Shown: positions 1 to 64,000 of the stretch, one piece after another
How the letters are laid out: each line of letters starts with the position of its first letter
Position numbering within the stretch: position 1 is the stretch's first letter
NCBI RefSeq assembly: GCF_000423245.1
Contig: NZ_KE383993.1
Location: 702,159-766,158, forward strand
Origin: Ligilactobacillus ceti DSM 22408
GTDB taxonomy: Bacteria > Bacillota > Bacilli > Lactobacillales > Lactobacillaceae
DNA length: 64,000 bases
Direction: 5' to 3'
Program-made: the position numbers and the translations under genes
The notes under the pieces: model-generated
Database searches by the model: none
The model's input: the letters and a program-made list of their open reading frames with translations, nothing else
What the model was told of the DNA's origin: nothing

Positions 1-450
1 TTCAACTGTCCAACCTTGTGTTTCAGCATACTTTGTATACATTGTAAATAAATCAACCGCAAACAAACTAGCTTCATCACCACCGGCAGCCCCACGAATT
101 TCCATAATAATGTTTTTGTCATCATTAGGGTCTTTTGGTAATAATAAAATTTTAATTTCTTCTTCTAATTGAGCTTTCATAACTTTGCTATCTGCTAATT
201 CTTGTTTAACCATTTCTTTCATTTCATCGTCATCAAGACCAGCATTTAACATTTCTTCGTCATCACTAACAACTTGACTTACTTCGCGATATTCATTGTA
301 TTTTTCAACAGTTTCGCGTAAGTCGGCCATTTCTTTAGATAAGTTCATAAAACGTTTTGTATCAGAAATCACATCTGGATCAGATAATAATTCACCTAAT
401 TCTTCGTAATGATCTTCTAAAGCTTGTAATTTTTCAAATAATTCGTTCAT
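1..450 (-). CDS. prfA: Peptide chain release factor 1 (N-terminal part, cut by window edge)
   Basis: RF1 recognises UAA and UAG stop codons in the ribosomal A site and triggers peptide release. The 150 codons seen start [22 protein letters not shown] and run without a stop off the left edge. They cover the helical N-terminal domain and the start of the PCRF domain, which contains the family signature [10 protein letters not shown]. The GGQ catalytic loop lies outside the window. The ATG at 448-450 follows AAGGAG with normal spacing. It is 23 bases downstream of tdk, and a tdk-prfA pair is the usual lactobacillar order, so the two are probably co-transcribed. The family call is secure; completeness cannot be judged. 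Confidence 0.95.
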
Positions 451-473
451 CGTTTACTCCTTAATTCTTTATC

Positions 474-1046
474 TTACTTAATAATCGGATCTTTATAATG
501 TTTACGGCAAACTGGATAATATGATTCATTACCACCAATCATAATTTGTTCACCCGCATAAACTGGTTTGCCATCATGCATCCTTAAATTCATCGTTGCT
601 TTTTTATGACAGAACCAACAAATTGTTTTCATTTCTTCAATCTTATCTGCATATAATAGTAGATACTGAGAACCTTCAAACAATTCATTCATAAAATCAT
701 TCTTTAATCCAAAGGCCATCACCGGGATATCTAAACGATCAACAATTTCAGCCAACTCTAAAACATGATGTTTTTTCAAAAATTGTGATTCGTCAATTAA
801 AATACACGCTGCCTTTGTATTCATTTTTTTAACTTCTTCAAAAATATTTGTTTCATCAAAAATCGGATATGCATCACGTCGTAAACCTACTCGACTGGAC
901 ACTGTTCCTACCTTATCACGGTTATCTAAACCGCTTGTCATAATAATAACATCTTTATTTTGTTCTTCGTAATTATGTGCTACTTTTAAAATTTCAATTG
1001 TTTTACCACTGTTCATTGCACCATAACGGTAGAATAACTGCGCCAC
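474..1046 (-). CDS. tdk: Thymidine kinase
   Basis: Phosphorylates thymidine to dTMP with ATP in the salvage pathway. The 190-residue protein has the type II TK P-loop near the N-terminus (GAMNSGKT), the DESQFL Walker B/acceptor region near the middle and a zinc site made of the CWFCHKKA pair and a C-terminal Cys-x2-His (VCRKH). Three in-frame GTG codons occur at the 5' end. I chose the one at 1044-1046 because GGAG at 1055-1058 is 8 bases upstream, while the longer starts overlap that GGAG. The resulting start, [16 protein letters not shown], matches family N-termini. It is first gene of a likely tdk-prfA operon and divergent from murT. Confidence 0.96.
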
Positions 1047-1078
1047 ATTCACCACTCCAAATTTTTTCTTTACACTCC

Positions 1079-1107
1079 AGTATAGCTGATTTTGGAAAGA
1101 ATTTCAT
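1079..1107 (-). promoter_or_regulatory. Possible tdk promoter
   Basis: A TATACT -10 lies at 1079-1084 on the minus strand, about 33 bases upstream of the chosen tdk start. The -35 at 17 bp (ATGAAA, 1102-1107) is poor. A separate TATAAT lies at 1130-1135 without a convincing -35. The call is weak. Confidence 0.3.
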
Positions 1108-1152
1108 CTGTACGAGAAAAACTTTTCTGATTATAATTAATTTTGTTTAAAA

Positions 1153-1217
1153 TTGGTGCATTAAAAAGTCATTATGATATTATATTGATTGACACGTTTT
1201 TTGAAAGATTATCTAAA
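1153..1217 (+). promoter_or_regulatory. Probable murT-gatD promoter region
   Basis: TTGACA at 1189-1194 is followed 17 bp later by TCTAAA (1212-1217), close upstream of the GGAGG at 1231. A second candidate just upstream is an extended TGATATTAT -10 at 1175-1183. Either could drive murT; the first has the perfect -35. Confidence 0.45.
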
Positions 1218-1244
1218 TAAAAAACAAATCGGAGGATAAATACC

Positions 1245-2588
1245 ATGTCATTAAAAAGTTCCCTAGCAATTACAGCAGGCCGTTTTTCACAATGGTTTTT
1301 AAAAACATTTACAAACGGCGGAACATCTTTTCCAGGTAAGCTAACATTAAAATTAGATCCTGAAGTTTTAAAAACACTCGCTAAAAATTATGAAGTGATT
1401 ATTATTACTGGTACAAACGGAAAAACTTTAACAACAGCCTTAACTGTTAAAGTATTAAAAAACAAATATTCCCAAGTTCTTACTAACCCTAGCGGTTCAA
1501 ATATGGAACAAGGTATCGTTTCAGCTTTCTTATCAAATAAAAAAGCTAAAAACGGAAAAAATATTGCTGTTTTAGAAACAGATGAAGCTAATGTACCAAT
1601 TATTACAAATTATATTACACCAACTGCTTTTGTTTTAACTAATATTTTCCGTGATCAAATGGATCGTTTTGGAGAAATTTATACAACTAATAATTTAATT
1701 TTAGAAGGTATTAAAAAAGCTCCGCAAGCTACAATTATCGCGAACGGAGATACTCCTTTATTTAACAATTTAAACTTACCAAATCCCGTTCTTTACTACG
1801 GTTTTGATTATCAAGAAGAAAAGGAAACAACCATCCCAGCCAATACAGATGGCTTACTTTGTCCAAATTGTCAGCATGTTTTACATTATTTAAAACATTC
1901 CTATGCTAACCTTGGTCAATATTACTGTCCAAGTTGTGATTTTAAACGACCTAAACTAACTTATAAAGTAACCAGCATTCATAAACAAACACCAACATCT
2001 TCACAATTTGCAATTAATGGTCAACCAATTAATTTACACATTGGTGGTACTTATAATATTTATAACGCTTTAGCAGCCTATGCCGTGGGTCGTTTCTTAA
2101 ATATCCAACCACAAAAAATTGCACAAGCACTCAGCGAAAACGATGAAAAAGTCTTTGGTCGCCAAGAAGTTATTAATGTTGATGGCAAAGAAGTAACTTT
2201 AATTTTAGTTAAAAATCCAGTTGGTCTTGATCAAGTTTTAGAAATGATTAGTACCACACCTAATACATTCTCTTTAGCTATGTTATTAAATGCCAATTAT
2301 GCTGATGGTATTGATACAAGTTGGATTTGGGATGCGCAATTCGAAAAACTACCATTAGATAAAATCACTAATGTCATCACTGGCGGAGAACGCGTTAAAG
2401 ATATTACATTCCGTTTAAAAGTTGCCGGTGTCCCTAGTCAAAAACTACAAACAGCATCTGATTTAAAAAATGTAATTGAACAAATTAAAACAGCTCCGAC
2501 TAAAGATGTCTATATTTTAGCAACCTATACCGCCGTTTTACAATTACGTAAAGAATTAATTAGTCAAGGTTATATTAAGGAGGGATAA
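1245..2588 (+). CDS. murT: Lipid II isoglutaminyl synthase, MurT subunit
   Basis: MurT and GatD together amidate D-isoglutamate in lipid II to D-isoglutamine, using glutamine and ATP. This 447-residue Mur-ligase-like subunit has the ATP loop GTNGKT at residues 56-61, the central Mur ligase core and a C-terminal DUF1727 region. A four-cysteine zinc ribbon is inserted in the core (Cys206, 209, 228, 231), as is typical of MurT rather than of true MurC-F ligases. Start ATG has GGAGG 9 bases upstream. gatD begins 3 bases after the stop, so the pair is one transcript. Cytosolic, acting on membrane lipid II. Confidence 0.96.
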   Translation: MSLKSSLAITAGRFSQWFLKTFTNGGTSFPGKLTLKLDPEVLKTLAKNYEVIIITGTNGKTLTTALTVKVLKNKYSQVLTNPSGSNMEQGIVSAFLSNKKAKNGKNIAVLETDEANVPIITNYITPTAFVLTNIFRDQMDRFGEIYTTNNLILEGIKKAPQATIIANGDTPLFNNLNLPNPVLYYGFDYQEEKETTIPANTDGLLCPNCQHVLHYLKHSYANLGQYYCPSCDFKRPKLTYKVTSIHKQTPTSSQFAINGQPINLHIGGTYNIYNALAAYAVGRFLNIQPQKIAQALSENDEKVFGRQEVINVDGKEVTLILVKNPVGLDQVLEMISTTPNTFSLAMLLNANYADGIDTSWIWDAQFEKLPLDKITNVITGGERVKDITFRLKVAGVPSQKLQTASDLKNVIEQIKTAPTKDVYILATYTAVLQLRKELISQGYIKEG

Positions 2589-2591
2589 TTC

Positions 2592-3299
2592 ATGGCAAAA
2601 TATCAATTAAATTTAGCTCATTTATACGGTGATCTTTTAAACACATATGGTGATATTGGTAATATTTTAGTTTTAGATTACTACGCTAAACAAATGGATG
2701 TCGCTATTACTACTGAAGTTATTAGTTTAGACCAACCTTTCATTCCGGATAATTTTGATTTAGTTTTCTTTGGTGGTGGCCAAGATTATGAACAAGAAAT
2801 TGTTTCACGTGATATTCAAAATAAAAAGAATGATTTAATTCATTACATTGAAAACAATGGTCCCCTCTTAGCAATTTGTGGTGGTTATCAACTTTTAGGT
2901 CAATATTATATTGGTGCCAATGGTCAAAAAATCAAAGGGATTCACGCTTTAGATCACTATACTGACACACAAATTAACAATCGTTTTATTGGTGATGTCG
3001 TAATTGAAAATGAAGAAACACATCACACTTATCACGGTTTCGAAAATCATAACGGTGTAACTCACTTAGGTGCTAATGAACGTCCTTTAGGCATTGTGAA
3101 AAAGGGATATGGTAATAATGGTGAAGATCAAACAGAAGGTGCTATTTACAAAAATGTTTATTGTACTTATTTCCATGGACCAATTTTAGCGCGTAATGGC
3201 GAATTAGCTAAAGAAATCTTGCTCAAAGCTTTACATCGAAAATATCCCCAAGCTGATCTAACAGAACAAGAACAGCTTGTAATTAAACCAACGTACTAA
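2592..3299 (+). CDS. gatD: Lipid II isoglutaminyl synthase, GatD glutaminase subunit
   Basis: Class I glutamine amidotransferase-like subunit that supplies ammonia to MurT. The nucleophile is Cys96 in AICGGYQ and the catalytic His is about residue 195 in YFHGPIL; a third Glu as in classic triad enzymes is not obvious, as expected for GatD/CobQ-like proteins. The length of 235 residues is slightly under the usual ~245. AAGGAGG lies within the last codons of murT, implying coupled translation. The gene ends at a strong bidirectional terminator shared with manA. Confidence 0.95.
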   Translation: MAKYQLNLAHLYGDLLNTYGDIGNILVLDYYAKQMDVAITTEVISLDQPFIPDNFDLVFFGGGQDYEQEIVSRDIQNKKNDLIHYIENNGPLLAICGGYQLLGQYYIGANGQKIKGIHALDHYTDTQINNRFIGDVVIENEETHHTYHGFENHNGVTHLGANERPLGIVKKGYGNNGEDQTEGAIYKNVYCTYFHGPILARNGELAKEILLKALHRKYPQADLTEQEQLVIKPTY

Positions 3300-3302
3300 A
3301 CA

Positions 3303-3350
3303 AAAAAGTCTTTTAACAACCGATTTTCCTGCGGTGTTAAAAGACTTTTT
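3303..3350. terminator. Bidirectional terminator between gatD and manA
   Basis: A perfect 16-bp stem (AAAAAGTCTTTTAACA at 3303-3318 with its complement at 3335-3350) has A and T runs at its ends, so it can stop transcripts from both convergent genes. Confidence 0.9.
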
Positions 3351-3358
3351 ATTTATCA

Positions 3359-4318
3359 TTATTTATTAGGATAAGCTACAATTAATTCCATTTCACCTTG
3401 AATGGACCATTCTTTAATACCATTTGGTAAAATAAAATGTGTTCCCTTCGTTAATGGATAACGTTGCTGCGCAATCAACAATTCACCTTGTCCTGCAATG
3501 ACAGAAACTAATGTATAAGGTCCTGTAGTCATTAAATTAGTGCGACCTTTGGCATTAGTTACTTTTTCAACTACAAAAAATTCATTTTCTACTAATTGTG
3601 TCACTTGCGCTTGATCAATTTGTGTCGTTTTAAAATCCAATACCGGTTCCACATCAGGAACTGTTGTTACATCTTTGGATTGTTGTAAATGTAAATCTCT
3701 TAATTGATGAGTTTTCGGATCAACACGATCATAATCATATACTCGATAAGTTGTATCACTGCTTTGTTGCGTTTCCAAAACCATGATTCCGGCGCCAATT
3801 GCATGCAGCGTACCACTTGGAACATAAATAAAATCGCCAGGATGGACTTCCTTTGTTTTTAATAAAGCATCCCATTCTTGCTGATCAATCATATTTTCCA
3901 ATTCTGCTTTCGTCTTAGCATGATGACCATATACAATCTTAGCACCTGGTTCAGCGGCCAAAACATACCAACATTCTGTTTTTCCAAATTCACCTTCATG
4001 TTCCAAACCGTATGCATCATCTGGATGAACTTGGACTGATAAATCTTGTTTAGCATCAATAATTTTTGTCAACAATGGAAATTCACTAGCATGATTCTGA
4101 TTCGCAAACAAACTTGGTTCTTTGTCCCACAATTCTCTCAAAGTGCAACCTTTATAAGGTCCATTTTTAACAACTGCCGGACCGTTCTTGTGCGCAGAAA
4201 TTGCCCAACATTCACCAGTTGTCTTGCTAGGAATTTGATAATTAAATTCCGTTTGTAATTTTTGACCGCCCCACATTTTTTCTTGAAAATAAGGTTCTAA
4301 AAATAAAGGCTCTACCAT
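3359..4318 (-). CDS. manA: Mannose-6-phosphate isomerase, class I
   Basis: Interconverts mannose-6-phosphate and fructose-6-phosphate. The 319-residue cupin protein shows type I PMI hallmarks: FLEPYFQEKMWGG at the N-terminus, the metal-binding QVHPDD segment about residue 95, GKTECWYVL, and HAIGAG about residue 170. I chose ATG at 4316-4318 because GAAGAG is 8 bases upstream. A GTG three codons earlier overlaps the stop of the upstream phosphatase gene (GTGA) and would also be coupled. Operon with that phosphatase gene. Confidence 0.95.
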   Translation of the reverse strand: MVEPLFLEPYFQEKMWGGQKLQTEFNYQIPSKTTGECWAISAHKNGPAVVKNGPYKGCTLRELWDKEPSLFANQNHASEFPLLTKIIDAKQDLSVQVHPDDAYGLEHEGEFGKTECWYVLAAEPGAKIVYGHHAKTKAELENMIDQQEWDALLKTKEVHPGDFIYVPSGTLHAIGAGIMVLETQQSSDTTYRVYDYDRVDPKTHQLRDLHLQQSKDVTTVPDVEPVLDFKTTQIDQAQVTQLVENEFFVVEKVTNAKGRTNLMTTGPYTLVSVIAGQGELLIAQQRYPLTKGTHFILPNGIKEWSIQGEMELIVAYPNK

Positions 4319-4323
4319 AAAAA

Positions 4324-4992
4324 TCACTCTTCTCTTTCTTTTCTCAACTTAATCCGATTAATATATTCAACTTCAAATTCACCATCTTGATAATTAACTA
4401 AACTAGCACGTGAATTATCTAGTAAAAATAACGGTACTTCTCCCTCTAAACTTTCAATAAAACTCGATAAAATCAATCCATGTGTAACTATTAAGACATT
4501 GGATTCATCCGGAGTATGATCACCGATAAAACGTAATGTTTGTGTAATACGATTCACCAGATGATCAAAACTTTCAATTTGCTCATTAGCCGGCAAAGTC
4601 CGAAATAATTCCGTCATTTCTAAAACATGTTCCTCATTTAAAAAAGCTTTAATGAGTTGTTTCATACCTAAATTTTTAACGGCATGCCACATCAAATGTA
4701 CACTTTTAGTCTCTTCAAATTGACCAAAACTCAATTCACGTAAATTAGGTTCACAATAAAGCGGTGGTGTTCCATATTGATTATTGTGAATAATATGTTC
4801 AGCGGTATCTTGCGTTCTTTTCAAGTCGCTTGTATATACAGCCGTAAACTTAATATCAGATAATTCACGTCCTAATCGTTCAGCCATACGGATCCCTTTA
4901 GGCGTCAAGGAAGAATTAGTAATCCCTTGTAAATGACGCGATCGATTTAATTGCGTTTGACCATGACGAACTAAATAAAAATGTACACTCAA
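4324..4992 (-). CDS. Histidine phosphatase family protein (phosphoglycerate mutase-like)
   Basis: Histidine acid phosphatase superfamily: the phospho-His motif VRHGQTQLNRSRHLQG is at the N-terminus and the second catalytic His is in VTHGLIL about residue 165. The 222-residue length and the divergent middle fit the broad-specificity or cofactor-dependent phosphatase group rather than glycolytic GpmA (~230 residues with different motifs); the substrate is unknown. A GTG at 4999-5001 sits only 2 bases from AAGG, so I prefer the TTG at 4990-4992, 8 bases after AAGGCGG. The gene ends inside the start region of manA, which indicates co-transcription. Confidence 0.85.
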   Translation of the reverse strand: MSVHFYLVRHGQTQLNRSRHLQGITNSSLTPKGIRMAERLGRELSDIKFTAVYTSDLKRTQDTAEHIIHNNQYGTPPLYCEPNLRELSFGQFEETKSVHLMWHAVKNLGMKQLIKAFLNEEHVLEMTELFRTLPANEQIESFDHLVNRITQTLRFIGDHTPDESNVLIVTHGLILSSFIESLEGEVPLFLLDNSRASLVNYQDGEFEVEYINRIKLRKEREE

Positions 4993-5014
4993 ATAACTCA
5001 CCGCCTTAATTTAT

Positions 5015-5043
5015 ATTATAAACTGTTATCTTTAGAATAACAC
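5015..5043 (-). promoter_or_regulatory. Possible promoter of the phosphatase-manA operon
   Basis: TATAAT (5015-5020) has a weak -35, GTGTTA (5038-5043), at 17 bp spacing, about 25 bases upstream of the operon start. Confidence 0.4.
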
Positions 5044-5082
5044 AGAAATTAATTTTTGAGCGTGCCAAGGTATTGAATCTAC

Positions 5083-5116
5083 AAAAAAATCCTTTAGCTA
5101 CATTCTGTAACTAAAG
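5083..5116 (-). terminator. Terminator after the 86-residue unknown gene
   Basis: On the minus strand a CTTTAG...CTAAAG hairpin (5092-5116, with an inner TACA/TGTA stem) is followed by a T7 run, 11 bases after the stop of the 5127-5387 gene. Confidence 0.75.
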
Positions 5117-5126
5117 AACTTGGTTT

Positions 5127-5387
5127 TTAATCAATTAATTCCTCAATTTGTAATCCATATAATTGTGCTACTTGCTCATTTTGGGGAACTGACTTAATAA
5201 CTAAAATTACTGAAAATCCTTTACTTGAATCATAGCCTGCAAATGAAATCACTTCTTCAACTTGATAGATGGTACCATCTGTATTATAAATATACTGATC
5301 AACAAGAGGGAGTTTTTCAAAACTGGTCTTATTCATGCGGTAATACTCCCCTTGATTGTCATGCATGACTAACATTACTTTAATCAT
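5127..5387 (-). CDS. Hypothetical protein, 86 residues
   Basis: I do not recognise this family. The protein starts MIKVMLVMHDNQGEYYRMN, has a beta-rich pattern with no membrane segment or signal peptide and ends in an acidic LQIEELID tail. AAAGGTGG is 6 bases before the ATG, it has its own downstream terminator, and codon use resembles its neighbours, so I take it as a real gene. A possible -10 TACAAT lies at 5421-5426 on the minus strand. It appears monocistronic. Similar small intracellular proteins of lactobacilli are usually annotated without function. Confidence 0.75.
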   Translation of the reverse strand: MIKVMLVMHDNQGEYYRMNKTSFEKLPLVDQYIYNTDGTIYQVEEVISFAGYDSSKGFSVILVIKSVPQNEQVAQLYGLQIEELID

Positions 5388-5472
5388 TTAATCCCACCTT
5401 TGTTTATATTAATATATTTCATTGTAACAAGTTTGACCGCTAACTACAATTATTTACCTAAAGTTATAACCT

Positions 5473-5510
5473 AAAAAAATAAGAGCCACATTCATTCGAA
5501 TGCAGCTCTT
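5473..5510 (-). terminator. Terminator after the 105-residue unknown gene
   Basis: AAGAGC/GCTCTT outer stem (5481-5510), a CA/CA internal loop and an inner CATTC/GAATG stem. On the minus strand it runs into T7 (5474-5480), 24 bases past the stop of the 5534-5851 gene. Confidence 0.8.
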
Positions 5511-5533
5511 ATCGCAAAATAAAATTAATATAA

Positions 5534-5851
5534 TTAGTGTGTATGCATCTTAACTTTCACATCATCACCCATGTAATATTTTGCTTTACGTTTTAAATAA
5601 CGTAATAATTGTGTTTCATTAGCGAAAATATGGGGACGTGTTTGTCCATGCAAGCGAACTGTAATTTTGTTAATTTTAATCCGACCAGTCCACGTATATG
5701 TATGTTCAACAATGAAACGATTATTTAAATCATTTTCATCTTTCCCAAACATTAAAACATACACTCTATCAGGCACTATCAACGGATTAACGTGCTCTTT
5801 TTTATAATGCACACCATTTGCTTTTAAGAAATTCTTAGTTTTTCTAAGCAT
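5534..5851 (-). CDS. Hypothetical basic protein, 105 residues
   Basis: Function not recognised. The protein is strongly basic (MLRKTKNFLKANGVHYKKEH at the start, LRYLKRKAKYYMGDDVKVKMHTH at the end), soluble and rich in aromatic and beta-forming residues in the middle (RFIVEHTYTWTGRIKINKITVRLHG). It has AAGGAGG 5 bases before the ATG, a good promoter and a dedicated terminator, so it is a well-expressed single-gene unit. A nucleic-acid-binding role is only a guess from charge. Confidence 0.8.
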   Translation of the reverse strand: MLRKTKNFLKANGVHYKKEHVNPLIVPDRVYVLMFGKDENDLNNRFIVEHTYTWTGRIKINKITVRLHGQTRPHIFANETQLLRYLKRKAKYYMGDDVKVKMHTH

Positions 5852-5881
5852 GTTTTTCCTCCTTGTGACAGTTTCCTCTTA

Positions 5882-5897
5882 ATTGAGCTCTCTCAAT
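5882..5897. promoter_or_regulatory. Inverted repeat in the leader of the 105-residue gene
   Basis: ATTGAG-CTCT-CTCAAT dyad, 6-bp arms, located just downstream of the predicted transcription start of the 5534-5851 gene. It may be an operator or a small leader hairpin. Confidence 0.4.
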
Positions 5898-5906
5898 CAT
5901 ATTCAC

Positions 5907-5934
5907 ATTATACCAGTCTAAAATATTTATGCAA
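5907..5934 (-). promoter_or_regulatory. Promoter of the 105-residue unknown gene
   Basis: TTGCAT (5929-5934), 16 bp, TATAAT (5907-5912), with TGG directly before the -10 (extended -10). This is one of the best promoters in the window. Confidence 0.75.
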
Positions 5935-6013
5935 TTTTTTTAATACGAAATATTAGTTTTTATTTTTTTAAAATTAGTAATATAATTCACTAAAGCGTTT
6001 TCTTTGTTGAAAT

Positions 6014-6040
6014 AAGGCTAATCTTAGTATGATTAGCCTT
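6014..6040. terminator. Probable terminator of the rdgB operon
   Basis: A perfect 10-bp stem AAGGCTAATC/GATTAGCCTT with a 7-base loop lies about 100 bases past the last gene of the rdgB operon. T-rich sequence follows on both strands but there is no clean T run on the minus strand. The remaining sequence between 5941 and 6136 holds nothing else I recognise. Confidence 0.5.
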
Positions 6041-6136
6041 ACTTTATATTTTTGATAATTTTTTATTTACATACTAAAACAGCTATGATTATCACTGTAG
6101 CAACTTCATAATATCCGTTGGAATTTTATCGTGTGC

Positions 6137-6322
6137 CTACTTTTTATGGTTTTTATACTCAACATAAATATAAGCAATAAATAAACTCAACCACCAAAGT
6201 AAACTCAAGATTAAAACATAACGTAAAAGCGGCCATTCCCAATATAATGTCATAATTTTCAGCAACAAAGTAATAAAAAACCAACTAATCATTTTAGTTT
6301 TTAATGTAGCTTGAAATTTCAT
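6137..6322 (-). CDS. Small membrane protein, 61 residues
   Basis: Unknown function. Two hydrophobic segments are visible (about residues 11-28 and 34-54), each rich in Leu, Trp and Ile, with basic ends (MKFQATLKTK and YKNHKK). Its ATG overlaps the stop of the upstream phosphoesterase gene as TAATG and there is no strong ribosome binding site of its own, so translation is probably coupled by re-initiation. Being short and without a recognised family, it is a moderately supported gene. Confidence 0.6.
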   Translation of the reverse strand: MKFQATLKTKMISWFFITLLLKIMTLYWEWPLLRYVLILSLLWWLSLFIAYIYVEYKNHKK

Positions 6323-6840
6323 TATTTTTGAATAACACCACTTAAATTAGGAACAAGTTCACATTCACGATTATAATAATCAATTTTGATTTCATCATCA
6401 CTTGTTTCTACGATTGCAAAAGTTCCTCCGATAAATGTAAATTGTCCTCGCGGATAACTGATACTACCTGGATTCAAATATAAACAACCTTGTTGGTATT
6501 CATAACCCAATTGATGTGTGTGACCGAAGAAAACTAAATTAGCTTGTTCTTCACGGGCTAATAAACTTAAACTTGTTAAACCAAAATTGACAGCATGTAA
6601 ATGACCATGTACTAATAAAATGCGATCTGATCCAAATTCTAATACTTTTTCATTAGGATAATTCATATCATAATCACAATTACCTTTCACACTTTGAAAG
6701 TTTTCCCAAATTTTAGCATCAGCCGGCAATTCAGAATCTCCACAATACAACATAGCATCAACTTCACCTTGAAACTTAGCACTTATTTCTTCTAAAATCC
6801 CTAAATCTCCATGTGTATCACTAACAACTACATATTTCAT
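6322..6840 (-). CDS. YfcE/YsnB-type metallophosphoesterase
   Basis: Calcineurin-like phosphodiesterase of the small single-domain YfcE/MJ0936 group. All metal-ligand motifs are visible: SDTHGD at residues 8-13, YCGDSE about 33-38, KGNCDYD about 51-57, VHGHLH about 76-81 and FGHTHQ about 104-109. The 172-residue length is normal. The natural substrate is unknown for this group. AAGGAG precedes the ATG; the gene follows rdgB by 15 bases, the usual lactobacillar arrangement, and is followed by the coupled 61-residue membrane protein gene. Confidence 0.9.
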   Translation of the reverse strand: MKYVVVSDTHGDLGILEEISAKFQGEVDAMLYCGDSELPADAKIWENFQSVKGNCDYDMNYPNEKVLEFGSDRILLVHGHLHAVNFGLTSLSLLAREEQANLVFFGHTHQLGYEYQQGCLYLNPGSISYPRGQFTFIGGTFAIVETSDDEIKIDYYNRECELVPNLSGVIQK

Positions 6841-6855
6841 CGTAATCGCTCCTTT

Positions 6856-7452
6856 TTAATTTTGCCACCATTGATCAAAATAAGTTAATAAAGCTTGCAC
6901 TGCTCTTCCCCGATGACTAATACTATTTTTTTCAGCCATCGTTAAATTAGCAAATGTTTTTTTGAATTCAGGATAATAAAATAATGGATCATACCCAAAA
7001 CCATTTTCACCTTGAGCTTCATTTAAAATATATCCATAAACATTTCCTTCTACAATTAACGGTTGTTTGTTGGGTGCTGTCACTACCATTGAACAATGGA
7101 AATGTGCTTGTCGTTGTTCTTGAGGTATATCTTTTAAATTATTTAATAACTTTAAATTATTAGCTTGATCGTCATGATCTTTAGCATATCGAGCAGAATA
7201 AATTCCTGGCTCACCATTTAAAGCATCAACTACCAAACCTGAATCATCTGCTAAAACTGGTACTTGTAAAATATCACTTAATGTTTGTGCTTTTTTTAAT
7301 GCATTTTCGGCAAATGTTGTTCCGTCTTCAATAATTTCTGGAATATTAGGAAAATCAGCTAATGTTTTAACACTAAAACCTTTCGCTCCAAAGATTTCTT
7401 TAAATTCTCGTGCTTTTCCAGGATTATTCGTTGCAATGACTAATTCTTGCAT
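6856..7452 (-). CDS. rdgB: XTP/dITP diphosphatase (non-canonical purine NTP pyrophosphatase)
   Basis: Removes deaminated purine nucleotides (ITP, dITP, XTP) from the nucleotide pool. The 198-residue protein shows the Ham1/RdgB motifs: IATNNPGKAREFKEIF at the N-terminus, LADDSGLVVDALNGEPGIYSARYA about residues 66-90, GFGYDPLF about 145-152 and SHRGRAVQ about 175-182. AAGGTGG precedes the ATG. First gene of a three-gene minus-strand operon (rdgB, phosphoesterase, small membrane protein) divergent from yslB. Confidence 0.95.
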   Translation of the reverse strand: MQELVIATNNPGKAREFKEIFGAKGFSVKTLADFPNIPEIIEDGTTFAENALKKAQTLSDILQVPVLADDSGLVVDALNGEPGIYSARYAKDHDDQANNLKLLNNLKDIPQEQRQAHFHCSMVVTAPNKQPLIVEGNVYGYILNEAQGENGFGYDPLFYYPEFKKTFANLTMAEKNSISHRGRAVQALLTYFDQWWQN

Positions 7453-7528
7453 CTTTTAACCACCTTATCATCTTATTTCAGATCTCTCTTCTATTTTAAC
7501 GTTTTTAATAATCTTAATTCAATAACAT

Positions 7529-7556
7529 TTTAAGTCATCCTTAAAAGTTGTATAAT
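7529..7556 (+). promoter_or_regulatory. Probable yslB promoter
   Basis: TATAAT at 7551-7556, preceded by TTG, with a weak TTAAGT (7529-7534) 16 bp upstream; about 30 bases before the start codon. Confidence 0.4.
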
Positions 7557-7585
7557 AAAAACATCAAATTAGAAGGAGTTTGCAA

Positions 7586-8035
7586 ATGCCTAAAAATTTA
7601 TATAACTTAGCCTTAGAAAATAATAATTTGGCTTCAACATTTGGTCTTGAATTGTTGCGTGATATCCTCATTCCTGATATTTTAGGCGAAGATAATCATA
7701 TTGCATATTGGGCCGGTAAAAAACTCGCTCGTGATTTTGCACTCGCAAAAGATGAAGAATTACCTATTTTCTTTAAAAATGCGAACTGGGGAATTTTAAC
7801 TCGAACTAAACATAAAAAAGGCAAACAATATTTTTCATTAACTGGTGACATTGTGGCTTTACGTCTCAATAATAATCCAGATGCTGATTTCTCATTAGAA
7901 GCTGGTTTTTTAGCAGCTACCATTGAACAACAAATTGGTTTTGTCACAGAAGCTATTATTGAAAAAAGAACGAAAGATACTATTGAATTTTTTGTTCAAG
8001 TTGATTTACATGATCCACTTGATTTAGCTGAATAA
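7586..8035 (+). CDS. yslB: YslB family protein (DUF2507)
   Basis: The 149-residue protein aligns by eye with Bacillus YslB: LGLELLR-type start (TFGLELLRDILIPDILGED), then IAYWAGKKLAR and DFSLEAGFLAATIEQQ. The function is not established; the fold resembles V4R-like small-molecule or protein-binding modules. The true start is the ATG at 7586-7588, 7 bases after AAGGAG; an in-frame TTG two codons upstream lies too close to that site. Single gene, convergent with trxA across a shared terminator. Confidence 0.85.
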   Translation: MPKNLYNLALENNNLASTFGLELLRDILIPDILGEDNHIAYWAGKKLARDFALAKDEELPIFFKNANWGILTRTKHKKGKQYFSLTGDIVALRLNNNPDADFSLEAGFLAATIEQQIGFVTEAIIEKRTKDTIEFFVQVDLHDPLDLAE

Positions 8036-8076
8036 AAAAAGCAAGTATTCTCAAAACGAGAATACTTGCTTTTTAT
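8036..8076. terminator. Bidirectional terminator between yslB and trxA
   Basis: A 17-bp perfect stem AAAAAGCAAGTATTCTC with an AAAAC loop and its complement ending in T5, serving both convergent genes. Confidence 0.9.
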
Positions 8077-8081
8077 TTTAA

Positions 8082-8393
8082 TTACATATATTTGCCTAAA
8101 ATAGCCATTAATTGTTCTTTTGGATGATATCCAACTAAAGTTTCTTTAATTTGACCATCTTTGATAACAAGCATTGTTGGAATACTCATAATGCCTAATT
8201 GAGCTGCAACGCCTTGATTTTCATCAACGTTCATTTTAGCTACTTTAACACTATCGCCAACTTCTGCGGCTACTTGTTCAATAACTGGACCTTGCATACG
8301 ACATGGACCACACCAAGGTGCCCAAAAATCAACTAATGATAATCCGTTTCCTGTTTCTGCTGTAAAAGTTGCATCATTTAATTCTTTAACCAT
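8082..8393 (-). CDS. trxA: Thioredoxin
   Basis: General cytosolic disulfide reductase. The 103-residue single thioredoxin fold has the WCGPC active site at residues 27-31, the conserved FWAPWCGPCRM segment and the cis-proline region SIPTMLV about residues 72-78. The start at 8391-8393 (MVKELNDATF) is set by AAGGTGG; a longer reading of 14 codons would run back into the promoter. It has its own promoter, separate from mutS2. Confidence 0.96.
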   Translation of the reverse strand: MVKELNDATFTAETGNGLSLVDFWAPWCGPCRMQGPVIEQVAAEVGDSVKVAKMNVDENQGVAAQLGIMSIPTMLVIKDGQIKETLVGYHPKEQLMAILGKYM

Positions 8394-8425
8394 AATATCC
8401 ACCTTCACTTTCTTTATGTAAGTAA

Positions 8426-8453
8426 ATTGTAGCATATTTTAAGATAATTGCAA
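8426..8453 (-). promoter_or_regulatory. trxA promoter
   Basis: TTGCAA (8448-8453), 16 bp, TACAAT (8426-8431) with TGC directly before it (extended -10), about 33 bases upstream of the trxA start. No known thiol-stress operator was recognised. Confidence 0.75.
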
Positions 8454-8489
8454 TACTTCTGCTCAAAAATACTTACTAAAAATAACTTG

Positions 8490-10850
8490 TTATTTAAAAT
8501 AAACAATCGTTGCACCATTTCCGCCAGCATTAGGTGGTGCATATTCAAATTTCTTCACAGCTCGATTATTCTTCAAATATTTAATAATCCCATTACGTAA
8601 AGCACCGGTTCCTTTACCATGAATCAATGTAATTTGACCATATCCTGCCAATAAAGCAGAATCAAAATAGCGATCGACATTTGTTAAAGCTTCTTCATAT
8701 CTTTGTCCACGTAAATCTAAGGTTGGTGAAACTTGTTTACTTTTTGTCTTATGAACAATTGTTTTTTGTGGTTGAGCTTCATTTTTAACATTAATCTTTT
8801 CTAAATCAGCTTCATTAATCTTCATTTTTAAAATGCCTAATTGAACTTCCCATTCATGTTCATTTAATTTTTTAATTAAGACACCTTGTTGCCCATATGA
8901 TTTGACTAAAACATCATCATTAGGTTGTAATGTTTGTTTTAACTTAGCTCGTTTTAAAACACGATTCTTTTGTAAATGTAAATCATGATGTAAATTATTC
9001 AATTCTGATTTAGCAGAAATCAACTGATCTTCTTTCACATTAGCATTAGCATTTAAACGTAAATTACGTAACTCAGTAATAATTTCTTGCGCTTGTTTTT
9101 CTGCTTTAGCAACGACTTCATTAGCTTCTTGTTTAGCTTTTTGCATTAATTGATCTTTTTGATTTAAATATTGATGATATTCTTTTTCTAATTCAGCATG
9201 CAAATGTTCAGCTTGTTTTAAATCACTTTGTAACGCAAGACTTTCTTCTTCAGCAATTTGTCTTTTTTGTACTAAATCAGCAATCATTTGATCTAATGTT
9301 TGACTATCTGTAGATGTAATTCCTTTAGCAGCTTGAACAATAATTGGATCTAAACCTAATCGTAAAGAAATATCTAAAGCGTTACTTCGACCTGGAATCC
9401 CCATTAACAAACGATATGTTGGCTGTAATGTATCAACATTAAATTCCATACTAGCATTGATGGTTGCCGGTCTTTCATATCCATAAGCTTTCAATTCTGG
9501 ATAGTGCGTTGTAGCTACTACATAAGACCCTTTGGTGCCAACCGCATCCAAAATTGCAATCGCTAAAGCAGCACCTTCTTGTGGATCTGTCCCAGCACCT
9601 AATTCATCAAATAACACTAAGGATTTTTCATCGATTTGTTCTAAAATACTAATAATATTAGTCATATGTGAAGAAAATGTACTTAAACTTTGTTCAATCG
9701 ATTGTTCATCACCAATATCTGCAAAAATTTCCGTAAAAATACCAATTCGACTACCTTCATAAGCTGGAATAAACAAACCAGATTGCCCCATTAATTGCAC
9801 CAATCCTAATGTTTTCAAAGTAATCGTCTTACCACCAGTATTCGGTCCCGTAATCACAATTGCTTGATAATCTTCACCAAGAGTAATTGTATTACGTACA
9901 GCTTGTTTCTCTGTTAATAATGGATGATAAACTTCCCTCAAATAAACATAATTTTCAGCTGATAATTTAGGTTCAGTCGCTTTTAATAATTTAGCATATT
10001 TAGCTTTGGCATTAGCATAATCCAGTTCACCAATAATTTGACTATTATTTGCTAATTCTTCAATATAAGGTGCTAATAAAGCTGATAATTCACGTAAAAT
10101 ACGTTGAATCTCTTCTTTTTCAGCCATTTTTTGTTGTTTCAAACGATTATTTAAATCAACAATAACTTTTGGCTCAATAAATAAAGTCTGTCCTGAAGAG
10201 CTTTGATCATGCACTACACCACCAAATTTACCACGATATTCAATCTTAACTGGTAAAACATAACGATCATTTCGAATAGTCACAACAGCATTGCTTAAAT
10301 ATTGTGCTGCCGATCCTTTGGTTAAATGACCCAATTTTTCTCTAATTTGACTTTCCGTCCCACTAATTTGCCGCCGAATACTACTTAATGTAGCTGATGC
10401 CCGATCAGTTACCATACCATCATCATCGATTGCTTTAAACAAACGACTATTCACATCATTCAATTCATCTAATTGCAAACTTTTAACATCCAATCGTTGC
10501 AATGTCAGTTCTTCTTCATCTAATAAATCGTTAAAAAAGTTTTTTAAAGTTTGACTGGTTCGTAAAAGTTTACTAATTTGAGCGAGTTCATTTCCATTTA
10601 AAACAGCACCTATCTTTAATCTTTTTAAATGAGCTGTAATATCAGTTAATTGACTTAATGGCATGCCACCTTTAACTCGTAAAATTTCAACCGCATCTTT
10701 AGTTTCTTGTAAATGCATTTCAATTGTTGCGAAATCTGTTTGTGGTTCCATTTTTTGAACTTGCACGCGACCCATTTCTGTAACGGTTTGTTCATTAACT
10801 TTTTGTTTAATTTTAGTATATTCTAATGTTTGTAAAATTTTTGAATTCAC
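8490..10850 (-). CDS. mutS2: Endonuclease MutS2 / ribosome-collision factor
   Basis: MutS2 ATPases in Firmicutes act on stalled, collided ribosomes, and in other bacteria limit recombination. The 786-residue protein lacks the mismatch-recognition domain of MutS. It has a MutS core and clamp, Walker A GPNTGGKTITLKT about residues 334-346, Walker B LVLFDELGAGTDP about 405-417, a long coiled coil (about 515-630) and a C-terminal Smr domain with LDLRG and IHGKGTGALR about 712-760. Start is GTG, 8 bases after AGGGG. Last gene of zapA-cvpA-mutS2. Confidence 0.95.
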   Translation of the reverse strand: MNSKILQTLEYTKIKQKVNEQTVTEMGRVQVQKMEPQTDFATIEMHLQETKDAVEILRVKGGMPLSQLTDITAHLKRLKIGAVLNGNELAQISKLLRTSQTLKNFFNDLLDEEELTLQRLDVKSLQLDELNDVNSRLFKAIDDDGMVTDRASATLSSIRRQISGTESQIREKLGHLTKGSAAQYLSNAVVTIRNDRYVLPVKIEYRGKFGGVVHDQSSSGQTLFIEPKVIVDLNNRLKQQKMAEKEEIQRILRELSALLAPYIEELANNSQIIGELDYANAKAKYAKLLKATEPKLSAENYVYLREVYHPLLTEKQAVRNTITLGEDYQAIVITGPNTGGKTITLKTLGLVQLMGQSGLFIPAYEGSRIGIFTEIFADIGDEQSIEQSLSTFSSHMTNIISILEQIDEKSLVLFDELGAGTDPQEGAALAIAILDAVGTKGSYVVATTHYPELKAYGYERPATINASMEFNVDTLQPTYRLLMGIPGRSNALDISLRLGLDPIIVQAAKGITSTDSQTLDQMIADLVQKRQIAEEESLALQSDLKQAEHLHAELEKEYHQYLNQKDQLMQKAKQEANEVVAKAEKQAQEIITELRNLRLNANANVKEDQLISAKSELNNLHHDLHLQKNRVLKRAKLKQTLQPNDDVLVKSYGQQGVLIKKLNEHEWEVQLGILKMKINEADLEKINVKNEAQPQKTIVHKTKSKQVSPTLDLRGQRYEEALTNVDRYFDSALLAGYGQITLIHGKGTGALRNGIIKYLKNNRAVKKFEYAPPNAGGNGATIVYFK

Positions 10851-10870
10851 ACGATCAACCCCTTCCCCTG

Positions 10871-11368
10871 CTATTTTGAATTAAGATACTTTTGCCACAA
10901 TTCCGATAAATAGGGAGTTTCTTTTAAGATTTTATTGGTAATTACTGTGTCTTGAACTTGTTTTTGTAAATGCAAAGTCGGTGAAATAGATATAATTGCT
11001 AAACTAGCAAAGATTAATAAATACATACCAACTACACCTAAAAGCCCGCCTAAAAGGGCATCTAATTGGGCAATCACTGGTAACTTGATAAAGAAGTTTA
11101 TTGTTTGTAAAAACATCCGAAAAACCAATCCACCAATTATTAACAACATCCAAAAAGCCACAAAACGCCAAAATGTAACATTCAGCCAACTATTATTATG
11201 ACTAAACCACGATAATAATAAATTACTAAATCTTTTAGCTAAAAAGAAGGCGGCCAAAACAACAATTCCATACCCAATAACATTAAATAAAGCGACTAAA
11301 AAACCTTTTTGATAACCTTTTTTAAAACCTAAAAATAATAACACCAAAACAATTATGGTAAAAATCAT
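10871..11368 (-). CDS. cvpA: CvpA family membrane protein
   Basis: CvpA-family integral membrane protein. The 165 residues contain four hydrophobic segments: about 1-22, 27-48, 64-88 and 103-127. The Gly/Lys-rich first loop GFKKGYQKGF is typical. The family is linked to colicin V production and purF regulation in enterobacteria, but the function here is unknown. The gene lies between zapA and mutS2 with gaps of 2 and 20 bases, the common Firmicute order. Confidence 0.85.
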   Translation of the reverse strand: MIFTIIVLVLLFLGFKKGYQKGFLVALFNVIGYGIVVLAAFFLAKRFSNLLLSWFSHNNSWLNVTFWRFVAFWMLLIIGGLVFRMFLQTINFFIKLPVIAQLDALLGGLLGVVGMYLLIFASLAIISISPTLHLQKQVQDTVITNKILKETPYLSELWQKYLNSK

Positions 11369-11370
11369 TT

Positions 11371-11649
11371 TTACGCTTCTTCCTTTGGATTTTCATCACA
11401 GGCACTAACTGCTAACTGTTTCGTTAATTCATCAATTTTTTCTTGCATTTTAAGTTGATCAGAAACAGCATTGACTGCAATTAACATTGCTGCACGTTCC
11501 TTAGAGATTGTTGCATCAATTTCTCGAACTTGTTTCAATTGATGTTCAATAATTTCAACAACAGCATCCATATGTGGTGGTGTACTTTTTCCAATAATAA
11601 TATATTCTAAACCATCAATTTTAACTTTAAAGCGTCGTTTATTATTCAT
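11371..11649 (-). CDS. zapA: Cell division protein ZapA
   Basis: Small FtsZ-associated protein that bundles Z-ring protofilaments. The 92 residues comprise an N-terminal beta region (RRFKVKIDGLEYIIIGKSTPPHMDAV) and a helical, coiled-coil C-terminus (RAAMLIAVNAVSDQLKMQEKIDELTKQL), which is the ZapA/YshA layout. First gene of the zapA-cvpA-mutS2 operon with its own promoter. The start ATG has GGAG 9 bases upstream and AGGAA immediately adjacent. Confidence 0.88.
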   Translation of the reverse strand: MNNKRRFKVKIDGLEYIIIGKSTPPHMDAVVEIIEHQLKQVREIDATISKERAAMLIAVNAVSDQLKMQEKIDELTKQLAVSACDENPKEEA

Positions 11650-11681
11650 TTCCTATCTCTCCTTATTTATTCACAAAAACA

Positions 11682-11710
11682 ATTTTAGCTTATTTTTACC
11701 AAGTTGTCTT
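11682..11710 (-). promoter_or_regulatory. zapA operon promoter
   Basis: AAGACA (11705-11710), 17 bp, TAAAAT (11682-11687), immediately after the terminator of the upstream DUF1292 gene. Confidence 0.5.
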
Positions 11711-11720
11711 GTTTAATTTA

Positions 11721-11761
11721 ACAAAAAAGAAGAGTTCTAACCAATAACGGTCGAACTCTTC
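11721..11761 (-). terminator. Terminator of ireB-ruvX-DUF1292
   Basis: GAAGAGTTC (11729-11737) pairs with GAACTCTTC (11753-11761). On the minus strand the hairpin is followed by T6, 24 bases past the DUF1292 stop. Confidence 0.85.
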
Positions 11762-11784
11762 CATTCATTTTTCGTTAAAAAATC

Positions 11785-12081
11785 TTATTGCATGTTAGGA
11801 TCGTTTAAGAATGTATCTAAAACATCTTCAACCATTGCCCATTCAGCTTCATCTTCGATTGGGTAAAGTGTTCCTTCACCTGTTTCTGATGATTCTGGAT
11901 CAAATGAGAATGCTTGAACATCAACTTGATCGCCAGCTTCTGCACCAGCATCAACTAATAAGATATAAGCTTTATCTGATTCATCTGGTTGGAATGTGAA
12001 TAAAACTTGATATAAAGTTTCTGTTCCGTTTTCGTCTGTTAAAGTAATTAAATCATTTTCATTTCTTTCGATATTTTCCAT
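11785..12081 (-). CDS. DUF1292 family protein (YrzB-like)
   Basis: Conserved, very acidic 98-residue protein of unknown function, with the DUF1292 pattern: ITLTDENGTETLYQVLFTF at the N-terminus, then YILLVDAGAEAGDQVDVQAFSF and a C-terminal ALTYPIED-like segment (TLYPIEDEAEWAMVEDVLDTFL). It is almost always the third gene after ireB and ruvX, as here (16 bases after ruvX). AGGAAA precedes the ATG. Ends at a clear terminator. Confidence 0.9.
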   Translation of the reverse strand: MENIERNENDLITLTDENGTETLYQVLFTFQPDESDKAYILLVDAGAEAGDQVDVQAFSFDPESSETGEGTLYPIEDEAEWAMVEDVLDTFLNDPNMQ

Positions 12082-12097
12082 TATTATTTCCTCATTT

Positions 12098-12538
12098 CTA
12101 AATTTGACTCATTAGCTTACCTTTACGGTCTAAATAATTTTGTAAAATTAAACCAGCAGCTAATTTGTCGATAACTTTTTTACGTTTTTTACGTGATGTA
12201 TCAGCTTGTTCAACCAACATTCTTTCAGCTTCCACTGTTGTTAGTCGTTCATCTTGATAATCAACTGGTAAATTAAATTCTTCTGAAATTAGTTTACCAT
12301 ATGCCTGGGAGGCTTCGACCCGAGGACCTAAGGTATTATTCATATTCTTAGGTAATCCAACAACAAAACCTGCGACATCATATTCTTTGACTAATTCACG
12401 CAAGCGTTCAATGCCAAATTCAGCCTCTTCTTCATTAATCGGGATAATTTCTACCCCTTGAGCTGTCCAGCCTAATAAATCACTCACAGCTATTCCGACT
12501 GTCTTAGAACCAACGTCTAAGCCCATTAATCTTGACAC
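12098..12538 (-). CDS. ruvX: Holliday junction resolvase-like RNase H fold protein RuvX/YqgF
   Basis: RNase H-like nuclease, implicated in Holliday junction resolution and, in enterobacteria, pre-16S rRNA 5' processing. The 146 residues include the first catalytic Asp in [31 protein letters not shown] about residues 59-73, the Glu of [15 protein letters not shown] about 95-109, and the late Asp in [16 protein letters not shown]. Start is GTG, 7 bases after AAGGAGG, that site lying in the last codons of ireB with a 2-base gap. Confidence 0.93.
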
Positions 12539-12540
12539 AC

Positions 12541-12798
12541 TTAGTCCTCCTTATTCAAGTACGAACGAACGAGTTCTTCAATAATTTCATCTCGTTCATG
12601 CTTTCTAATTAGATTACGTGCATCATTAAGTCTTGGAATATAAGCTGGATCTCCCGATAATAAATAACCAACAATTTGATTAATCGGGTTATAGCCTTTT
12701 TCTTCCAAAGCGGCATACACTGTTTCTAAAGTATCATGTACATCTTTTCTTTGATTCTCACCAAAATCAAAGTACATGGTCTTATCTAATGAACTCAT
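12541..12798 (-). CDS. ireB: IreB family regulatory phosphoprotein (DUF965)
   Basis: In Enterococcus IreB is a substrate of the PASTA kinase IreK and a negative regulator of cephalosporin resistance; it links wall stress to cell-wall homeostasis. The 85-residue protein has the near-invariant [32 protein letters not shown] core and [13 protein letters not shown] set the start at 12796-12798 ([13 protein letters not shown]) because GGAGG is 8 bases upstream; a 19-codon extension has no ribosome binding site. First gene of ireB-ruvX-DUF1292. Confidence 0.94.
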
Positions 12799-12835
12799 AC
12801 TTAGCACCTCCACTAAATTATTTAGCTTAATCTTC

Positions 12836-12864
12836 ATTTTACTAGAAGTTATCACTTATCACAA
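12836..12864 (-). promoter_or_regulatory. ireB operon promoter
   Basis: TTGTGA (12859-12864), 17 bp, TAAAAT (12836-12841), downstream of the alaS terminator. A short AAGT-GATA-ACTT dyad lies in the spacer. Confidence 0.55.
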
Positions 12865-12895
12865 TGAAAATCGTCTATTTTAATCTATACATAAT

Positions 12896-12947
12896 AGAAA
12901 AAACAAGATAAACCGCTTATAAATCCACTTTAAACGGTTTATCTTGT
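12896..12947 (-). terminator. alaS terminator
   Basis: A 13-bp stem ACAAGATAAACCG (12903-12915) pairs with 12935-12947; on the minus strand it continues into T6, 16 bases past the alaS stop. Confidence 0.88.
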
Positions 12948-12962
12948 CATTATTACATCATA

Positions 12963-15599
12963 TTATTTTTCCATCCAAGTTGCAGCAGCTTGTAATGCTT
13001 CTTGAATTCCGGCTGGGTTCTTACCACCAGCTTGGGCTAAGTCTGGACGACCGCCACCGCCACCGCCAACATGCGGAGCAATTGCTTTAATTAAATCGCC
13101 TGCTTTCAAACCAGCTTTAATTCCAGCTGGACTCACAGCTGTAATCAAATTAACTTTATCATCATCTGTAACAGTTGCTAAAACTAAAACATCTGATAAT
13201 TCTTTTGTCTTCCATTGATCAGCTAATTGACGTAATTGACTCATACCAGAAACTTTCACTTGTGCAGCAATTAATGTCATCCCTGCAATCTCTTGAACGT
13301 TTTTAAAGACATCATTAGCTTGTTGACTAGCAAATTTATCTTCTAAAGCTTGTTTTTGTTGTTCTAATTCTTTAATTTGAGCTTGTAATTGTTCAACTTT
13401 ACGTGGAACTTCTTTAATTTGAACAACTTTTAATTCACTTGCTGTATCTTTTAATAATTGGTTACGTTCTTCTAAGAAATTATATGCTTCTTGTGAAGTT
13501 ACAGCTTCAATCCGACGCACACCTGCACCGACACCTGATTCAGATACAATCTTGAATAAACCAATTTCGTTTGTATTATCAACATGATTACCACCACAAA
13601 ATTCCATGGAGTAATCACCAGCTTTAACAACACGTACTGTATCACCATATTTATCCGCAAATAAAGCAATCGCACCCATTTCTTTAGCTGTTTCTAAATC
13701 AGTTACAATTGTTTCAACTGGCATATTAGCCCAAATTTTTTCATTAACAATTCGTTCAATTTCAGCTAATTGTTCTTTAGTTACTGAACCTAAATTAGTA
13801 AAGTCAAAACGAAGATATGTTGGTTCAACTAAAGAACCTGCTTGATGTGAATGTTCACCTAAAACATCATGTAAAGCTTGGTCTAATAAGTGAGTTGCTG
13901 TATGATTTTTCCGAACTTTATCATGGAATTTTTGATCAACAACCAAATGATATGTTTGACCTTGAGTCATTGGTTTTAAAACTTTAATTGTATGCATATT
14001 TTGACCATTTGGTGCATGTTGGACATCTTCAACAGCTGCCACGACATCACCATCTTGATCTTTAATTAAACCTTTATCAGCAACTTGACCACCCATTTCA
14101 GCGTAGAACGGTGTTTTATCAAAGATAACTTGTGCCATTCCAGTCGCTACATGATCTACTAATTCATTATCAACAATAATATCTTTTAAGATTCCATCAC
14201 AAGTTAATTCAGCATATCCAACATATTCACTTTCAGTTGTAATATCTGTTAATAAACCATTTTGAACGCCCATTGATTTAGCATCAGAACGAGCTGCACG
14301 TGCTCGATCTTTTTGTTTTTGCATTTCCATATCAAAACCAGCTTTATCAACAGTCATCCCTTCATCTTCTGCATATTCTTCAGTTAATTCAAACGGGAAG
14401 CCATATGTGTCATATAATTTAAATGCTGGTTTACCTGGTAATTCTGTTAAGCCAGCTTCTTTTGTTTCAGCAATTAAATTATTCAATAATTCAAGACCAT
14501 CTTTCAATGTATCATTAAAACGATCTTCTTCCATGTGGATAACTTTTTCAATATATTCCGCATTTTCCATAACTTCTGGATAAGCTGATTGCATTACTTT
14601 TCCGACAACTGGCACTAATTTATATAAGAAAGCTTGATCAATACCAAGTTTTTGGCCATGCATAACAGCACGACGAATCAAACGACGAATAACATAGCCG
14701 CGTCCTTCATTAGATGGAATCGCACCATCACCAATTGCAAAAGTAACAGCACGTGCATGATCAGCAATAACTTTAAAGGAAATATCTAATTCTGGTTTTT
14801 CACCATATTTTTGACCACTTAATTCTTCTGTGGCTTGAATCATTGGCATAAATAAATCTGTTTCAAAGTTAGTTGGTGCATTTTGGAATAATGATACAAC
14901 ACGTTCTAATCCCATACCTGTATCAATATTTTTATGTGGTAATGGTTCATATGTGCCATCTGGTTTATGATTAAATTCAGAAAAGACAATATTCCAAATT
15001 TCTAAATAACGTTCATTTTCGCCACCTGGGAAGTTTTCGGGATCATCTTCTGCCACGTCGTTCATTGCTTGTCCACGATCATAGAAAATTTCTGAATCAG
15101 GACCAGATGGACCTTCACCAATATCCCAGAAATTATCTTCTAATTCATAAATATGATCTTCTTTAACACCGACTTCTAACCAATATTTTTTAGCATCTGG
15201 ATCTTTAGGATAAACTGTCATATAAAGTTTTTCTGGATCTAATGCATACCATTTTGGACTTGTTAATAATTCCCATGCCCAAGCAATTGCTTCTTTTTTG
15301 AAATAATCACCTACAGAGAAGTTACCCAACATTTCAAATAATGTATGATGACGAGCTGTCCGTCCTACATTTTCAATATCATTTGTACGGATTGATTTTT
15401 GAGAACTTGTAATTCGGCGATTCTTTGGTACAACACTTCCATCGAAATATTGTTTCATTGTTGCAACACCTGAGTTAATCCATAATAATGTTGGATCATC
15501 TTGCGGAATAAGTGGTGCACTTTCTAAAATATCGTGTTCTTTTTCTTTAAAGAAATCAAGATACATTTGACGTACTTGAGCACTTGTTAATTGCTTCAT
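12963..15599 (-). CDS. alaS: Alanyl-tRNA synthetase
   Basis: Charges tRNA-Ala. The 878-residue protein has the class II catalytic core (RQMYLDFFKEKEHDILESAPLIPQDDPTLLWINSG at the N-terminus, FEMLGNFSVGDYFK about residue 90), the editing domain with HTATHLLD about 560 and its partner FCGGNHVDNT about 660, and a C-terminal C-Ala/DHHA1 domain ending GGGGGGRPDLAQAGG. Start ATG at 15597-15599 follows AAAGGA at a rather long 12-base spacing; an ATG seven codons earlier has no ribosome binding site. Expression is controlled by an alanine T-box leader. Confidence 0.97.
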   Translation of the reverse strand: MKQLTSAQVRQMYLDFFKEKEHDILESAPLIPQDDPTLLWINSGVATMKQYFDGSVVPKNRRITSSQKSIRTNDIENVGRTARHHTLFEMLGNFSVGDYFKKEAIAWAWELLTSPKWYALDPEKLYMTVYPKDPDAKKYWLEVGVKEDHIYELEDNFWDIGEGPSGPDSEIFYDRGQAMNDVAEDDPENFPGGENERYLEIWNIVFSEFNHKPDGTYEPLPHKNIDTGMGLERVVSLFQNAPTNFETDLFMPMIQATEELSGQKYGEKPELDISFKVIADHARAVTFAIGDGAIPSNEGRGYVIRRLIRRAVMHGQKLGIDQAFLYKLVPVVGKVMQSAYPEVMENAEYIEKVIHMEEDRFNDTLKDGLELLNNLIAETKEAGLTELPGKPAFKLYDTYGFPFELTEEYAEDEGMTVDKAGFDMEMQKQKDRARAARSDAKSMGVQNGLLTDITTESEYVGYAELTCDGILKDIIVDNELVDHVATGMAQVIFDKTPFYAEMGGQVADKGLIKDQDGDVVAAVEDVQHAPNGQNMHTIKVLKPMTQGQTYHLVVDQKFHDKVRKNHTATHLLDQALHDVLGEHSHQAGSLVEPTYLRFDFTNLGSVTKEQLAEIERIVNEKIWANMPVETIVTDLETAKEMGAIALFADKYGDTVRVVKAGDYSMEFCGGNHVDNTNEIGLFKIVSESGVGAGVRRIEAVTSQEAYNFLEERNQLLKDTASELKVVQIKEVPRKVEQLQAQIKELEQQKQALEDKFASQQANDVFKNVQEIAGMTLIAAQVKVSGMSQLRQLADQWKTKELSDVLVLATVTDDDKVNLITAVSPAGIKAGLKAGDLIKAIAPHVGGGGGGRPDLAQAGGKNPAGIQEALQAAATWMEK

Positions 15600-15625
15600 T
15601 ATAAATATAATTCCTTTCATATGGC

Positions 15626-15825
15626 AAAAAAATATCGTTGCAAAATAAGGGATAAGGACGCTTAACTGCGCGGTACCACCTTACTTGCAACGATTCTTCG
15701 TTAGCCTCTTAATTAATATTTTACTTTTATCATTCAGGTAGCATCTTTAAACCGCTATTAACACTTTCACCAACCGTGTTTTCTCTAAAAATAGTCAAAC
15801 TTAAAAATATATCCTGTTTCTTCAC
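15626..15825 (-). promoter_or_regulatory. T-box leader (alanine) controlling alaS
   Basis: The ~200-nt leader has all T-box parts on the minus strand. The specifier codon GCT (Ala) is at 15740-15742 in an AGAT-GCT-ACC context within Stem I. The conserved T-box AAGGTGGTACCGCG lies at 15669-15682, where uncharged tRNA-Ala CCA pairs. A competing terminator hairpin pairs ATCGTTGCAA (15685-15694) with TTGCAACGAT and ends in T7 (15626-15632). Uncharged tRNA-Ala should stabilise the antiterminator and allow alaS transcription. This also accounts for the long gene-free stretch 15600-15920. Confidence 0.93.
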
Positions 15826-15826
15826 A

Positions 15827-15855
15827 AGTATATGAAAAAAGCCCTTTTTTGTCAA
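15827..15855 (-). promoter_or_regulatory. alaS promoter
   Basis: Consensus TTGACA (15850-15855), 17 bp, TATACT (15827-15832) directly upstream of the T-box leader. Confidence 0.85.
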
Positions 15856-15867
15856 TTAAATTCCTAA

Positions 15868-15913
15868 GCTAAAACAAAACAACGTAAGCTTCTCATAAAA
15901 CTTACGTTGTTTT
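15868..15913 (-). terminator. Terminator after the DEAD-box helicase gene
   Basis: A perfect 13-bp stem AAAACAACGTAAG (15876-15888) with complement 15901-15913 and a 12-base loop, followed by a T-rich tract on the minus strand. Confidence 0.85.
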
Positions 15914-15920
15914 AAAATGA

Positions 15921-17243
15921 CTATTTTTTACGCGCAGTTCTTTGAGAAATACGACGTTTCATTTGTTCATCTTTTTTAATTGCTTGTTTAATTTTTTTCT
16001 TATAACCTGGTTTACGTTTCTTCTTAGCTTTACGAACTAAACCAGACACACGTGGGTCTAGAGCTTCTTTACGAACACGGCGTTTTTCACGACGATTACG
16101 ATCATAAGTATCAACTAATTCCCCATTTTTCAAAGCTTTTGGTTCAAATTTAACACCAATTGCTTCTAATTCAGCAATACTTTGATCATCATTAGGACTA
16201 TATAAAGTAATCGCTGTTCCTGACATACCTTGTCGTCCTGTTCGGCCAACTCGGTGTACGAAAAATTCTAAATCAGTTGGTAATTCATCATTTAATACTA
16301 ATGACACACCTTCAATATCAATCCCACGAGCAGCTAAATCAGTTGCTACTACATATTGATATTCTAAGTTTTGAATTTCACGCATTAAACGTTTTCTTTG
16401 ACGCGGTTGGATATCACCATGAATTTTCGCTACACGTAATCCTTGTGCACGTAAATAATCAGTTAATTTATCAGCGCGTTCTTTAGTATTAGTAAAAATT
16501 AAAGCCAAATATGGATTTCCCATTGTCAATAACTTATAAACTAAACGATTCCGATCTTGTCCTTTAGTAGACACTAAGACATTTTCAATCGTAGGACTGA
16601 TGACTGTTTTATTTTCAATAACTTCAATCACTGGATTACTCATGTATTTTTTCAAGAATGGTTTTAATTTCACTGGAATTGTTGCAGAGAAAACTAACAT
16701 TTGTAAATCTTTTGGCATCGCAGAAGCAATCGCATCTGTTTCGCGTAAGAAACCTAAATCTAAAGTCATATCAGCTTCATCCACAACTAAATAATGAGCA
16801 TTGTGAATATCTAAAGCATTTGATTGCATCAAATCTAAAATACGTCCTGGTGTTCCAATCACAATTTGTGGTTGGGATTTCTTTAATTTTTCAACTTGAC
16901 GTTGTTTATCTGTCCCACCAACATAATTTGCAACAGCAATTTCACCATCTGTAAATTTAGCCAATTGTTTCGCTGCTTCATAAATTTGATAAGCTAATTC
17001 TCGACTTGGTGTTGTAATAACAGCTTGAACACCTTTCACAGTTGGATCAATTTTTTCAAAAATCGGTAATAAGAAAGTATGTGTCTTACCACTACCTGTT
17101 TGTGATTGACCAACTACGCTCATTCCTTTTAAAATCTTAGGAATTAAACTTGATTGAACTTCAGTTGGTTGCTTAAAGTTCAACTCTGCTAAAGCTTCCG
17201 TAATAAACGGTTTAAAATTAAAATCTGTAAATTGTTTGTTCAT
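15921..17243 (-). CDS. cshB: DEAD-box RNA helicase (CshB-like)
   Basis: ATP-dependent RNA helicase. The 440-residue protein has the Q motif (FNFKPFITEALAELNFKQPTEVQ), motif I SQTGSGKT about residues 43-50, Ia TPSREL, II VDEADMTLDLGF about 150-161, III SAT, V TDLAARGID and VI HRVGRTGRQG about 335-344, then a Lys/Arg-rich tail (KKAKKKRKPGYKKKIKQAIKK) probably for RNA or ribosome contact. The short basic tail and its position beside nrnA and alaS suggest CshB rather than CshA. The ATG at 17241-17243 lies 1 base past the nrnA stop with AGGAG inside nrnA; the genes are co-transcribed. Confidence 0.9.
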   Translation of the reverse strand: MNKQFTDFNFKPFITEALAELNFKQPTEVQSSLIPKILKGMSVVGQSQTGSGKTHTFLLPIFEKIDPTVKGVQAVITTPSRELAYQIYEAAKQLAKFTDGEIAVANYVGGTDKQRQVEKLKKSQPQIVIGTPGRILDLMQSNALDIHNAHYLVVDEADMTLDLGFLRETDAIASAMPKDLQMLVFSATIPVKLKPFLKKYMSNPVIEVIENKTVISPTIENVLVSTKGQDRNRLVYKLLTMGNPYLALIFTNTKERADKLTDYLRAQGLRVAKIHGDIQPRQRKRLMREIQNLEYQYVVATDLAARGIDIEGVSLVLNDELPTDLEFFVHRVGRTGRQGMSGTAITLYSPNDDQSIAELEAIGVKFEPKALKNGELVDTYDRNRREKRRVRKEALDPRVSGLVRKAKKKRKPGYKKKIKQAIKKDEQMKRRISQRTARKK

Positions 17244-17244
17244 A

Positions 17245-18198
17245 TTATTCTCCTGTATCTGTGGCTGCAATGGCATCTAACTTAGCAATATATTCTTCAA
17301 TTTGACTTTCGTCAGTAATTAGGGCGCCACTTGCTAAAGGATGACCCCCACCTTGATATTCTTTGGCTAATTCATTGATGACTGGTCCTTTCGAACGAAT
17401 CCGCAAACGATAACTCCCATCATCTTGTTGAACGAATACTGTCCAACAAACAACATCTTCAATCTTTCCAATCAAAGGTACAACAGACGCTGTACTAGCA
17501 TCACCTAATTCAAAACTAGCTAATGTATCTTGATTTAAAATAACATACGCTGCATTATGCGGTGTAAATTGTAAATTATCTAAAACATAAGCCGACAAAT
17601 GTGCTACTGGCAATGTAATATCATCTAATTTACGATTAATTTTCGCAATATCAATTCCTTGATCCATTAATAAAGCTGTCATTCGCATTGTTTCGCTTGT
17701 TGTCGAATTATACATAAAACGACCTGTATCACCCACAATACCGGCATATAATTTCGCTGCTGCTTCCGGAGTTAATTTTAACTCACCTTGTGAACTATTA
17801 ACTAAATCCACAATCATCTCGGAACAACTAGAGGCTTTATCATTAACCCACATTAAATCTCCATATGGTTCATCATTAGGATGATGATCAATTTTTAAAA
17901 GATAAGAACCTAAATCATAACGTTGATCATCAATTCTAGGCGCATTGGCAGTATCTGTAACAATCACTAAAGCACCTTCATATTGTTCATCACTAATTTC
18001 TTCAGGCTGATCGATCCAACGTAACCCTTTAATATCTTTCCCAACTAAATAAACAGTTTTCATTGGGAAACTTGCCCGAATGACATCAGCTAAGCCGCCT
18101 TGTGATCCATATGCATCAGGATCTGGTCTTTGATGACGGTGAATGATAATTTTATCGTATTGTTTAATTAAAGCAATAATTTTTTGTTTAATATCCAT
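17245..18198 (-). CDS. nrnA: Bifunctional oligoribonuclease / pAp phosphatase NrnA (DHH family)
   Basis: Degrades short oligoribonucleotides and dephosphorylates pAp. The 317-residue protein has the DHH-DHHA1 architecture: IHRHQRPDPDAYGSQGGL about residues 19-36, TDTANAPRID about 81-90, the DHH signature KIDHHPNDEPYGD about 104-116, and the C-terminal DHHA1 motif GGGHPLASG about 283-291. AAGGAG precedes the ATG by 5 bases. Its pairing with an RNA helicase gene one base downstream suggests a joint role in RNA turnover. Confidence 0.93.
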   Translation of the reverse strand: MDIKQKIIALIKQYDKIIIHRHQRPDPDAYGSQGGLADVIRASFPMKTVYLVGKDIKGLRWIDQPEEISDEQYEGALVIVTDTANAPRIDDQRYDLGSYLLKIDHHPNDEPYGDLMWVNDKASSCSEMIVDLVNSSQGELKLTPEAAAKLYAGIVGDTGRFMYNSTTSETMRMTALLMDQGIDIAKINRKLDDITLPVAHLSAYVLDNLQFTPHNAAYVILNQDTLASFELGDASTASVVPLIGKIEDVVCWTVFVQQDDGSYRLRIRSKGPVINELAKEYQGGGHPLASGALITDESQIEEYIAKLDAIAATDTGE

Positions 18199-18236
18199 TA
18201 TATCTCCTTGGTTTCATTTCTTAATTAATTTATCTC

Positions 18237-18268
18237 GTTCAATAATTAATGTTCAACAATTAAGTATA
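18237..18268 (-). promoter_or_regulatory. nrnA promoter with tandem repeats at the start site
   Basis: An extended -10 TGGTATACT is present (-10 at 18263-18268 on the minus strand) without a good -35. Directly downstream, around the expected start of transcription, two copies of AATT-R-TTGAAC occur (18237-18247 and 18251-18261, period 14). They could be an operator for an unidentified regulator. Confidence 0.4.
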
Positions 18269-18304
18269 CCACAAATTACAACAGTTTCCGTCTTTTATCT
18301 GTAA

Positions 18305-19390
18305 TTAAACTGAATCCCATAGTGGTAATTGCAAATTTTCTTGCTCTTTTTCAGCTAAATTAGTTACTGTTAAGCCTAATAAACGTAAATCTAATTGTTC
18401 TAATTCAATTTCTGAAAATAATCTTTGAGCATGCTGATATAATTCTTCGGGATCGTTTGCTAAATAAGTTGTTTGTGTATATCTTTTAGTAATCGTTTCA
18501 TATTGTTGATTACGAACTTTAATAACTAATGTTTTACCTTGTCTTTGGTCTAATTGTAATCTTTCGCTAACACGTGTTGCTTGCCGTCGTAATTGATTCT
18601 CTACATCAGCTCGTGTTGTTAATCCAGCAGCATATGTTCTTTCGCTACTATATGATTTTCTTTGACGTTTTCCTTGAACTTTTCTTTGATCAATTCCTCG
18701 AATTTGTTGATAAAAAACATGTCCCATTTTTCCAAAGTGCCGAATCAAATCTAATTCTTCCCATTGACTTAAATCAGCACCGGTTTGAATTCCTAATTCT
18801 TTCATTTTTAAAGCTGTTTTTTTACCCACACCACGAAACGCAGCGATTTCTAACGGATATAAAAAATCTTTCACATCATCAGCTTTAATTATCGTAATCC
18901 CAATCGGTTTACAATACTCTGAACCCATTTTGGCTAAAAATTTATTATAAGACACACCAACCGAAGAAGTTAATCGTAACTCTGCATAAATTTGGTGTTG
19001 TAACATCCGCGCCAAAACCAAAGATGATTCAATTCCTTTTTTATTATCTGTCACATCCAAATAAGCTTCATCAAAAGCAATTGGTTCTACTTGATCAGTA
19101 TATTCATGTAATATTTTATGAAAAGCTTGTGAAACAGCTTTATATTTTGTGAAATCAGGTGGTTGAAAAATCGCTGTCGGACAAAGTTCTAATGCTTCTT
19201 GAGCTGTCATCGCTGAATGCACACCTGATTGACGCGCTACATAATTCGCAGTCGCTACCACCCCACGCCCGCGAGTTTTCCTAGGGTCTTGAGCAATAAT
19301 GACTGGTTGATTTTGATATTGCGGATGATCACGCATTTCAATAGCTGCATAAAAAGCATCCATATCAATATGCAATATTTTTCTTTCCAC
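18305..19390 (-). CDS. dinB: DNA polymerase IV (Y-family)
   Basis: Translesion polymerase. The 361 residues include DMDAFYAAIE (metal-binding Asp) near the start, the steric and nucleotide-binding VVATANYVAR region, the catalytic DEAYLDVT about residues 103-110, SVGVSYNKFLAK about 140-151, a helix-hairpin-helix GVGKKTALKMKELGI and the little-finger domain. The start is taken at the GTG 19388-19390 because AGAGG is 8 bases upstream; a GTG three codons earlier overlaps that site. A possible -10 TATAAT lies at 19414-19419. No LexA-type box was recognised. Confidence 0.94.
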   Translation of the reverse strand: MERKILHIDMDAFYAAIEMRDHPQYQNQPVIIAQDPRKTRGRGVVATANYVARQSGVHSAMTAQEALELCPTAIFQPPDFTKYKAVSQAFHKILHEYTDQVEPIAFDEAYLDVTDNKKGIESSLVLARMLQHQIYAELRLTSSVGVSYNKFLAKMGSEYCKPIGITIIKADDVKDFLYPLEIAAFRGVGKKTALKMKELGIQTGADLSQWEELDLIRHFGKMGHVFYQQIRGIDQRKVQGKRQRKSYSSERTYAAGLTTRADVENQLRRQATRVSERLQLDQRQGKTLVIKVRNQQYETITKRYTQTTYLANDPEELYQHAQRLFSEIELEQLDLRLLGLTVTNLAEKEQENLQLPLWDSV

Positions 19391-19429
19391 CTGTATCACC
19401 TCTTTTCAATTTTATTATAAACTTTTTAC

Positions 19430-19473
19430 TGCAAAATAAAAAAGATCAAGTTACTATCGGCAACTTGATCTTT
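19430..19473 (-). terminator. zwf terminator
   Basis: A perfect 12-bp stem AAAGATCAAGTT (19441-19452) with complement 19462-19473, running into T6 on the minus strand, 11 bases beyond the zwf stop. Confidence 0.88.
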
Positions 19474-19483
19474 AGTTATATTT

Positions 19484-20947
19484 TTATTGTACTGGATTAA
19501 ATTCCCAATGATTACCATCTTTAGCTAATAATTCATCAGAACATTTTGGTCCCATTGTTCCCGGTAGATAATTTGGAAAATCAGCTGGTTCTAAATCCCA
19601 AACGTGACGAATTGCATCAACAAATCGCCAAGAGTAATTTACTTCTTCCCAATGAGTGAAGTTAGTTGCATCACCTAATAAAGCATCTAACAATAATTTT
19701 TCATATGCTTCTGGGATATTTTCTTTAGTTTCAATATCATGTAAATGACTTAAATTAATACTTTCAGTATGGAATCCAGGTTTGACCTCTTTAGCATTAA
19801 TACGTAAATTCAAACCTTCTTGTGGATCAACGTTAATTGTTAACATATTAGCTTGCATACCACTATCTTTAAAAATATTAGTTGGTACTTGCTTAAAGAC
19901 AATATCAATCCGTGTTGTTTTAACAGCCATTCGTTTCCCTGTTCTAATATAAATAGGCACATCAGAAAAATTCATATTATCAACATATAATTTACCGGCC
20001 ACAAAAGTTTCAATATTCGAATCTTCTGCCGTATCCTTTTCTTCACGATACCCCTTCATATCACCCAAGCCAGCATATTGTCCGCGAACAAAATTTTCAT
20101 TAATTTCTTCAGGTGTTGAATAAACTTTCAATGCTTTTAAAGCACTTATTTTTTCACGACGAATATCTACATCATTAAATGAAATCGGTGCATTCATTGT
20201 TAATAAAGCTACAATTTGTAAAATATGATTTTGTACCATATCTCTTAAAGCCCCGGCAGTTTCATAATATCCCGCACGTTCTTCCACACCTAGAGCTTCA
20301 CTTAAAGTAATTTGAATATTATCAATATAACGATTATTCCATAAAGCGGAAAAAATATTATTGCCAAAACGAATAGCTGAAATATTTTGAATCATCTCTT
20401 TACCAAGATAATGATCGATTCTAAAAACAGATTCTTCTGGGAAATATTTTTCAATTTCCTTATTTAAAATTTGTGCACTTGCTAAATCGCGCCCAAATGG
20501 TTTTTCAATAATTAAACGATTATAGCCATGATCAGTTACAATATTTTCTGTCTTAAGATAACGAGATATTTCACCAAAGAATCGTGGTGACATCGCTAAA
20601 TAAAAGAGTCGATTACCACAAAGTGCATATTTCTTATCGAGTTCATCAGCTAATTTTTGTAATGTCTTATAATGTTCCACATCACTAACATGATGAGCTT
20701 GGTAATAAAAATGACTTACGAAATCATCAGCAACTTTTTCTGATAAATATAAATCCTTAATAGATTCTTTAACAACGTTGCGATAATGTTCATCGCTCCA
20801 TTCACGCCGTGCTGTTCCAATAACAGCAAATTTATTTTGTAAATATCCTTTTTGATATAAGCGGAATAATGATGGATATAGCTTTCTTTTGGCTAAATCT
20901 CCTGTTCCACCAAAAATAATAAAAAGCGCTTTTTGTTCGTTATTCAT
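19484..20947 (-). CDS. zwf: Glucose-6-phosphate 1-dehydrogenase
   Basis: Oxidises glucose-6-phosphate to 6-phosphogluconolactone with NAD(P)+, the entry to the oxidative pentose phosphate or phosphoketolase route. The 487-residue protein has the Rossmann motif FGGTGDLAKRKLYPS at residues 11-25 and the active-site RIDHYLGKEMIQ about 168-179. Start ATG at 20945-20947 gives the family-like MNNEQKALFIIFGG; in-frame TTG and GTG codons upstream are possible because AAGTGGTG is 12 bases away. It pairs metabolically with the 6-phosphogluconolactonase gene at 56886. Confidence 0.96.
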   Translation of the reverse strand: MNNEQKALFIIFGGTGDLAKRKLYPSLFRLYQKGYLQNKFAVIGTARREWSDEHYRNVVKESIKDLYLSEKVADDFVSHFYYQAHHVSDVEHYKTLQKLADELDKKYALCGNRLFYLAMSPRFFGEISRYLKTENIVTDHGYNRLIIEKPFGRDLASAQILNKEIEKYFPEESVFRIDHYLGKEMIQNISAIRFGNNIFSALWNNRYIDNIQITLSEALGVEERAGYYETAGALRDMVQNHILQIVALLTMNAPISFNDVDIRREKISALKALKVYSTPEEINENFVRGQYAGLGDMKGYREEKDTAEDSNIETFVAGKLYVDNMNFSDVPIYIRTGKRMAVKTTRIDIVFKQVPTNIFKDSGMQANMLTINVDPQEGLNLRINAKEVKPGFHTESINLSHLHDIETKENIPEAYEKLLLDALLGDATNFTHWEEVNYSWRFVDAIRHVWDLEPADFPNYLPGTMGPKCSDELLAKDGNHWEFNPVQ

Positions 20948-20990
20948 GTGTTTGGGCACCACTTTCAAATTATTTCTTTTCAGATAATTA

Positions 20991-21051
20991 AATTACTTTT
21001 TATAAGTAATTCATCAAAGTTATATATATTTTAACACATTTTTAAAAACAA
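20991..21051 (-). promoter_or_regulatory. zwf promoter and leader dyad
   Basis: TTGTTT (21046-21051), 17 bp, TATATA (21023-21028). The -35 lies in the T-rich tail of the acc operon terminator. In the transcribed leader an AATTACTT/AAGTAATT inverted repeat with a 5-base loop occurs at 20991-21011; it may be an operator or a leader hairpin. Confidence 0.5.
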
Positions 21052-21095
21052 AAAATAGAGTTTCACTTTCTTTTTACTAGTGAATACCCTATTTT
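21051..21095 (-). terminator. accBCDA operon terminator
   Basis: AAAAATAG/CTATTTTT outer stem and TTCACT/AGTGAA inner stem separated by an internal loop; followed on the minus strand by a T-rich tail that overlaps the zwf -35. Confidence 0.75.
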
Positions 21096-21107
21096 TAATT
21101 TTTATTT

Positions 21108-21890
21108 TTAAAATTTACGAAAACGTGCTTTTCGTTTCGCAATCAATTCTGATTTATTCATTTCTTTTAAATTATTTATCTCTTGACTTAAGGTTGCAGA
21201 AATAGCTTGATATAAACTTTCACGATGTTCATTTTCAGGAATAATTCCATCAATTACACCTTGTTTATATAATTCAACTGGCGTTAATTTCATAGCTTCA
21301 CTTGCTTGAGCGACTTTTTTTACATCTTTCCATAAAATAGTCGCAAAACCTTCTGGGGATAATACAGAATAAATACTATTCTCTAACATCCAAACACGAT
21401 CTCCACAAGCTAAAGCTAAGGCTCCACCACTACCGCCTTCACCATAAATAATAGTAATAATCGGCACTGCTAATGTACTTAATTCTAATAATTCAGTCGC
21501 CAAAGCTAAGCCTTGACCTTTTTCTTCGGCTTCTTGCCCTGGATAAGCTCCTGGTGTATTGATAAAAATAATAACTGGTCGTTGAAATTTTTCAGCTTGT
21601 TGCATCAAACGTAAAGCTTTATGATAACCCGCTGGTGTCGGACAACCAAAATGGCGTGCTTGTTTTTCACTTGGTGTTGTACCTTTATCAGTCGCAATTA
21701 CCGTCACAGGTTGGCCTTCAAAAGTAGCTAACCCACCAATAATCGCTAAATCATCAGCATAACGACGATCTCCATGAATTTCAAAAAAGTCAGTAAATAA
21801 ACCCGTGATTAATTCATGGGCTGTTACTTTTTCCTGACTTCGAGCTGCTTTTACAATCTCGAAAGCTGTTTTATTTTCAATCTCAATCAT
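21108..21890 (-). CDS. accA: Acetyl-CoA carboxylase carboxyltransferase subunit alpha
   Basis: With AccD transfers CO2 from carboxybiotin to acetyl-CoA to form malonyl-CoA. The 260 residues carry the ACCA core: FFEIHGDRRYADD, GGLATFEGQPVTVIATDKG, INTPGAYPG and IIYGEGGSGGALALACGD. Start ATG at 21888-21890 follows AGAGGG by 9 bases; a TTG three codons earlier is too close to it. Last gene of accB-accC-accD-accA, 18 bases after accD. Confidence 0.95.
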   Translation of the reverse strand: MIEIENKTAFEIVKAARSQEKVTAHELITGLFTDFFEIHGDRRYADDLAIIGGLATFEGQPVTVIATDKGTTPSEKQARHFGCPTPAGYHKALRLMQQAEKFQRPVIIFINTPGAYPGQEAEEKGQGLALATELLELSTLAVPIITIIYGEGGSGGALALACGDRVWMLENSIYSVLSPEGFATILWKDVKKVAQASEAMKLTPVELYKQGVIDGIIPENEHRESLYQAISATLSQEINNLKEMNKSELIAKRKARFRKF

Positions 21891-21908
21891 AAATCTCAAC
21901 CCTCTTTT

Positions 21909-22745
21909 CTAATGAAATTTCAAAAGCCACGCTAATTTTTCTTTTTGTTGTTCACGGGCTATAATGGCATCAATAAAACCATTTTGTAATAATGTCTCGG
22001 CATCTTGTAGATTTTCTGGAATTTTTTGTTTCATTGTTTGTTCAATAACACGTTTTCCAGCAAATCCAATTAAAGCATGCGGTTCAGCTATAATTAAATC
22101 ACCTTGCATCGCAAAACTAGCAGTTACCCCACCGGTTGTTGGATCTGTTAAAACGACAATATATAACAATCCGGCAGCACTGTGCTCACTTACAGCACCG
22201 GAAATTTTCGCCATTTGCATTAACGAAAAAATACCTTCCTGCATCCGAGCACCACCTGAAGCTGTATATAATACAACTGGTAATTTTTCTTGTGTCGCCC
22301 GTTCAAATAAACGGGTAATCTTTTCTCCAGTCACAGTCCCTAAAGATCCCATAATAAAATTCGGATCCATAATACCTAAAGCGCATTTTTGCTGTTCTAT
22401 TATAGCACATCCCGTTAAAATAGATTCATTCAATTGCGTTGCAGTTTGTGCTTTAGCTAATTTTTCTTCATAATTAGGAAAATCTAAAGGATTAATATCA
22501 GTTTTTAAATCAGCATCCCATTCTTCAAAATCCTCAGCTAACCAGCGCAAACGTTCTTGTGCTGAAATCCGAAAACCATACTGACAATGTGGACAAGTTT
22601 GATATTGCCCTAGTTCTTTGTAAAAGAAATCTTGTTGACATTTAGGACATTTTTTAAATGTTCCTTTAGGGATTTTAGCTTGCTGATGTTTATTCGCTTT
22701 AATATGTTTGTTAGATAACGTATTATCTTGCTCAAATAGTTGCAT
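21909..22745 (-). CDS. accD: Acetyl-CoA carboxylase carboxyltransferase subunit beta
   Basis: The 278-residue beta subunit has the N-terminal zinc finger [22 protein letters not shown] (cysteines about residues 33, 36, 52, 55) and the crotonase-like core with [12 protein letters not shown] about 153-164 and [13 protein letters not shown] about 195-207. Its start lies 14 bases inside the 3' end of accC, so translation is coupled. AccA and AccD form the alpha2-beta2 carboxyltransferase. Confidence 0.95.
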
Positions 22746-24111
22746 CGCTCTCTCTTCTCTTCCATTTCGTTAAAAATTCTTTTTCTAAATAGTCGGTACT
22801 CACATTACCCGCTAAAAAGTCAGGATTATTCAACACTCCTAAGTGGAATTTTTGATTAGTATCAATACCTTTAATTACCAATTCTGCCAATAAACGTTTT
22901 ACTTTTTCGATAGCAGCTGGACGATCTTCACCTAAAGCAATCACTTTAGCAATCATCGCATCATAATACGGGGTAATTTGACCACCTGCATATAAATCAG
23001 TATCTATCCGCATACCTAAATTTCCAACCGGTAAATATAAATAATCAATTGTTCCCGTTGATGGCATAAAATCTCGAACGGGATTTTCAGCATTAATACG
23101 GCATTCTATCGCATGACCTAATATTTTAATATCTTCTTGCTGAAATGGCAAGTCCTCACCAGCAGCAACTTTCACTTGTAATTTAACTAAATCAATTCCT
23201 GTCACCATTTCAGTAACTGTATGTTCTACTTGAATACGGGTATTCATTTCTAAGAAATAAAAATTATGATCTTGATCCATTAAGAATTCTAACGTTCCTG
23301 TATTTTGATAATCCAGTGTTTCAGCAGCTTTCAATGTAATCGCACCTAATTGATCACGTTCTGCTTGCGTTAAAAACTGACACGGACTTTCTTCAATCAT
23401 TTTTTGTTTGTTTCTTTGAATTGAACAATCACGTTCTGGAAAATAAACTCGATGACCTGCATTATCACAGAAAAATTGAACTTCAATATGTTTCACATTT
23501 TCTAACACTTTTTCCAAATACATCCGATCGTCACCAAAAGCACTTTGCGCTTCACTGCGTGCTTTTTCATAAGCTAGTGTTAATTCATTTTCATTGGCTA
23601 CGCGACGAATCCCACGTCCACCACCACCAGCAACCGCTTTTAATAAAATTGGATAACCAACTTCTTTAGCCACCGCTTTAGCATGAGCTATATCTGTTAA
23701 ATAACCTTGGCTCCCTGGAATAACAGGTACTCCACTTTGTAACATCTGCATTCTAGCATTCGCTTTATTCCCCATTAGTTCAATTGTTTCGGAACGTGGA
23801 CCAATAAATGTTATTTGACAAGCTTCACACATTTCGACAAATTGACTATTTTCTGCTAAAAAACCAAAACCAGGATGGATGGCTTCTGCCCCAGTCCCGA
23901 TTGCGGCAGCGAGAATATTTTGCATATTTAAATATGAATCCTGGGGATGTTCACTACCTACACACACTGCTTCATCAGCTAACTGAACATGTAAGCTATT
24001 ACGATCGACAGTTGAATAGATTGCAACTGTTTTAATGCCAAGTTCTTTTAAGGAACGGATAATCCGTACGGCAATTTCACCTCGATTAGCCACTAATACT
24101 TTTGCAAACAT
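22732..24111 (-). CDS. accC: Acetyl-CoA carboxylase biotin carboxylase subunit
   Basis: ATP-dependent carboxylation of the biotin on AccB. The 459 residues contain the N-terminal biotin carboxylase domain ([20 protein letters not shown]), the ATP-grasp glycine loop GGGGRGIRR about residues 163-171, [19 protein letters not shown] and the [17 protein letters not shown] segment about 287-303. Length is normal. Gap of 19 bases to accB. No fabZ gene is interposed, unlike many lactobacillar acc/fab clusters. Confidence 0.96.
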
Positions 24112-24130
24112 TTTTTTACCTGCCTTATAT

Positions 24131-24556
24131 TTACTCTATCATTTGATCAATTTTAAATAACGGTTGATCATATTCAACTAATTCTTCATCACTCACTAAA
24201 ATTTGAGTAATAACACCGCTTTTTGTACTACGAATTTCAGTCATAACTTTCATCGCTTCAATAATGCAGACTACATCATTTTCTTTCACAAACGTTCCAA
24301 CTTCAACAAAAGGAGCTGCTGTTGGCTCTGGTTGAAGATAGATACTACCAACCATGGGTGCTTTGATGTAATTAGCTTTAGCTGTTTCTTCGCATAATTG
24401 ATTATTTTCAATGTTTTCTTGTTGTTTACTATCTGTTAGACGTGATGTTTCATTTTTATTTAAATACAACTTAAAATCATCAATTTGTAAATCTAATTCA
24501 CGTATTTCAGAATTAGTAAAATCTTCAATGATTTTTTGGATTTCTTGAAAGTCCAC
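24131..24556 (-). CDS. accB: Biotin carboxyl carrier protein of acetyl-CoA carboxylase
   Basis: Carries biotin between the two half-reactions. The 141-residue protein has an N-terminal helical DFQEIQKIIEDFTNSEIRELDLQ segment, a Glu/Asn-rich linker and the C-terminal biotinyl domain (residues about 65-141) with the acceptor lysine in IEAMKVM about residue 107. Start is GTG with GAGG 10 bases upstream. First gene of the accBCDA operon; a short non-fab operon arrangement. Confidence 0.94.
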   Translation of the reverse strand: MDFQEIQKIIEDFTNSEIRELDLQIDDFKLYLNKNETSRLTDSKQQENIENNQLCEETAKANYIKAPMVGSIYLQPEPTAAPFVEVGTFVKENDVVCIIEAMKVMTEIRSTKSGVITQILVSDEELVEYDQPLFKIDQMIE

Positions 24557-24596
24557 TATTTCACTTCCTCATCTTATCTTTTAATTTCAACGTTCC

Positions 24597-24624
24597 ATTA
24601 AAATGTTCCTATATATTTTCTCAA
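24597..24624 (-). promoter_or_regulatory. Probable accB operon promoter
   Basis: TTGAGA (24619-24624), 16 bp, TTTAAT (24597-24602), about 40 bases before accB. A direct repeat of TTTAAAGTT lies further upstream (about 24662-24680). No FabT or FapR consensus operator was recognised. Confidence 0.45.
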
Positions 24625-24682
24625 AAAAAGCTTATTCTGACAACAATTCTTCATCAGAACTTTAAAAACTTTAAATAATTTC

Positions 24683-24729
24683 AACAATTAAAAAAAGACG
24701 TTAACCAATTTTCATTGGTCACGCCTTTT
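24683..24729 (-). terminator. Terminator of the mutS-to-yajC operon
   Basis: A stem formed by AAAAGACGTTAACCAAT and ATTGGTCACGCCTTTT (two mismatches) with a TTTC loop, ending on the minus strand in T7, 11 bases past the yajC stop. Confidence 0.82.
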
Positions 24730-24740
24730 GAAAGTTAAAT

Positions 24741-25103
24741 TTATTCTTTGTCAGCAGGTTTTTCTTCGACGATTTCTTCTACTGTTTCAACAACTTCTTC
24801 TTTAACTTCTGGTTTAACTTCTGGTGTTACAGCAGCTGTTTTGCTGATAACATTACGAATTGCAGGAATATCAAAAACTAAGTATACGCCTTCGCAATCT
24901 AATGTAACTGTTTTGTTTTCGCGATCGATACTATCAATCACACCATGTAAACCACCGATTGTAATAACTTCATTACCACGGCTAAGTCCATCCATCATTT
25001 CTTGACGAGCTTTTTGTTGTTTCTTTTGTGGTCTGAGCATCATAAAGTACATTACAAGCATCAAGACAACAAACATACCAATTGTTGTAAATGTTGAATT
25101 CAT
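24741..25103 (-). CDS. yajC: Preprotein translocase subunit YajC
   Basis: Small membrane partner of SecDF/SecYEG. The 120 residues have one N-terminal membrane segment (about 6-21, IGMFVVLMLVMYFMMLRPQ), the conserved basic RPQKKQQKARQEM, the YajC core (GNEVITIGGLHGVIDSID) and an acidic tail rich in Glu and Val. ATG at 25101-25103 is 9 bases after AAGGAG, whereas an ATG three codons earlier abuts it. 85 bases after tgt; the standard tgt-yajC order. Confidence 0.93.
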   Translation of the reverse strand: MNSTFTTIGMFVVLMLVMYFMMLRPQKKQQKARQEMMDGLSRGNEVITIGGLHGVIDSIDRENKTVTLDCEGVYLVFDIPAIRNVISKTAAVTPEVKPEVKEEVVETVEEIVEEKPADKE

Positions 25104-25188
25104 TCGTGTCATCTCCTTAAAATATATAGGTTACTTAATTACTTTATCAAAATTGAAAACAAGTTACTAGTATTTTAACCAAAATTAT

Positions 25189-27392
<2,204 letters not shown>

Positions 27393-27415
27393 TATATTCA
27401 CCTTTCTTACTACTC

Positions 27416-28432
27416 TTATTCTTGCTGATTAGGATTAATTAATCCTAGATGTTGGTAAGTTTTATCTGTTACCATCCGGCCTCGTGGTGTTCTTTTTAAA
27501 AATCCACTTTGCATTAAATAGGGTTCTAACATATCAGCTACTGTTTCTGTTTCTTCCCCAATATTAGCTGCTAATGTCGTTAAACCGACCGGTCCACCAC
27601 CATATAATTCAATCATTGTTAATAATAATTTGTGATCAGTTTCATCAAGACCACATTCATCAACACGCAATAAATTCAAAGCGTATTCCACAATTTCTAA
27701 ATCAATGGTTGTTTTATCTGAGACTTGAGCAAAATCACGAACACGTTTTAATAATCGATTAGCAATTCTAGGCGTGCCTCGTGAGCGACGTGCAATTTCT
27801 AATGCACCTCGCGGATCAATTTTTGTATCAAACACTTCAGCTGAACGACAAATAATTGCCGTTAATTCTGCTTCTGTATAATACTGCATATGCCCAATAA
27901 TGCCAAATCTTCCACGCAACGGAGCTGATAAAATCCCAGCTCTGGTAGTTGCACCAATGAGCGTAAATGGCGGTAACGGAAAATGAACAGGATGGGCTGT
28001 TTCTCCTTGTCCAACAATAATATCAATAAAATAATCTTCCATCGCCGAATATAATATTTCTTCTACAGCTTTGGGGAGCCGATGAATTTCATCAATAAAC
28101 AAAATAGTTCCAGGCTCCAATTCATTTAAAATTGCAACTAAATCACCAGGGCGCTCAATCGCTGGACCGGTTGTTGTTTTCACCGCCACTTGCATCTCAT
28201 TAGCAATTACTGTAGCTAACGTTGTTTTACCTAAACCAGGTGGTCCATACAATAACACGTGATCCAAGGCTTCTTGTCGATCTTGCGCAGCTTTAACATA
28301 CACTGTGATTTCTTGTTTAATTTTTTCTTGCCCAATATATTGGGCAAAAGTTTGGGGCCGGAGACTTAACTCACTAGCCATTTCAGTTAAATCATTATTC
28401 TCTATTGAAACAAGTCGTTCTGTTGAATCCAT
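27416..28432 (-). CDS. ruvB: Holliday junction branch migration helicase RuvB
   Basis: AAA+ motor driving branch migration with RuvA. The 338 residues include [17 protein letters not shown] near the N-terminus, Walker [12 protein letters not shown] about residues 64-74, Walker [10 protein letters not shown] about 115-123, sensor 1 GATTRAG and the C-terminal winged helix with [17 protein letters not shown] precedes the ATG. 21 bases after ruvA. In Firmicutes RecU, outside this window, usually serves as resolvase. Confidence 0.96.
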
Positions 28433-28453
28433 CTTCTCCCCTCCTTTGAAATT

Positions 28454-29065
28454 TTATTTTAACATAACTAATTTTAATGCTTGTCGTAAAAATTCATCTG
28501 TGGATTTACCATTGAAATCAGTTAATTTTTTAGCAATTTTTTTAACTTCTGTCTTTGTATAACCTAATGCTAATAAAGCTTCACTACATTCTTGTAAATA
28601 TGGTGAACTAGCTGTCAAATTCAAATCTAACCCTTGTTGCCCTAATAAAGTTTGACTTGCTTGAACTTCATCTAATTTACCTTTTAAATCTAAAATAATT
28701 TGTTGAGCTGTTTTCTTACCAATTCCTGGGAATTTCACTAAATAACCCACATCATCAGCATTAATCGCTCCAACTAACCCTTGATGGTCTTCATTCGCTA
28801 AGATTGCTAACGCACTTTTCGGACCAATCCCGGAAACACTTAATAATTTTAAAAACAATTGTTTTTCAAGCATATCATAAAAACCAAATAATGTAATTGC
28901 ATTATCACGCACAGCTTGATAAATATAAATTGTTTTAATATCCGTTGTGCTCTCTTGATAACGAAAAGGATTAGCTACATATACTTGATAACCAATTCCG
29001 TTAACTTCAACTACAATATAATAAGGCGTTACTTTCGTAATTACCCCTGTAAAATATTCATACAT
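28454..29065 (-). CDS. ruvA: Holliday junction DNA helicase RuvA
   Basis: Junction-binding tetramer that loads RuvB. The 203-residue protein has the N-terminal OB fold ([30 protein letters not shown]), two helix-hairpin-helix motifs ([16 protein letters not shown] and [23 protein letters not shown]) and a C-terminal three-helix domain ([21 protein letters not shown]). AAAGTGG precedes the ATG. 65 bases after mutL. Confidence 0.95.
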
Positions 29066-29130
29066 TATATAACCACTTTCTTATCGCTTCCGCAAATAAA
29101 CTTCATTCCAAATTGTATCATAATTTGATT

Positions 29131-31074
29131 TTAAAATTCCGGCAACCCTTCACTTTGATGCGGATCTTGAATTCGCTTAAACATTTTTTCTAAATCTTGA
29201 TTAGTAAAATGAACTAAAACAGGTCTTCCATGTGGACAATTAAATGGATTTTGACATTGACTTAATTGCACTAATAATGCTTTCGCTTGTTTTTCATCTA
29301 AATGATGATTAGCTTTAATTGATTTTTTGCAGCTCATCATAATAGCCGTTTTTTCTCGGAACTTCGCAATACTTAATTTTTTATCTTGTAAAAATAATTC
29401 AATCAAATCTCGAATTATTTGTTCTTCCTCACCTTTTTTCAACCAAGTTGGATGTTGTCGGACAATATACGTATTTTGGCCAAACTCTTCTAAGAAAATT
29501 CCAATTTCACGTAACTTTTCTTGATTTTCTTTAATTTGTAAACTTTCACTAGTCGGATATGTTAAAACTATCGGAACTAATAAATTCTGTTGATCCTCCG
29601 CCACTTCACCTATCTTAGTCCGAAATTCTTCATATTTAATTCGTTCTTGTGCAGCGTGTTGATCAATTAAATAAAAACCTTGTGGACTTTCTGCACATAA
29701 ATATGTTCCATGCATTTGACCGATATAAGTTAACTCTGGAAATTTTTCACTAGTTGAATCGTCTGTCGTTACTTCTTCACCCCAACTAACTTCTTCAGCA
29801 ACTTTTTCTGAAAGTTCAATCTGAGGCTGTGCATATTTTTCATCCCAACGTTGAACTGCTTCCGATGTTAAATCAGCTTTTGTAGTAATCATCACTGTTT
29901 GATCCAATGTTTCTACCTGAGTTAGTGTTTCAGATGCTTGTTCTCCATTCAAACGTGGTTCTTCTTGCGGAATACGTACTTTATAGGCTTGTGCCGCCTC
30001 ATTCATCCCAATTTCTAATTGTTCAAAATCCACTTTCTCTTTCCGAGAACTTTTAATATTTACAATTGCATTTGGAATTAAATTTTCTTGCGCTAAACGT
30101 TCATAAATACTTTTTTCAATTAATTCTGCTAAAGCAGCTTCTTTAGAAATACGAACTTCTTGTTTTGTCGGATGAACATTCACATCAATTAACAATGGAT
30201 CTAACTCAATTTCTAAAACAGCAATCGGATACCGTGCCACCATTAATTTGGAACCATATCCAGCTAATAATGCTTTCGTTAATTGATAATTTTTCACATA
30301 ACGACCATTAATAATCAAACTTAAATATTTTCTGGACGCTCTAGTTAATTTAGGTAACGAAATATAACCAGATACTTTAAAATCTAAATCTTGTCCATTA
30401 AATTGAATCATTTGCCGTGCGTTTTGCACTCCGTAAATTGCTCCAATTGTTTGTTGTAAATTACCATTGCCAGCTGTTTGTAATAATTTTTTATCATTAC
30501 TGCGCAATGAAAAAGCAATTGCCGGATGACTTAACGCTAACCGGTTTACAATATCACTAATTGCAGCTAACTCTGTTTGTAAAGAGCTTAAATATTTCAA
30601 ACGAGCTGGTGTATTATAAAACAAATCAGACACTGTAATAGTTGTTCCTGGGCGACTTGGCGCTGCTTTTTCAACTAAAATTTCGCCACCCTTAATTTGT
30701 AAATAAGAGCCTTGTTGCGTTGCGTCTTGTGTAGCTGTTTCTAAAATTACATCTGCAATAGAGGCAATACTTGGTAATGCTTCTCCACGGAAACCAAGAC
30801 TTTGAACTTTAAATAAATCTTCACGCCGATAAATCTTACTTGTTGCATGACGTTGGAAGGCAAGTTTCACATCTTCTGGTGCAATCCCGCTTCCGTTATC
30901 ACTAATTTGAATTTTCTTAATGCCTGATTCTTCAACCACAATATCAATTTGTGTTGCATTTGCATCGATTGCATTTTCAACTAATTCTTTAACAACTGAG
31001 GCTGGTCGTTCAATAACTTCACCAGCAGCAATTTGATCAGCTAAAACATCAGATAATGCATGAATTTTTCCCAC
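29131..31074 (-). CDS. mutL: DNA mismatch repair protein MutL
   Basis: Couples mismatch recognition to strand incision and excision. The 647 residues start with the GHKL ATPase (IAAGEVIERPASVVKELVENAIDA, ISDNGSGI, RHATSKI, LGFRGEALPSIASI), then an acidic linker and a C-terminal endonuclease-type domain with DQHAAQERIKYEEF about residues 465-478, SCKKSIKANHHL and CPHGRPVLV, the metal-site pattern of nicking MutLs. GTG start, about 9 bases after AGGGG. 21 bases after mutS. Confidence 0.96.
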   Translation of the reverse strand: MGKIHALSDVLADQIAAGEVIERPASVVKELVENAIDANATQIDIVVEESGIKKIQISDNGSGIAPEDVKLAFQRHATSKIYRREDLFKVQSLGFRGEALPSIASIADVILETATQDATQQGSYLQIKGGEILVEKAAPSRPGTTITVSDLFYNTPARLKYLSSLQTELAAISDIVNRLALSHPAIAFSLRSNDKKLLQTAGNGNLQQTIGAIYGVQNARQMIQFNGQDLDFKVSGYISLPKLTRASRKYLSLIINGRYVKNYQLTKALLAGYGSKLMVARYPIAVLEIELDPLLIDVNVHPTKQEVRISKEAALAELIEKSIYERLAQENLIPNAIVNIKSSRKEKVDFEQLEIGMNEAAQAYKVRIPQEEPRLNGEQASETLTQVETLDQTVMITTKADLTSEAVQRWDEKYAQPQIELSEKVAEEVSWGEEVTTDDSTSEKFPELTYIGQMHGTYLCAESPQGFYLIDQHAAQERIKYEEFRTKIGEVAEDQQNLLVPIVLTYPTSESLQIKENQEKLREIGIFLEEFGQNTYIVRQHPTWLKKGEEEQIIRDLIELFLQDKKLSIAKFREKTAIMMSCKKSIKANHHLDEKQAKALLVQLSQCQNPFNCPHGRPVLVHFTNQDLEKMFKRIQDPHQSEGLPEF

Positions 31075-31095
31075 TTGCCAACACCCCTTTGAACT

Positions 31096-33750
31096 TTATT
31101 TTTTCAATTCTTCTTGCCAAGCAATCGCTAATTTTACAATATCAAATAATTGCATTTGCATAAAATCAGCCTCTTGAATCGCCTTTAAAACTTGTTCTTC
31201 TTGTTTACTTAAATTCTTCGTTGTAGTAACTTCTTCTGGCACAAATAATTCTAATTGCCCTAAATCTTCTTTGATCACATCATGATTAACTTCATCTTCA
31301 TGTTCAGCAACTGGAGTCTGTACCTCCGCTAAATTGACATCTTTTGGTTGTGTCAATAATTCTGTAGTTTGATCTTGATTTTCTAAAATTGTTAAAATCT
31401 CATTAGCACGGTGTAAAAGCGAATTAGGCATCCCGGCTAATTGAGCTACATGAATCCCATATGAGCGATCAGCTGGTCCTGGTTGCATCTTATGCAAAAA
31501 GACTAACGTTCCATTTTCTTCAACTGCACCAACATGAATGTTACTTAAACCAGGTAATTCATCTTCTAAAGCCGTTAATTCATGATAGTGTGTGGAAAAT
31601 AAAGTCTTAGCTTTCACATTTGTACTTAAATATTCCATAATTGCTTGCGCCAAAGCCATACCGTCATAAGTTGCTGTCCCACGACCAATTTCATCAAATA
31701 AAATTAAACTATTGGCACTAGCATGACTTAAAGCATAATTAGCCTCTTTCATTTCAACCATAAATGTTGATTCACCAGAAATTAAATCATCAGCTGCACC
31801 AATTCTAGTAAAGATTTGGTCAAATACGGGCAATTCAGCTTTTTGTGCTGGTACAAAACAACCAATTTGCGCCATCATTACTGTTAAAGCTAATTGACGC
31901 ATATACGTACTTTTACCCGACATATTCGGACCAGTAATTAAAAGAATCGTTTGTTCTTGCTTCATAACCACATCATTAGGAACATATTTTTGACGTCCGA
32001 TAACTTTTTCTACAACTGGATGCCAGCCAGCTGTGATATTTAAATTTTGTTGATCATTAAATTCTGGACAAACAAAATGATTATCTTCACTAACTTGAGC
32101 AAAACTTTGTAACACATCTAATTGAGCAATTGTTTGTGCTAATTGTTGTAATCGCTGAATCTCTTGCTTGATTTGTTCACGAATTTGAACAAATAGTTGA
32201 TATTCCAATTCAATCGCTTTGTTTTTAGCACCTAAGATCAAGTTTTCTTTTTCTTTTAACTCTGGAGTAATAAACCGTTCTGCATTAGTTAACGTTTGTT
32301 TTCTTTGATAGCGATCTTCTGGTAACTTAGCTAAATTTCCTTTAGAAACTTCAATATAATAACCAAAGACACGATTAAAACCGATTTTTAATTTATTAAT
32401 ACCTGTGGCAGCTCTTTCTTTAGCTTCCAGTTCAGCTAACCATTTTTTCCCATTAGCCATCGCATCCAAATATTGATCCAATTCCGGGTGATATCCAGGT
32501 TGAATAACGCCACCTTCTGTAATAGATAACGGTGGTTCTTCAACGATTGCTTGTGAAATCAAATCGACGACTTCTTGAACTGGATCTAATTTAGCTAATA
32601 ATTCATTAAATTCTCCGGTATTTAATTGTTCAATCACATATCGGATTTGCGGAATATGTTCTAAAGATGTTTTTAATTGAATTAAATCTCGACCATTCAA
32701 TGTTCCTAAAGAAACTTTACCTGCTAAACGCTCTAAATCATAAACGTATTTCAATTCGCTTTGTAAAGTACTCCGTTCAAAATAATGATCCAAAAAGACT
32801 TGTACCATTTGTTGACGTTGTTGAATAGCTTCTTTTTGTAATAATGGTCGCTCCAACCATTGTTTTAACATGCGACTCCCCATGGCTGTTTTCGTTTCAT
32901 CCAATAACCATAGTAAAGTTCCGGCTTTTTTATTAGTTTTAATATTTTGAGTGATTTCTAAATTACGTTTTGAAGAATTATCAATTTTTAAAAATTGCGT
33001 TGCTTGATAATGACAAGCTTTTTGCAAATGAGATAATGTTCTTTTTTGTGTCACTGTTAAATACATTAATAAATGTTGAACAGCTTGAATTTCCACATCA
33101 AAATTTAAATTTTGCGTAATATAACTAACTTCTGCAATTGCTTCTTGTGCAACTTGTTTTGAAATCAAAATTGGTAATTTGCTCAAATCAGCTAATTCAA
33201 CTTCAGAAATACTTTCATCAACAACAACTTCTTTACTTCTAAAGCTAACAATTTCTTGTAAAACTGCTGCAAAATCATTTAAATATGTGACTTGTAATTC
33301 ACCAGTAACTAAATCAACCGCAGCCAATCCATATTCTCCTTGACCCGCATGAATTCCAATTAAAAAATTATTTTCTTTAGTTTCTTGACCTTTACGATTT
33401 AGCATTGTTCCTGGTGTAATTAATTGAACAACTTCACGTTTAACCATCCCTTTAGCTTGTTTAGGATCTTCTACTTGTTCACATAATGCTACTTTATAGC
33501 CTTTTTCAACTAATATATCAATATAATTAGCAGCCGCATGATGTGGTACTCCACACATTGGAACTGGATCTTGTGCATTTTTATTTCGTTGCGTTAAAGT
33601 TAATTCCAAAATTTGTGACCCTTTGACCGCATCATCGTAGAACATTTCATAAAAATCTCCTAAACGATAAAATAAAAAAGCATCCGGATAGTCTTTTTTT
33701 ATCGCTAAATATTGTTCCATCATCGGTGTTACTTTTGCTTTTTTCGCCAT
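31096..33750 (-). CDS. mutS: DNA mismatch repair protein MutS
   Basis: Mismatch sensor. The 884-residue protein has the N-terminal mismatch-reading motif in [13 protein letters not shown] (Phe-x-Glu, about residues 31-43), the connector, lever and clamp domains, the ATPase Walker [14 protein letters not shown] about 608-620, Walker [17 protein letters not shown] about 683-698 and STHYHEL. A C-terminal beta-clamp-like QLELF motif lies about residue 838. AGGAG precedes the ATG. Second gene of the ymdB-mutS-mutL-ruvA-ruvB-queA-tgt-yajC run. Confidence 0.97.
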
Positions 33751-33774
33751 ATAATCTCCTCGTAATTTCTGCTT

Positions 33775-34575
33775 TTATTCAAAAAATGGATGATCTGGAT
33801 TAATTTGAAACGCACTAATTTTTTGTGCCTGCCCTGTTTTATCGTTAATATCAATCACACATCCACTTAATGTTTGTCTTCCATCTTCATCAACTTCAAA
33901 TCGGACTGGCATTTGATTCACAAATCTAGCAATCACACTATCACGCTTCATTCCTAAGATTCCATCATAAGGTCCAGTCATTCCTACATCAGTTAAATAC
34001 GCTGTTCCTTGTGGTAATATCCGAGCGTCATTGGTTTGCACATGCGTATGAGTTCCGACAACTGCACTTACTTTACCATCTAAATACCATGCTATAGCTT
34101 CTTTTTCGCTAGTTGTTTCTGCATGAAAATCAATAAAAATCACATCCACTTGATTTTGAATTTCTTTTAAAATTTCATCAATAACAGCAAATGGATCATC
34201 AGATGGCTGCATAAACACGCGTCCTTGGAGATTTAAAACCGCGATTTTAGTTTGATTGACATTAATAATCGTATATCCCCGACCGGGTACTTTATTTTTT
34301 GTAAAATTAGCCGGACGAATCAATTTAGTCGTATCATCAATAAAATCTTGAATTTCAGCGTTATCCCATGTATGGTTCCCCATCGTAATCACATCAGCAC
34401 CATCAGACAATAACTTTTTATACACTTGATAATTAATTCCGCGACCACGAGTTGCATTTTCACCATTAACAATTGTAACTTGTGGATGATATTTTCTTTT
34501 TAAACGTGGTAAATATTCGGTTACCATTTGCTGACCTGATTTTCCGACTACATCACCAATAAATAAGAGACGCAT
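33775..34575 (-). CDS. ymdB: YmdB-type metallophosphoesterase (2',3'-cyclic nucleotide phosphodiesterase)
   Basis: The Bacillus homologue is a phosphodiesterase active on 2',3'-cAMP that shapes biofilm and motility gene expression and lies next to rny. The 266-residue protein shows MRLLFIGDVVGKSGQQ, VNGENATRGRGI, TMGNHTWDN, IDFHAETTSEKEA and VGTHTHVQTND, together the binuclear metal site. Start ATG at 34573-34575 is 6 bases after AGGGAG; a 9-codon extension is unsupported. A terminator separates it from rny here, so it leads the mutS operon. Confidence 0.93.
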   Translation of the reverse strand: MRLLFIGDVVGKSGQQMVTEYLPRLKRKYHPQVTIVNGENATRGRGINYQVYKKLLSDGADVITMGNHTWDNAEIQDFIDDTTKLIRPANFTKNKVPGRGYTIINVNQTKIAVLNLQGRVFMQPSDDPFAVIDEILKEIQNQVDVIFIDFHAETTSEKEAIAWYLDGKVSAVVGTHTHVQTNDARILPQGTAYLTDVGMTGPYDGILGMKRDSVIARFVNQMPVRFEVDEDGRQTLSGCVIDINDKTGQAQKISAFQINPDHPFFE

Positions 34576-34607
34576 AATCTCCCTCTTTTCTTTTAGTTTC
34601 ATGTTTC

Positions 34608-34613
34608 ATTTTA
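34608..34613 (-). promoter_or_regulatory. Probable ymdB-mutS operon -10 element
   Basis: Extended -10 TGTTAAAAT (hexamer at 34608-34613 on the minus strand), downstream of the rny terminator. No good -35. Confidence 0.4.
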
Positions 34614-34636
34614 ACATTTTTCACTTCTATTTATAA

Positions 34637-34679
34637 CAAATAAAACAGACTTTAGCAGTTGCTAAAGCCTGTTTATTTG
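34637..34679 (-). terminator. rny terminator
   Basis: AAACAG-CTTTAGC stem (34643-34656) pairs with GCTAAAG-CTGTTT (34661-34674) with one mismatch and an AGTT loop; T-rich sequence follows on the minus strand. Confidence 0.82.
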
Positions 34680-34685
34680 AACTAA

Positions 34686-36257
34686 TTATTTAGCATATTC
34701 AATTGCTCTTGTTTCACGGATAACAGTAACCTTGATATGACCTGGATATTCCATTTCTTCTTCAATTTTATTCTTAATATCACGTGAAAGAACGATTGCT
34801 TCTAAATCGTTAATTTCATTTGGTTTCACAATTACGCGCACTTCACGGCCCGCTTGAATTGCATAACTTTTCTTAACACCTTTGAAATCATTGGAAATAT
34901 TTTCAAGTTTTTCTAAACGATGAATATAATTTTCTAATGATTCACTTCGAGCTCCGGGACGAGCAGCTGAAATAGCATCAGCCGCAGCAACTAAAACAGC
35001 AATAACTGATTTAGCTTCCACATCACCGTGGTGTGAAGCAATTGTATTAACAACTGTTTCATTTTCGTTATATTTCTTAGCTAATTCAACCCCAATTTCA
35101 ACGTGTGATCCGTCAACTTCGTGGTCAATTGCTTTACCAATATCGTGTAATAATCCTGCGCGTTTCGCCATAGTAACATCTTCGCCTAATTCAGCGGCTA
35201 AGACACCTGAAATTTTAGCTACTTCAATCGAGTGATTTAAAACATTTTGACCATAACTTGTTCGATATTTCAAACGACCAATTGTTTTAATTAAATCAGG
35301 ATGCATTGAATGTAAACCTAATTCGAAAATAGCTTCTTCCCCTGTTTCACGAATCTTAGTATCAACTTCTTTAGTTGCTTTTTCAACCATTTCTTCGATA
35401 CGCGCTGGGTGAATCCGACCATCTTGAATTAATTTTTCAAGTGCAATTTTCGCAATTTCCCGACGAACGGGATCAAATCCACTTAATACAACTGCTTCAG
35501 GAGTATCATCAATAATTAAATCAATCCCTGTTAATGTTTCTAAAGTTCTAATATTTCGACCTTCACGACCGATAATACGACCTTTCATCTCATCATTTGG
35601 TAAATTCACAACTGAAACAGTTGTTTCAGATACCATATCAGCTGCACTACGTTGGATAGCTTGAGCGATTAAGTTCTTAGCGTCACGATCAGCATTCGCT
35701 TTTGCTTCTGTTTCACTATCTTTAATCATCTTTCCAAGTTCGCGATTTAAACTAATCTTAGTTTCTTCTAAAATTAATTCTTTAGCTTCTTCTTTAGTCA
35801 AAGCTGCTACTTCTTCTAACTTATCAGCTTGTTTTTGGATAAGTTCAGCAACTTCTTCTTGTTGTTGTTTCAGTGCTTCTTGATTATGAGTTAAATTCGT
35901 TTCTTTGTTTTCAAGACTAAGTTCACGTTTATTCAATTGTGAATCTTTACGATCAAGATTTTCTTCACGTTGTAATAAGCGATTTTCTTGTCTTTGAACT
36001 TCATTCCGACGATCTTTAAGTTCACTTTCAATTTCACTACGATAGCGATGGCTTTCGTCTTTAGCTTCTAATAATGCTTCTTTTTTCTGCGTTTCTGCTT
36101 CTTTTTTAGCACTTTCAATAATTCCTTCTGCAGTTTGAGTTGCTGCATCAAGAGATTTTTCATACGTGTTTTTACGCATGAACACACCTAAACCAAAACC
36201 AACTACTAATGTTACGACTGCGATGGCGAGGGCGAGGATAATTGTTGTTGCCTGCAT
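34686..36257 (-). CDS. rny: Ribonuclease Y
   Basis: Membrane-anchored endoribonuclease that initiates mRNA decay in Firmicutes. The 523 residues are ordered as expected: an N-terminal membrane helix (about 5-24), a long coiled coil (about 28-195) of Glu/Gln/Lys heptads, a KH domain with [16 protein letters not shown] about 218-233, an HD domain with the [10 protein letters not shown] metal motif about 364-373 and a C-terminal domain. ATG at 36255-36257 follows GGAGGT; an upstream ATG seven codons earlier has no ribosome binding site. Confidence 0.96.
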
Positions 36258-36302
36258 ATTGCACCTCCACATCGTCAATTAAATGACAATTATTTTCTTA
36301 AT

Positions 36303-36375
36303 CATCAAATTTGATGTTTATTTTTTGAATTATACACACAAGAATATTTTAATGTTTTTTAGGGTCTAATGTCAA
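36303..36375 (-). promoter_or_regulatory. rny promoter region and leader palindrome
   Basis: TTGACA (36370-36375), 18 bp, TAAAAT (36346-36351). A second possible -10 is TATAAT at 36329-36334, preceded by TGTG. Downstream, in the leader, a perfect 14-bp palindrome CATCAAATTTGATG sits at 36303-36316. The rest of 36380-36487 holds only a weak TTAAG/CTTAA hairpin after fabH. Confidence 0.5.
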
Positions 36376-36487
36376 TACAAATCAACACTTGTTCTAAAAT
36401 TAAATATTCTAAAAATCCTATGTTTTAAGGCTTTTGCTTAATTTCGATTTTTAATGTCTATATTTCAATCCTTTTATCTTGACGAAT

Positions 36488-37480
36488 CTATTTTTGAGAA
36501 AAATTTTGTAAATTTAAGATAACTGATCCATAGGCTAATCCAGCACCAAAACCAGTTAATAATACTTTACCGTATGTTTGACCATCAGATAATCGTTCAG
36601 CTAAAGCTGTTGGTAAACCAGCGGAAGATGTATTCCCAATTGTTGGTACATTAATCGCAAATTTATCTAATGGTTGTTTTAATTCTTGCGCAATATATTC
36701 AATCAAACGTAAATTAGCTTGATGTAAAACAATCAAATCAAAATCATCTGCTGTTAATTTTTGTTCAGCTAAAAATTGTTGAATATGTGCTAAAACCGTA
36801 CTTGTTACAAATTCATAAACCGCACGTCCATCTTGATAAAAGGCATCCATTTGTGGATAATTATCAGCTTTCACCGCACTTAAAGGAGCAATGCGTCCAC
36901 TATGAATAACATCAGCATCACCTTTTGTCGCTAATTTTTCAGCTACATACATTTCATCATTTGGATTATCACTAGCACTTAAAATAGCTCCACCAGCCGC
37001 ATCTCCGAAAAAGACAGCTGAAGTCCGATCAGTAAAGTCCATCATTTTTGAATTTACTTCCGCACTAATAACCATCACATTTTGATATTGTCCCGAACGA
37101 ACATATTTTTCTGCAATACTTAATGCATAGACAAATCCACTACATGCTGCAGAAATATCAAATGCAAAAGCATTTTTAGCACCGATGTTACTTTGCACAA
37201 TCGCAGCCGTTGATGGTGTAATTGCATCTGGTGAAATAGTTGAAAGAATAATTAAATCAATTGCTTCTGCTTGCAAATTACTTTGTTTTAATAATTTCAA
37301 AGCAACTTTTGTACTTAAATCAGATGTATTTTCATCAATTGCATAACGTCTCTCTTTAATTCCAGTATGCGCTTGAATCCATTCATCGTTTGTTTCCATA
37401 ATTTGACTTAATTCATCATTAGTAACTACTGTTTCGGGAAAATAACCTGCACTTGCTAAAAACTTAACATACTTTGCCAT
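36488..37480 (-). CDS. fabH: 3-oxoacyl-ACP synthase III (KAS III)
   Basis: Condenses acetyl-CoA with malonyl-ACP to start fatty-acid synthesis. The 330-residue thiolase-fold protein has the Cys113 nucleophile in ISAACSGF, the His of VLHQANLRL about residue 254 and the Asn of PTIGNTSSAG about residue 285. GAGG precedes the ATG by 8 bases. It stands alone, away from accBCDA and from any other fab gene in the window, and begins just after the tRNA-Leu terminator. A promoter may overlap that terminator's T run (TATACA about 37511-37516). Confidence 0.94.
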   Translation of the reverse strand: MAKYVKFLASAGYFPETVVTNDELSQIMETNDEWIQAHTGIKERRYAIDENTSDLSTKVALKLLKQSNLQAEAIDLIILSTISPDAITPSTAAIVQSNIGAKNAFAFDISAACSGFVYALSIAEKYVRSGQYQNVMVISAEVNSKMMDFTDRTSAVFFGDAAGGAILSASDNPNDEMYVAEKLATKGDADVIHSGRIAPLSAVKADNYPQMDAFYQDGRAVYEFVTSTVLAHIQQFLAEQKLTADDFDLIVLHQANLRLIEYIAQELKQPLDKFAINVPTIGNTSSAGLPTALAERLSDGQTYGKVLLTGFGAGLAYGSVILNLQNFSQK

Positions 37481-37504
37481 GTTAAAAACCTCACTATTTT
37501 TGTA

Positions 37505-37550
37505 TTTTTTGTATAAAAAAAACGAGAATCAACAAAAGTGATCCTCGCTA
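37505..37550 (-). terminator. Terminator after tRNA-Leu
   Basis: CGAG-ATCA stem (37523-37530) pairs with TGAT-CTCG (37539-37547), one mismatch, with a T8 run on the minus strand directly after. Confidence 0.82.
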
Positions 37551-37557
37551 TCTGCTA

Positions 37558-37643
37558 TGCGGGTAAATGGATTCGAACCATCACGGGCTAAAACGCCCAC
37601 CAGATCCTTAGTCTGACGCGTCTGCCAATTCCGCCATACCCGC
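37558..37643 (-). tRNA. tRNA-Leu, anticodon AAG
   Basis: 86-nt type II tRNA. The acceptor stem GCGGGTA/TACCCGC is perfect, followed by discriminator A. The D arm is GCG/CGC. The anticodon stem TCAGA/TCTGG encloses loop CTAAGGA, giving anticodon AAG at positions 34-36 (reads CUU, or all CUN-type codons if A34 is deaminated). The long variable arm GGGC/GCCC is diagnostic of Leu/Ser/Tyr tRNAs, and the T arm carries TTCGAAT. CCA is not encoded. Confidence 0.95.
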
Positions 37644-37656
37644 AACAACAGAAATT

Positions 37657-37685
37657 ATTATAGCAAATAATCTAAACCAATGCAA
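37657..37685 (-). promoter_or_regulatory. tRNA-Leu promoter
   Basis: TTGCAT (37680-37685), 17 bp, TATAAT (37657-37662), with TGC before the -10. It lies just past the tex stop, and no terminator separates the two, so read-through from tex is also possible. Confidence 0.8.
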
Positions 37686-37707
37686 CTCTTTTATTTATTA
37701 TTTCTGA

Positions 37708-39873
37708 TTAGCTTTTTGTCGGAACCATTGTTAATTGAATCCGCCCTCTTTTTTCATCAACTTCTAAAACCCAAACATCGACAATATCTCCAATGGCTAC
37801 TACTTCACTTGGATGTTTCAAGAAACGTTGACTTATTTGCGAAATATGAACTAAACCATCTTGTTTAACACCAATATCAACAAACGCACCAAAATCAACA
37901 ACATTTCGGACAGTCCCTTGTAATTTCAAACCTGGTTTTAAATCTTCTAATCGTAAGACATCAGAACGTAATAACGGAGCAGGCATTTGATCCCGTTGAT
38001 CACGACCTGGTTTTAACAGACTTTCTTTAATATCTTGAATAGTTGGAATACCTACTTGTAGCTGTTGTGCAATTTCCTGCGCTGTTAATGGCGTTAATCG
38101 TTCAATTAACTCTGGTGTACCTAGATCATCAACTGTTAAATTTATCAAACTTAATAATTTTTGCGCAACTGGATAACTTTCAGGGTGAATATCTGTATTA
38201 TCTAATGGATTTCCCCCTGCTACAATCCGTAAAAAACCAGCTGCTTGTTCATAAGCTTTCGGACCTAACCGTGGTACTGCTTTTAATTTTTTACGTTCAG
38301 TAAATTTACCATTTTCATTCCGATAACCCACAATATTTTGTGCAATCGTTTTATTTAAACCAGATATATGTTCTAACAATTGCGGACTAGCTGTATTCAA
38401 ATCCACACCCACTTGATTCACACTTGTTTCAATTACATGATCTAACTCAGTTGTTAAATCTTTCGCCGGTAAATCATATTGATATTGACCCACACCAATA
38501 GATTTCGGATCAATTTTAATTAATTCAGCTAAAGGATCTTGCAACCGTCGGGCGATACTAATAGCAGAACGTTCTTCAATTTGTAAATCTGGAAATTCTT
38601 GCCGAGCTAATTCACTACCAGAGTAAATTGAAGCACCTGCCTCGTTTACAATCACATAATAGACAGGTCGTTGGACATCATGTAACACTTCCGCAACAAA
38701 TTGTTCAGATTCTCGACTCGCAGTTCCATTACCAATCGCAATCATATCGACTTGATATTCAGCGATTAATCTTAACAATGTATTTTTTGCAGCTTGTCGT
38801 AATTTAGGATCAACTTTAGCACCTTTAGCTTTTTCATGAGGATAAATTACTGTTTTAGTTAAAAACTTACCTGTTTTATCCACAACAGCTAACTTACATC
38901 CTGTCCGATAGGCTGGATCTAAACCTAATACGACTCTTTCTTTCAATGGAGCCTGCATTAATAAATTATATAGATTTTCACCAAAAACTTTAATCGCTTG
39001 TTCTTCTGCTTGTTGCGTTAAACTTTTACGTAACTCACGTTCAATCGCAGGTCTAATAAAACGGCGATAACTATCTTGATAAGCAGCGACAAGTAGTTTT
39101 TCATTTTGGCCCTGAGCTTGCATTGCATAACGACTATGGAAATATCTCATAACTACGTCATCATCGATTGTTAATTTAACTTTTAAAACACCAGCTTTTT
39201 CCCCACGATTAATAGCTAATATACGATAATTTTTAATCGTTTTAGCACTTTGGGTAAATTCATAATAATCTCGATAAATACCTTTTTCATCAATTTGTTC
39301 ATCTTTAACATCTGAAACTAGCAAAGCTGTTTGTTCAAATTTTTTCCGAACATATTGACGATTCTTCAAATCTTCTGCAATGGCTTCTACTAAAATCTCA
39401 TGAGCACCATTTAAAGCATCTTCTTCTGTCTTGATCTTTTTTTCCGGATTAAGATACTTTTGAACTTCTAAATTATCTTTCAAACTTAAAATTGCATTTG
39501 CTAAAGGTGTTAATCCAGCATCTTTAGCAATTTGAGCCTTGGTTTGGCGCTTTTGTTTATATGGTAAATATAAATCTTCAACAGTTTGTAAATCAGCCGC
39601 CTTGACAATTGCATTTTTTAAATTATGTGTTAATTTACCTTGTTCTTTAATTTGTTTTAAAATACTTTCTTTCCGTGTTTCTAACTTTTCAATTGCTTGA
39701 TATGTCGCTTGAATATCACGGATTTGGACTTCATCTAAACTTTTAGTTTGTTCTTTCCGATAACGCGCAATAAATGGAACTGTATTACCACTTGATAATA
39801 AATCCAAAACAGTGACGATTTGCTCTTTTGTATAAGGCGTTTTTGCCATTTGTTTTACATATTTTTCTTCCAT
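37708..39873 (-). CDS. tex: Tex family RNA-binding transcription accessory protein
   Basis: Conserved nucleic-acid-binding protein resembling eukaryotic Spt6, of incompletely known role in transcription. The 721 residues include the N-terminal helical region with VPFIARYRKEQT about residues 32-43, the YqgF-like domain (VLGLDPAYRTGCKLAVVD about 316-333), helix-hairpin-helix motifs (LNTASPQLLEHISGLNKTIAQNIV about 491-514) and a C-terminal S1 domain (GTVRNVVDFGAFVDIGVKQDGLVHISQIS about 645-673). The start ATG has only a weak upstream ribosome binding site. 29 bases after nadE. Confidence 0.94.
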   Translation of the reverse strand: MEEKYVKQMAKTPYTKEQIVTVLDLLSSGNTVPFIARYRKEQTKSLDEVQIRDIQATYQAIEKLETRKESILKQIKEQGKLTHNLKNAIVKAADLQTVEDLYLPYKQKRQTKAQIAKDAGLTPLANAILSLKDNLEVQKYLNPEKKIKTEEDALNGAHEILVEAIAEDLKNRQYVRKKFEQTALLVSDVKDEQIDEKGIYRDYYEFTQSAKTIKNYRILAINRGEKAGVLKVKLTIDDDVVMRYFHSRYAMQAQGQNEKLLVAAYQDSYRRFIRPAIERELRKSLTQQAEEQAIKVFGENLYNLLMQAPLKERVVLGLDPAYRTGCKLAVVDKTGKFLTKTVIYPHEKAKGAKVDPKLRQAAKNTLLRLIAEYQVDMIAIGNGTASRESEQFVAEVLHDVQRPVYYVIVNEAGASIYSGSELARQEFPDLQIEERSAISIARRLQDPLAELIKIDPKSIGVGQYQYDLPAKDLTTELDHVIETSVNQVGVDLNTASPQLLEHISGLNKTIAQNIVGYRNENGKFTERKKLKAVPRLGPKAYEQAAGFLRIVAGGNPLDNTDIHPESYPVAQKLLSLINLTVDDLGTPELIERLTPLTAQEIAQQLQVGIPTIQDIKESLLKPGRDQRDQMPAPLLRSDVLRLEDLKPGLKLQGTVRNVVDFGAFVDIGVKQDGLVHISQISQRFLKHPSEVVAIGDIVDVWVLEVDEKRGRIQLTMVPTKS

Positions 39874-39902
39874 AACTGACCAACTTTCACTTTAATAAGT
39901 TA

Positions 39903-40730
39903 TTATTTCCAAAAATCATCATACACTGTAATCGGCAAATGACGTTTATGTTGTGTTTTTAAATACCAATTTTCAATTTTAGTCATGATTTCTGATGATA
40001 GTTCACGACCTTCTAAATAATCATCTAAATTATCATATGTTACACCTAAAGCTTGTTCATCAGGTAAAGCCGGACGATCTTCTTCTAAATCAGCTGTCGG
40101 AACTTTTAAATAAAGTTCTGCCGGTGCTCCTAACCATTTTAAAAGTTCACGACCTTGACGTTTATTCAAACGCCATAACGGTGTAATATCCGCTCCACCA
40201 TCACCAAACTTAGTATAAAAACCAGTAATTGCTTCTGCAGCATGATCAGTACCAACAACAGCTCCTGCTTTACTAGCTGCAATCCCATATTGAGCAATCA
40301 TTCTTTGTCTTGCTTTAATATTTCCTTTATTGAAATCCGTAATTGTGATTTCATTAGCCTTTAAGTCAGCAACCATCGCCTCTGTAGCTGCTTTGATATT
40401 CACAGTCATCACTTGATCAGGTTGCATAAACGCTAAGGCAGCTTGCGCATCATCTTCATCACATTGAATGCCATATGGCAAACGTACTGCAATAAATTGA
40501 TATTCATCATTTTGAGTTTCATTGCGTAATTCAGTAATCGCCATTTGGCATAATTTACCCGCCAATGTTGAATCTTGTCCACCCGAAATACCTAATACTA
40601 AAGTTTTTAAAAACGGATGTTTTAATAAATATGCTTTCATAAAATCAATTGAGCGTCGAATTTCTTGTTGCGCATCAATTACAGGTTGAACTTTTAATTC
40701 TTGAATAATTTGTTTTTGTAAAGAATTCAT
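39903..40730 (-). CDS. nadE: NH3-dependent NAD+ synthetase
   Basis: Amidates nicotinate adenine dinucleotide to NAD+. The 275-residue N-type PP-loop ATPase has [16 protein letters not shown] about residues 45-60, [25 protein letters not shown] and [23 protein letters not shown] about 167-189. There is no fused glutaminase domain, so it uses ammonia. GGAGG precedes the ATG. The usual partner pncB is not adjacent. A TGATATACT extended -10 (hexamer 40824-40829) about 90 bases upstream is a plausible promoter. Confidence 0.94.
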
Positions 40731-40823
40731 CAGTAAACCTCCATTAACGAATTAATTTATTTTTATTTTAAGTCTTTTTAATTCACAAAACTAGTTTTAA
40801 CTTAGCTATTTACAATCTTTTAA

Positions 40824-40832
40824 AGTATATCA
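40824..40832 (-). promoter_or_regulatory. Possible nadE extended -10 element
   Basis: TGATATACT on the minus strand, the same nonamer as upstream of rodZ; no convincing -35. Confidence 0.4.
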
Positions 40833-40857
40833 TATCTATCCAATCGCAAACGACTCA

Positions 40858-40905
40858 ACAAAAAAGCCTTGCACTATCATTTTCAATAGTCCAAGACTTT
40901 TTATT
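40858..40905 (-). terminator. nagA-nagR operon terminator
   Basis: AAAAAG-CTTG-ACTAT arms (from 40861) pair with ATAGT-CAAG-CTTTTT (to 40902) with mismatched single bases between; T6 on the minus strand follows. Confidence 0.85.
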
Positions 40906-40911
40906 AGTTAT

Positions 40912-41610
40912 TTATTTTTCTAAATAAAATTCAAAACGATTGCCCGCATATTGTGTTCGAACATATTCAAACGGTGTGCCGTCTCCTAGTAAAGTAATTT
41001 GACGTAAACGTAATATAGCATCGCCACGTTTTAAATCTAGATAATCAGCAATTTTTTCAGATGCTAACATCGAGGAAACAATTTGTTGTGAATGTCCGAT
41101 TCTTAAACCTTGTGATTCTAATGTTCGATATAAAGATTGTGTGATTTGTTCACGATCATATTCTTTCACAAGTTCATAAGGTACTGTCGCTACTTCAAAA
41201 CAAATTGGGACATCGTCTGCATAACGAATCCGTTCCATGCGTAAAACACGCTGGTTGTCGGCTAATTTTAATTTTTCAATTTCACTTAATGATGGTGTTG
41301 TCACAATGAAAGAAATTGTCTTACTAGATGGTGTTTTTCCTTGTGCTTCAGTTAATGCTGTAAAACTAGTTACAACAGACATCTTTTCTTGAACTTTCTT
41401 GCGCGAAACATATGTCCCTGCACCAACATGTCTTTCTAAAATCCCCTCATCAACTAATGTTTGAATAGCTTGACGTAAAGTCATCCGACTCACACCAAAT
41501 TGACTAGCTAATTCTCTTTCTGAAGGAATCCGGTCTCCTACTGACCACTTATCCGATTCAATCCATGTTTTAATTTGGTTATGGATTTGAATATAAATCG
41601 GCGAACCCAT
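40912..41610 (-). CDS. nagR: GntR/HutC family repressor of GlcNAc utilisation (NagR/YvoA-type)
   Basis: The 232 residues have an N-terminal winged helix (PIYIQIHNQIKTWIESDKWSVGDRIPSERELASQFGVSRMTLRQAIQTLVDEGILERHVGAGTYV) and a C-terminal UTRA effector domain (about 90-230), which in NagR binds GlcNAc-6-P or GlcN-6-P. The gene is 24 bases after nagA, and a TTGGTATATACCAA operator, matching the NagR box type, lies in the nagA promoter, so autoregulated control of nagA-nagR is likely. AGGTG precedes the ATG. Confidence 0.9.
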   Translation of the reverse strand: MGSPIYIQIHNQIKTWIESDKWSVGDRIPSERELASQFGVSRMTLRQAIQTLVDEGILERHVGAGTYVSRKKVQEKMSVVTSFTALTEAQGKTPSSKTISFIVTTPSLSEIEKLKLADNQRVLRMERIRYADDVPICFEVATVPYELVKEYDREQITQSLYRTLESQGLRIGHSQQIVSSMLASEKIADYLDLKRGDAILRLRQITLLGDGTPFEYVRTQYAGNRFEFYLEK

Positions 41611-41634
41611 AAGATCACCTCGAATTAATAATTT

Positions 41635-42768
41635 TTATTTTTGGTATAAACGACCCAAACTATATGTTGATTGTAACATAATATCAGAATTAAAAACATT
41701 GATATCAGCATCTTTGCCGACTTCAAGTGTTCCTTTTTGTGTTAAATTAAATTCCCGAGCTTGGTTAACTGAAGACATCATAACAGCATCTTCAATGCTA
41801 CACCCTGTAAATTTCATAATATTTTTAAATGCATCTTGGAATTCTAAAACAGAACCTGCTAAGTTACCTGATTCAAGACGAGCTTGTTTATCTTTAACAA
41901 TAACTTTTTGCCCACCCAATTCAGATTCACCTTCTGGCATTCCTTTGGCACGCATAGAATCAGTAATTAATTCAATTCTTTCCGGCCCTTTTAATTCATA
42001 CGCCATTTTAACCATTTCCGGATCAATATGGAATCCATCTGCAATTACTTCACAATAAATATTATCTTCTAAAAACGCATGTCCTGTTACACCAGGTTCC
42101 CGATGTTTCAAAGGTCTTTGTGCATTATATAAATGAGTAACATGACTTGCTTTAGAATGTTTCATTTCTTGCCGAGTTGCATTACTATGACCAACAGAAG
42201 GAACAATCTGATGTTCAATACAAAATTCTTCAAAGGCTGGTGAAGTTTCATGTTCTGGAGCATATGTGACAACTTTAATCCGATTACCAGATAATTGATG
42301 CCATTTCGCAAATAACTCAATGTCCGGAGCTTGAATATATTCTTCAGGTTGAGCACCCTTGAAAACTGGCGAAATAAAAGGCCCTTCTAAATGAATACCT
42401 TGAATAACTGGATTCATTTCAGCAGCTTTTTTAATTCCTACCATTGCATTAGCAATATTTTCATGCGATTGTGTCATCGTTGTCGCAAAATAAGACGTAA
42501 TCCCTTCATGAACCATTTCATCTACCATCTGTGAAATTTCTTTTGGATTACCATCCATTGCATCAAAACTATATCCACCATGACTGTGCACATCAATAAA
42601 ACCTGGAACAACAATTTGCCCATTTAAATCAACGACTTTATCTCCCGGCTCAGCTTGATAATCAGCTGTTTTACCAATCGCTTTAATTTGTTCATCAAAA
42701 CGAATATAACCATCTTCAATCTTTTCTTTACCGGTATAAATCACTGCATGTTTTAATACTGTACTCAT
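41635..42768 (-). CDS. nagA: N-acetylglucosamine-6-phosphate deacetylase
   Basis: Hydrolyses GlcNAc-6-P to GlcN-6-P and acetate. The 377-residue amidohydrolase has PGFIDVHSHGGYSFDAMDG about residues 53-71, HLEGPFISPVFKGAQ about 125-139, VGHSNAT about 189-195, VTHLYNAQRP about 207-216, the catalytic TDSM segment (ELITDSMRA) about 266-274 and a C-terminal GKDADINVF. The start ATG at 42766-42768 follows AAGGTGG; a 38-codon upstream extension would run through the promoter and is rejected. Confidence 0.95.
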   Translation of the reverse strand: MSTVLKHAVIYTGKEKIEDGYIRFDEQIKAIGKTADYQAEPGDKVVDLNGQIVVPGFIDVHSHGGYSFDAMDGNPKEISQMVDEMVHEGITSYFATTMTQSHENIANAMVGIKKAAEMNPVIQGIHLEGPFISPVFKGAQPEEYIQAPDIELFAKWHQLSGNRIKVVTYAPEHETSPAFEEFCIEHQIVPSVGHSNATRQEMKHSKASHVTHLYNAQRPLKHREPGVTGHAFLEDNIYCEVIADGFHIDPEMVKMAYELKGPERIELITDSMRAKGMPEGESELGGQKVIVKDKQARLESGNLAGSVLEFQDAFKNIMKFTGCSIEDAVMMSSVNQAREFNLTQKGTLEVGKDADINVFNSDIMLQSTYSLGRLYQK

Positions 42769-42808
42769 TTTATACGCCACCTTATCTAAATTAGCATGAT
42801 TCATCTTT

Positions 42809-42837
42809 ATTATAATTGGTATATACCAAAATTTCAA
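42809..42837 (-). promoter_or_regulatory. nagA-nagR promoter with NagR operator
   Basis: TTGAAA (42832-42837), 17 bp, TATAAT (42809-42814). The spacer carries the perfect 14-bp palindrome TTGGTATATACCAA at 42816-42829, of the known NagR/YvoA (dre) type with the TGGTATA half-site. Repressor binding here would block RNA polymerase directly. Confidence 0.85.
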
Positions 42838-42847
42838 GGTCTGTTTT

Positions 42848-43648
42848 TTATTTATTTTGATCTTTTTGAACAGTAGCATCAACAGCTTTTACAACCGAAG
42901 TCATAAACCCTGCTTCTTCTAAAGCTAACAAACCTGCTATTGTCGTGCCACCTGGTGAACAAACATCATCCACTAATTCAAATGGTGTTTTATCGGTAGT
43001 TAAAACTTTTTTAGCACTCCCCAGCACTGCTTGCGCAACAATTTGATCAGCTTGTTTTTTAGTCAATCCATATTTAACCCCTGCTCGCGCTAATGAATCA
43101 ATGAAAAAATAAATAAATGCAGGAGAACTACCCGCCAAAGCAACAAAAATACTAAAGTCTTTTTCTGGTAGTTCAATTACTTGTCCTAAGGCAGTAAAAA
43201 TATCTACAGTATCTTGAAATTCGCTTTCTTTAACAGCCTTATTTGGTTTTAACGCTGTCATCCCTTCGTTAATTTCCACATTAACATTAGGCATAATACG
43301 CACAATTTTAGCATCATCATTTTCTAAATCTGCTTGCATTTCAGCTAACGAAATCCCGGTCACCATCGAAATCAAGATTACATTTTCTTGACGAACAGTT
43401 TCTTTAATTTCTTTTAAAATATCAGTTAAAATATAAGGCTTAATTCCTAACATCACATAATCGGCACTTTGAACAACTTCACTATTACTTTCACATGTAG
43501 TTAATCCGTATTCCTTAGCAAAAGCTTCATATTTACTTTTTGTTCCACTATGCACATAAATATCAGCTGGTTTTACAAAATCAACCGCTAATAAACCTTT
43601 TATAATTGCTGATGACATATTTCCGACACCGATAAATCCAATTTTCAA
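42848..43648 (-). CDS. proC: Pyrroline-5-carboxylate reductase
   Basis: Last step of proline synthesis, NAD(P)H-dependent. The 266 residues begin with the Rossmann motif KIGFIGVGNMSSAIIKGLL, followed by VMLGIKPY, MVTGISLAEM, RIMPNVNVEINEGM and the C-terminal LVDDVCSPGGTTIAGLLALEEAGF signature. A TTG start at 43646-43648 is preferred: it gives the family start MKIGFIG and has AAAGG about 10 bases upstream; the GTG three codons before is only 2 bases from it. No terminator before the nagA promoter. Confidence 0.94.
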   Translation of the reverse strand: MKIGFIGVGNMSSAIIKGLLAVDFVKPADIYVHSGTKSKYEAFAKEYGLTTCESNSEVVQSADYVMLGIKPYILTDILKEIKETVRQENVILISMVTGISLAEMQADLENDDAKIVRIMPNVNVEINEGMTALKPNKAVKESEFQDTVDIFTALGQVIELPEKDFSIFVALAGSSPAFIYFFIDSLARAGVKYGLTKKQADQIVAQAVLGSAKKVLTTDKTPFELVDDVCSPGGTTIAGLLALEEAGFMTSVVKAVDATVQKDQNK

Positions 43649-43710
43649 TCTTGTCACAACCTTTTTATTTTTTATTAATTATCTTACTACTTTTATTTTT
43701 ACTTGTATGC

Positions 43711-43743
43711 AAAAAAGACACTTTCGTTCCAGAAAATGTCTTT
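43711..43743 (-). terminator. recA terminator
   Basis: AAAGACA-TTTC/GAAA-TGTCTTT hairpin on the minus strand, followed by a T run, 9 bases past the recA stop. Confidence 0.8.
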
Positions 43744-43751
43744 CAAACATA

Positions 43752-44828
43752 TTATTTAGCGTCTTTATCTTTTGCTTTTGTTTTAGTTGTTGCTTTTTTA
43801 GCTGTTTCTTTAGTTGGTGCTTCTTCAGTTGTTTCATCATCACCAATTCCATAAGCAGTCCGAACTTTAGCAACAATTTCATTCATAACTTCAGGATGTT
43901 CTTTCATATAAGTTTTCGCATTTTCACGACCTTGACCAATTCGAACATCTCCATAAGAGAACCAAGAACCACTCTTGTTAATAATATCTTTTTCAACGGC
44001 CATATCAATTAATTCACCCGTTTTGGAAATACCTTCTCCATACATAATATCAACAATTGCCACTCTAAATGGTGGAGCAACTTTATTTTTCACAACTTTA
44101 ATCTTTGTCCGATTACCCATAATATCAGAACCGTTTTTAATAGTTTCACCACGACGAACTTCTAAACGAACTGTTGAATAGAATTTAAGGGCACGTCCAC
44201 CTGGAGTTGTTTCTGGATTACCAAACATGATCCCAACTTTTTCACGAATTTGGTTAATGAAAATCGCAATAGTTTTTGTTTTATTAATTGTCCCAGATAA
44301 TTTACGCAAAGCTTGAGACATTAAACGAGCTTGCAACCCAACATGGGCATCACCCATTTCACCTTCAATTTCAGCACGAGGTACAAGTGCTGCAACAGAA
44401 TCAATAACAACAATATCAATTGCGCCGGAAGAAACTAATGCATCAGCAATTTCTAACCCTTGTTCCCCTGTATCAGGTTGAGATAATAATAAATCATCAA
44501 TATTAACACCTAAAGCTGTAGCATATGCTGGATCCAATGCATTTTCCGCATCGATATATGCAGCTGTCCCACCACGTTTTTGCACTTCTGCAACCGCATG
44601 TAATGCAACTGTTGTTTTACCAGAACTTTCTGGTCCGTAAACTTCCACAATCCGTCCACGTGGATACCCACCAACACCTAAAGCTTCATCTAAAGCTAAA
44701 GATCCACTTGGGATTGTTGAAATTTTTGTATCAGCTTTATCACCCATACGCATAATTGAACCTTTACCAAAGTTCTTTTCAATTTTTTTCAATGCTGTTT
44801 CTAAAGCATCTTTTCTTTCATCAGCCAT
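43752..44828 (-). CDS. recA: Recombinase A
   Basis: Strand exchange and SOS co-protease. The 358-residue protein has [16 protein letters not shown] at the start, Walker [10 protein letters not shown] about residues 64-72, [21 protein letters not shown] about 138-158, the L2 region [24 protein letters not shown] about 193-216 and a Lys/Thr/Ala-rich C-terminal tail. AAGGAGG precedes the ATG. cinA, often upstream of recA, is replaced here by pgsA alone. Confidence 0.97.
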
Positions 44829-44868
44829 TTAATTTCCTCCTTAAAACAAGTCCATATCTTCTTTTATA

Positions 44869-44920
44869 ATAATACTTTTAAAAATCTAAAAACTCAAGTT
44901 ACGTTAACTTTACTCAACTT
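44869..44920 (-). promoter_or_regulatory. recA promoter with upstream palindrome and repeats
   Basis: TTGAGT (44892-44897), 17 bp, TATTAT (44869-44874). A 15-bp palindrome AAGTTA-CGT-TAACTT (44896-44910) overlaps the -35, and ACTCAASTT direct repeats occur at 44892-44900 and 44912-44920, 20 bp apart. No CGAAC-N4-GTTCG LexA box was found. Confidence 0.6.
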
Positions 44921-44954
44921 ATCCTCTCATTGATAAATACGTCAACCAACTGTT

Positions 44955-45034
44955 TAAAACGCAAAAACTTCGCTAGAAAATCTTTTAATCACCTTGTTCT
45001 GTGATACTAATTGATAGACTAGCGAAGTTTTTTT
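44955..45034. terminator. rodZ-pgsA terminator, long nested hairpin
   Basis: AAAACTTCGCTAG (44964-44976) pairs with 45019-45031 over 13 bp; the 42-base loop contains an inner ATCAC/GTGAT hairpin. The base of the stem touches the pgsA stop codon. T runs occur on the minus strand and on the plus strand. Confidence 0.75.
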
Positions 45035-45620
45035 ATTTTTCAAATGAATCAGCAAATATTTCGCGGCTATTGTGGAAATAATCCCATCCTGAATAAACTG
45101 TGAAGAATAAACATACATATAATAAAATTTGACCCATTGGAATATGAATAACTGTAAAGAAGATATCATTCAAGAATAAGAACACAATTGAAAACATTTG
45201 TGTTGCTGTCTTAATTTTACCTGGCATAGCTGCTGCCATAACTTTACCGTTATTTTCCACAACTAATAATCGTAATCCAGTAACAGCTAATTCACGACAC
45301 ACAATAATGGCAGCAACCCAAGCAGGTACTTTACCCATTTGAACTAGAATAATAAACGCTGTCATTACTAACATTTTATCAGCTAATGGATCTGCAAATT
45401 TACCGAAATTAGATACTAAATTATATTTACGAGCAATTTGACCATCGGCATAATCTGTTAAAGAAGCCACGGCAAAAATAATTGCACCAATTAATTGAGT
45501 AACGGGAATTGTCGCGCCACCCCAAACAACTTCACCCCAATTAAATGGGACTAATAAAACAATCATAAATACTGGTATTAAGAAAATTCTTAACACCGTT
45601 AATTTATTTGGTAAATTCAT
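45033..45620 (-). CDS. pgsA: CDP-diacylglycerol-glycerol-3-phosphate 3-phosphatidyltransferase
   Basis: Makes phosphatidylglycerol-phosphate. The 195-residue integral membrane protein has the CDP-alcohol phosphotransferase signature DYADGQIARKYNLVSNFGKFADPLADK about residues 57-83 and about six hydrophobic segments. AAGGAG lies 11 bases before the ATG. Directly downstream of rodZ (19-base gap), the conserved ymfF-ymfH-ymfI-rodZ-pgsA-recA order of Bacilli. Confidence 0.95.
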   Translation of the reverse strand: MNLPNKLTVLRIFLIPVFMIVLLVPFNWGEVVWGGATIPVTQLIGAIIFAVASLTDYADGQIARKYNLVSNFGKFADPLADKMLVMTAFIILVQMGKVPAWVAAIIVCRELAVTGLRLLVVENNGKVMAAAMPGKIKTATQMFSIVFLFLNDIFFTVIHIPMGQILLYVCLFFTVYSGWDYFHNSREIFADSFEK

Positions 45621-45639
45621 AAATTTATTCGCTCCTTAA

Positions 45640-46590
45640 TTAATCTGCATTTTGACTAGTTGTTGTACTTGAACTAGATGATGCTTCTGCTGGTTTATCC
45701 GCTGCTTTTTTATCTTTACTTGCAACATTAATAACTATTGTTCGTACGCTCTTGTTAGCATCTTCTTTGAGGAAATCAAATTTCTTACCGTTAATTTCAA
45801 TTTCAGTACCTTTAGAATTTCCTAAGTTCAACATAATCTTTTTCGTGTTTTCTGGTAATTTAACTTCTTTAGTAGCTCCCGGTGCCAAAGTACCTTGCCA
45901 AATTTGCACGCCATCTGCTGTCACTGCATTCCAAGCTGCACGACCTTGCACTTTTAGTTGTAAAACATTTGTAGCTGGAGCATTTGTTAAATCATATACA
46001 AATCTGGATCCTTGTACACTTGTAGACACAATTTTTTGTTCTTTTTCTTTAGCTGTTGCTTTATCTTTGGCAGCTTTTTTCTTAGCTGCTTTTTTCTTAG
46101 CAACTTTTTTCTTTTGACTTGTTTCGTCAGTTGAAACAGCTACTTTTTCAGTATTATTTTCAATTTGTTGACTGTTTTTATTATGATTACCACGTGCTAC
46201 AACATAAATTGTTCCAATAATTGCAGCTACAACAACGACAATAATAACAGTTGGTATATACTTCAATAAATGACCAAAACGATCTGGTTTATCATCATCT
46301 TTAGCTTGTCGTTCAGCTAAACGTGATGTTACTTCTTCAATGGGTAATGGTTCTTTTTGACCTAATTTTTCATTTAATTCGTCAGCAAAATCATCATAAT
46401 TCAAATCAACTGTTTCCGCATATTGACGAATAAAAGCTTTAACATAAAAATCACCTGGTAAAGCCGCAAAATCTTCTTCTTCAATCGCAATCAAATAGCG
46501 TTTTTGAATTTTGGTAATTTGTTGTAAATCATCTAAAGTATAACCTTTTTCAATTCTTGCTTCTTTTAAAATTTGTCCAATATCACTCAT
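45640..46590 (-). CDS. rodZ: RodZ-like helix-turn-helix membrane protein
   Basis: Cell-shape protein that links MreB-type cytoskeleton to the wall machinery. The 316 residues have an N-terminal Xre-type HTH (IGQILKEARIEKGYTLDDLQQITKIQKRYLIAIEEEDFAALPG), one membrane helix about residues 110-133 (IPTVIIVVVVAAIIGTIYVVA), a Lys/Ala-rich stretch (KKKVAKKKAAKKKAAKDKAT) and an extracellular DUF4115 beta domain (VQGRAAWNAVTADGVQIWQGTLAPG). Start ATG 46588-46590 is chosen because GGAG is about 12 bases upstream; ATGs 6 and 8 codons earlier overlap it or lack one. Confidence 0.9.
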   Translation of the reverse strand: MSDIGQILKEARIEKGYTLDDLQQITKIQKRYLIAIEEEDFAALPGDFYVKAFIRQYAETVDLNYDDFADELNEKLGQKEPLPIEEVTSRLAERQAKDDDKPDRFGHLLKYIPTVIIVVVVAAIIGTIYVVARGNHNKNSQQIENNTEKVAVSTDETSQKKKVAKKKAAKKKAAKDKATAKEKEQKIVSTSVQGSRFVYDLTNAPATNVLQLKVQGRAAWNAVTADGVQIWQGTLAPGATKEVKLPENTKKIMLNLGNSKGTEIEINGKKFDFLKEDANKSVRTIVINVASKDKKAADKPAEASSSSSTTTSQNAD

Positions 46591-46652
46591 AGCTATTTTA
46601 CTCTCCATGTTCATTTAATAACTTTTCTTTTAAAAAAATCAATTCATATTTC

Positions 46653-46672
46653 ATACTCTATAAAGTATATCA
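46653..46672 (-). promoter_or_regulatory. Possible rodZ promoter
   Basis: Extended -10 TGATATACT (hexamer 46664-46669), overlapped by an imperfect ATACT/AGTAT palindrome at 46653-46668. No good -35. Confidence 0.4.
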
Positions 46673-46714
46673 TAGACTCTGATTAATATTTTATTAAGAT
46701 TGATTTCAAGAATA

Positions 46715-47440
46715 TCATTTTAACCAGCCACCTGTCACGTATAAAGTTTGACCAGTTAAATAATCAGCTTTTTCAGATAATAAAGACTGTACCCAATAAC
46801 TAATTTCAGAAACTTTAGCAAATCTTCCTACTGGAATTTCTGCAGCAACAGCAGCCTTTTCTTCAGCAGCAAAAGTCATATTCATTTGTGTATCAACAGC
46901 TCCTGGTGCCACAACATTTACAGTAATCCCCAGTGAAGCAACCTCTTTACTATATGCACTAACAAATGCACTTAAAGCTCCTTTGACAGTACTATAGCCT
47001 ACTTCCATCGCACTCCCAACGCCACCATAAATTGAACCAATAAAAACAATTCTACCATTAGGTGAACGTGTTAATTTTGTTTCTAATTTTTGTAATAATA
47101 ACAATGGAGTTTCAACTTGCATTTTTAACATCGTACTTAATTGTCCCGCTGGTAATTCCGAAAACAAACTATACCAGGTAGTCCCTTGAGCAAAAATAAC
47201 AGCATCTAAGGCAAATAAATTATTCGTAATCTGCTCTAAATGCTCACAATCCGTTAAATCATATTGTAAGGTTAAAAAATCTTGCTTAGCATATTCCATT
47301 TGTAACTCTTGTGCTAAATTACGTATTTTGTCTGTATTTTGATGATAATGTAAATACAAAGACCAACCATCTTGAGCTAAATCACGTGCAATTTGTTGTC
47401 CAATATCACCTGATGCCCCAATAATTAAAGCCCATTTCAT
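46715..47440 (-). CDS. ymfI: SDR oxidoreductase YmfI (EF-P 5-aminopentanone reductase)
   Basis: In Bacillus YmfI reduces 5-aminopentanone to 5-aminopentanol on Lys32 of elongation factor P. The 241-residue protein has the NAD(P) motif IIGASGDIGQQIARDL, the catalytic Ser in FIGSIYGGVGSAMEVGYSTVKGAL with the Tyr-x3-Lys (YSTVK) about residues 149-153, and APGAVDT. Its ATG overlaps the ymfH stop (ATGA), so it is translationally coupled with the M16 pair. Confidence 0.88.
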   Translation of the reverse strand: MKWALIIGASGDIGQQIARDLAQDGWSLYLHYHQNTDKIRNLAQELQMEYAKQDFLTLQYDLTDCEHLEQITNNLFALDAVIFAQGTTWYSLFSELPAGQLSTMLKMQVETPLLLLQKLETKLTRSPNGRIVFIGSIYGGVGSAMEVGYSTVKGALSAFVSAYSKEVASLGITVNVVAPGAVDTQMNMTFAAEEKAAVAAEIPVGRFAKVSEISYWVQSLLSEKADYLTGQTLYVTGGWLK

Positions 47441-48738
47441 TGTATATCATCTTCTTTCGGGAAAATTTGATAAACACTAATTGCTTCTTCCTTAATAAAT
47501 TGTTGTGCCACTTCCACTACTTCATTTAATTCCATTTTTTCAATTAGAGGAATCACGTCAAACAATGTCGCCCCCGCAAATAATTCACCTTCATAATTAT
47601 TTGCGATTGATTCTAATGAATCTAAACTTGTTATTAAGCGTCCTACTAATTCTTTTTTAGCTAATTCAAACGCTTCAGTTTGGTTTTGAATTGTCTCAAC
47701 TGCATTTTCAGCAATTTGAATTACTTGTTTAACAAAAGCTTGCGGATCTTTTGTATTACCATAAATTGTCGCAAAATGAAATCCACGCTCTAACAAGAAA
47801 TCATAATCAAATGAATCATCAATAACGCCTTGATTATACATTGCTAAATATTGCGGTGTACTTTCGGAATATAGCAATTGCATTAAGATTTCAATTTTAA
47901 AATAATAAAATAATCCTGCTCGTCCGGCCGGAACTTGATCTAACCCTTTAATACCTATAATAGTTTTAGGTTGTTGAATATCACGTTCTTCCATCCGATA
48001 GGGTAATAAATCAGTTTTTGTATAATCAAACTGATATTGCGGTGATGTTAATGGTGGAAATTCTTTTTCTGCTTGATTTTCTTCAATTAAAGAAATCATA
48101 TCATCTACAATAAAATTCCCTACTAAAAACAAATTCATATTTTCAGGTCGGTAAAAATGAGCATAACATTCATTTAAATCTTGAGCTGTAATTTCTTGAA
48201 TGGATTGACTAGTTCCGGCAATATCTAAAGCTAACGGTGTTTGTGGATACATGTTTTTAACAATTCCTGAAAAAAGTCCCCAATTCGGATTATCTTCATA
48301 CATTTTAATTTCTTGATCAATAATCCCTTTTTCTTTGTTAACTTTTTCATCCGTAAAATATGGCGTTTGTACAAAATCAAGTAATGTCGTTACACATGCT
48401 TGGGCATTTTCTGTAGTAGAAAACATATAGCTCGTCCGTGTGTAACTAGTAAAAGCATTCGAATCAGCACCATATTTACCAAACAAATCAAAAGCATCAT
48501 AATCTTCTTTATCAAACATTTTATGTTCTAAAAAGTGAGCAATGCCCGCCGGATAAGTAACTGGTTCATTTTGACCTTCAGGAATAAAAGTTGTATCTAC
48601 AGATCCATAATTAGTTGTTAATACTCCATATGTTTTATGATATTGCGGCCGGGCTAATAAATTAACCGTTAATCCGTTTGGTAATTTCAATGTATAAATT
48701 GTTTCACCAAAACGAACTGTTGTCGCTAAATCTTTCAT
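47437..48738 (-). CDS. ymfH: M16 family metallopeptidase-like protein YmfH
   Basis: Insulinase/pitrilysin-fold protein of 433 residues with the inverted zinc motif HFLEH (GIAHFLEHKMFD about residues 68-79) and a downstream Glu region (DQEIKMYEDNPNW). It is the probably active partner of the ymfF product. In Bacillus this pair is linked to EF-P modification with YmfI; peptide substrates are unproven. The start is 1 base after the ymfF stop. Confidence 0.9.
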   Translation of the reverse strand: MKDLATTVRFGETIYTLKLPNGLTVNLLARPQYHKTYGVLTTNYGSVDTTFIPEGQNEPVTYPAGIAHFLEHKMFDKEDYDAFDLFGKYGADSNAFTSYTRTSYMFSTTENAQACVTTLLDFVQTPYFTDEKVNKEKGIIDQEIKMYEDNPNWGLFSGIVKNMYPQTPLALDIAGTSQSIQEITAQDLNECYAHFYRPENMNLFLVGNFIVDDMISLIEENQAEKEFPPLTSPQYQFDYTKTDLLPYRMEERDIQQPKTIIGIKGLDQVPAGRAGLFYYFKIEILMQLLYSESTPQYLAMYNQGVIDDSFDYDFLLERGFHFATIYGNTKDPQAFVKQVIQIAENAVETIQNQTEAFELAKKELVGRLITSLDSLESIANNYEGELFAGATLFDVIPLIEKMELNEVVEVAQQFIKEEAISVYQIFPKEDDIQ

Positions 48739-48739
48739 C

Positions 48740-50002
48740 TTATCCTTCCTCTCCTTTTAAGAAATAAATTGCTTGTAGTTGAATTTTTTTAGCAACCTCT
48801 TGCACATCCGCAATGGTTACTTTTTGAATATTTTCCATCCAAGTTCCTGTTGTAGGTGTCTTTTTAAACAACGGTTGGAGTAAAGCTTTAACCATTAAAT
48901 AATTTTGACTATCTAAATGACTTAAATGTTCATTAATCAAACTAAGTTTAATCTCAGCAAATAATTGTTCATCAATTTCTCCAGCAATAATTTTCGCGAA
49001 TTGTTCTGCAATTAAAGTTTGAACTTGCTCTTTATCACTACTTTTAATTCCAGTTTGAATATAAAAATATTGTCCAAATGAATCAAATGAACTACTGATG
49101 TAATATGCTAAACTTGCTTTTTCACGAATATTTCTAAATAAATATGAGCGTGCATCGCCACCTAAAAGAGCATTAAAAACAATGGCCGCATGAAAATCAG
49201 GACACCCTTGATCAATCGGAAAATGATAGGCTAAATTCAACTTACTTTGTTGAAGTTTTTCTTGTTCAACTTTTTCCACAACTTCATCTTTGTTTGCTTG
49301 TTGATAATACATAGAACCTAATGTGTTTTCCCGTGCTGTAAATGGTAAAGTTGCTAATTCTTCTACAACTTCATCTTCTTGTACATCACCTGACACAACA
49401 ATTCGGACCTGATCTTGCGTTATCATTTTTTGATAACAAGCAACAATATCTTGTGCTGTCAGTGGCTTTAATGTTTGTAAATCCCCTAACACTGAACTTT
49501 GTTGCACTGGATTAGTAAAATATTCTTTTTGTAATGCTAATAAAGCTGCAATTTTCTTATTATCTTGCATCGTTGCTAAATAAGTTTGGAAGTTTTCTTT
49601 TTGTCGTTGAAATGTTTCTTTTTCAAAAATACCATCCACTAATAATGGTCGGAAAATAATTTCCTCTAAAAACTTAATTCCTTTAGTCAACAAGTTTTCT
49701 GGCGTAGTTAAATACTTATCATTTACACAACTAAAATTAAATTTCATAATATGATAATTACCATTTCGAGTTGTACTAGTTCCAAAATCAGCACCATACA
49801 TTTGTGATAACTCTTGCGCAATAACTTGTTGTGTTGGATATTTTTTACTGCTTACTTCTAATAAATACGCTAATAAGGTTCTTTGTGTAATTTCTGTCAC
49901 TGTTTTTACTTCTGTAATAAAAGAAATGGAAATTTTATTTGTTTTAAATTGTGTTGTCGGCATTACCTGACATACCACACCGTTTTTTAAATCTTTTCTC
50001 AT
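48740..50002 (-). CDS. ymfF: M16 family protein YmfF, zinc site absent
   Basis: 420-residue M16-fold protein. At the position where the active partner has HFLEH this one reads LAYLLEVSS, so it lacks the zinc ligands and is presumably the non-catalytic half of a heterodimer with the YmfH product, as is typical of the family. Start ATG at 50000-50002 is 7 bases after AAAGGAG; a TTG two codons earlier is less likely. First gene of ymfF-ymfH-ymfI. Confidence 0.88.
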   Translation of the reverse strand: MRKDLKNGVVCQVMPTTQFKTNKISISFITEVKTVTEITQRTLLAYLLEVSSKKYPTQQVIAQELSQMYGADFGTSTTRNGNYHIMKFNFSCVNDKYLTTPENLLTKGIKFLEEIIFRPLLVDGIFEKETFQRQKENFQTYLATMQDNKKIAALLALQKEYFTNPVQQSSVLGDLQTLKPLTAQDIVACYQKMITQDQVRIVVSGDVQEDEVVEELATLPFTARENTLGSMYYQQANKDEVVEKVEQEKLQQSKLNLAYHFPIDQGCPDFHAAIVFNALLGGDARSYLFRNIREKASLAYYISSSFDSFGQYFYIQTGIKSSDKEQVQTLIAEQFAKIIAGEIDEQLFAEIKLSLINEHLSHLDSQNYLMVKALLQPLFKKTPTTGTWMENIQKVTIADVQEVAKKIQLQAIYFLKGEEG

Positions 50003-50036
50003 TCCCAATCTCCTTTCGCTAACACTTATTTATTCC

Positions 50037-50070
50037 AATAAGAAAACGCCCTGCCCTGGCACGGCGTTTC
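50037..50070 (-). terminator. ftsK terminator
   Basis: AAACGCC-TGCC stem (from 50044) pairs with GGCA-GGCGTTT (to 50069) with one C/C mismatch; on the minus strand it ends in TTTTC, just past the ftsK stop. Confidence 0.75.
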
Positions 50071-50073
50071 TCT

Positions 50074-52347
50074 TTAAGCTTTTGGTAAATAGACTTTACG
50101 TGGTTTACTACCTTCAGATGGCCCGATATATCCTCGGTTTTCCATTTCTTCCACCATCCGGGCTGATCTATTATAACCAATTTTAAATCTTCTTTGTAAT
50201 AATGAAATACTACATTTTTGTTCTTGTTTAATAAATTCTAAAGCTTCTGCAAATAACGGATCTTCCTCTTCTTTTTGCATTTCGGCTGCTAATTCATCAT
50301 CTGTAACTGTTAATTCAGCATCATATTGCGCACCGCGTTGTGTTTTTACATGTTCCACTACATTTTGAACATCACGATCAGAAACAAACGCACCTTGCAC
50401 ACGAATTGGCTTATTCATCCCCATTGGCAAGAATAACATATCGCCTCGTCCTAAAAGTTTTTCCGCTCCAGCTTGATCAATAATAGTCCGCGAATCAGTA
50501 TTACTTGAAACAGCAAATGCCATCCGTGAAGGGACATTAGCTTTTATAATACCAGTAATAACATCAACAGATGGTCTTTGAGTCGCTAAAATCAAGTGAA
50601 TTCCGGCCGCTCGTCCCATTTGAGCAATACGGATAATCGCGTCTTCTACTTCATTAGATGCTACCATCATCAAATCTGATAATTCATCTAAAATAGCTAC
50701 AATATATGGTAATTTTTCTCCGCTCATTGGGTCTTGAGCAACCATTTGATTATACGTTTCAATTTTACGCTGTCCTGTATTCGCGAAAATTTCATATCGT
50801 CGTTCCATTTCTTGAACTAATTTATTTAAAGCACGAGCTGCTTTTTTCGGATCAGTCACAACTGGTGTTAATAAATGCGGTATATCATTATAGACACCTA
50901 ATTCAACTTTTTTCGGATCTACTAAAATCATTTTGACATTTTCTGGTGGTTGATTCATCAATAAGGAAGTAATAATACTATTAATCGCGACTGATTTCCC
51001 ACTACCTGTTGATCCAGCAATTAACAAATGCGGCATTTTACCTAAATCAGCACTAATTAATTTCCCAGAAACGTCACGTCCCAAAGGTACTTCTAAAGGT
51101 GCATGTTCTTTTTCTTTTTGTTCCAACATAATATTTTTAAAAGAAATCATAGCTGTTTTAGTATTCGGTACTTCAATCCCAATTAAAGATTTACCTGGAA
51201 TAGGCGCTTCAATGCGAATATCTTTGGCAGCTAAAGCCAAGGCTAAATCATCTGTTAAATTCACAATCTTACTTACTTTCACACCAATCGCTGGATGAAG
51301 TTCATATTTTGTAACAGCTGGCCCTAAAATTGTATTCACTAATTCAACATCGACACCAAAACTAGCAAACGTTTGTTGTAATATCGCTTCATTTTGCCGA
51401 ATTAATCGTTGCTCATCACTTTGATCTGTTGGTGCCACATCTTCTAAAAGAGCTAAACTAGGTAATTCATATTCACCATCATTTTGCACTATACTTTTTG
51501 GCTTAGGTAAATCTTTTTTACCTTGTTCAACCAATTCAATTTGTTGTTGCACCGGTTTTTCAACGGGTTCATTCCAAACATTTTGTGTCACTTTGGGTTG
51601 CTCATTAATTTCCACTGGCTCTTGTTGAGTTTTTAAAACAGGTTTTTCTTGTTCAATTTGTGCCATTAACGCTGCTTCACGCTCGGCTTGAGCTTTTTCA
51701 GCCTGCAACTCTTGATGTTCTTGATATTTTTGTTGACTAAAATTTTTAGCTTTTTTACTTGTACTTTGAACACCTTTAGTAACTTTATATAATTGTTGTC
51801 CAATAAACTCTAAACTTTGTTGTGGTGTGATTTTCCAAAAAGCACAACATCCAAAAAAGAGTAATATCCCACTAATAATATAAGTCCCAATTTGAGAAAC
51901 AAGAAAATAAGTTCCACTATATAAAAAGGCACCAATCATCCCGCCACCAACAGCTGTTCCTAAACTATTATTCAAAATATCTTGCCGTAAATATTGCCAA
52001 GTAATACTAATAAAATTAGTATGTAAATTCAATTTATTAAATAAAATTGCTTCTAATAATAAATCTAACCCTAATAAAGTTAAACCAAAACCAATCCAAT
52101 ATTGTTTTTTTATCTTGGGTTCTTTTCCGGTAATTAATAATATCAATCCACTAAGGCATAATAAAATTAATCCAATCGGTGCAACGTCACCAATAAAAAA
52201 GCGAAAAACATTGCGAATTGTAATCCCTAAATATCCTAATTTAAAAAATCCTAATATACTTAATATAATAAAAACAAAGCCGATTATTCGTTCTGAAATT
52301 TCTGTTTTTTTCCGTTTACGGGTGCGACTCTTACGTTTCTTTGCCAT
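50074..52347 (-). CDS. ftsK: DNA translocase FtsK/SpoIIIE
   Basis: Septal DNA pump for chromosome segregation. The 757 residues comprise a basic N-terminus (KKRKSRTRKRKKTE), four or five membrane helices up to about residue 175, a Gln/Glu/Lys-rich linker, and the motor: VPLGRDVSGKLISADLGKMPHLLIAGSTGSGKSVAINS (Walker A about 446-453), ILVDPKKVELG, VAILDELSDLM and ILATQRPSVDVITG. The C-terminal gamma winged helix (ISLLQRRFKIGYNRSARMVEEME) recognises polar sequences. AGGTGG precedes the ATG. A -10 TATAAT lies at 52383-52388. Confidence 0.96.
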   Translation of the reverse strand: MAKKRKSRTRKRKKTEISERIIGFVFIILSILGFFKLGYLGITIRNVFRFFIGDVAPIGLILLCLSGLILLITGKEPKIKKQYWIGFGLTLLGLDLLLEAILFNKLNLHTNFISITWQYLRQDILNNSLGTAVGGGMIGAFLYSGTYFLVSQIGTYIISGILLFFGCCAFWKITPQQSLEFIGQQLYKVTKGVQSTSKKAKNFSQQKYQEHQELQAEKAQAEREAALMAQIEQEKPVLKTQQEPVEINEQPKVTQNVWNEPVEKPVQQQIELVEQGKKDLPKPKSIVQNDGEYELPSLALLEDVAPTDQSDEQRLIRQNEAILQQTFASFGVDVELVNTILGPAVTKYELHPAIGVKVSKIVNLTDDLALALAAKDIRIEAPIPGKSLIGIEVPNTKTAMISFKNIMLEQKEKEHAPLEVPLGRDVSGKLISADLGKMPHLLIAGSTGSGKSVAINSIITSLLMNQPPENVKMILVDPKKVELGVYNDIPHLLTPVVTDPKKAARALNKLVQEMERRYEIFANTGQRKIETYNQMVAQDPMSGEKLPYIVAILDELSDLMMVASNEVEDAIIRIAQMGRAAGIHLILATQRPSVDVITGIIKANVPSRMAFAVSSNTDSRTIIDQAGAEKLLGRGDMLFLPMGMNKPIRVQGAFVSDRDVQNVVEHVKTQRGAQYDAELTVTDDELAAEMQKEEEDPLFAEALEFIKQEQKCSISLLQRRFKIGYNRSARMVEEMENRGYIGPSEGSKPRKVYLPKA

Positions 52348-52382
52348 TTAAGCCACCTCATTAAATTTTTAACTATCTTAAA

Positions 52383-52391
52383 ATTATAACA
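52383..52391 (-). promoter_or_regulatory. Probable ftsK extended -10
   Basis: TGTTATAAT on the minus strand (hexamer 52383-52388), about 36 bases upstream of the ftsK start; no clear -35. Confidence 0.45.
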
Positions 52392-52448
52392 TACTTTGCC
52401 CGTTGTTTCCTGCTCGCTTCTAGTCACGATCCTTATTAAATCGCTTTT

Positions 52449-52497
52449 TAAATAAAAAAAGATTAACAACACTAATTATTAGTGTTGTTAATCTTTT
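52449..52497 (-). terminator. trmL terminator
   Basis: A perfect 19-bp stem (52457-52475 with 52479-52497) around a 3-base TTA loop, T run on the minus strand, 5 bases past the trmL stop. Confidence 0.9.
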
Positions 52498-52502
52498 CTC
52501 AC

Positions 52503-53015
52503 TTATTTTAATTTATCATCAATATATTGATGTTGTAATTCTAAATTCACAAAATCTTGTTGCCGCAAAGCTTCATAGATAACAATCGCTGCTGTATTAG
52601 ATAAATTTAAAGAGCGCACATGTTCATCATTTTGAGGAATCCGAATACAATGTTTAGCATACTTTTGCATAAACAATTCTGGTAACCCCATTGTTTCCTT
52701 CCCAAATAAGAAGTAATGATTAGTTTCCAGATTACGATAATCTCGTTCTGTATATGTTTTTTCCGCAAATTTTGAGACTAAATAAAGCTCATCTTCCCCT
52801 GTCAAAGTTTCTAAAAACGCTGGTAAATTTTTATGATAAGTAATTTGGACTTTATCCCAATAATCTAACCCTGCTCGTTTTAAATATTTATCATCAGTTG
52901 AAAATCCTAATGGTTCAATTAAATGTAAATGTGTATTGGTTGCCGCACATGTCCGTGCAATATTACCTGTATTAGCCGGCATCACCGGTTCAAATAAAAC
53001 AATATGATTTGCCAT
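52503..53015 (-). CDS. trmL: tRNA (cytidine(34)-2'-O)-methyltransferase
   Basis: SPOUT methyltransferase that 2'-O-methylates the wobble base of certain tRNA-Leu species. The 170 residues show ANTGNIARTCAATNTHLHLIEPLGF, LFGKETMGLPE about residues 100-110 and the knotted SAM site IRIPQNDEHVRSLNLSNTAAIVIYEALRQ. The start ATG 53013-53015 follows AGGTG; a 14-codon upstream extension is unsupported. Single gene; a tRNA-Leu gene is also present in this window but far away. Confidence 0.92.
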   Translation of the reverse strand: MANHIVLFEPVMPANTGNIARTCAATNTHLHLIEPLGFSTDDKYLKRAGLDYWDKVQITYHKNLPAFLETLTGEDELYLVSKFAEKTYTERDYRNLETNHYFLFGKETMGLPELFMQKYAKHCIRIPQNDEHVRSLNLSNTAAIVIYEALRQQDFVNLELQHQYIDDKLK

Positions 53016-53045
53016 TTTGACACCTAACTTTCTTTTATTTATAAC

Positions 53046-53090
53046 TAAAAAACGCAACTATTCGGTGTAATCACGGCGAACAGCTACGTT
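53046..53090 (-). terminator. GU-containing terminator hairpin upstream of trmL
   Basis: On the minus strand, 53077-53090 pairs with 53051-53064 over 14 bp, three of them G-U, then T6. The wobble pairs work only in minus-strand RNA. It lies about 127 bases past the deacetylase stop, or ends a separate short RNA. Confidence 0.7.
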
Positions 53091-53144
53091 ATCAAAAAAC
53101 CAATCAATAAGCAAACAAGAATGGTCACTAATACTGATTCGATA
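53046..53144 (-). ncRNA. Candidate small RNA of about 100 nt
   Basis: A possible promoter TTGAAT (53174-53179), 17 bp, TAGTAT (53151-53156) with TG before the -10 would start a ~100-nt minus-strand RNA ending at the GU-paired terminator at 53046-53090. No open reading frame of note lies inside. It may equally be just the 3' UTR of the deacetylase gene; no known RNA family was recognised. Confidence 0.3.
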
Positions 53145-53216
53145 AAAAATATACTATCATATCCAATAATTTAATTCAAGATTTTTTACTATAATCTCTC
53201 TATTTGGTCTAGTCAT

Positions 53217-54596
53217 TTAATTATTGACGCCATGATGAACTTGAACACTTAAATCAGTAATTGGTTTAAATGTATACCCCCGACTTAAATAATACTTGAT
53301 AACTGTTGGCAAGGCAGCTACTGTCGTCGTTTTTGTTTTAGAATCATGGAATAAAATATTCAAATGATTAGCTTTGCCATTTGTAGCATTCCGAATAATA
53401 TATGAAGTCGGCATCGTATTGCCGGCTGCATCACCAGAAGAACAATTCCAATCATAATAACGATACCCTTTATTCATTACATCACGAACCAAATATGACA
53501 TAATTCCTCGCTGATATTGACGACTCACAGTATTACTAGATCCACCAGGAAAACGGATATACTTTGATTTAATCCCAATTAAATTATGAACCATTTGTTC
53601 AATTTGATTCAAATCGGCATAATAAGTAGCTGCAGAGCGATAAATTTGATAATTATGCGTATAAGTATGCAACCCTATTGTATTTCCCTCGGCATAAGCT
53701 CGTTTAATTAAATAGTTATATTTTTGTCCATTACCAGTCACAAAAAATGTACCTTTAACTTTAAATTTTTTCAAAATATCTAAAATTTTAGCAGTATTCG
53801 CTGATGGGCCATCATCAAATGTTAAATAAACAACTTTATCCCCATCTGAATGAGCTTGTTTAACGTCAATTCGTCGTTTAGCTGTTGCTTTATTCCCACT
53901 ACGATCAATAGCTTGATACACTAAATAATAAGTACCAGCTTGATGAAAATCATGACCTTTTTTATCATAGGTTACTTTAGGATGCGGGTCTAAATTATCT
54001 TTCACAACAACACCTTTTAAAAGATCTAATTGATCATTAGTTGTAATTTCAATGGCTGGTATTGCTTCAAATTTGGGTGCTTGTTGATCTTTTTTACGAA
54101 TTAACTGAGCATCTTTTTCAGTTTCATTACCTGATTTATCATATGCAATAATTTTCACATTTGTTTTTCCAGCTTTTTTAGCTTTGTTATAATTTTCCGC
54201 AAATTTAAGATATGCTTTTTTATTATCACTGACCTTTTTCACAAAATCTTGCGGTTTTACATCAGCCACTAAATCCGTTTGATAATTTTTAACCATTAAT
54301 TTCGGAGCTTGTTGATCAACAACTTTAACGTTAAAAGGATATTTTTTTCCTTTATAAAGGTAATAACAAGAATAGGTACCTAATTTATTAACATCTACTT
54401 GACCATAATACTTAACAGCTTTTTTATTTCCGAATAACACCATTTGTAAATTAGTTTTCGGTTGATACTTTCCTCGATAATCAACTTCCACAATTTGTTT
54501 TTTCAAAAAAACAGGATGCCATAAACTAATTAAAAATACTATTATTACAAGACAAAAAGCACCTATACTACTACCCCAAATTATTTTTTTCTTCAT
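53217..54596 (-). CDS. Membrane-anchored polysaccharide deacetylase (PgdA-like)
   Basis: Predicted peptidoglycan GlcNAc deacetylase, a lysozyme-resistance factor. The 459 residues have an N-terminal anchor (about 7-26), two beta-rich immunoglobulin-like modules (about 90-245, with VVDQQAPKLMV and RKKDQQAPKFEA repeats) and a NodB domain: TFDDGPS about 261-267, HTYTHN about 312-317, RFPGGSS about 350-356, DWNCSSGD about 386-393 and LFHDSK about 416-421. All five NodB motifs are intact. The start is 16 bases past the ybaK stop and has only a weak GATGGTG site. Confidence 0.9.
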   Translation of the reverse strand: MKKKIIWGSSIGAFCLVIIVFLISLWHPVFLKKQIVEVDYRGKYQPKTNLQMVLFGNKKAVKYYGQVDVNKLGTYSCYYLYKGKKYPFNVKVVDQQAPKLMVKNYQTDLVADVKPQDFVKKVSDNKKAYLKFAENYNKAKKAGKTNVKIIAYDKSGNETEKDAQLIRKKDQQAPKFEAIPAIEITTNDQLDLLKGVVVKDNLDPHPKVTYDKKGHDFHQAGTYYLVYQAIDRSGNKATAKRRIDVKQAHSDGDKVVYLTFDDGPSANTAKILDILKKFKVKGTFFVTGNGQKYNYLIKRAYAEGNTIGLHTYTHNYQIYRSAATYYADLNQIEQMVHNLIGIKSKYIRFPGGSSNTVSRQYQRGIMSYLVRDVMNKGYRYYDWNCSSGDAAGNTMPTSYIIRNATNGKANHLNILFHDSKTKTTTVAALPTVIKYYLSRGYTFKPITDLSVQVHHGVNN

Positions 54597-54612
54597 ATAT
54601 TAACACCATCTT

Positions 54613-55119
54613 TTATTTAGCAACTTGAATATATTCACCTTTCACAAGTTCTACTAACGCTTCCCGATTCAACCGAACAGAACGACCAATTTTCCCAGCA
54701 GACACTGATACTTCCGTGAAATCTTGAATTCTTTCATCAAAATAAATAGGGAAATCCGTTTTAAAACTAATCCCAATTGGTGTATTTTCTCCATGTACAT
54801 AACCTGTAATATTAATTAAATTCTTGTTATCAGCTAAATGAACTTGTTTTTTTCCTAATTGACGAGCAATTAATTTCAAGTCAATTTCATGTAATAAAGA
54901 TAAACAAACGACTAAATAATCCTTAGGATCTTTATTTGCATTCAAAACAATCGTTTTTAAAATACTATTCGGTTCAATTCCTTGTTCTTCTGCTTCTGCA
55001 AAAGCTGACGCACCTCGTTTTAAAAATTCAAAAGAATACTCTTCATAAGGAATATTATGTTGATCTAAGATACGTTCTTCATTAGTTTTTTTAATCTTAT
55101 TTTTCTTTTTCTTAGCCAT
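54613..55119 (-). CDS. ybaK: YbaK/EbsC family aminoacyl-tRNA deacylase
   Basis: Hydrolyses mischarged aminoacyl-tRNA, typically Cys-tRNA(Pro). The 168 residues have a Lys-rich N-terminus (MAKKKKNKIKKTNEER) and the YbaK core: YEEYSFEFLKRGASAFAEAEEQGIEPNSILKTIVLN, LSLLHEIDLKLIARQLGKKQVHLAD, the GYVHGENTPIG substrate loop and VSVSAGKIGRSVRLN. AAGGATGAG precedes the ATG. It shares a transcript with the deacetylase gene. Confidence 0.92.
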   Translation of the reverse strand: MAKKKKNKIKKTNEERILDQHNIPYEEYSFEFLKRGASAFAEAEEQGIEPNSILKTIVLNANKDPKDYLVVCLSLLHEIDLKLIARQLGKKQVHLADNKNLINITGYVHGENTPIGISFKTDFPIYFDERIQDFTEVSVSAGKIGRSVRLNREALVELVKGEYIQVAK

Positions 55120-55268
55120 ATTCGCTCATCCTTTTCTTTCCAAACTATATATTATCAATTAAAACACATTATCCTTTGTTTGGGAATATTTAGCATTTTA
55201 GATTTATTAAAGATAATTCGTTTATTGTGATAAAAACCGAACTTTAGAAGTTATTAAAGAAACAAACC

Positions 55269-55297
55269 TTGACTTTTTACCGAATAAAAGCTATTAT
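55269..55297 (+). promoter_or_regulatory. guaC promoter
   Basis: TTGACT (55269-55274), 17 bp, TATTAT (55292-55297). About 70 nt of leader follows. Confidence 0.8.
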
Positions 55298-55303
55298 ATT
55301 TAT

Positions 55304-55373
55304 GGTTTCGTGATTAAATTAAGTAAATCACGAATTAAAAACGCTCAACCTTTGAAAGAGAGGCTCTTTTATT
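55304..55373 (+). promoter_or_regulatory. Structured guaC leader
   Basis: Two inverted repeats: TTCGTGATT/AATCACGAA (55306-55333, 10-base loop) and AAAGAG-AGG-CTCTTT (55355-55369), the latter burying the AGAGAGG ribosome binding site. An outer GGTT/AACC pairing is also possible. It lacks the conserved core of a purine riboswitch. A translational control element or a protein operator is a reasonable guess. Confidence 0.5.
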
Positions 55374-56348
55374 ATGACAGTTTTTGATTATGAAGATATC
55401 CAACTTATTCCCAACAAATGTATTGTGAAAAGTCGTTCCGAAATTGATCCAAGCATCAAATTTGGTCCTTTAACTTTTAAAATTCCTGTTGTACCTGCTA
55501 ATATGCAAACTATCATTGACGATGATTTAGCTATTTGGTTAGCTGAAAATGGTTACTTCTATATTATGCATCGATTTGAAGCTGAAAACCGTTTGGATTT
55601 TGTGCAAATGATGCATGATCGCAATTTATTTGCTTCTATTTCCGTCGGTGTTAAAGATCCAGAATATACGTTTGTTGATGAATTAGTCGAAGCTGGCCTC
55701 ACTCCAGAATACATTACAATTGATGTCGCTCACGGTCATGCTGATACTGTTATTAAAATGATTAAATATATCAAATCTAAATTACCAGATACATTCTTAA
55801 TTGCCGGTAACGTAGGTACTCCTGAAGGGGTACGTGAATTAGAAAATGCTGGCGCTGATGCTACTAAAGTCGGAATTGGACCAGGTCGTGTTTGCATCAC
55901 AAAATTAAAAACTGGTTTCGGAACTGGCGGTTGGCAATTAGCTGCTATTCGCCTTTGTGCTAAAGCCGCTCGTAAACCAATTATCGCTGATGGTGGTTTA
56001 CGTTATAATTGTGATATTGCTAAATCAATTCGTTTTGGCGCTTCTATGTGTATGATCGGTTCATTATTTGCAGGTCATGCCGAAAGTCCTGGTGAATTAA
56101 TTGAACAAGATGGCCAAAAATGTAAAGCTTACTTTGGCTCTGCTTCTCAATATCAAAAAGGTCAATATAAAAACGTCGAAGGTAAAAAAATCTTAACACC
56201 TTACAAAGGTCACATTGCAGACACTTTACAAGAAATGAAAGAAGATTTACAATCATCTATTTCTTACGCAGGTGGTAAAGACTTAGATGCTTTAAGAACT
56301 GTTGATTATGTAATTGTTAAAAATTCAATCTTTAACGGTGATCGTTAA
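55374..56348 (+). CDS. guaC: GMP reductase
   Basis: NADPH-dependent conversion of GMP to IMP, balancing guanine and adenine nucleotides. The 324-residue IMPDH-family barrel has [13 protein letters not shown] at the N-terminus, [56 protein letters not shown] with the catalytic Cys about residue 174, and [26 protein letters not shown]. No CBS insert. AGAGG lies about 10 bases before the ATG, inside a leader hairpin. Single gene. Confidence 0.95.
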
Positions 56349-56352
56349 AACT

Positions 56353-56393
56353 AAAAAACGCTGAAATCAGTATTTGATTTCAGCGTTTTTTTT
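56353..56393. terminator. Bidirectional terminator after guaC
   Basis: A perfect 17-bp stem (56353-56369 with 56375-56391) with a GTATT loop and A and T runs at the ends. Confidence 0.9.
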
Positions 56394-56748
56394 AATAATA
56401 TTTAATAATGGTGCCAACTTTAATTTCAGGTAATTCATTCGGCTCTAAATAAATAGTATTACCTAACGGATTACTTGGAACTTCCTTAAAATGAAGCGTT
56501 GCATGACCAAGCATCAACAAATTATTTTTAACTAACTCACCAATATAATTAATTGTATATTCTTGATCATCAATTCTTATTTTATGGCCAACTTCTAATG
56601 TATAATTTTCTTGCTGTGAACTTTTAAAACGTTGAATAACAGCGACTTTCGTTAATTGATCAGATGCCGTTTCGTTAAACATGATTAACATTGGTTCCGG
56701 CGCTGTCATTGCTTGTGAACCGATCGCGATTATTTGAGACTCCAACAT
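56392..56748 (-). CDS. Orphan PTS sorbitol IIA-like (GutA fold) protein
   Basis: The 118 residues align over their length with PTS glucitol/sorbitol IIA: MLIMFNETASDQLTKVAVIQ, IRIDDQEYTINYIGELVKNNLLMLGHATLHF and NPLGNTIYLEPNELPEIKVGTIIKYY. The phosphoryl-accepting His of GutA (residue 43 in E. coli) aligns without gaps to Gln39 here, so normal PTS phosphotransfer is unlikely. No sorbitol IIB, IIC or dehydrogenase genes are near. Start ATG 56746-56748 follows AAGGGG by 9 bases; an 11-codon extension is not supported. A regulatory or divergent enzymatic role is possible but unproven. Confidence 0.82.
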   Translation of the reverse strand: MLESQIIAIGSQAMTAPEPMLIMFNETASDQLTKVAVIQRFKSSQQENYTLEVGHKIRIDDQEYTINYIGELVKNNLLMLGHATLHFKEVPSNPLGNTIYLEPNELPEIKVGTIIKYY

Positions 56749-56806
56749 ATTGACTTTCCCCTTATCATTAAAAAATTCCAATTTAATTTTAACATATTAT
56801 CACTCC

Positions 56807-56841
56807 AAAAAGTAATCGGATCACTTTCCGACTACTTTTTT
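56807..56841. other. Terminator-like hairpin between divergent genes
   Basis: AAAAAGTA-A-TCGGA pairs with TCCGA-C-TACTTTTT around a 6-base loop, T7 on the plus strand. It lies between the divergent starts of the GutA-like gene and pgl, overlapping the pgl -35 region, and so has no obvious transcript to end. It may be an operator or an attenuator. Confidence 0.5.
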
Positions 56842-56849
56842 GCTATAAT
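56841..56849 (+). promoter_or_regulatory. pgl extended -10
   Basis: TGCTATAAT at 56841-56849, about 37 bases upstream of the start; the -35 position falls within the hairpin at 56807-56841. Confidence 0.55.
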
Positions 56850-56885
56850 ATCAGTAACTTACATGTTTTAGAAAGGATGATATTT

Positions 56886-57911
56886 ATGTTAGAAAATATC
56901 TTTTTTGGCACATATACCAAAAAGATAAGCCAAGGTATTTATCAAGCTACCTTAAATACAGACACAAAAACAATCTCAAAACCCGAGTTGTTAATAGCAG
57001 TCAATAACCCTACTTATTTAACAACGACTAATAATCAATTATTCACAATTTGTAAACAAGATGATCACGGCGGTATCGCTAGCTATTCTAAAGATACTAC
57101 GCAACTTTATACTTTAAATAATAAAGTACTGCAAGCTGGAGCTCCACCTTGTTATGTTTCATTTGATAAACAGCGAAATTTAGTTTATACAGCTAATTAT
57201 CACACTGCTGAAGTCTTAATTTATCAACTTCATCCTAATAATACTTTAACTTTACACCAAAGCATCTCACATTCTGGTTCCGGTCCTCGTCCAGAACAAC
57301 AATCATCACATTTACATTATGCAGACTTAACTCCTGATAACCGGTTAGTTGCTTTGGATTTAGGTGCTGATCAATTATTAACTTATAATTTCGATAATAA
57401 TCAAAAAGCTCTTTTAAACAATGTGTTAACTTTCCCAGCTGGTTTCGGGCCACGTCATTTAGTGTTCCATCCTAATCAACAAATCGCTTATGTTGTTGGT
57501 GAACTCAGCAGCCAGGTCGCCACCTTAAAATACAACCCTCAAAATGGTAGTTTTTCAATTTTAGATATCCAAACTACCATTCCAAACGAATATCATGATT
57601 TCAATGGAGCGGCTGCTATTAAAATCAGTCACAATCAACAACACTTATATATTTCCAATCGTGGTTTTAATTCAATTGCTTGTTTTAAAATCGAGTCGGA
57701 TGCTAGTTTGCAATTAATTCATCAAACGACTACATCAATTGATTTCCCACGTGATTTTGCCTTAGATGCTACTGATCAGTTTTTAGTAGTCGCTAATCAA
57801 AATGATAATACTATCAGTTTATTCGAACGCAATCCAGTCTCTGGAAAATTAACTTTAATCCAAGACAACATCCACCTTCCCGAAGGTGTTTGCGTAAAAT
57901 TTGTTAATTAA
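56886..57911 (+). CDS. pgl: 6-phosphogluconolactonase (beta-propeller type)
   Basis: Hydrolyses 6-phosphogluconolactone made by Zwf. The 341-residue seven-bladed propeller has FFGTYTKKISQGIYQATLN at the N-terminus, VSFDKQRNLVYTANYHTAEVLIYQL, HSGSGPRPEQQSSHLHYADLTPDNRLVALDLGADQLLTY about residues 127-165, FGPRHLVFHPN about 182-192 and ISNRGFNSIACF. This is the YkgB/YbhE type rather than the NagB-like SOL type. ATG at 56886 is 8 bases after AAAGGA; an ATG three codons earlier overlaps it. Single gene. Confidence 0.92.
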   Translation: MLENIFFGTYTKKISQGIYQATLNTDTKTISKPELLIAVNNPTYLTTTNNQLFTICKQDDHGGIASYSKDTTQLYTLNNKVLQAGAPPCYVSFDKQRNLVYTANYHTAEVLIYQLHPNNTLTLHQSISHSGSGPRPEQQSSHLHYADLTPDNRLVALDLGADQLLTYNFDNNQKALLNNVLTFPAGFGPRHLVFHPNQQIAYVVGELSSQVATLKYNPQNGSFSILDIQTTIPNEYHDFNGAAAIKISHNQQHLYISNRGFNSIACFKIESDASLQLIHQTTTSIDFPRDFALDATDQFLVVANQNDNTISLFERNPVSGKLTLIQDNIHLPEGVCVKFVN

Positions 57912-57915
57912 ATAT

Positions 57916-57955
57916 AAAAAAACATCTTCCTAGTTTGACTAAGAAGATGTTTTTT
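57916..57955. terminator. Bidirectional terminator between pgl and mgtE
   Basis: AAAAAACATCTTC pairs with GAAGATGTTTTTT; loop includes TAG/CTA. Serves both convergent genes. Confidence 0.88.
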
Positions 57956-59324
57956 ATTGACCTACGAAAAATGATAAGAAAATACGAGCAATACTGAAAT
58001 AAATTAAAACTGATGTTAAATCACTTAATGTCGAGATAAATGGACCGGATGCCACTGCTGGATCCACACCAATTTTATCCATAAACATTGGAATAAATGC
58101 ACCAGCTAAATTAGCTACTACAATCGCACACATCATCGCAAATCCAATAACAAAACCTAAGACGAAATTATGTTTCCAGAAACCAACAATTACAAAAATT
58201 ACAAATCCAGTAATAATTCCTAAAATAATCCCTGTAATTAATTCTGTTAATAATAATTGCCAAATATTCTTTTTATCTTCATCTTTAAACGCTAAGCGGC
58301 GGACAGCTGTCGCTAAACTTTGTGTACCAGCATTCCCCGCTGTACCAGTAATCGAAGAAATAAAAACTGCTAAAATACTTGCTTGACTAACTAATTCTTC
58401 GTAATGAGAAATCAACGTAGTAGTAGACATACCTAAAATCAACAATGTCACCAACCACGGTAATCGTTTAAAAGCTGCTTGCCATGGATTTTCAGTTGTT
58501 TGTTCCAAGTCAACCCCGGCTAAACCAGAATAATCTTCAACCGATTCTTCATCAATAACATCGATAATATCATCAACGTTAATAATCCCAATTAATTTAT
58601 GATTATAATCAGTAACCGGAATAGCTAAGAAATTATAGTCACGAATTGTTTGTGCTACATCTTTTTGATCATCATCGACTTTAACAGCCATCACTTGCAT
58701 ATTCATTACGTCTTTGACCATAGCTTGATCATCATTTCGCAACATATCTCTTAAAGTGACAACCCCGACTAATTTTTCACTCTCATCAATTACATAAACA
58801 TAATAAATTGTTTCCGCTGTTTTAGCAGCAACTTTAATAGCTTCCATTGCAGAAGCTAAGGTCTGATTCCCATTAATAGCCACATATTCAGTCGACATAA
58901 TCGAACCAGCTGTTTTATCTTCATAATGTAACATCCGTTTAATTTCAGCTGCTGTTTTGGCAGGCAATAAACGCAAATAACCTAATAAATCCTCTTTTTT
59001 AGCATATGCCAAAACGTCAACCGCATTATCCGTATACATCCCGTTAATTACAGCTGCTGCATACGCCATTGTCATTTCTTCTAAATAATGAATTACTTCC
59101 TCAGGATCTTGATCCATTGCATCAAACATATCCCCGACTTCTTCAGGCTTTAAATACCGATAAACACGCGCTCTTTGCTGTTCATTTAAATCCCGAAAGA
59201 TTTGCGCTTGTTCATAAATATGTAATTCTAAATATTCTTCCCGAAAAAGCCGTGCTTTTTGAGAATCTAATGCATTAATTATTTTTTGGATGTTATCATG
59301 ATTTGTTTGTGTCATTTCAACCAT
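57954..59324 (-). CDS. mgtE: Magnesium transporter MgtE
   Basis: Mg2+ channel gated by cytosolic Mg2+. The 456 residues comprise the N domain (FRDLNEQQRARVYRYLKPEEVGDMFDAM), two CBS domains (about 140-265, with TAGSIMSTEYVAI and LVGVVTLRDMLR, IGIINVDDIIDVI), a plug helix and five membrane helices with TGTAGNAGTQSLATAVRRLA and the pore motif FIPMFMDKIGVDPAVASGPFISTLSDL. ATG at 59324 is 9 bases after AGAGG. Last gene of relQ-nadK-rluA-family-mgtE, 15 bases after the pseudouridine synthase gene. Confidence 0.95.
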   Translation of the reverse strand: MVEMTQTNHDNIQKIINALDSQKARLFREEYLELHIYEQAQIFRDLNEQQRARVYRYLKPEEVGDMFDAMDQDPEEVIHYLEEMTMAYAAAVINGMYTDNAVDVLAYAKKEDLLGYLRLLPAKTAAEIKRMLHYEDKTAGSIMSTEYVAINGNQTLASAMEAIKVAAKTAETIYYVYVIDESEKLVGVVTLRDMLRNDDQAMVKDVMNMQVMAVKVDDDQKDVAQTIRDYNFLAIPVTDYNHKLIGIINVDDIIDVIDEESVEDYSGLAGVDLEQTTENPWQAAFKRLPWLVTLLILGMSTTTLISHYEELVSQASILAVFISSITGTAGNAGTQSLATAVRRLAFKDEDKKNIWQLLLTELITGIILGIITGFVIFVIVGFWKHNFVLGFVIGFAMMCAIVVANLAGAFIPMFMDKIGVDPAVASGPFISTLSDLTSVLIYFSIARIFLSFFVGQ

Positions 59325-59339
59325 GATTCTCTACCTCTT

Positions 59340-60227
59340 TTATTTTTTATTAATAATTACTTGTATATCTGTTGGTAATGGACTTTTAATTTGAATCATT
59401 TCTTTTTTAAAAGGATGATAAAATTTAATTTGATAACAATGTAAACCTTGTCGCTCTAATGGCGCCATCTGCTTACCTTGATACATCTCATCACTAACTA
59501 AGGGATGGCCTAAATAAGCACAATGAACACGAATTTGATGTGTTCTCCCTGTATGTAACTTAATCTTACATAATGTTACTTTAGCATAATTTTGTTTAAC
59601 TTTTAACTCAGTTTGAGCATTTTTTCCTTGTGTAGTCACTTTTCTTTTAAATAAACTGTTTTCATCACGTCCGATTGGCAAATTTATTAATGCTTTTTTA
59701 ATCTTTAAATTGCCACTCAATAAAGCATAATATTCTTTTTGAATCGGATACTGATTTTGATTCTGTTCTAAGACTGCTTGAGCATAACCGTGTTTCGCAA
59801 GTAAAACTACTCCACTTGTATCCCGATCTAACCGCGTCATAATATGTGGAATAATCCCTCGATACCCCCGAACATGATAATACCCAAGAATACGATTAAT
59901 TAATGAATCATCAGGATGCAACGCTGCTGGAATCGAGGCTAAATGAGCTGGTTTATTGACAATTAAATAATCTCGATCTTCATATAAGACCTCAATTGGA
60001 ACAAATGACTTAACTAATTGATTTTTTGTTTCTTCAGGAGGTGTTCGTAATACAACAATATCTCCTGGATAAACTTTATCAACTACACGCCCTGATTTAC
60101 CCGCCACACTAATCTCGCCACCACTATGACGGATTTTAGCTAATAAACGCCGCGACAGACCTTGCGCTTTTAAAAAATTCCGCAACTTCATTGGTGTTGC
60201 TTGTTCATATTTCCATTTAAACTCCAT
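59340..60227 (-). CDS. RluA-family pseudouridine synthase
   Basis: Isomerises uridine to pseudouridine in rRNA or tRNA; the exact target is not evident. The 295 residues have an N-terminal S4-like region ([29 protein letters not shown]), [21 protein letters not shown], the catalytic Asp in [17 protein letters not shown] about residues 125-141, KEYYALLSG and [26 protein letters not shown]. Start ATG 60225-60227 is 6 bases after GGAG and 11 bases inside nadK. Downstream of nadK, as in most Bacilli. Confidence 0.92.
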
Positions 60228-61023
60228 TCGCATCTCCAATAAAGGCATCTTGCACTCGCCGCCAAAAATGTTGATGACGATATTTCGCAAAATAAATTCT
60301 TTGTTTTGCTATTTTAAACATAATTTTTTCAATTTTACACCCTGATTTAGTTAAAGCATCAATCGTCAATACAAAATCAGTTCCATGATCTGGATATAAC
60401 GTCACCCAATCACGTGGAGCGATAATCATTGGTGCACTAACCGTCCGAAAAACACGATTATTAATCGAACCAATTTCAGCAACTTGCATCACTTCTAAAT
60501 TAGGATGTACAACAGCTCCACCTAAAGATTTATTATAAGCTGTTGATCCAGTTGGTGTAGATACACACAGACCATCACCACGAAAACTTTCGAAAAATTC
60601 ACCACCAATATAAACATCAGTCACTAACGTTGTACCAATTTTCTTTAAAGCAGCTTCATTTAAAGCAATATATTTTTTCATATGTGGTTCATTTGCATAC
60701 TTCACTTGTACTTCTAAAAGTGGATAACTAATCGATTGTCCATTATCTGATTGTAAACTAACAACTAAATCATCAATCTCATCTTCACGCCAATCAGTAT
60801 AAAAACCTAAGTGACCTGTATGCACACCAACAAAACGAATGCTTTCTAATTGATCTTGATATTTATGGAATGCTGATAATAACGTTCCGTCTCCACCAAT
60901 TGTAATCACAATTTCGGGATGCTTTTCATCTTCGACCATATGACATTCTAATAATTTCTTTTCTAAATTTCGTTTTACATTTTGCGATTTTGGTAGATCA
61001 TTAGCAACAATTGCGAATTTCAT
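60217..61023 (-). CDS. nadK: NAD kinase
   Basis: Phosphorylates NAD+ to NADP+. The 268 residues contain the [13 protein letters not shown] motif about residues 43-55, [21 protein letters not shown] about 121-128, and [25 protein letters not shown] about 148-172. AGAGG precedes the ATG. Second gene of the relQ operon; 43 bases after relQ and overlapping the pseudouridine synthase gene. Confidence 0.95.
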
Positions 61024-61066
61024 AACTGACCTCTTTCACTAAAATTTAATTACTCTTTTGAATTTT

Positions 61067-61702
61067 TTAATCTTTATCATTATGCGGTGTCCGCTGTTTA
61101 AAGATTTGTTGGGCATTTTTAATTTCATCACGAATATTCGACATCTCAGTATCTAAAGAAAACGCCGCCTCAGCTGCTTTTTCTAGCCGTTCTGCAATTT
61201 CTAGCGGGAACGCACCTTGATATTTATAGTTTAAAGAATGCTCAATTGTGGCCCAAAAGTTCATAGCTAATGTCCGAATTTGAATCTCAACTTTAATTAG
61301 CTTTTCTCCTGACAACAATTGAATGGGATACTCAACAACAACATGATACGAACGATAACCACTTGATTTACGATTCGTAATATAATCACGTTCAGAAATA
61401 ACTTTCATATCTCCCCGCGCTTTAATCAAATCTAATACTTGATAGATATCTTCTACAAATTGACAAACAATGCGAATTCCAGCGATATCTTCCATATTAT
61501 CTTCAATTTCAGCTAATGTAATTTGTCGTCTTTGTGCTTTTTCTAAAATACTAGGTACAGCCTTGACTCTTCCGGTCACAAATTCGATCGGAGAATGTTG
61601 ATCAGCTGTCTGATATTGATGTCGACAAGCTCGAAATTTAAACTTGAGCTCATTCACAACTTGACTATATGGATATAAAAATTCATCCCAAATGATTTCC
61701 AT
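61067..61702 (-). CDS. relQ: Small alarmone synthetase (RelQ type)
   Basis: Single-domain (p)ppGpp synthetase without hydrolase domain. The 211 residues show VTGRVKAVPSILEKA with the ATP-binding residues about 44-58, the catalytic DIAGIRIVCQFVEDIYQV about 72-89, NRKSSGYRSYHVVVEYP about 109-125 and the VEIQIRTLAMNFWATIEHSLNYK about 138-160. Context with nadK is characteristic of RelQ (SAS1) rather than RelP. GGAGAG precedes the ATG. A possible extended -10 TGTTACACT lies about 35 bases upstream. Confidence 0.94.
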   Translation of the reverse strand: MEIIWDEFLYPYSQVVNELKFKFRACRHQYQTADQHSPIEFVTGRVKAVPSILEKAQRRQITLAEIEDNMEDIAGIRIVCQFVEDIYQVLDLIKARGDMKVISERDYITNRKSSGYRSYHVVVEYPIQLLSGEKLIKVEIQIRTLAMNFWATIEHSLNYKYQGAFPLEIAERLEKAAEAAFSLDTEMSNIRDEIKNAQQIFKQRTPHNDKD

Positions 61703-61871
61703 TGCACTCTCTCCACTCTTATTCCATTATCCTTATATAGTGTAACATAAGAGACTTTATTTTAGTTAATTTCAACTTGAGTACTTTTAATCTTTTTCGC
61801 TAATTTTTTTAATCATTTTTCATAATTGTCTTATTTTTATAAGCTTATTTCCACATCTTACCTTCCTTTTG

Positions 61872-61880
61872 TGTTATACT
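61872..61880 (+). promoter_or_regulatory. Possible spxH extended -10
   Basis: TGTTATACT at 61872-61880 (hexamer 61875-61880), leaving a ~100-nt AT-rich leader; the -35 is not clear. The rest of 61703-61871 shows only AT-rich sequence. Confidence 0.4.
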
Positions 61881-61966
61881 AGCTCTGGTATTCAAGAACT
61901 TTAGAAATAATAATCAAATATGTAACTATAATTTAATTTATAAAAACTATAAGTTTCAGCAAAAAT

Positions 61967-61987
61967 ATGGGGGGGGACAGCAACTGA
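61967..61987 (+). other. Six-codon upstream frame with a G8 run at the spxH ribosome binding site
   Basis: ATG at 61967-61969 opens a frame reading M-G-G-D-S-N then TGA at 61985-61987, whose final A is the first base of the spxH ATG. Eight Gs at 61969-61976 form both the upstream codons and the only Shine-Dalgarno-like sequence. One extra G would put the upstream ATG in frame with spxH. Confidence 0.55.
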
Positions 61988-62649
61988 TGATTGAAATATA
62001 TTTATTCGTAAATCCAATCGGAAATATCTGTTATCGAACAGAGCAGAATATTTTAAATTTGATTGAAGAATCAAAACGCGATATAACCTTTCGATTTATT
62101 CCTTTGTTATCACTAAATACAATCGATAACATTTTGGATCGCGAAAGCTTATCCAAAAACGACTTAAATTTACGTAATACTTTATCTAGAGAAGTTTATC
62201 GTGCGTCTTTAGATTACAAAGCTGCTTTATTTCAGGGTCAAAAACGCGGACGCTTATTCTTATTAAACGTCCAAGATCAAATCAAAAATAACGCTCAATA
62301 TCATTATACTGAAGAAATTGCACAACAAGCTGCTATTGCCGCTCGTCTTGATTTAGAACTATTTAATGAAGATTGTAATTCTGAACTAGCAATCAAAGCA
62401 TTCAAACAAGATCAAAAACTTGCCGCAGAAATGAAAGTAACTCAACATCCTTCCGTTGTAATTTTTGATCCTAGCAATGAAAAAACAGCTTTTTCAATTT
62501 CAGGTCCAGATTCAATGACCTTTTTGGATAATGTGTTAACAACTCAATTTTGTAATCATGGAGAAACTAATGTGGTTGCAGAAAAAAAGGCCCTCGAACA
62601 AATCCAATATTCAAAGAAAAATTCCAGTCATCCATTGCGTTTAAGATAA
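61987..62649 (+). CDS. spxH: SpxH/YjbH-type ClpXP adaptor (DsbA-fold protein)
   Basis: In Bacillus YjbH delivers the redox regulator Spx to ClpXP. The 220-residue protein starts EIYLFVNPIGNICYRTEQNI: where the Bacillus protein has FVDPLCPEC this one keeps only the second Cys (about residue 16). A long helical insert and QHPSVVIFDPSN, the cis-proline loop about residues 157-168, complete the DsbA/thioredoxin-like fold. The C-terminus is longer and basic. It is divergent from relQ, the usual arrangement. Clear family but modest conservation. Confidence 0.82.
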   Translation: MIEIYLFVNPIGNICYRTEQNILNLIEESKRDITFRFIPLLSLNTIDNILDRESLSKNDLNLRNTLSREVYRASLDYKAALFQGQKRGRLFLLNVQDQIKNNAQYHYTEEIAQQAAIAARLDLELFNEDCNSELAIKAFKQDQKLAAEMKVTQHPSVVIFDPSNEKTAFSISGPDSMTFLDNVLTTQFCNHGETNVVAEKKALEQIQYSKKNSSHPLRLR

Positions 62650-62651
62650 AT

Positions 62652-62690
62652 AAAAATAAGCTAGCGAATAAATCGCTAGCTTATTTTTTT
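62652..62690. terminator. Bidirectional terminator between spxH and pepF
   Basis: A perfect 16-bp stem (62652-62667 with 62673-62688) around ATAAA, T7 on the plus strand and T5 on the minus strand. Confidence 0.9.
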
Positions 62691-62698
62691 ATCGTTTA

Positions 62699-64000
62699 TT
62701 AAAGTAAATTTTCTAATTCATTCAAACGTTTTTCAAATACAGCAAAAGCTTTTTCTAAATAACGCGCATCTGTCATATCAACGCCCGCTTTTTGCATAAC
62801 TTGAATTGGATAATCAGAACTACCCGCACTTAAATAATTCAAGTAAGCTTCTATGGCTTTGTCATCATGTTCTACAATTTTTTCAGCTAATGTAGTTGCT
62901 GCTGCAAAACCTGTAGCATATTGATACACATAGAAATTGTAATAAAAATGAGGAATCCGAGCCCACTCATAAGCAATTTGTGGATCGTTAACAATTGTTG
63001 GTCCATAATATTTTTGATTTAATTCAGCATAATAGTTAGACATCATTTCCGCAGTTAAAGGAATCCCTTGTGCATCCTGTTCATGAATCCATAATTCAAA
63101 TTCAGCAAATTGAGCTTGACGGAAAACTGTTCCTTTAAAACCATCTAAATAATGATTTAAGACATATGCTCGTACTTCAGGTTTCAAATCTTCATCCAAT
63201 AAAGCTTGTGTTAACAGATTTTCATTAGTTGTTGAAGCGATTTCCGCTAAGAAAATAGAATAATCACCATAATGATATGGTTGTGTATATGTTGTTAAAT
63301 AACTATGCATACTGTGTCCCATTTCATGCACTAAAGTAAATAAATTATCTAAATTATCTTGCCAGTTCAATAAAATATATGGAGCTGTACCATAGACACC
63401 TGATGAATAAGCGCCACTACGTTTACCTTGATTTTCAACAACATCAATCCAACGATGTGAGAATGCTTCTTTCACATGACTTAAATAATCTTCACCTAAA
63501 ATTCCTAAAACTGCAATAGTTTTTTCTTTAGCTTCTTCATAAGTATATTTCAAACTTGGTTCACCAGTTAAAGGTGCATAAATATCATACATATGAACTT
63601 CATCTAAATTCAATAATTTCTTACGTAATGCAACATAACGATGTAATAACGGTAAATTCTTCTCTACTTGTTGCAATAACGTTGTATATACATCAACCGG
63701 AATATGATTAGCTGCTAATGACATTTCTTGTGCACTAGCATATTTTCTGATTTTAGCACTAAAATTATGTTTTTTAACATGAGTTGCTAAAGTCATCGCG
63801 AATGTATTTTTATATTGATCATATACTGAATATAATTGCTCAAAAGCTTCTTTGCGAACAGTCCGATCGGCAGATTCTAATAATTTACCAAAAACACCAT
63901 GTGATAACTGAACCTTTTCACCTTGTTCATCAGTTACAACTGGGAATTTTAAATCAGCATTGTTTAACACTTCAAAAATATTTTCTGGAGCTGCTAAAAC
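62699..64000 (-). CDS. pepF: Oligoendopeptidase F (C-terminal part, cut by window edge)
   Basis: M3 family zinc metallopeptidase that degrades oligopeptides of about 7-17 residues in the cytosol. The frame is open to the right edge (first residues seen VLAAPENIFEVLNNAD) and 433 residues are visible of an expected ~600. The HEMGHSMHSY zinc motif is followed by a downstream Glu (IFLAEIASTTNE), then AQFAEFELWIHEQ and the late signature YYNFYVYQYATGFAAA. A GTG in the middle is an internal Val, not the start. The N-terminal third lies outside the window. Confidence 0.95.
   Translation of the reverse strand, partial: VLAAPENIFEVLNNADLKFPVVTDEQGEKVQLSHGVFGKLLESADRTVRKEAFEQLYSVYDQYKNTFAMTLATHVKKHNFSAKIRKYASAQEMSLAANHIPVDVYTTLLQQVEKNLPLLHRYVALRKKLLNLDEVHMYDIYAPLTGEPSLKYTYEEAKEKTIAVLGILGEDYLSHVKEAFSHRWIDVVENQGKRSGAYSSGVYGTAPYILLNWQDNLDNLFTLVHEMGHSMHSYLTTYTQPYHYGDYSIFLAEIASTTNENLLTQALLDEDLKPEVRAYVLNHYLDGFKGTVFRQAQFAEFELWIHEQDAQGIPLTAEMMSNYYAELNQKYYGPTIVNDPQIAYEWARIPHFYYNFYVYQYATGFAAATTLAEKIVEHDDKAIEAYLNYLSAGSSDYPIQVMQKAGVDMTDARYLEKAFAVFEKRLNELENLL

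Follow-up and report, generated by a model that had tools for sequence, protein, structure and literature searches.

The run of eight G residues in front of the spxH gene of Ligilactobacillus ceti DSM 22408 is very probably the ribosome-binding site of that gene, unusually long but otherwise ordinary; translation would begin at position 61987 for any tract that keeps about five Gs or more. All positions refer to the window, i.e. the whole stretch of 64,000 nucleotides that was analysed. The features concerned are:

61969-61976, plus strand: run of eight Gs, the spxH Shine-Dalgarno (SD) sequence (it ends 10 bases 5' of the ATG; pairing; ortholog position)
61967-61987, plus strand: six-codon ATG-to-TGA frame, probably not translated (no SD pairing; such frames are common)
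61987-62649, plus strand: spxH (yjbH-like), 220 amino acids (PF13743; PDB 6ghb_B)
61948-61953, plus strand: TATAAG, a candidate -10 element for spxH transcription, read from the letters

The run can be read directly from the letters. It lies inside the six-codon frame ATG GGG GGG GAC AGC AAC TGA, whose TGA (61985-61987) has one base in common with the spxH ATG (61987-61989), the two forming TGATG (61985-61989). The sequence-only reading had drawn attention to the run, to the overlapping mini-frame and to the one-base overlap, and all three are exact on re-reading. By the letters, one additional G would bring the ATG at 61967 in frame with spxH and place MGGGQQL ahead of MIEIYL.

The product of 61987-62649 is a putative adaptor of the SpxH/YjbH type, as had been claimed, and as such would deliver Spx to ClpXP. 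It carries the YjbH-type thioredoxin-like domain (PF13743, E=1e-51, 175.8 bits against a cut-off of 27) and matches the sequence of the YjbH-type protein GK0824 (PDB 6ghb_B / 6gho, E=9e-13), these entries being Spx-YjbH structures; a search of the 220-residue product against NCBIfam assigned no family. ArsC-family matches in the same genome are found at C1:768744-769070 and C1:684962-685285, and the former is identified as Spx by NF002459 (193.9 bits against a cut-off of 123), which means that the presumed substrate of the adaptor is encoded in the same genome. The Spx gene lies near spxH, past the window end, as do ORFs that presumably resemble coiA and mecA. Upstream of spxH are a GTP diphosphokinase of the RelQ/YjbM type, NAD kinase and an ORF resembling a pseudouridine synthase, on the other strand; the downstream neighbour is pepF. 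The CxxC motif of YjbH-type proteins (CPEC in GK0824) reads GNIC in the window (61987-62034), and in spxH orthologs the first cysteine is replaced as well, by glycine in most of those examined and by serine in some.

The function of the run as an SD sequence, which had also been claimed, is supported both by its predicted pairing and by its position in orthologs. The pairing was calculated with the anti-SD tail ACCUCCUUUCU, taken from genomes of the same genus, two of which contain the 16S tail GGATCACCTCCTTTCT; the 3' end of the 16S gene was searched for in the 17-contig draft assembly of L. ceti and was not found, and this use of a tail from relatives counts against the reading as an ordinary site. 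The eight Gs are predicted to pair with ACCUCCUUUCU at -10.3 kcal/mol, at a usual distance of 10 bases before the ATG. Comparison was made with 254 ORFs, sampled from the 64-kb window and 13 stretches and including the spxH site itself. The median of the sampled starts is -9.1 kcal/mol, a value inflated because the starts were chosen by a score that contains SD pairing; the spxH site pairs more strongly than about 77% of them, and about 23% are stronger. In two RNA folds the eight Gs have unpaired probabilities of 0.26 to 0.95, in line with a site that is not strongly buried.

The pairing would depend little on the length of the run. Five successive Gs, wherever they stand in the run, would form four G-C pairs plus a single G-U pair with CCUCC, the core of the 16S tail, and extra Gs would contribute G-U pairs with the UUU that follows CCUCC. 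The predicted energies are -5.5 (G4), -8.4 (G5), -9.3 (G6), -9.8 (G7), -10.3 (G8), -13.0 (G9) and -13.6 (G10) kcal/mol, and every length from G5 to G11 reaches -8.4 kcal/mol or better. Since all these lengths pair well, a good SD site should be left after the gain or loss of one G, and weakening is to be expected only at four Gs or fewer. Initiation at 61987 would thus be kept by any tract that retains about five Gs, and changes of one or two Gs should have little effect. The predicted step from G8 to G9 could nevertheless raise translation a little, which is a point against the ordinary reading.

The SD comparison among orthologs covered 58 loci, 24 of the same genus and 34 named loci (mostly Enterococcus) that were retrieved with peptide words including MIEIYLFV and are therefore biased to that N-terminus; 22 ortholog matches without a locus were left out, and the counted loci possibly include duplicate species. 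All 24 same-genus orthologs carry an SD core or near-core 7-10 bases before the start. The best core among them is GGAGG in 20, GGAGT in two, GGGGG in one and TGAGG in one, and among the 34 named loci it is GGAGG in 18, GGGGG in 13, GGAGA in two and GGAGT in one, so that an exact GGGGG occupies the SD place in 14 of the 58. One same-genus locus (L015) has GGGGGAC at the same spacing of 10 bases as the G8 site. The start codon and the N-terminus MIEIYLFVNP are conserved among the named orthologs. In Enterococcus (E. durans, E. villorum, E. lactis, E. ratti, E. thailandicus and others) spxH likewise has an SD sequence of the GGGGG type, with a core weaker than the consensus, and its length is constant in many species; there, however, five Gs stand 7-9 bases from the start and no ATG is merged into the run, whereas L. 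ceti has eight Gs, a distance of 10 and a merged ATG. A run of more than five Gs at the spxH SD was found at none of 63 other ortholog loci (the 58 and five more, L028-L031 and L033, inspected apart), which shows that the long tract is not kept in the relatives; nor does any of the other 58 have ATGGGGG at the orthologous place, and none of the 44 other tracts of at least eight Gs listed for the genus, compared by position, lies at spxH. The G8 run would then have arisen by lengthening, specific to this lineage, of a site of the GGGGG or GGAGG type at a conserved distance. A homopolymer that catches the eye can thus be a ribosome-binding site of the ordinary kind, relatives having GGAGG or GGGGG there.

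On the plus strand of the window G3 occurs 92 times and G4 nine times, G5 to G7 are absent, and then there is one G8. The genome as a whole (1,385,752 bases, counted on both strands) contains 32 G6, three G7, one G8 and one G10 runs. Extension of the roughly tenfold drop from G6 to G7 gives, by our arithmetic, about 0.3 expected runs of at least eight, and two are seen; by itself the single G8 is mildly unusual, and the G10 more so. At the 254 sampled ribosome-binding sites the longest G run is four in 12, five in five and eight in one, a slower fall with length than genome-wide. Two of the three G7 runs of the genome (L127 and L128) are SD sites 8-9 bases before the ATGs of ORFs of 497 and 242 amino acids, the latter encoding a DUF1003 protein. 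Because such G5 and G7 SD sites occur elsewhere, a long G run before the start appears to be a recurring style in this genome. The length of eight itself has no explanation other than chance lengthening, and this too is a point against the ordinary reading.

The mini-frame at spxH is ordinary. An ATG is present within 30 bases 5' of the start in 92 of the 254 sampled ORFs; 40 are preceded by a short frame in another reading phase, in 30 a one-base insertion would bring an upstream ATG in frame, and in 13 the stop of an upstream frame abuts or overlaps the start. "AT" directly precedes runs of at least three Gs in the window in 10 of 102 cases on the plus strand and in 51 of 311 on the minus strand, and the ATG at 61967 and its frame would be by-products of such an "AT". 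Upstream of this ATG the predicted pairing is +0.1 kcal/mol, weaker than for all 254 sampled starts, and lacking SD pairing neither the mini-frame nor a fused, longer SpxH is likely to be made. If TATAAG (61948-61953) were the -10 element, the mRNA would start only a few bases before 61967, leaving no space for a second binding site. AT-rich words resembling TAAAGTA are found at a similar place in the same-genus orthologs. When 61700-62030 was scanned for promoters, the single match was weak and started inside the run (shuffle mean 1.9); TATAAG was not reported. A role of the run as a promoter spacer was rejected, the hexamers flanking it scoring only 6 of 12.

These results bear on the proposal that the run is a slippage switch, in which replication slippage would alter the frame or strength of initiation and thereby SpxH levels, Spx stability and thiol-stress tolerance from cell to cell. 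A run of eight Gs is able to slip, and elsewhere in the genome a G10 run occupies a promoter-like spacer that belongs to a surface-protein gene. Two routes had been suggested. Fusion of the upstream ATG to spxH by one added G does yield the open frame for MGGGQQL-SpxH, but this ATG has no ribosome-binding site, and on this ground, together with the commonness of such frames, a frame-fusion switch was rejected. Weakening of the binding site by loss of Gs fails for one-base changes, which still leave good predicted pairing; although G9 is predicted to pair more strongly than G8, an off state would require the loss of about four Gs. Neither the predicted pairing of G7 to G9 nor the unpaired upstream ATG indicates that a one-base change turns expression on or off. 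Simple-repeat phase variation involving several start codons is known from the lic genes of Haemophilus influenzae, where tetranucleotide repeats within the genes have large frame effects. As in lic, the repeat at spxH separates two ATGs that differ in frame; unlike in lic, the first of them lacks a ribosome-binding site and the second is in frame in every case. Another parallel is espR of Mycobacterium tuberculosis, also with a G homopolymer in a 5' UTR, where tract length can alter translation of the regulator and an insertion raises it (PMC11898584). The espR tract changes a hairpin far from the SD and varies among isolates (PMC11898584), whereas the spxH tract is the SD itself and is not known to vary. 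Moreover, the long run is confined to L. ceti among the ortholog loci, and spxH encodes a housekeeping adaptor, not a surface structure. Among the papers searched, none joined spxH and phase variation. To compare strains at the tract, viral contigs and plasmids were searched, with 0 matches in the former and none in the latter, both as expected for a chromosomal gene. We consider a switch very unlikely.

The overlap also invites the explanation that the six-codon frame is translated and that ribosomes stop at its TGA and restart at the spxH ATG, the leader thus setting SpxH output, since stop-restart coupling usually involves an overlap such as TGATG. Yet the mini-frame has no SD of its own, its body is the SD of spxH, ATGGGGG is peculiar to L. 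ceti among the orthologs examined and comparable overlaps occur in 13 of the 254 sampled genes, which makes coupling most improbable. It is equally improbable that the tract was miscounted and that the true run is shorter, e.g. five to seven Gs. Sequencing is known to be error-prone at homopolymers and the assembly is a draft, but such runs do occur, as seen from the two G7 SD sites in this genome and the G8 and G9 ones in relatives.

A milder variant is that the over-long poly-G SD sites of the genus (the spxH G8, the two G7 sites and the G8/G9 sites of a DUF554-like gene in relatives) act as mutable tuning knobs, small slippage steps causing SpxH and a few other proteins to vary mildly among sister cells. 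This seems very unlikely. If poly-G SD sites did slip often enough, the result would be a graded phase variation without frameshifts, affecting a stress regulator instead of a surface structure.

A better candidate for a switch than the G8 run is the G10 run of the same genome (L130, C14:9200-9209), which stands between TTGATT and TAAACT with a spacer of 19. It follows pyrG and the pyrG terminator and precedes a long ORF that resembles a surface protein. This ORF exceeds 1,200 amino acids, is open at the contig end and has a signal-like start followed by DUF7507/DUF11 repeats. The layout is that of promoter-spacer phase variation, as judged from sequence. In the other genomes of the genus, 25 of the 44 distinct listed tracts of at least eight Gs were inspected. 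Four of them (L072, L073, L075 and L081), near locus position 1501, are G8, G11, G9 and G10 runs between promoter-like hexamers with scores of 9, 9, 11 and 9 of 12, these being raw scores without a shuffle control; ORFs with signal-like N-termini lie downstream of the first three. This suggests that promoter-spacer G tracts may recur in the genus; the tracts L078 and L091 also score at least 9 of 12 and yet do not resemble such promoters. Finally, in two related species orthologous SD sites near locus position 1501 consist of eight Gs in one (L077) and nine in the other (L085), with nearly identical flanks, in front of a DUF554-like gene.
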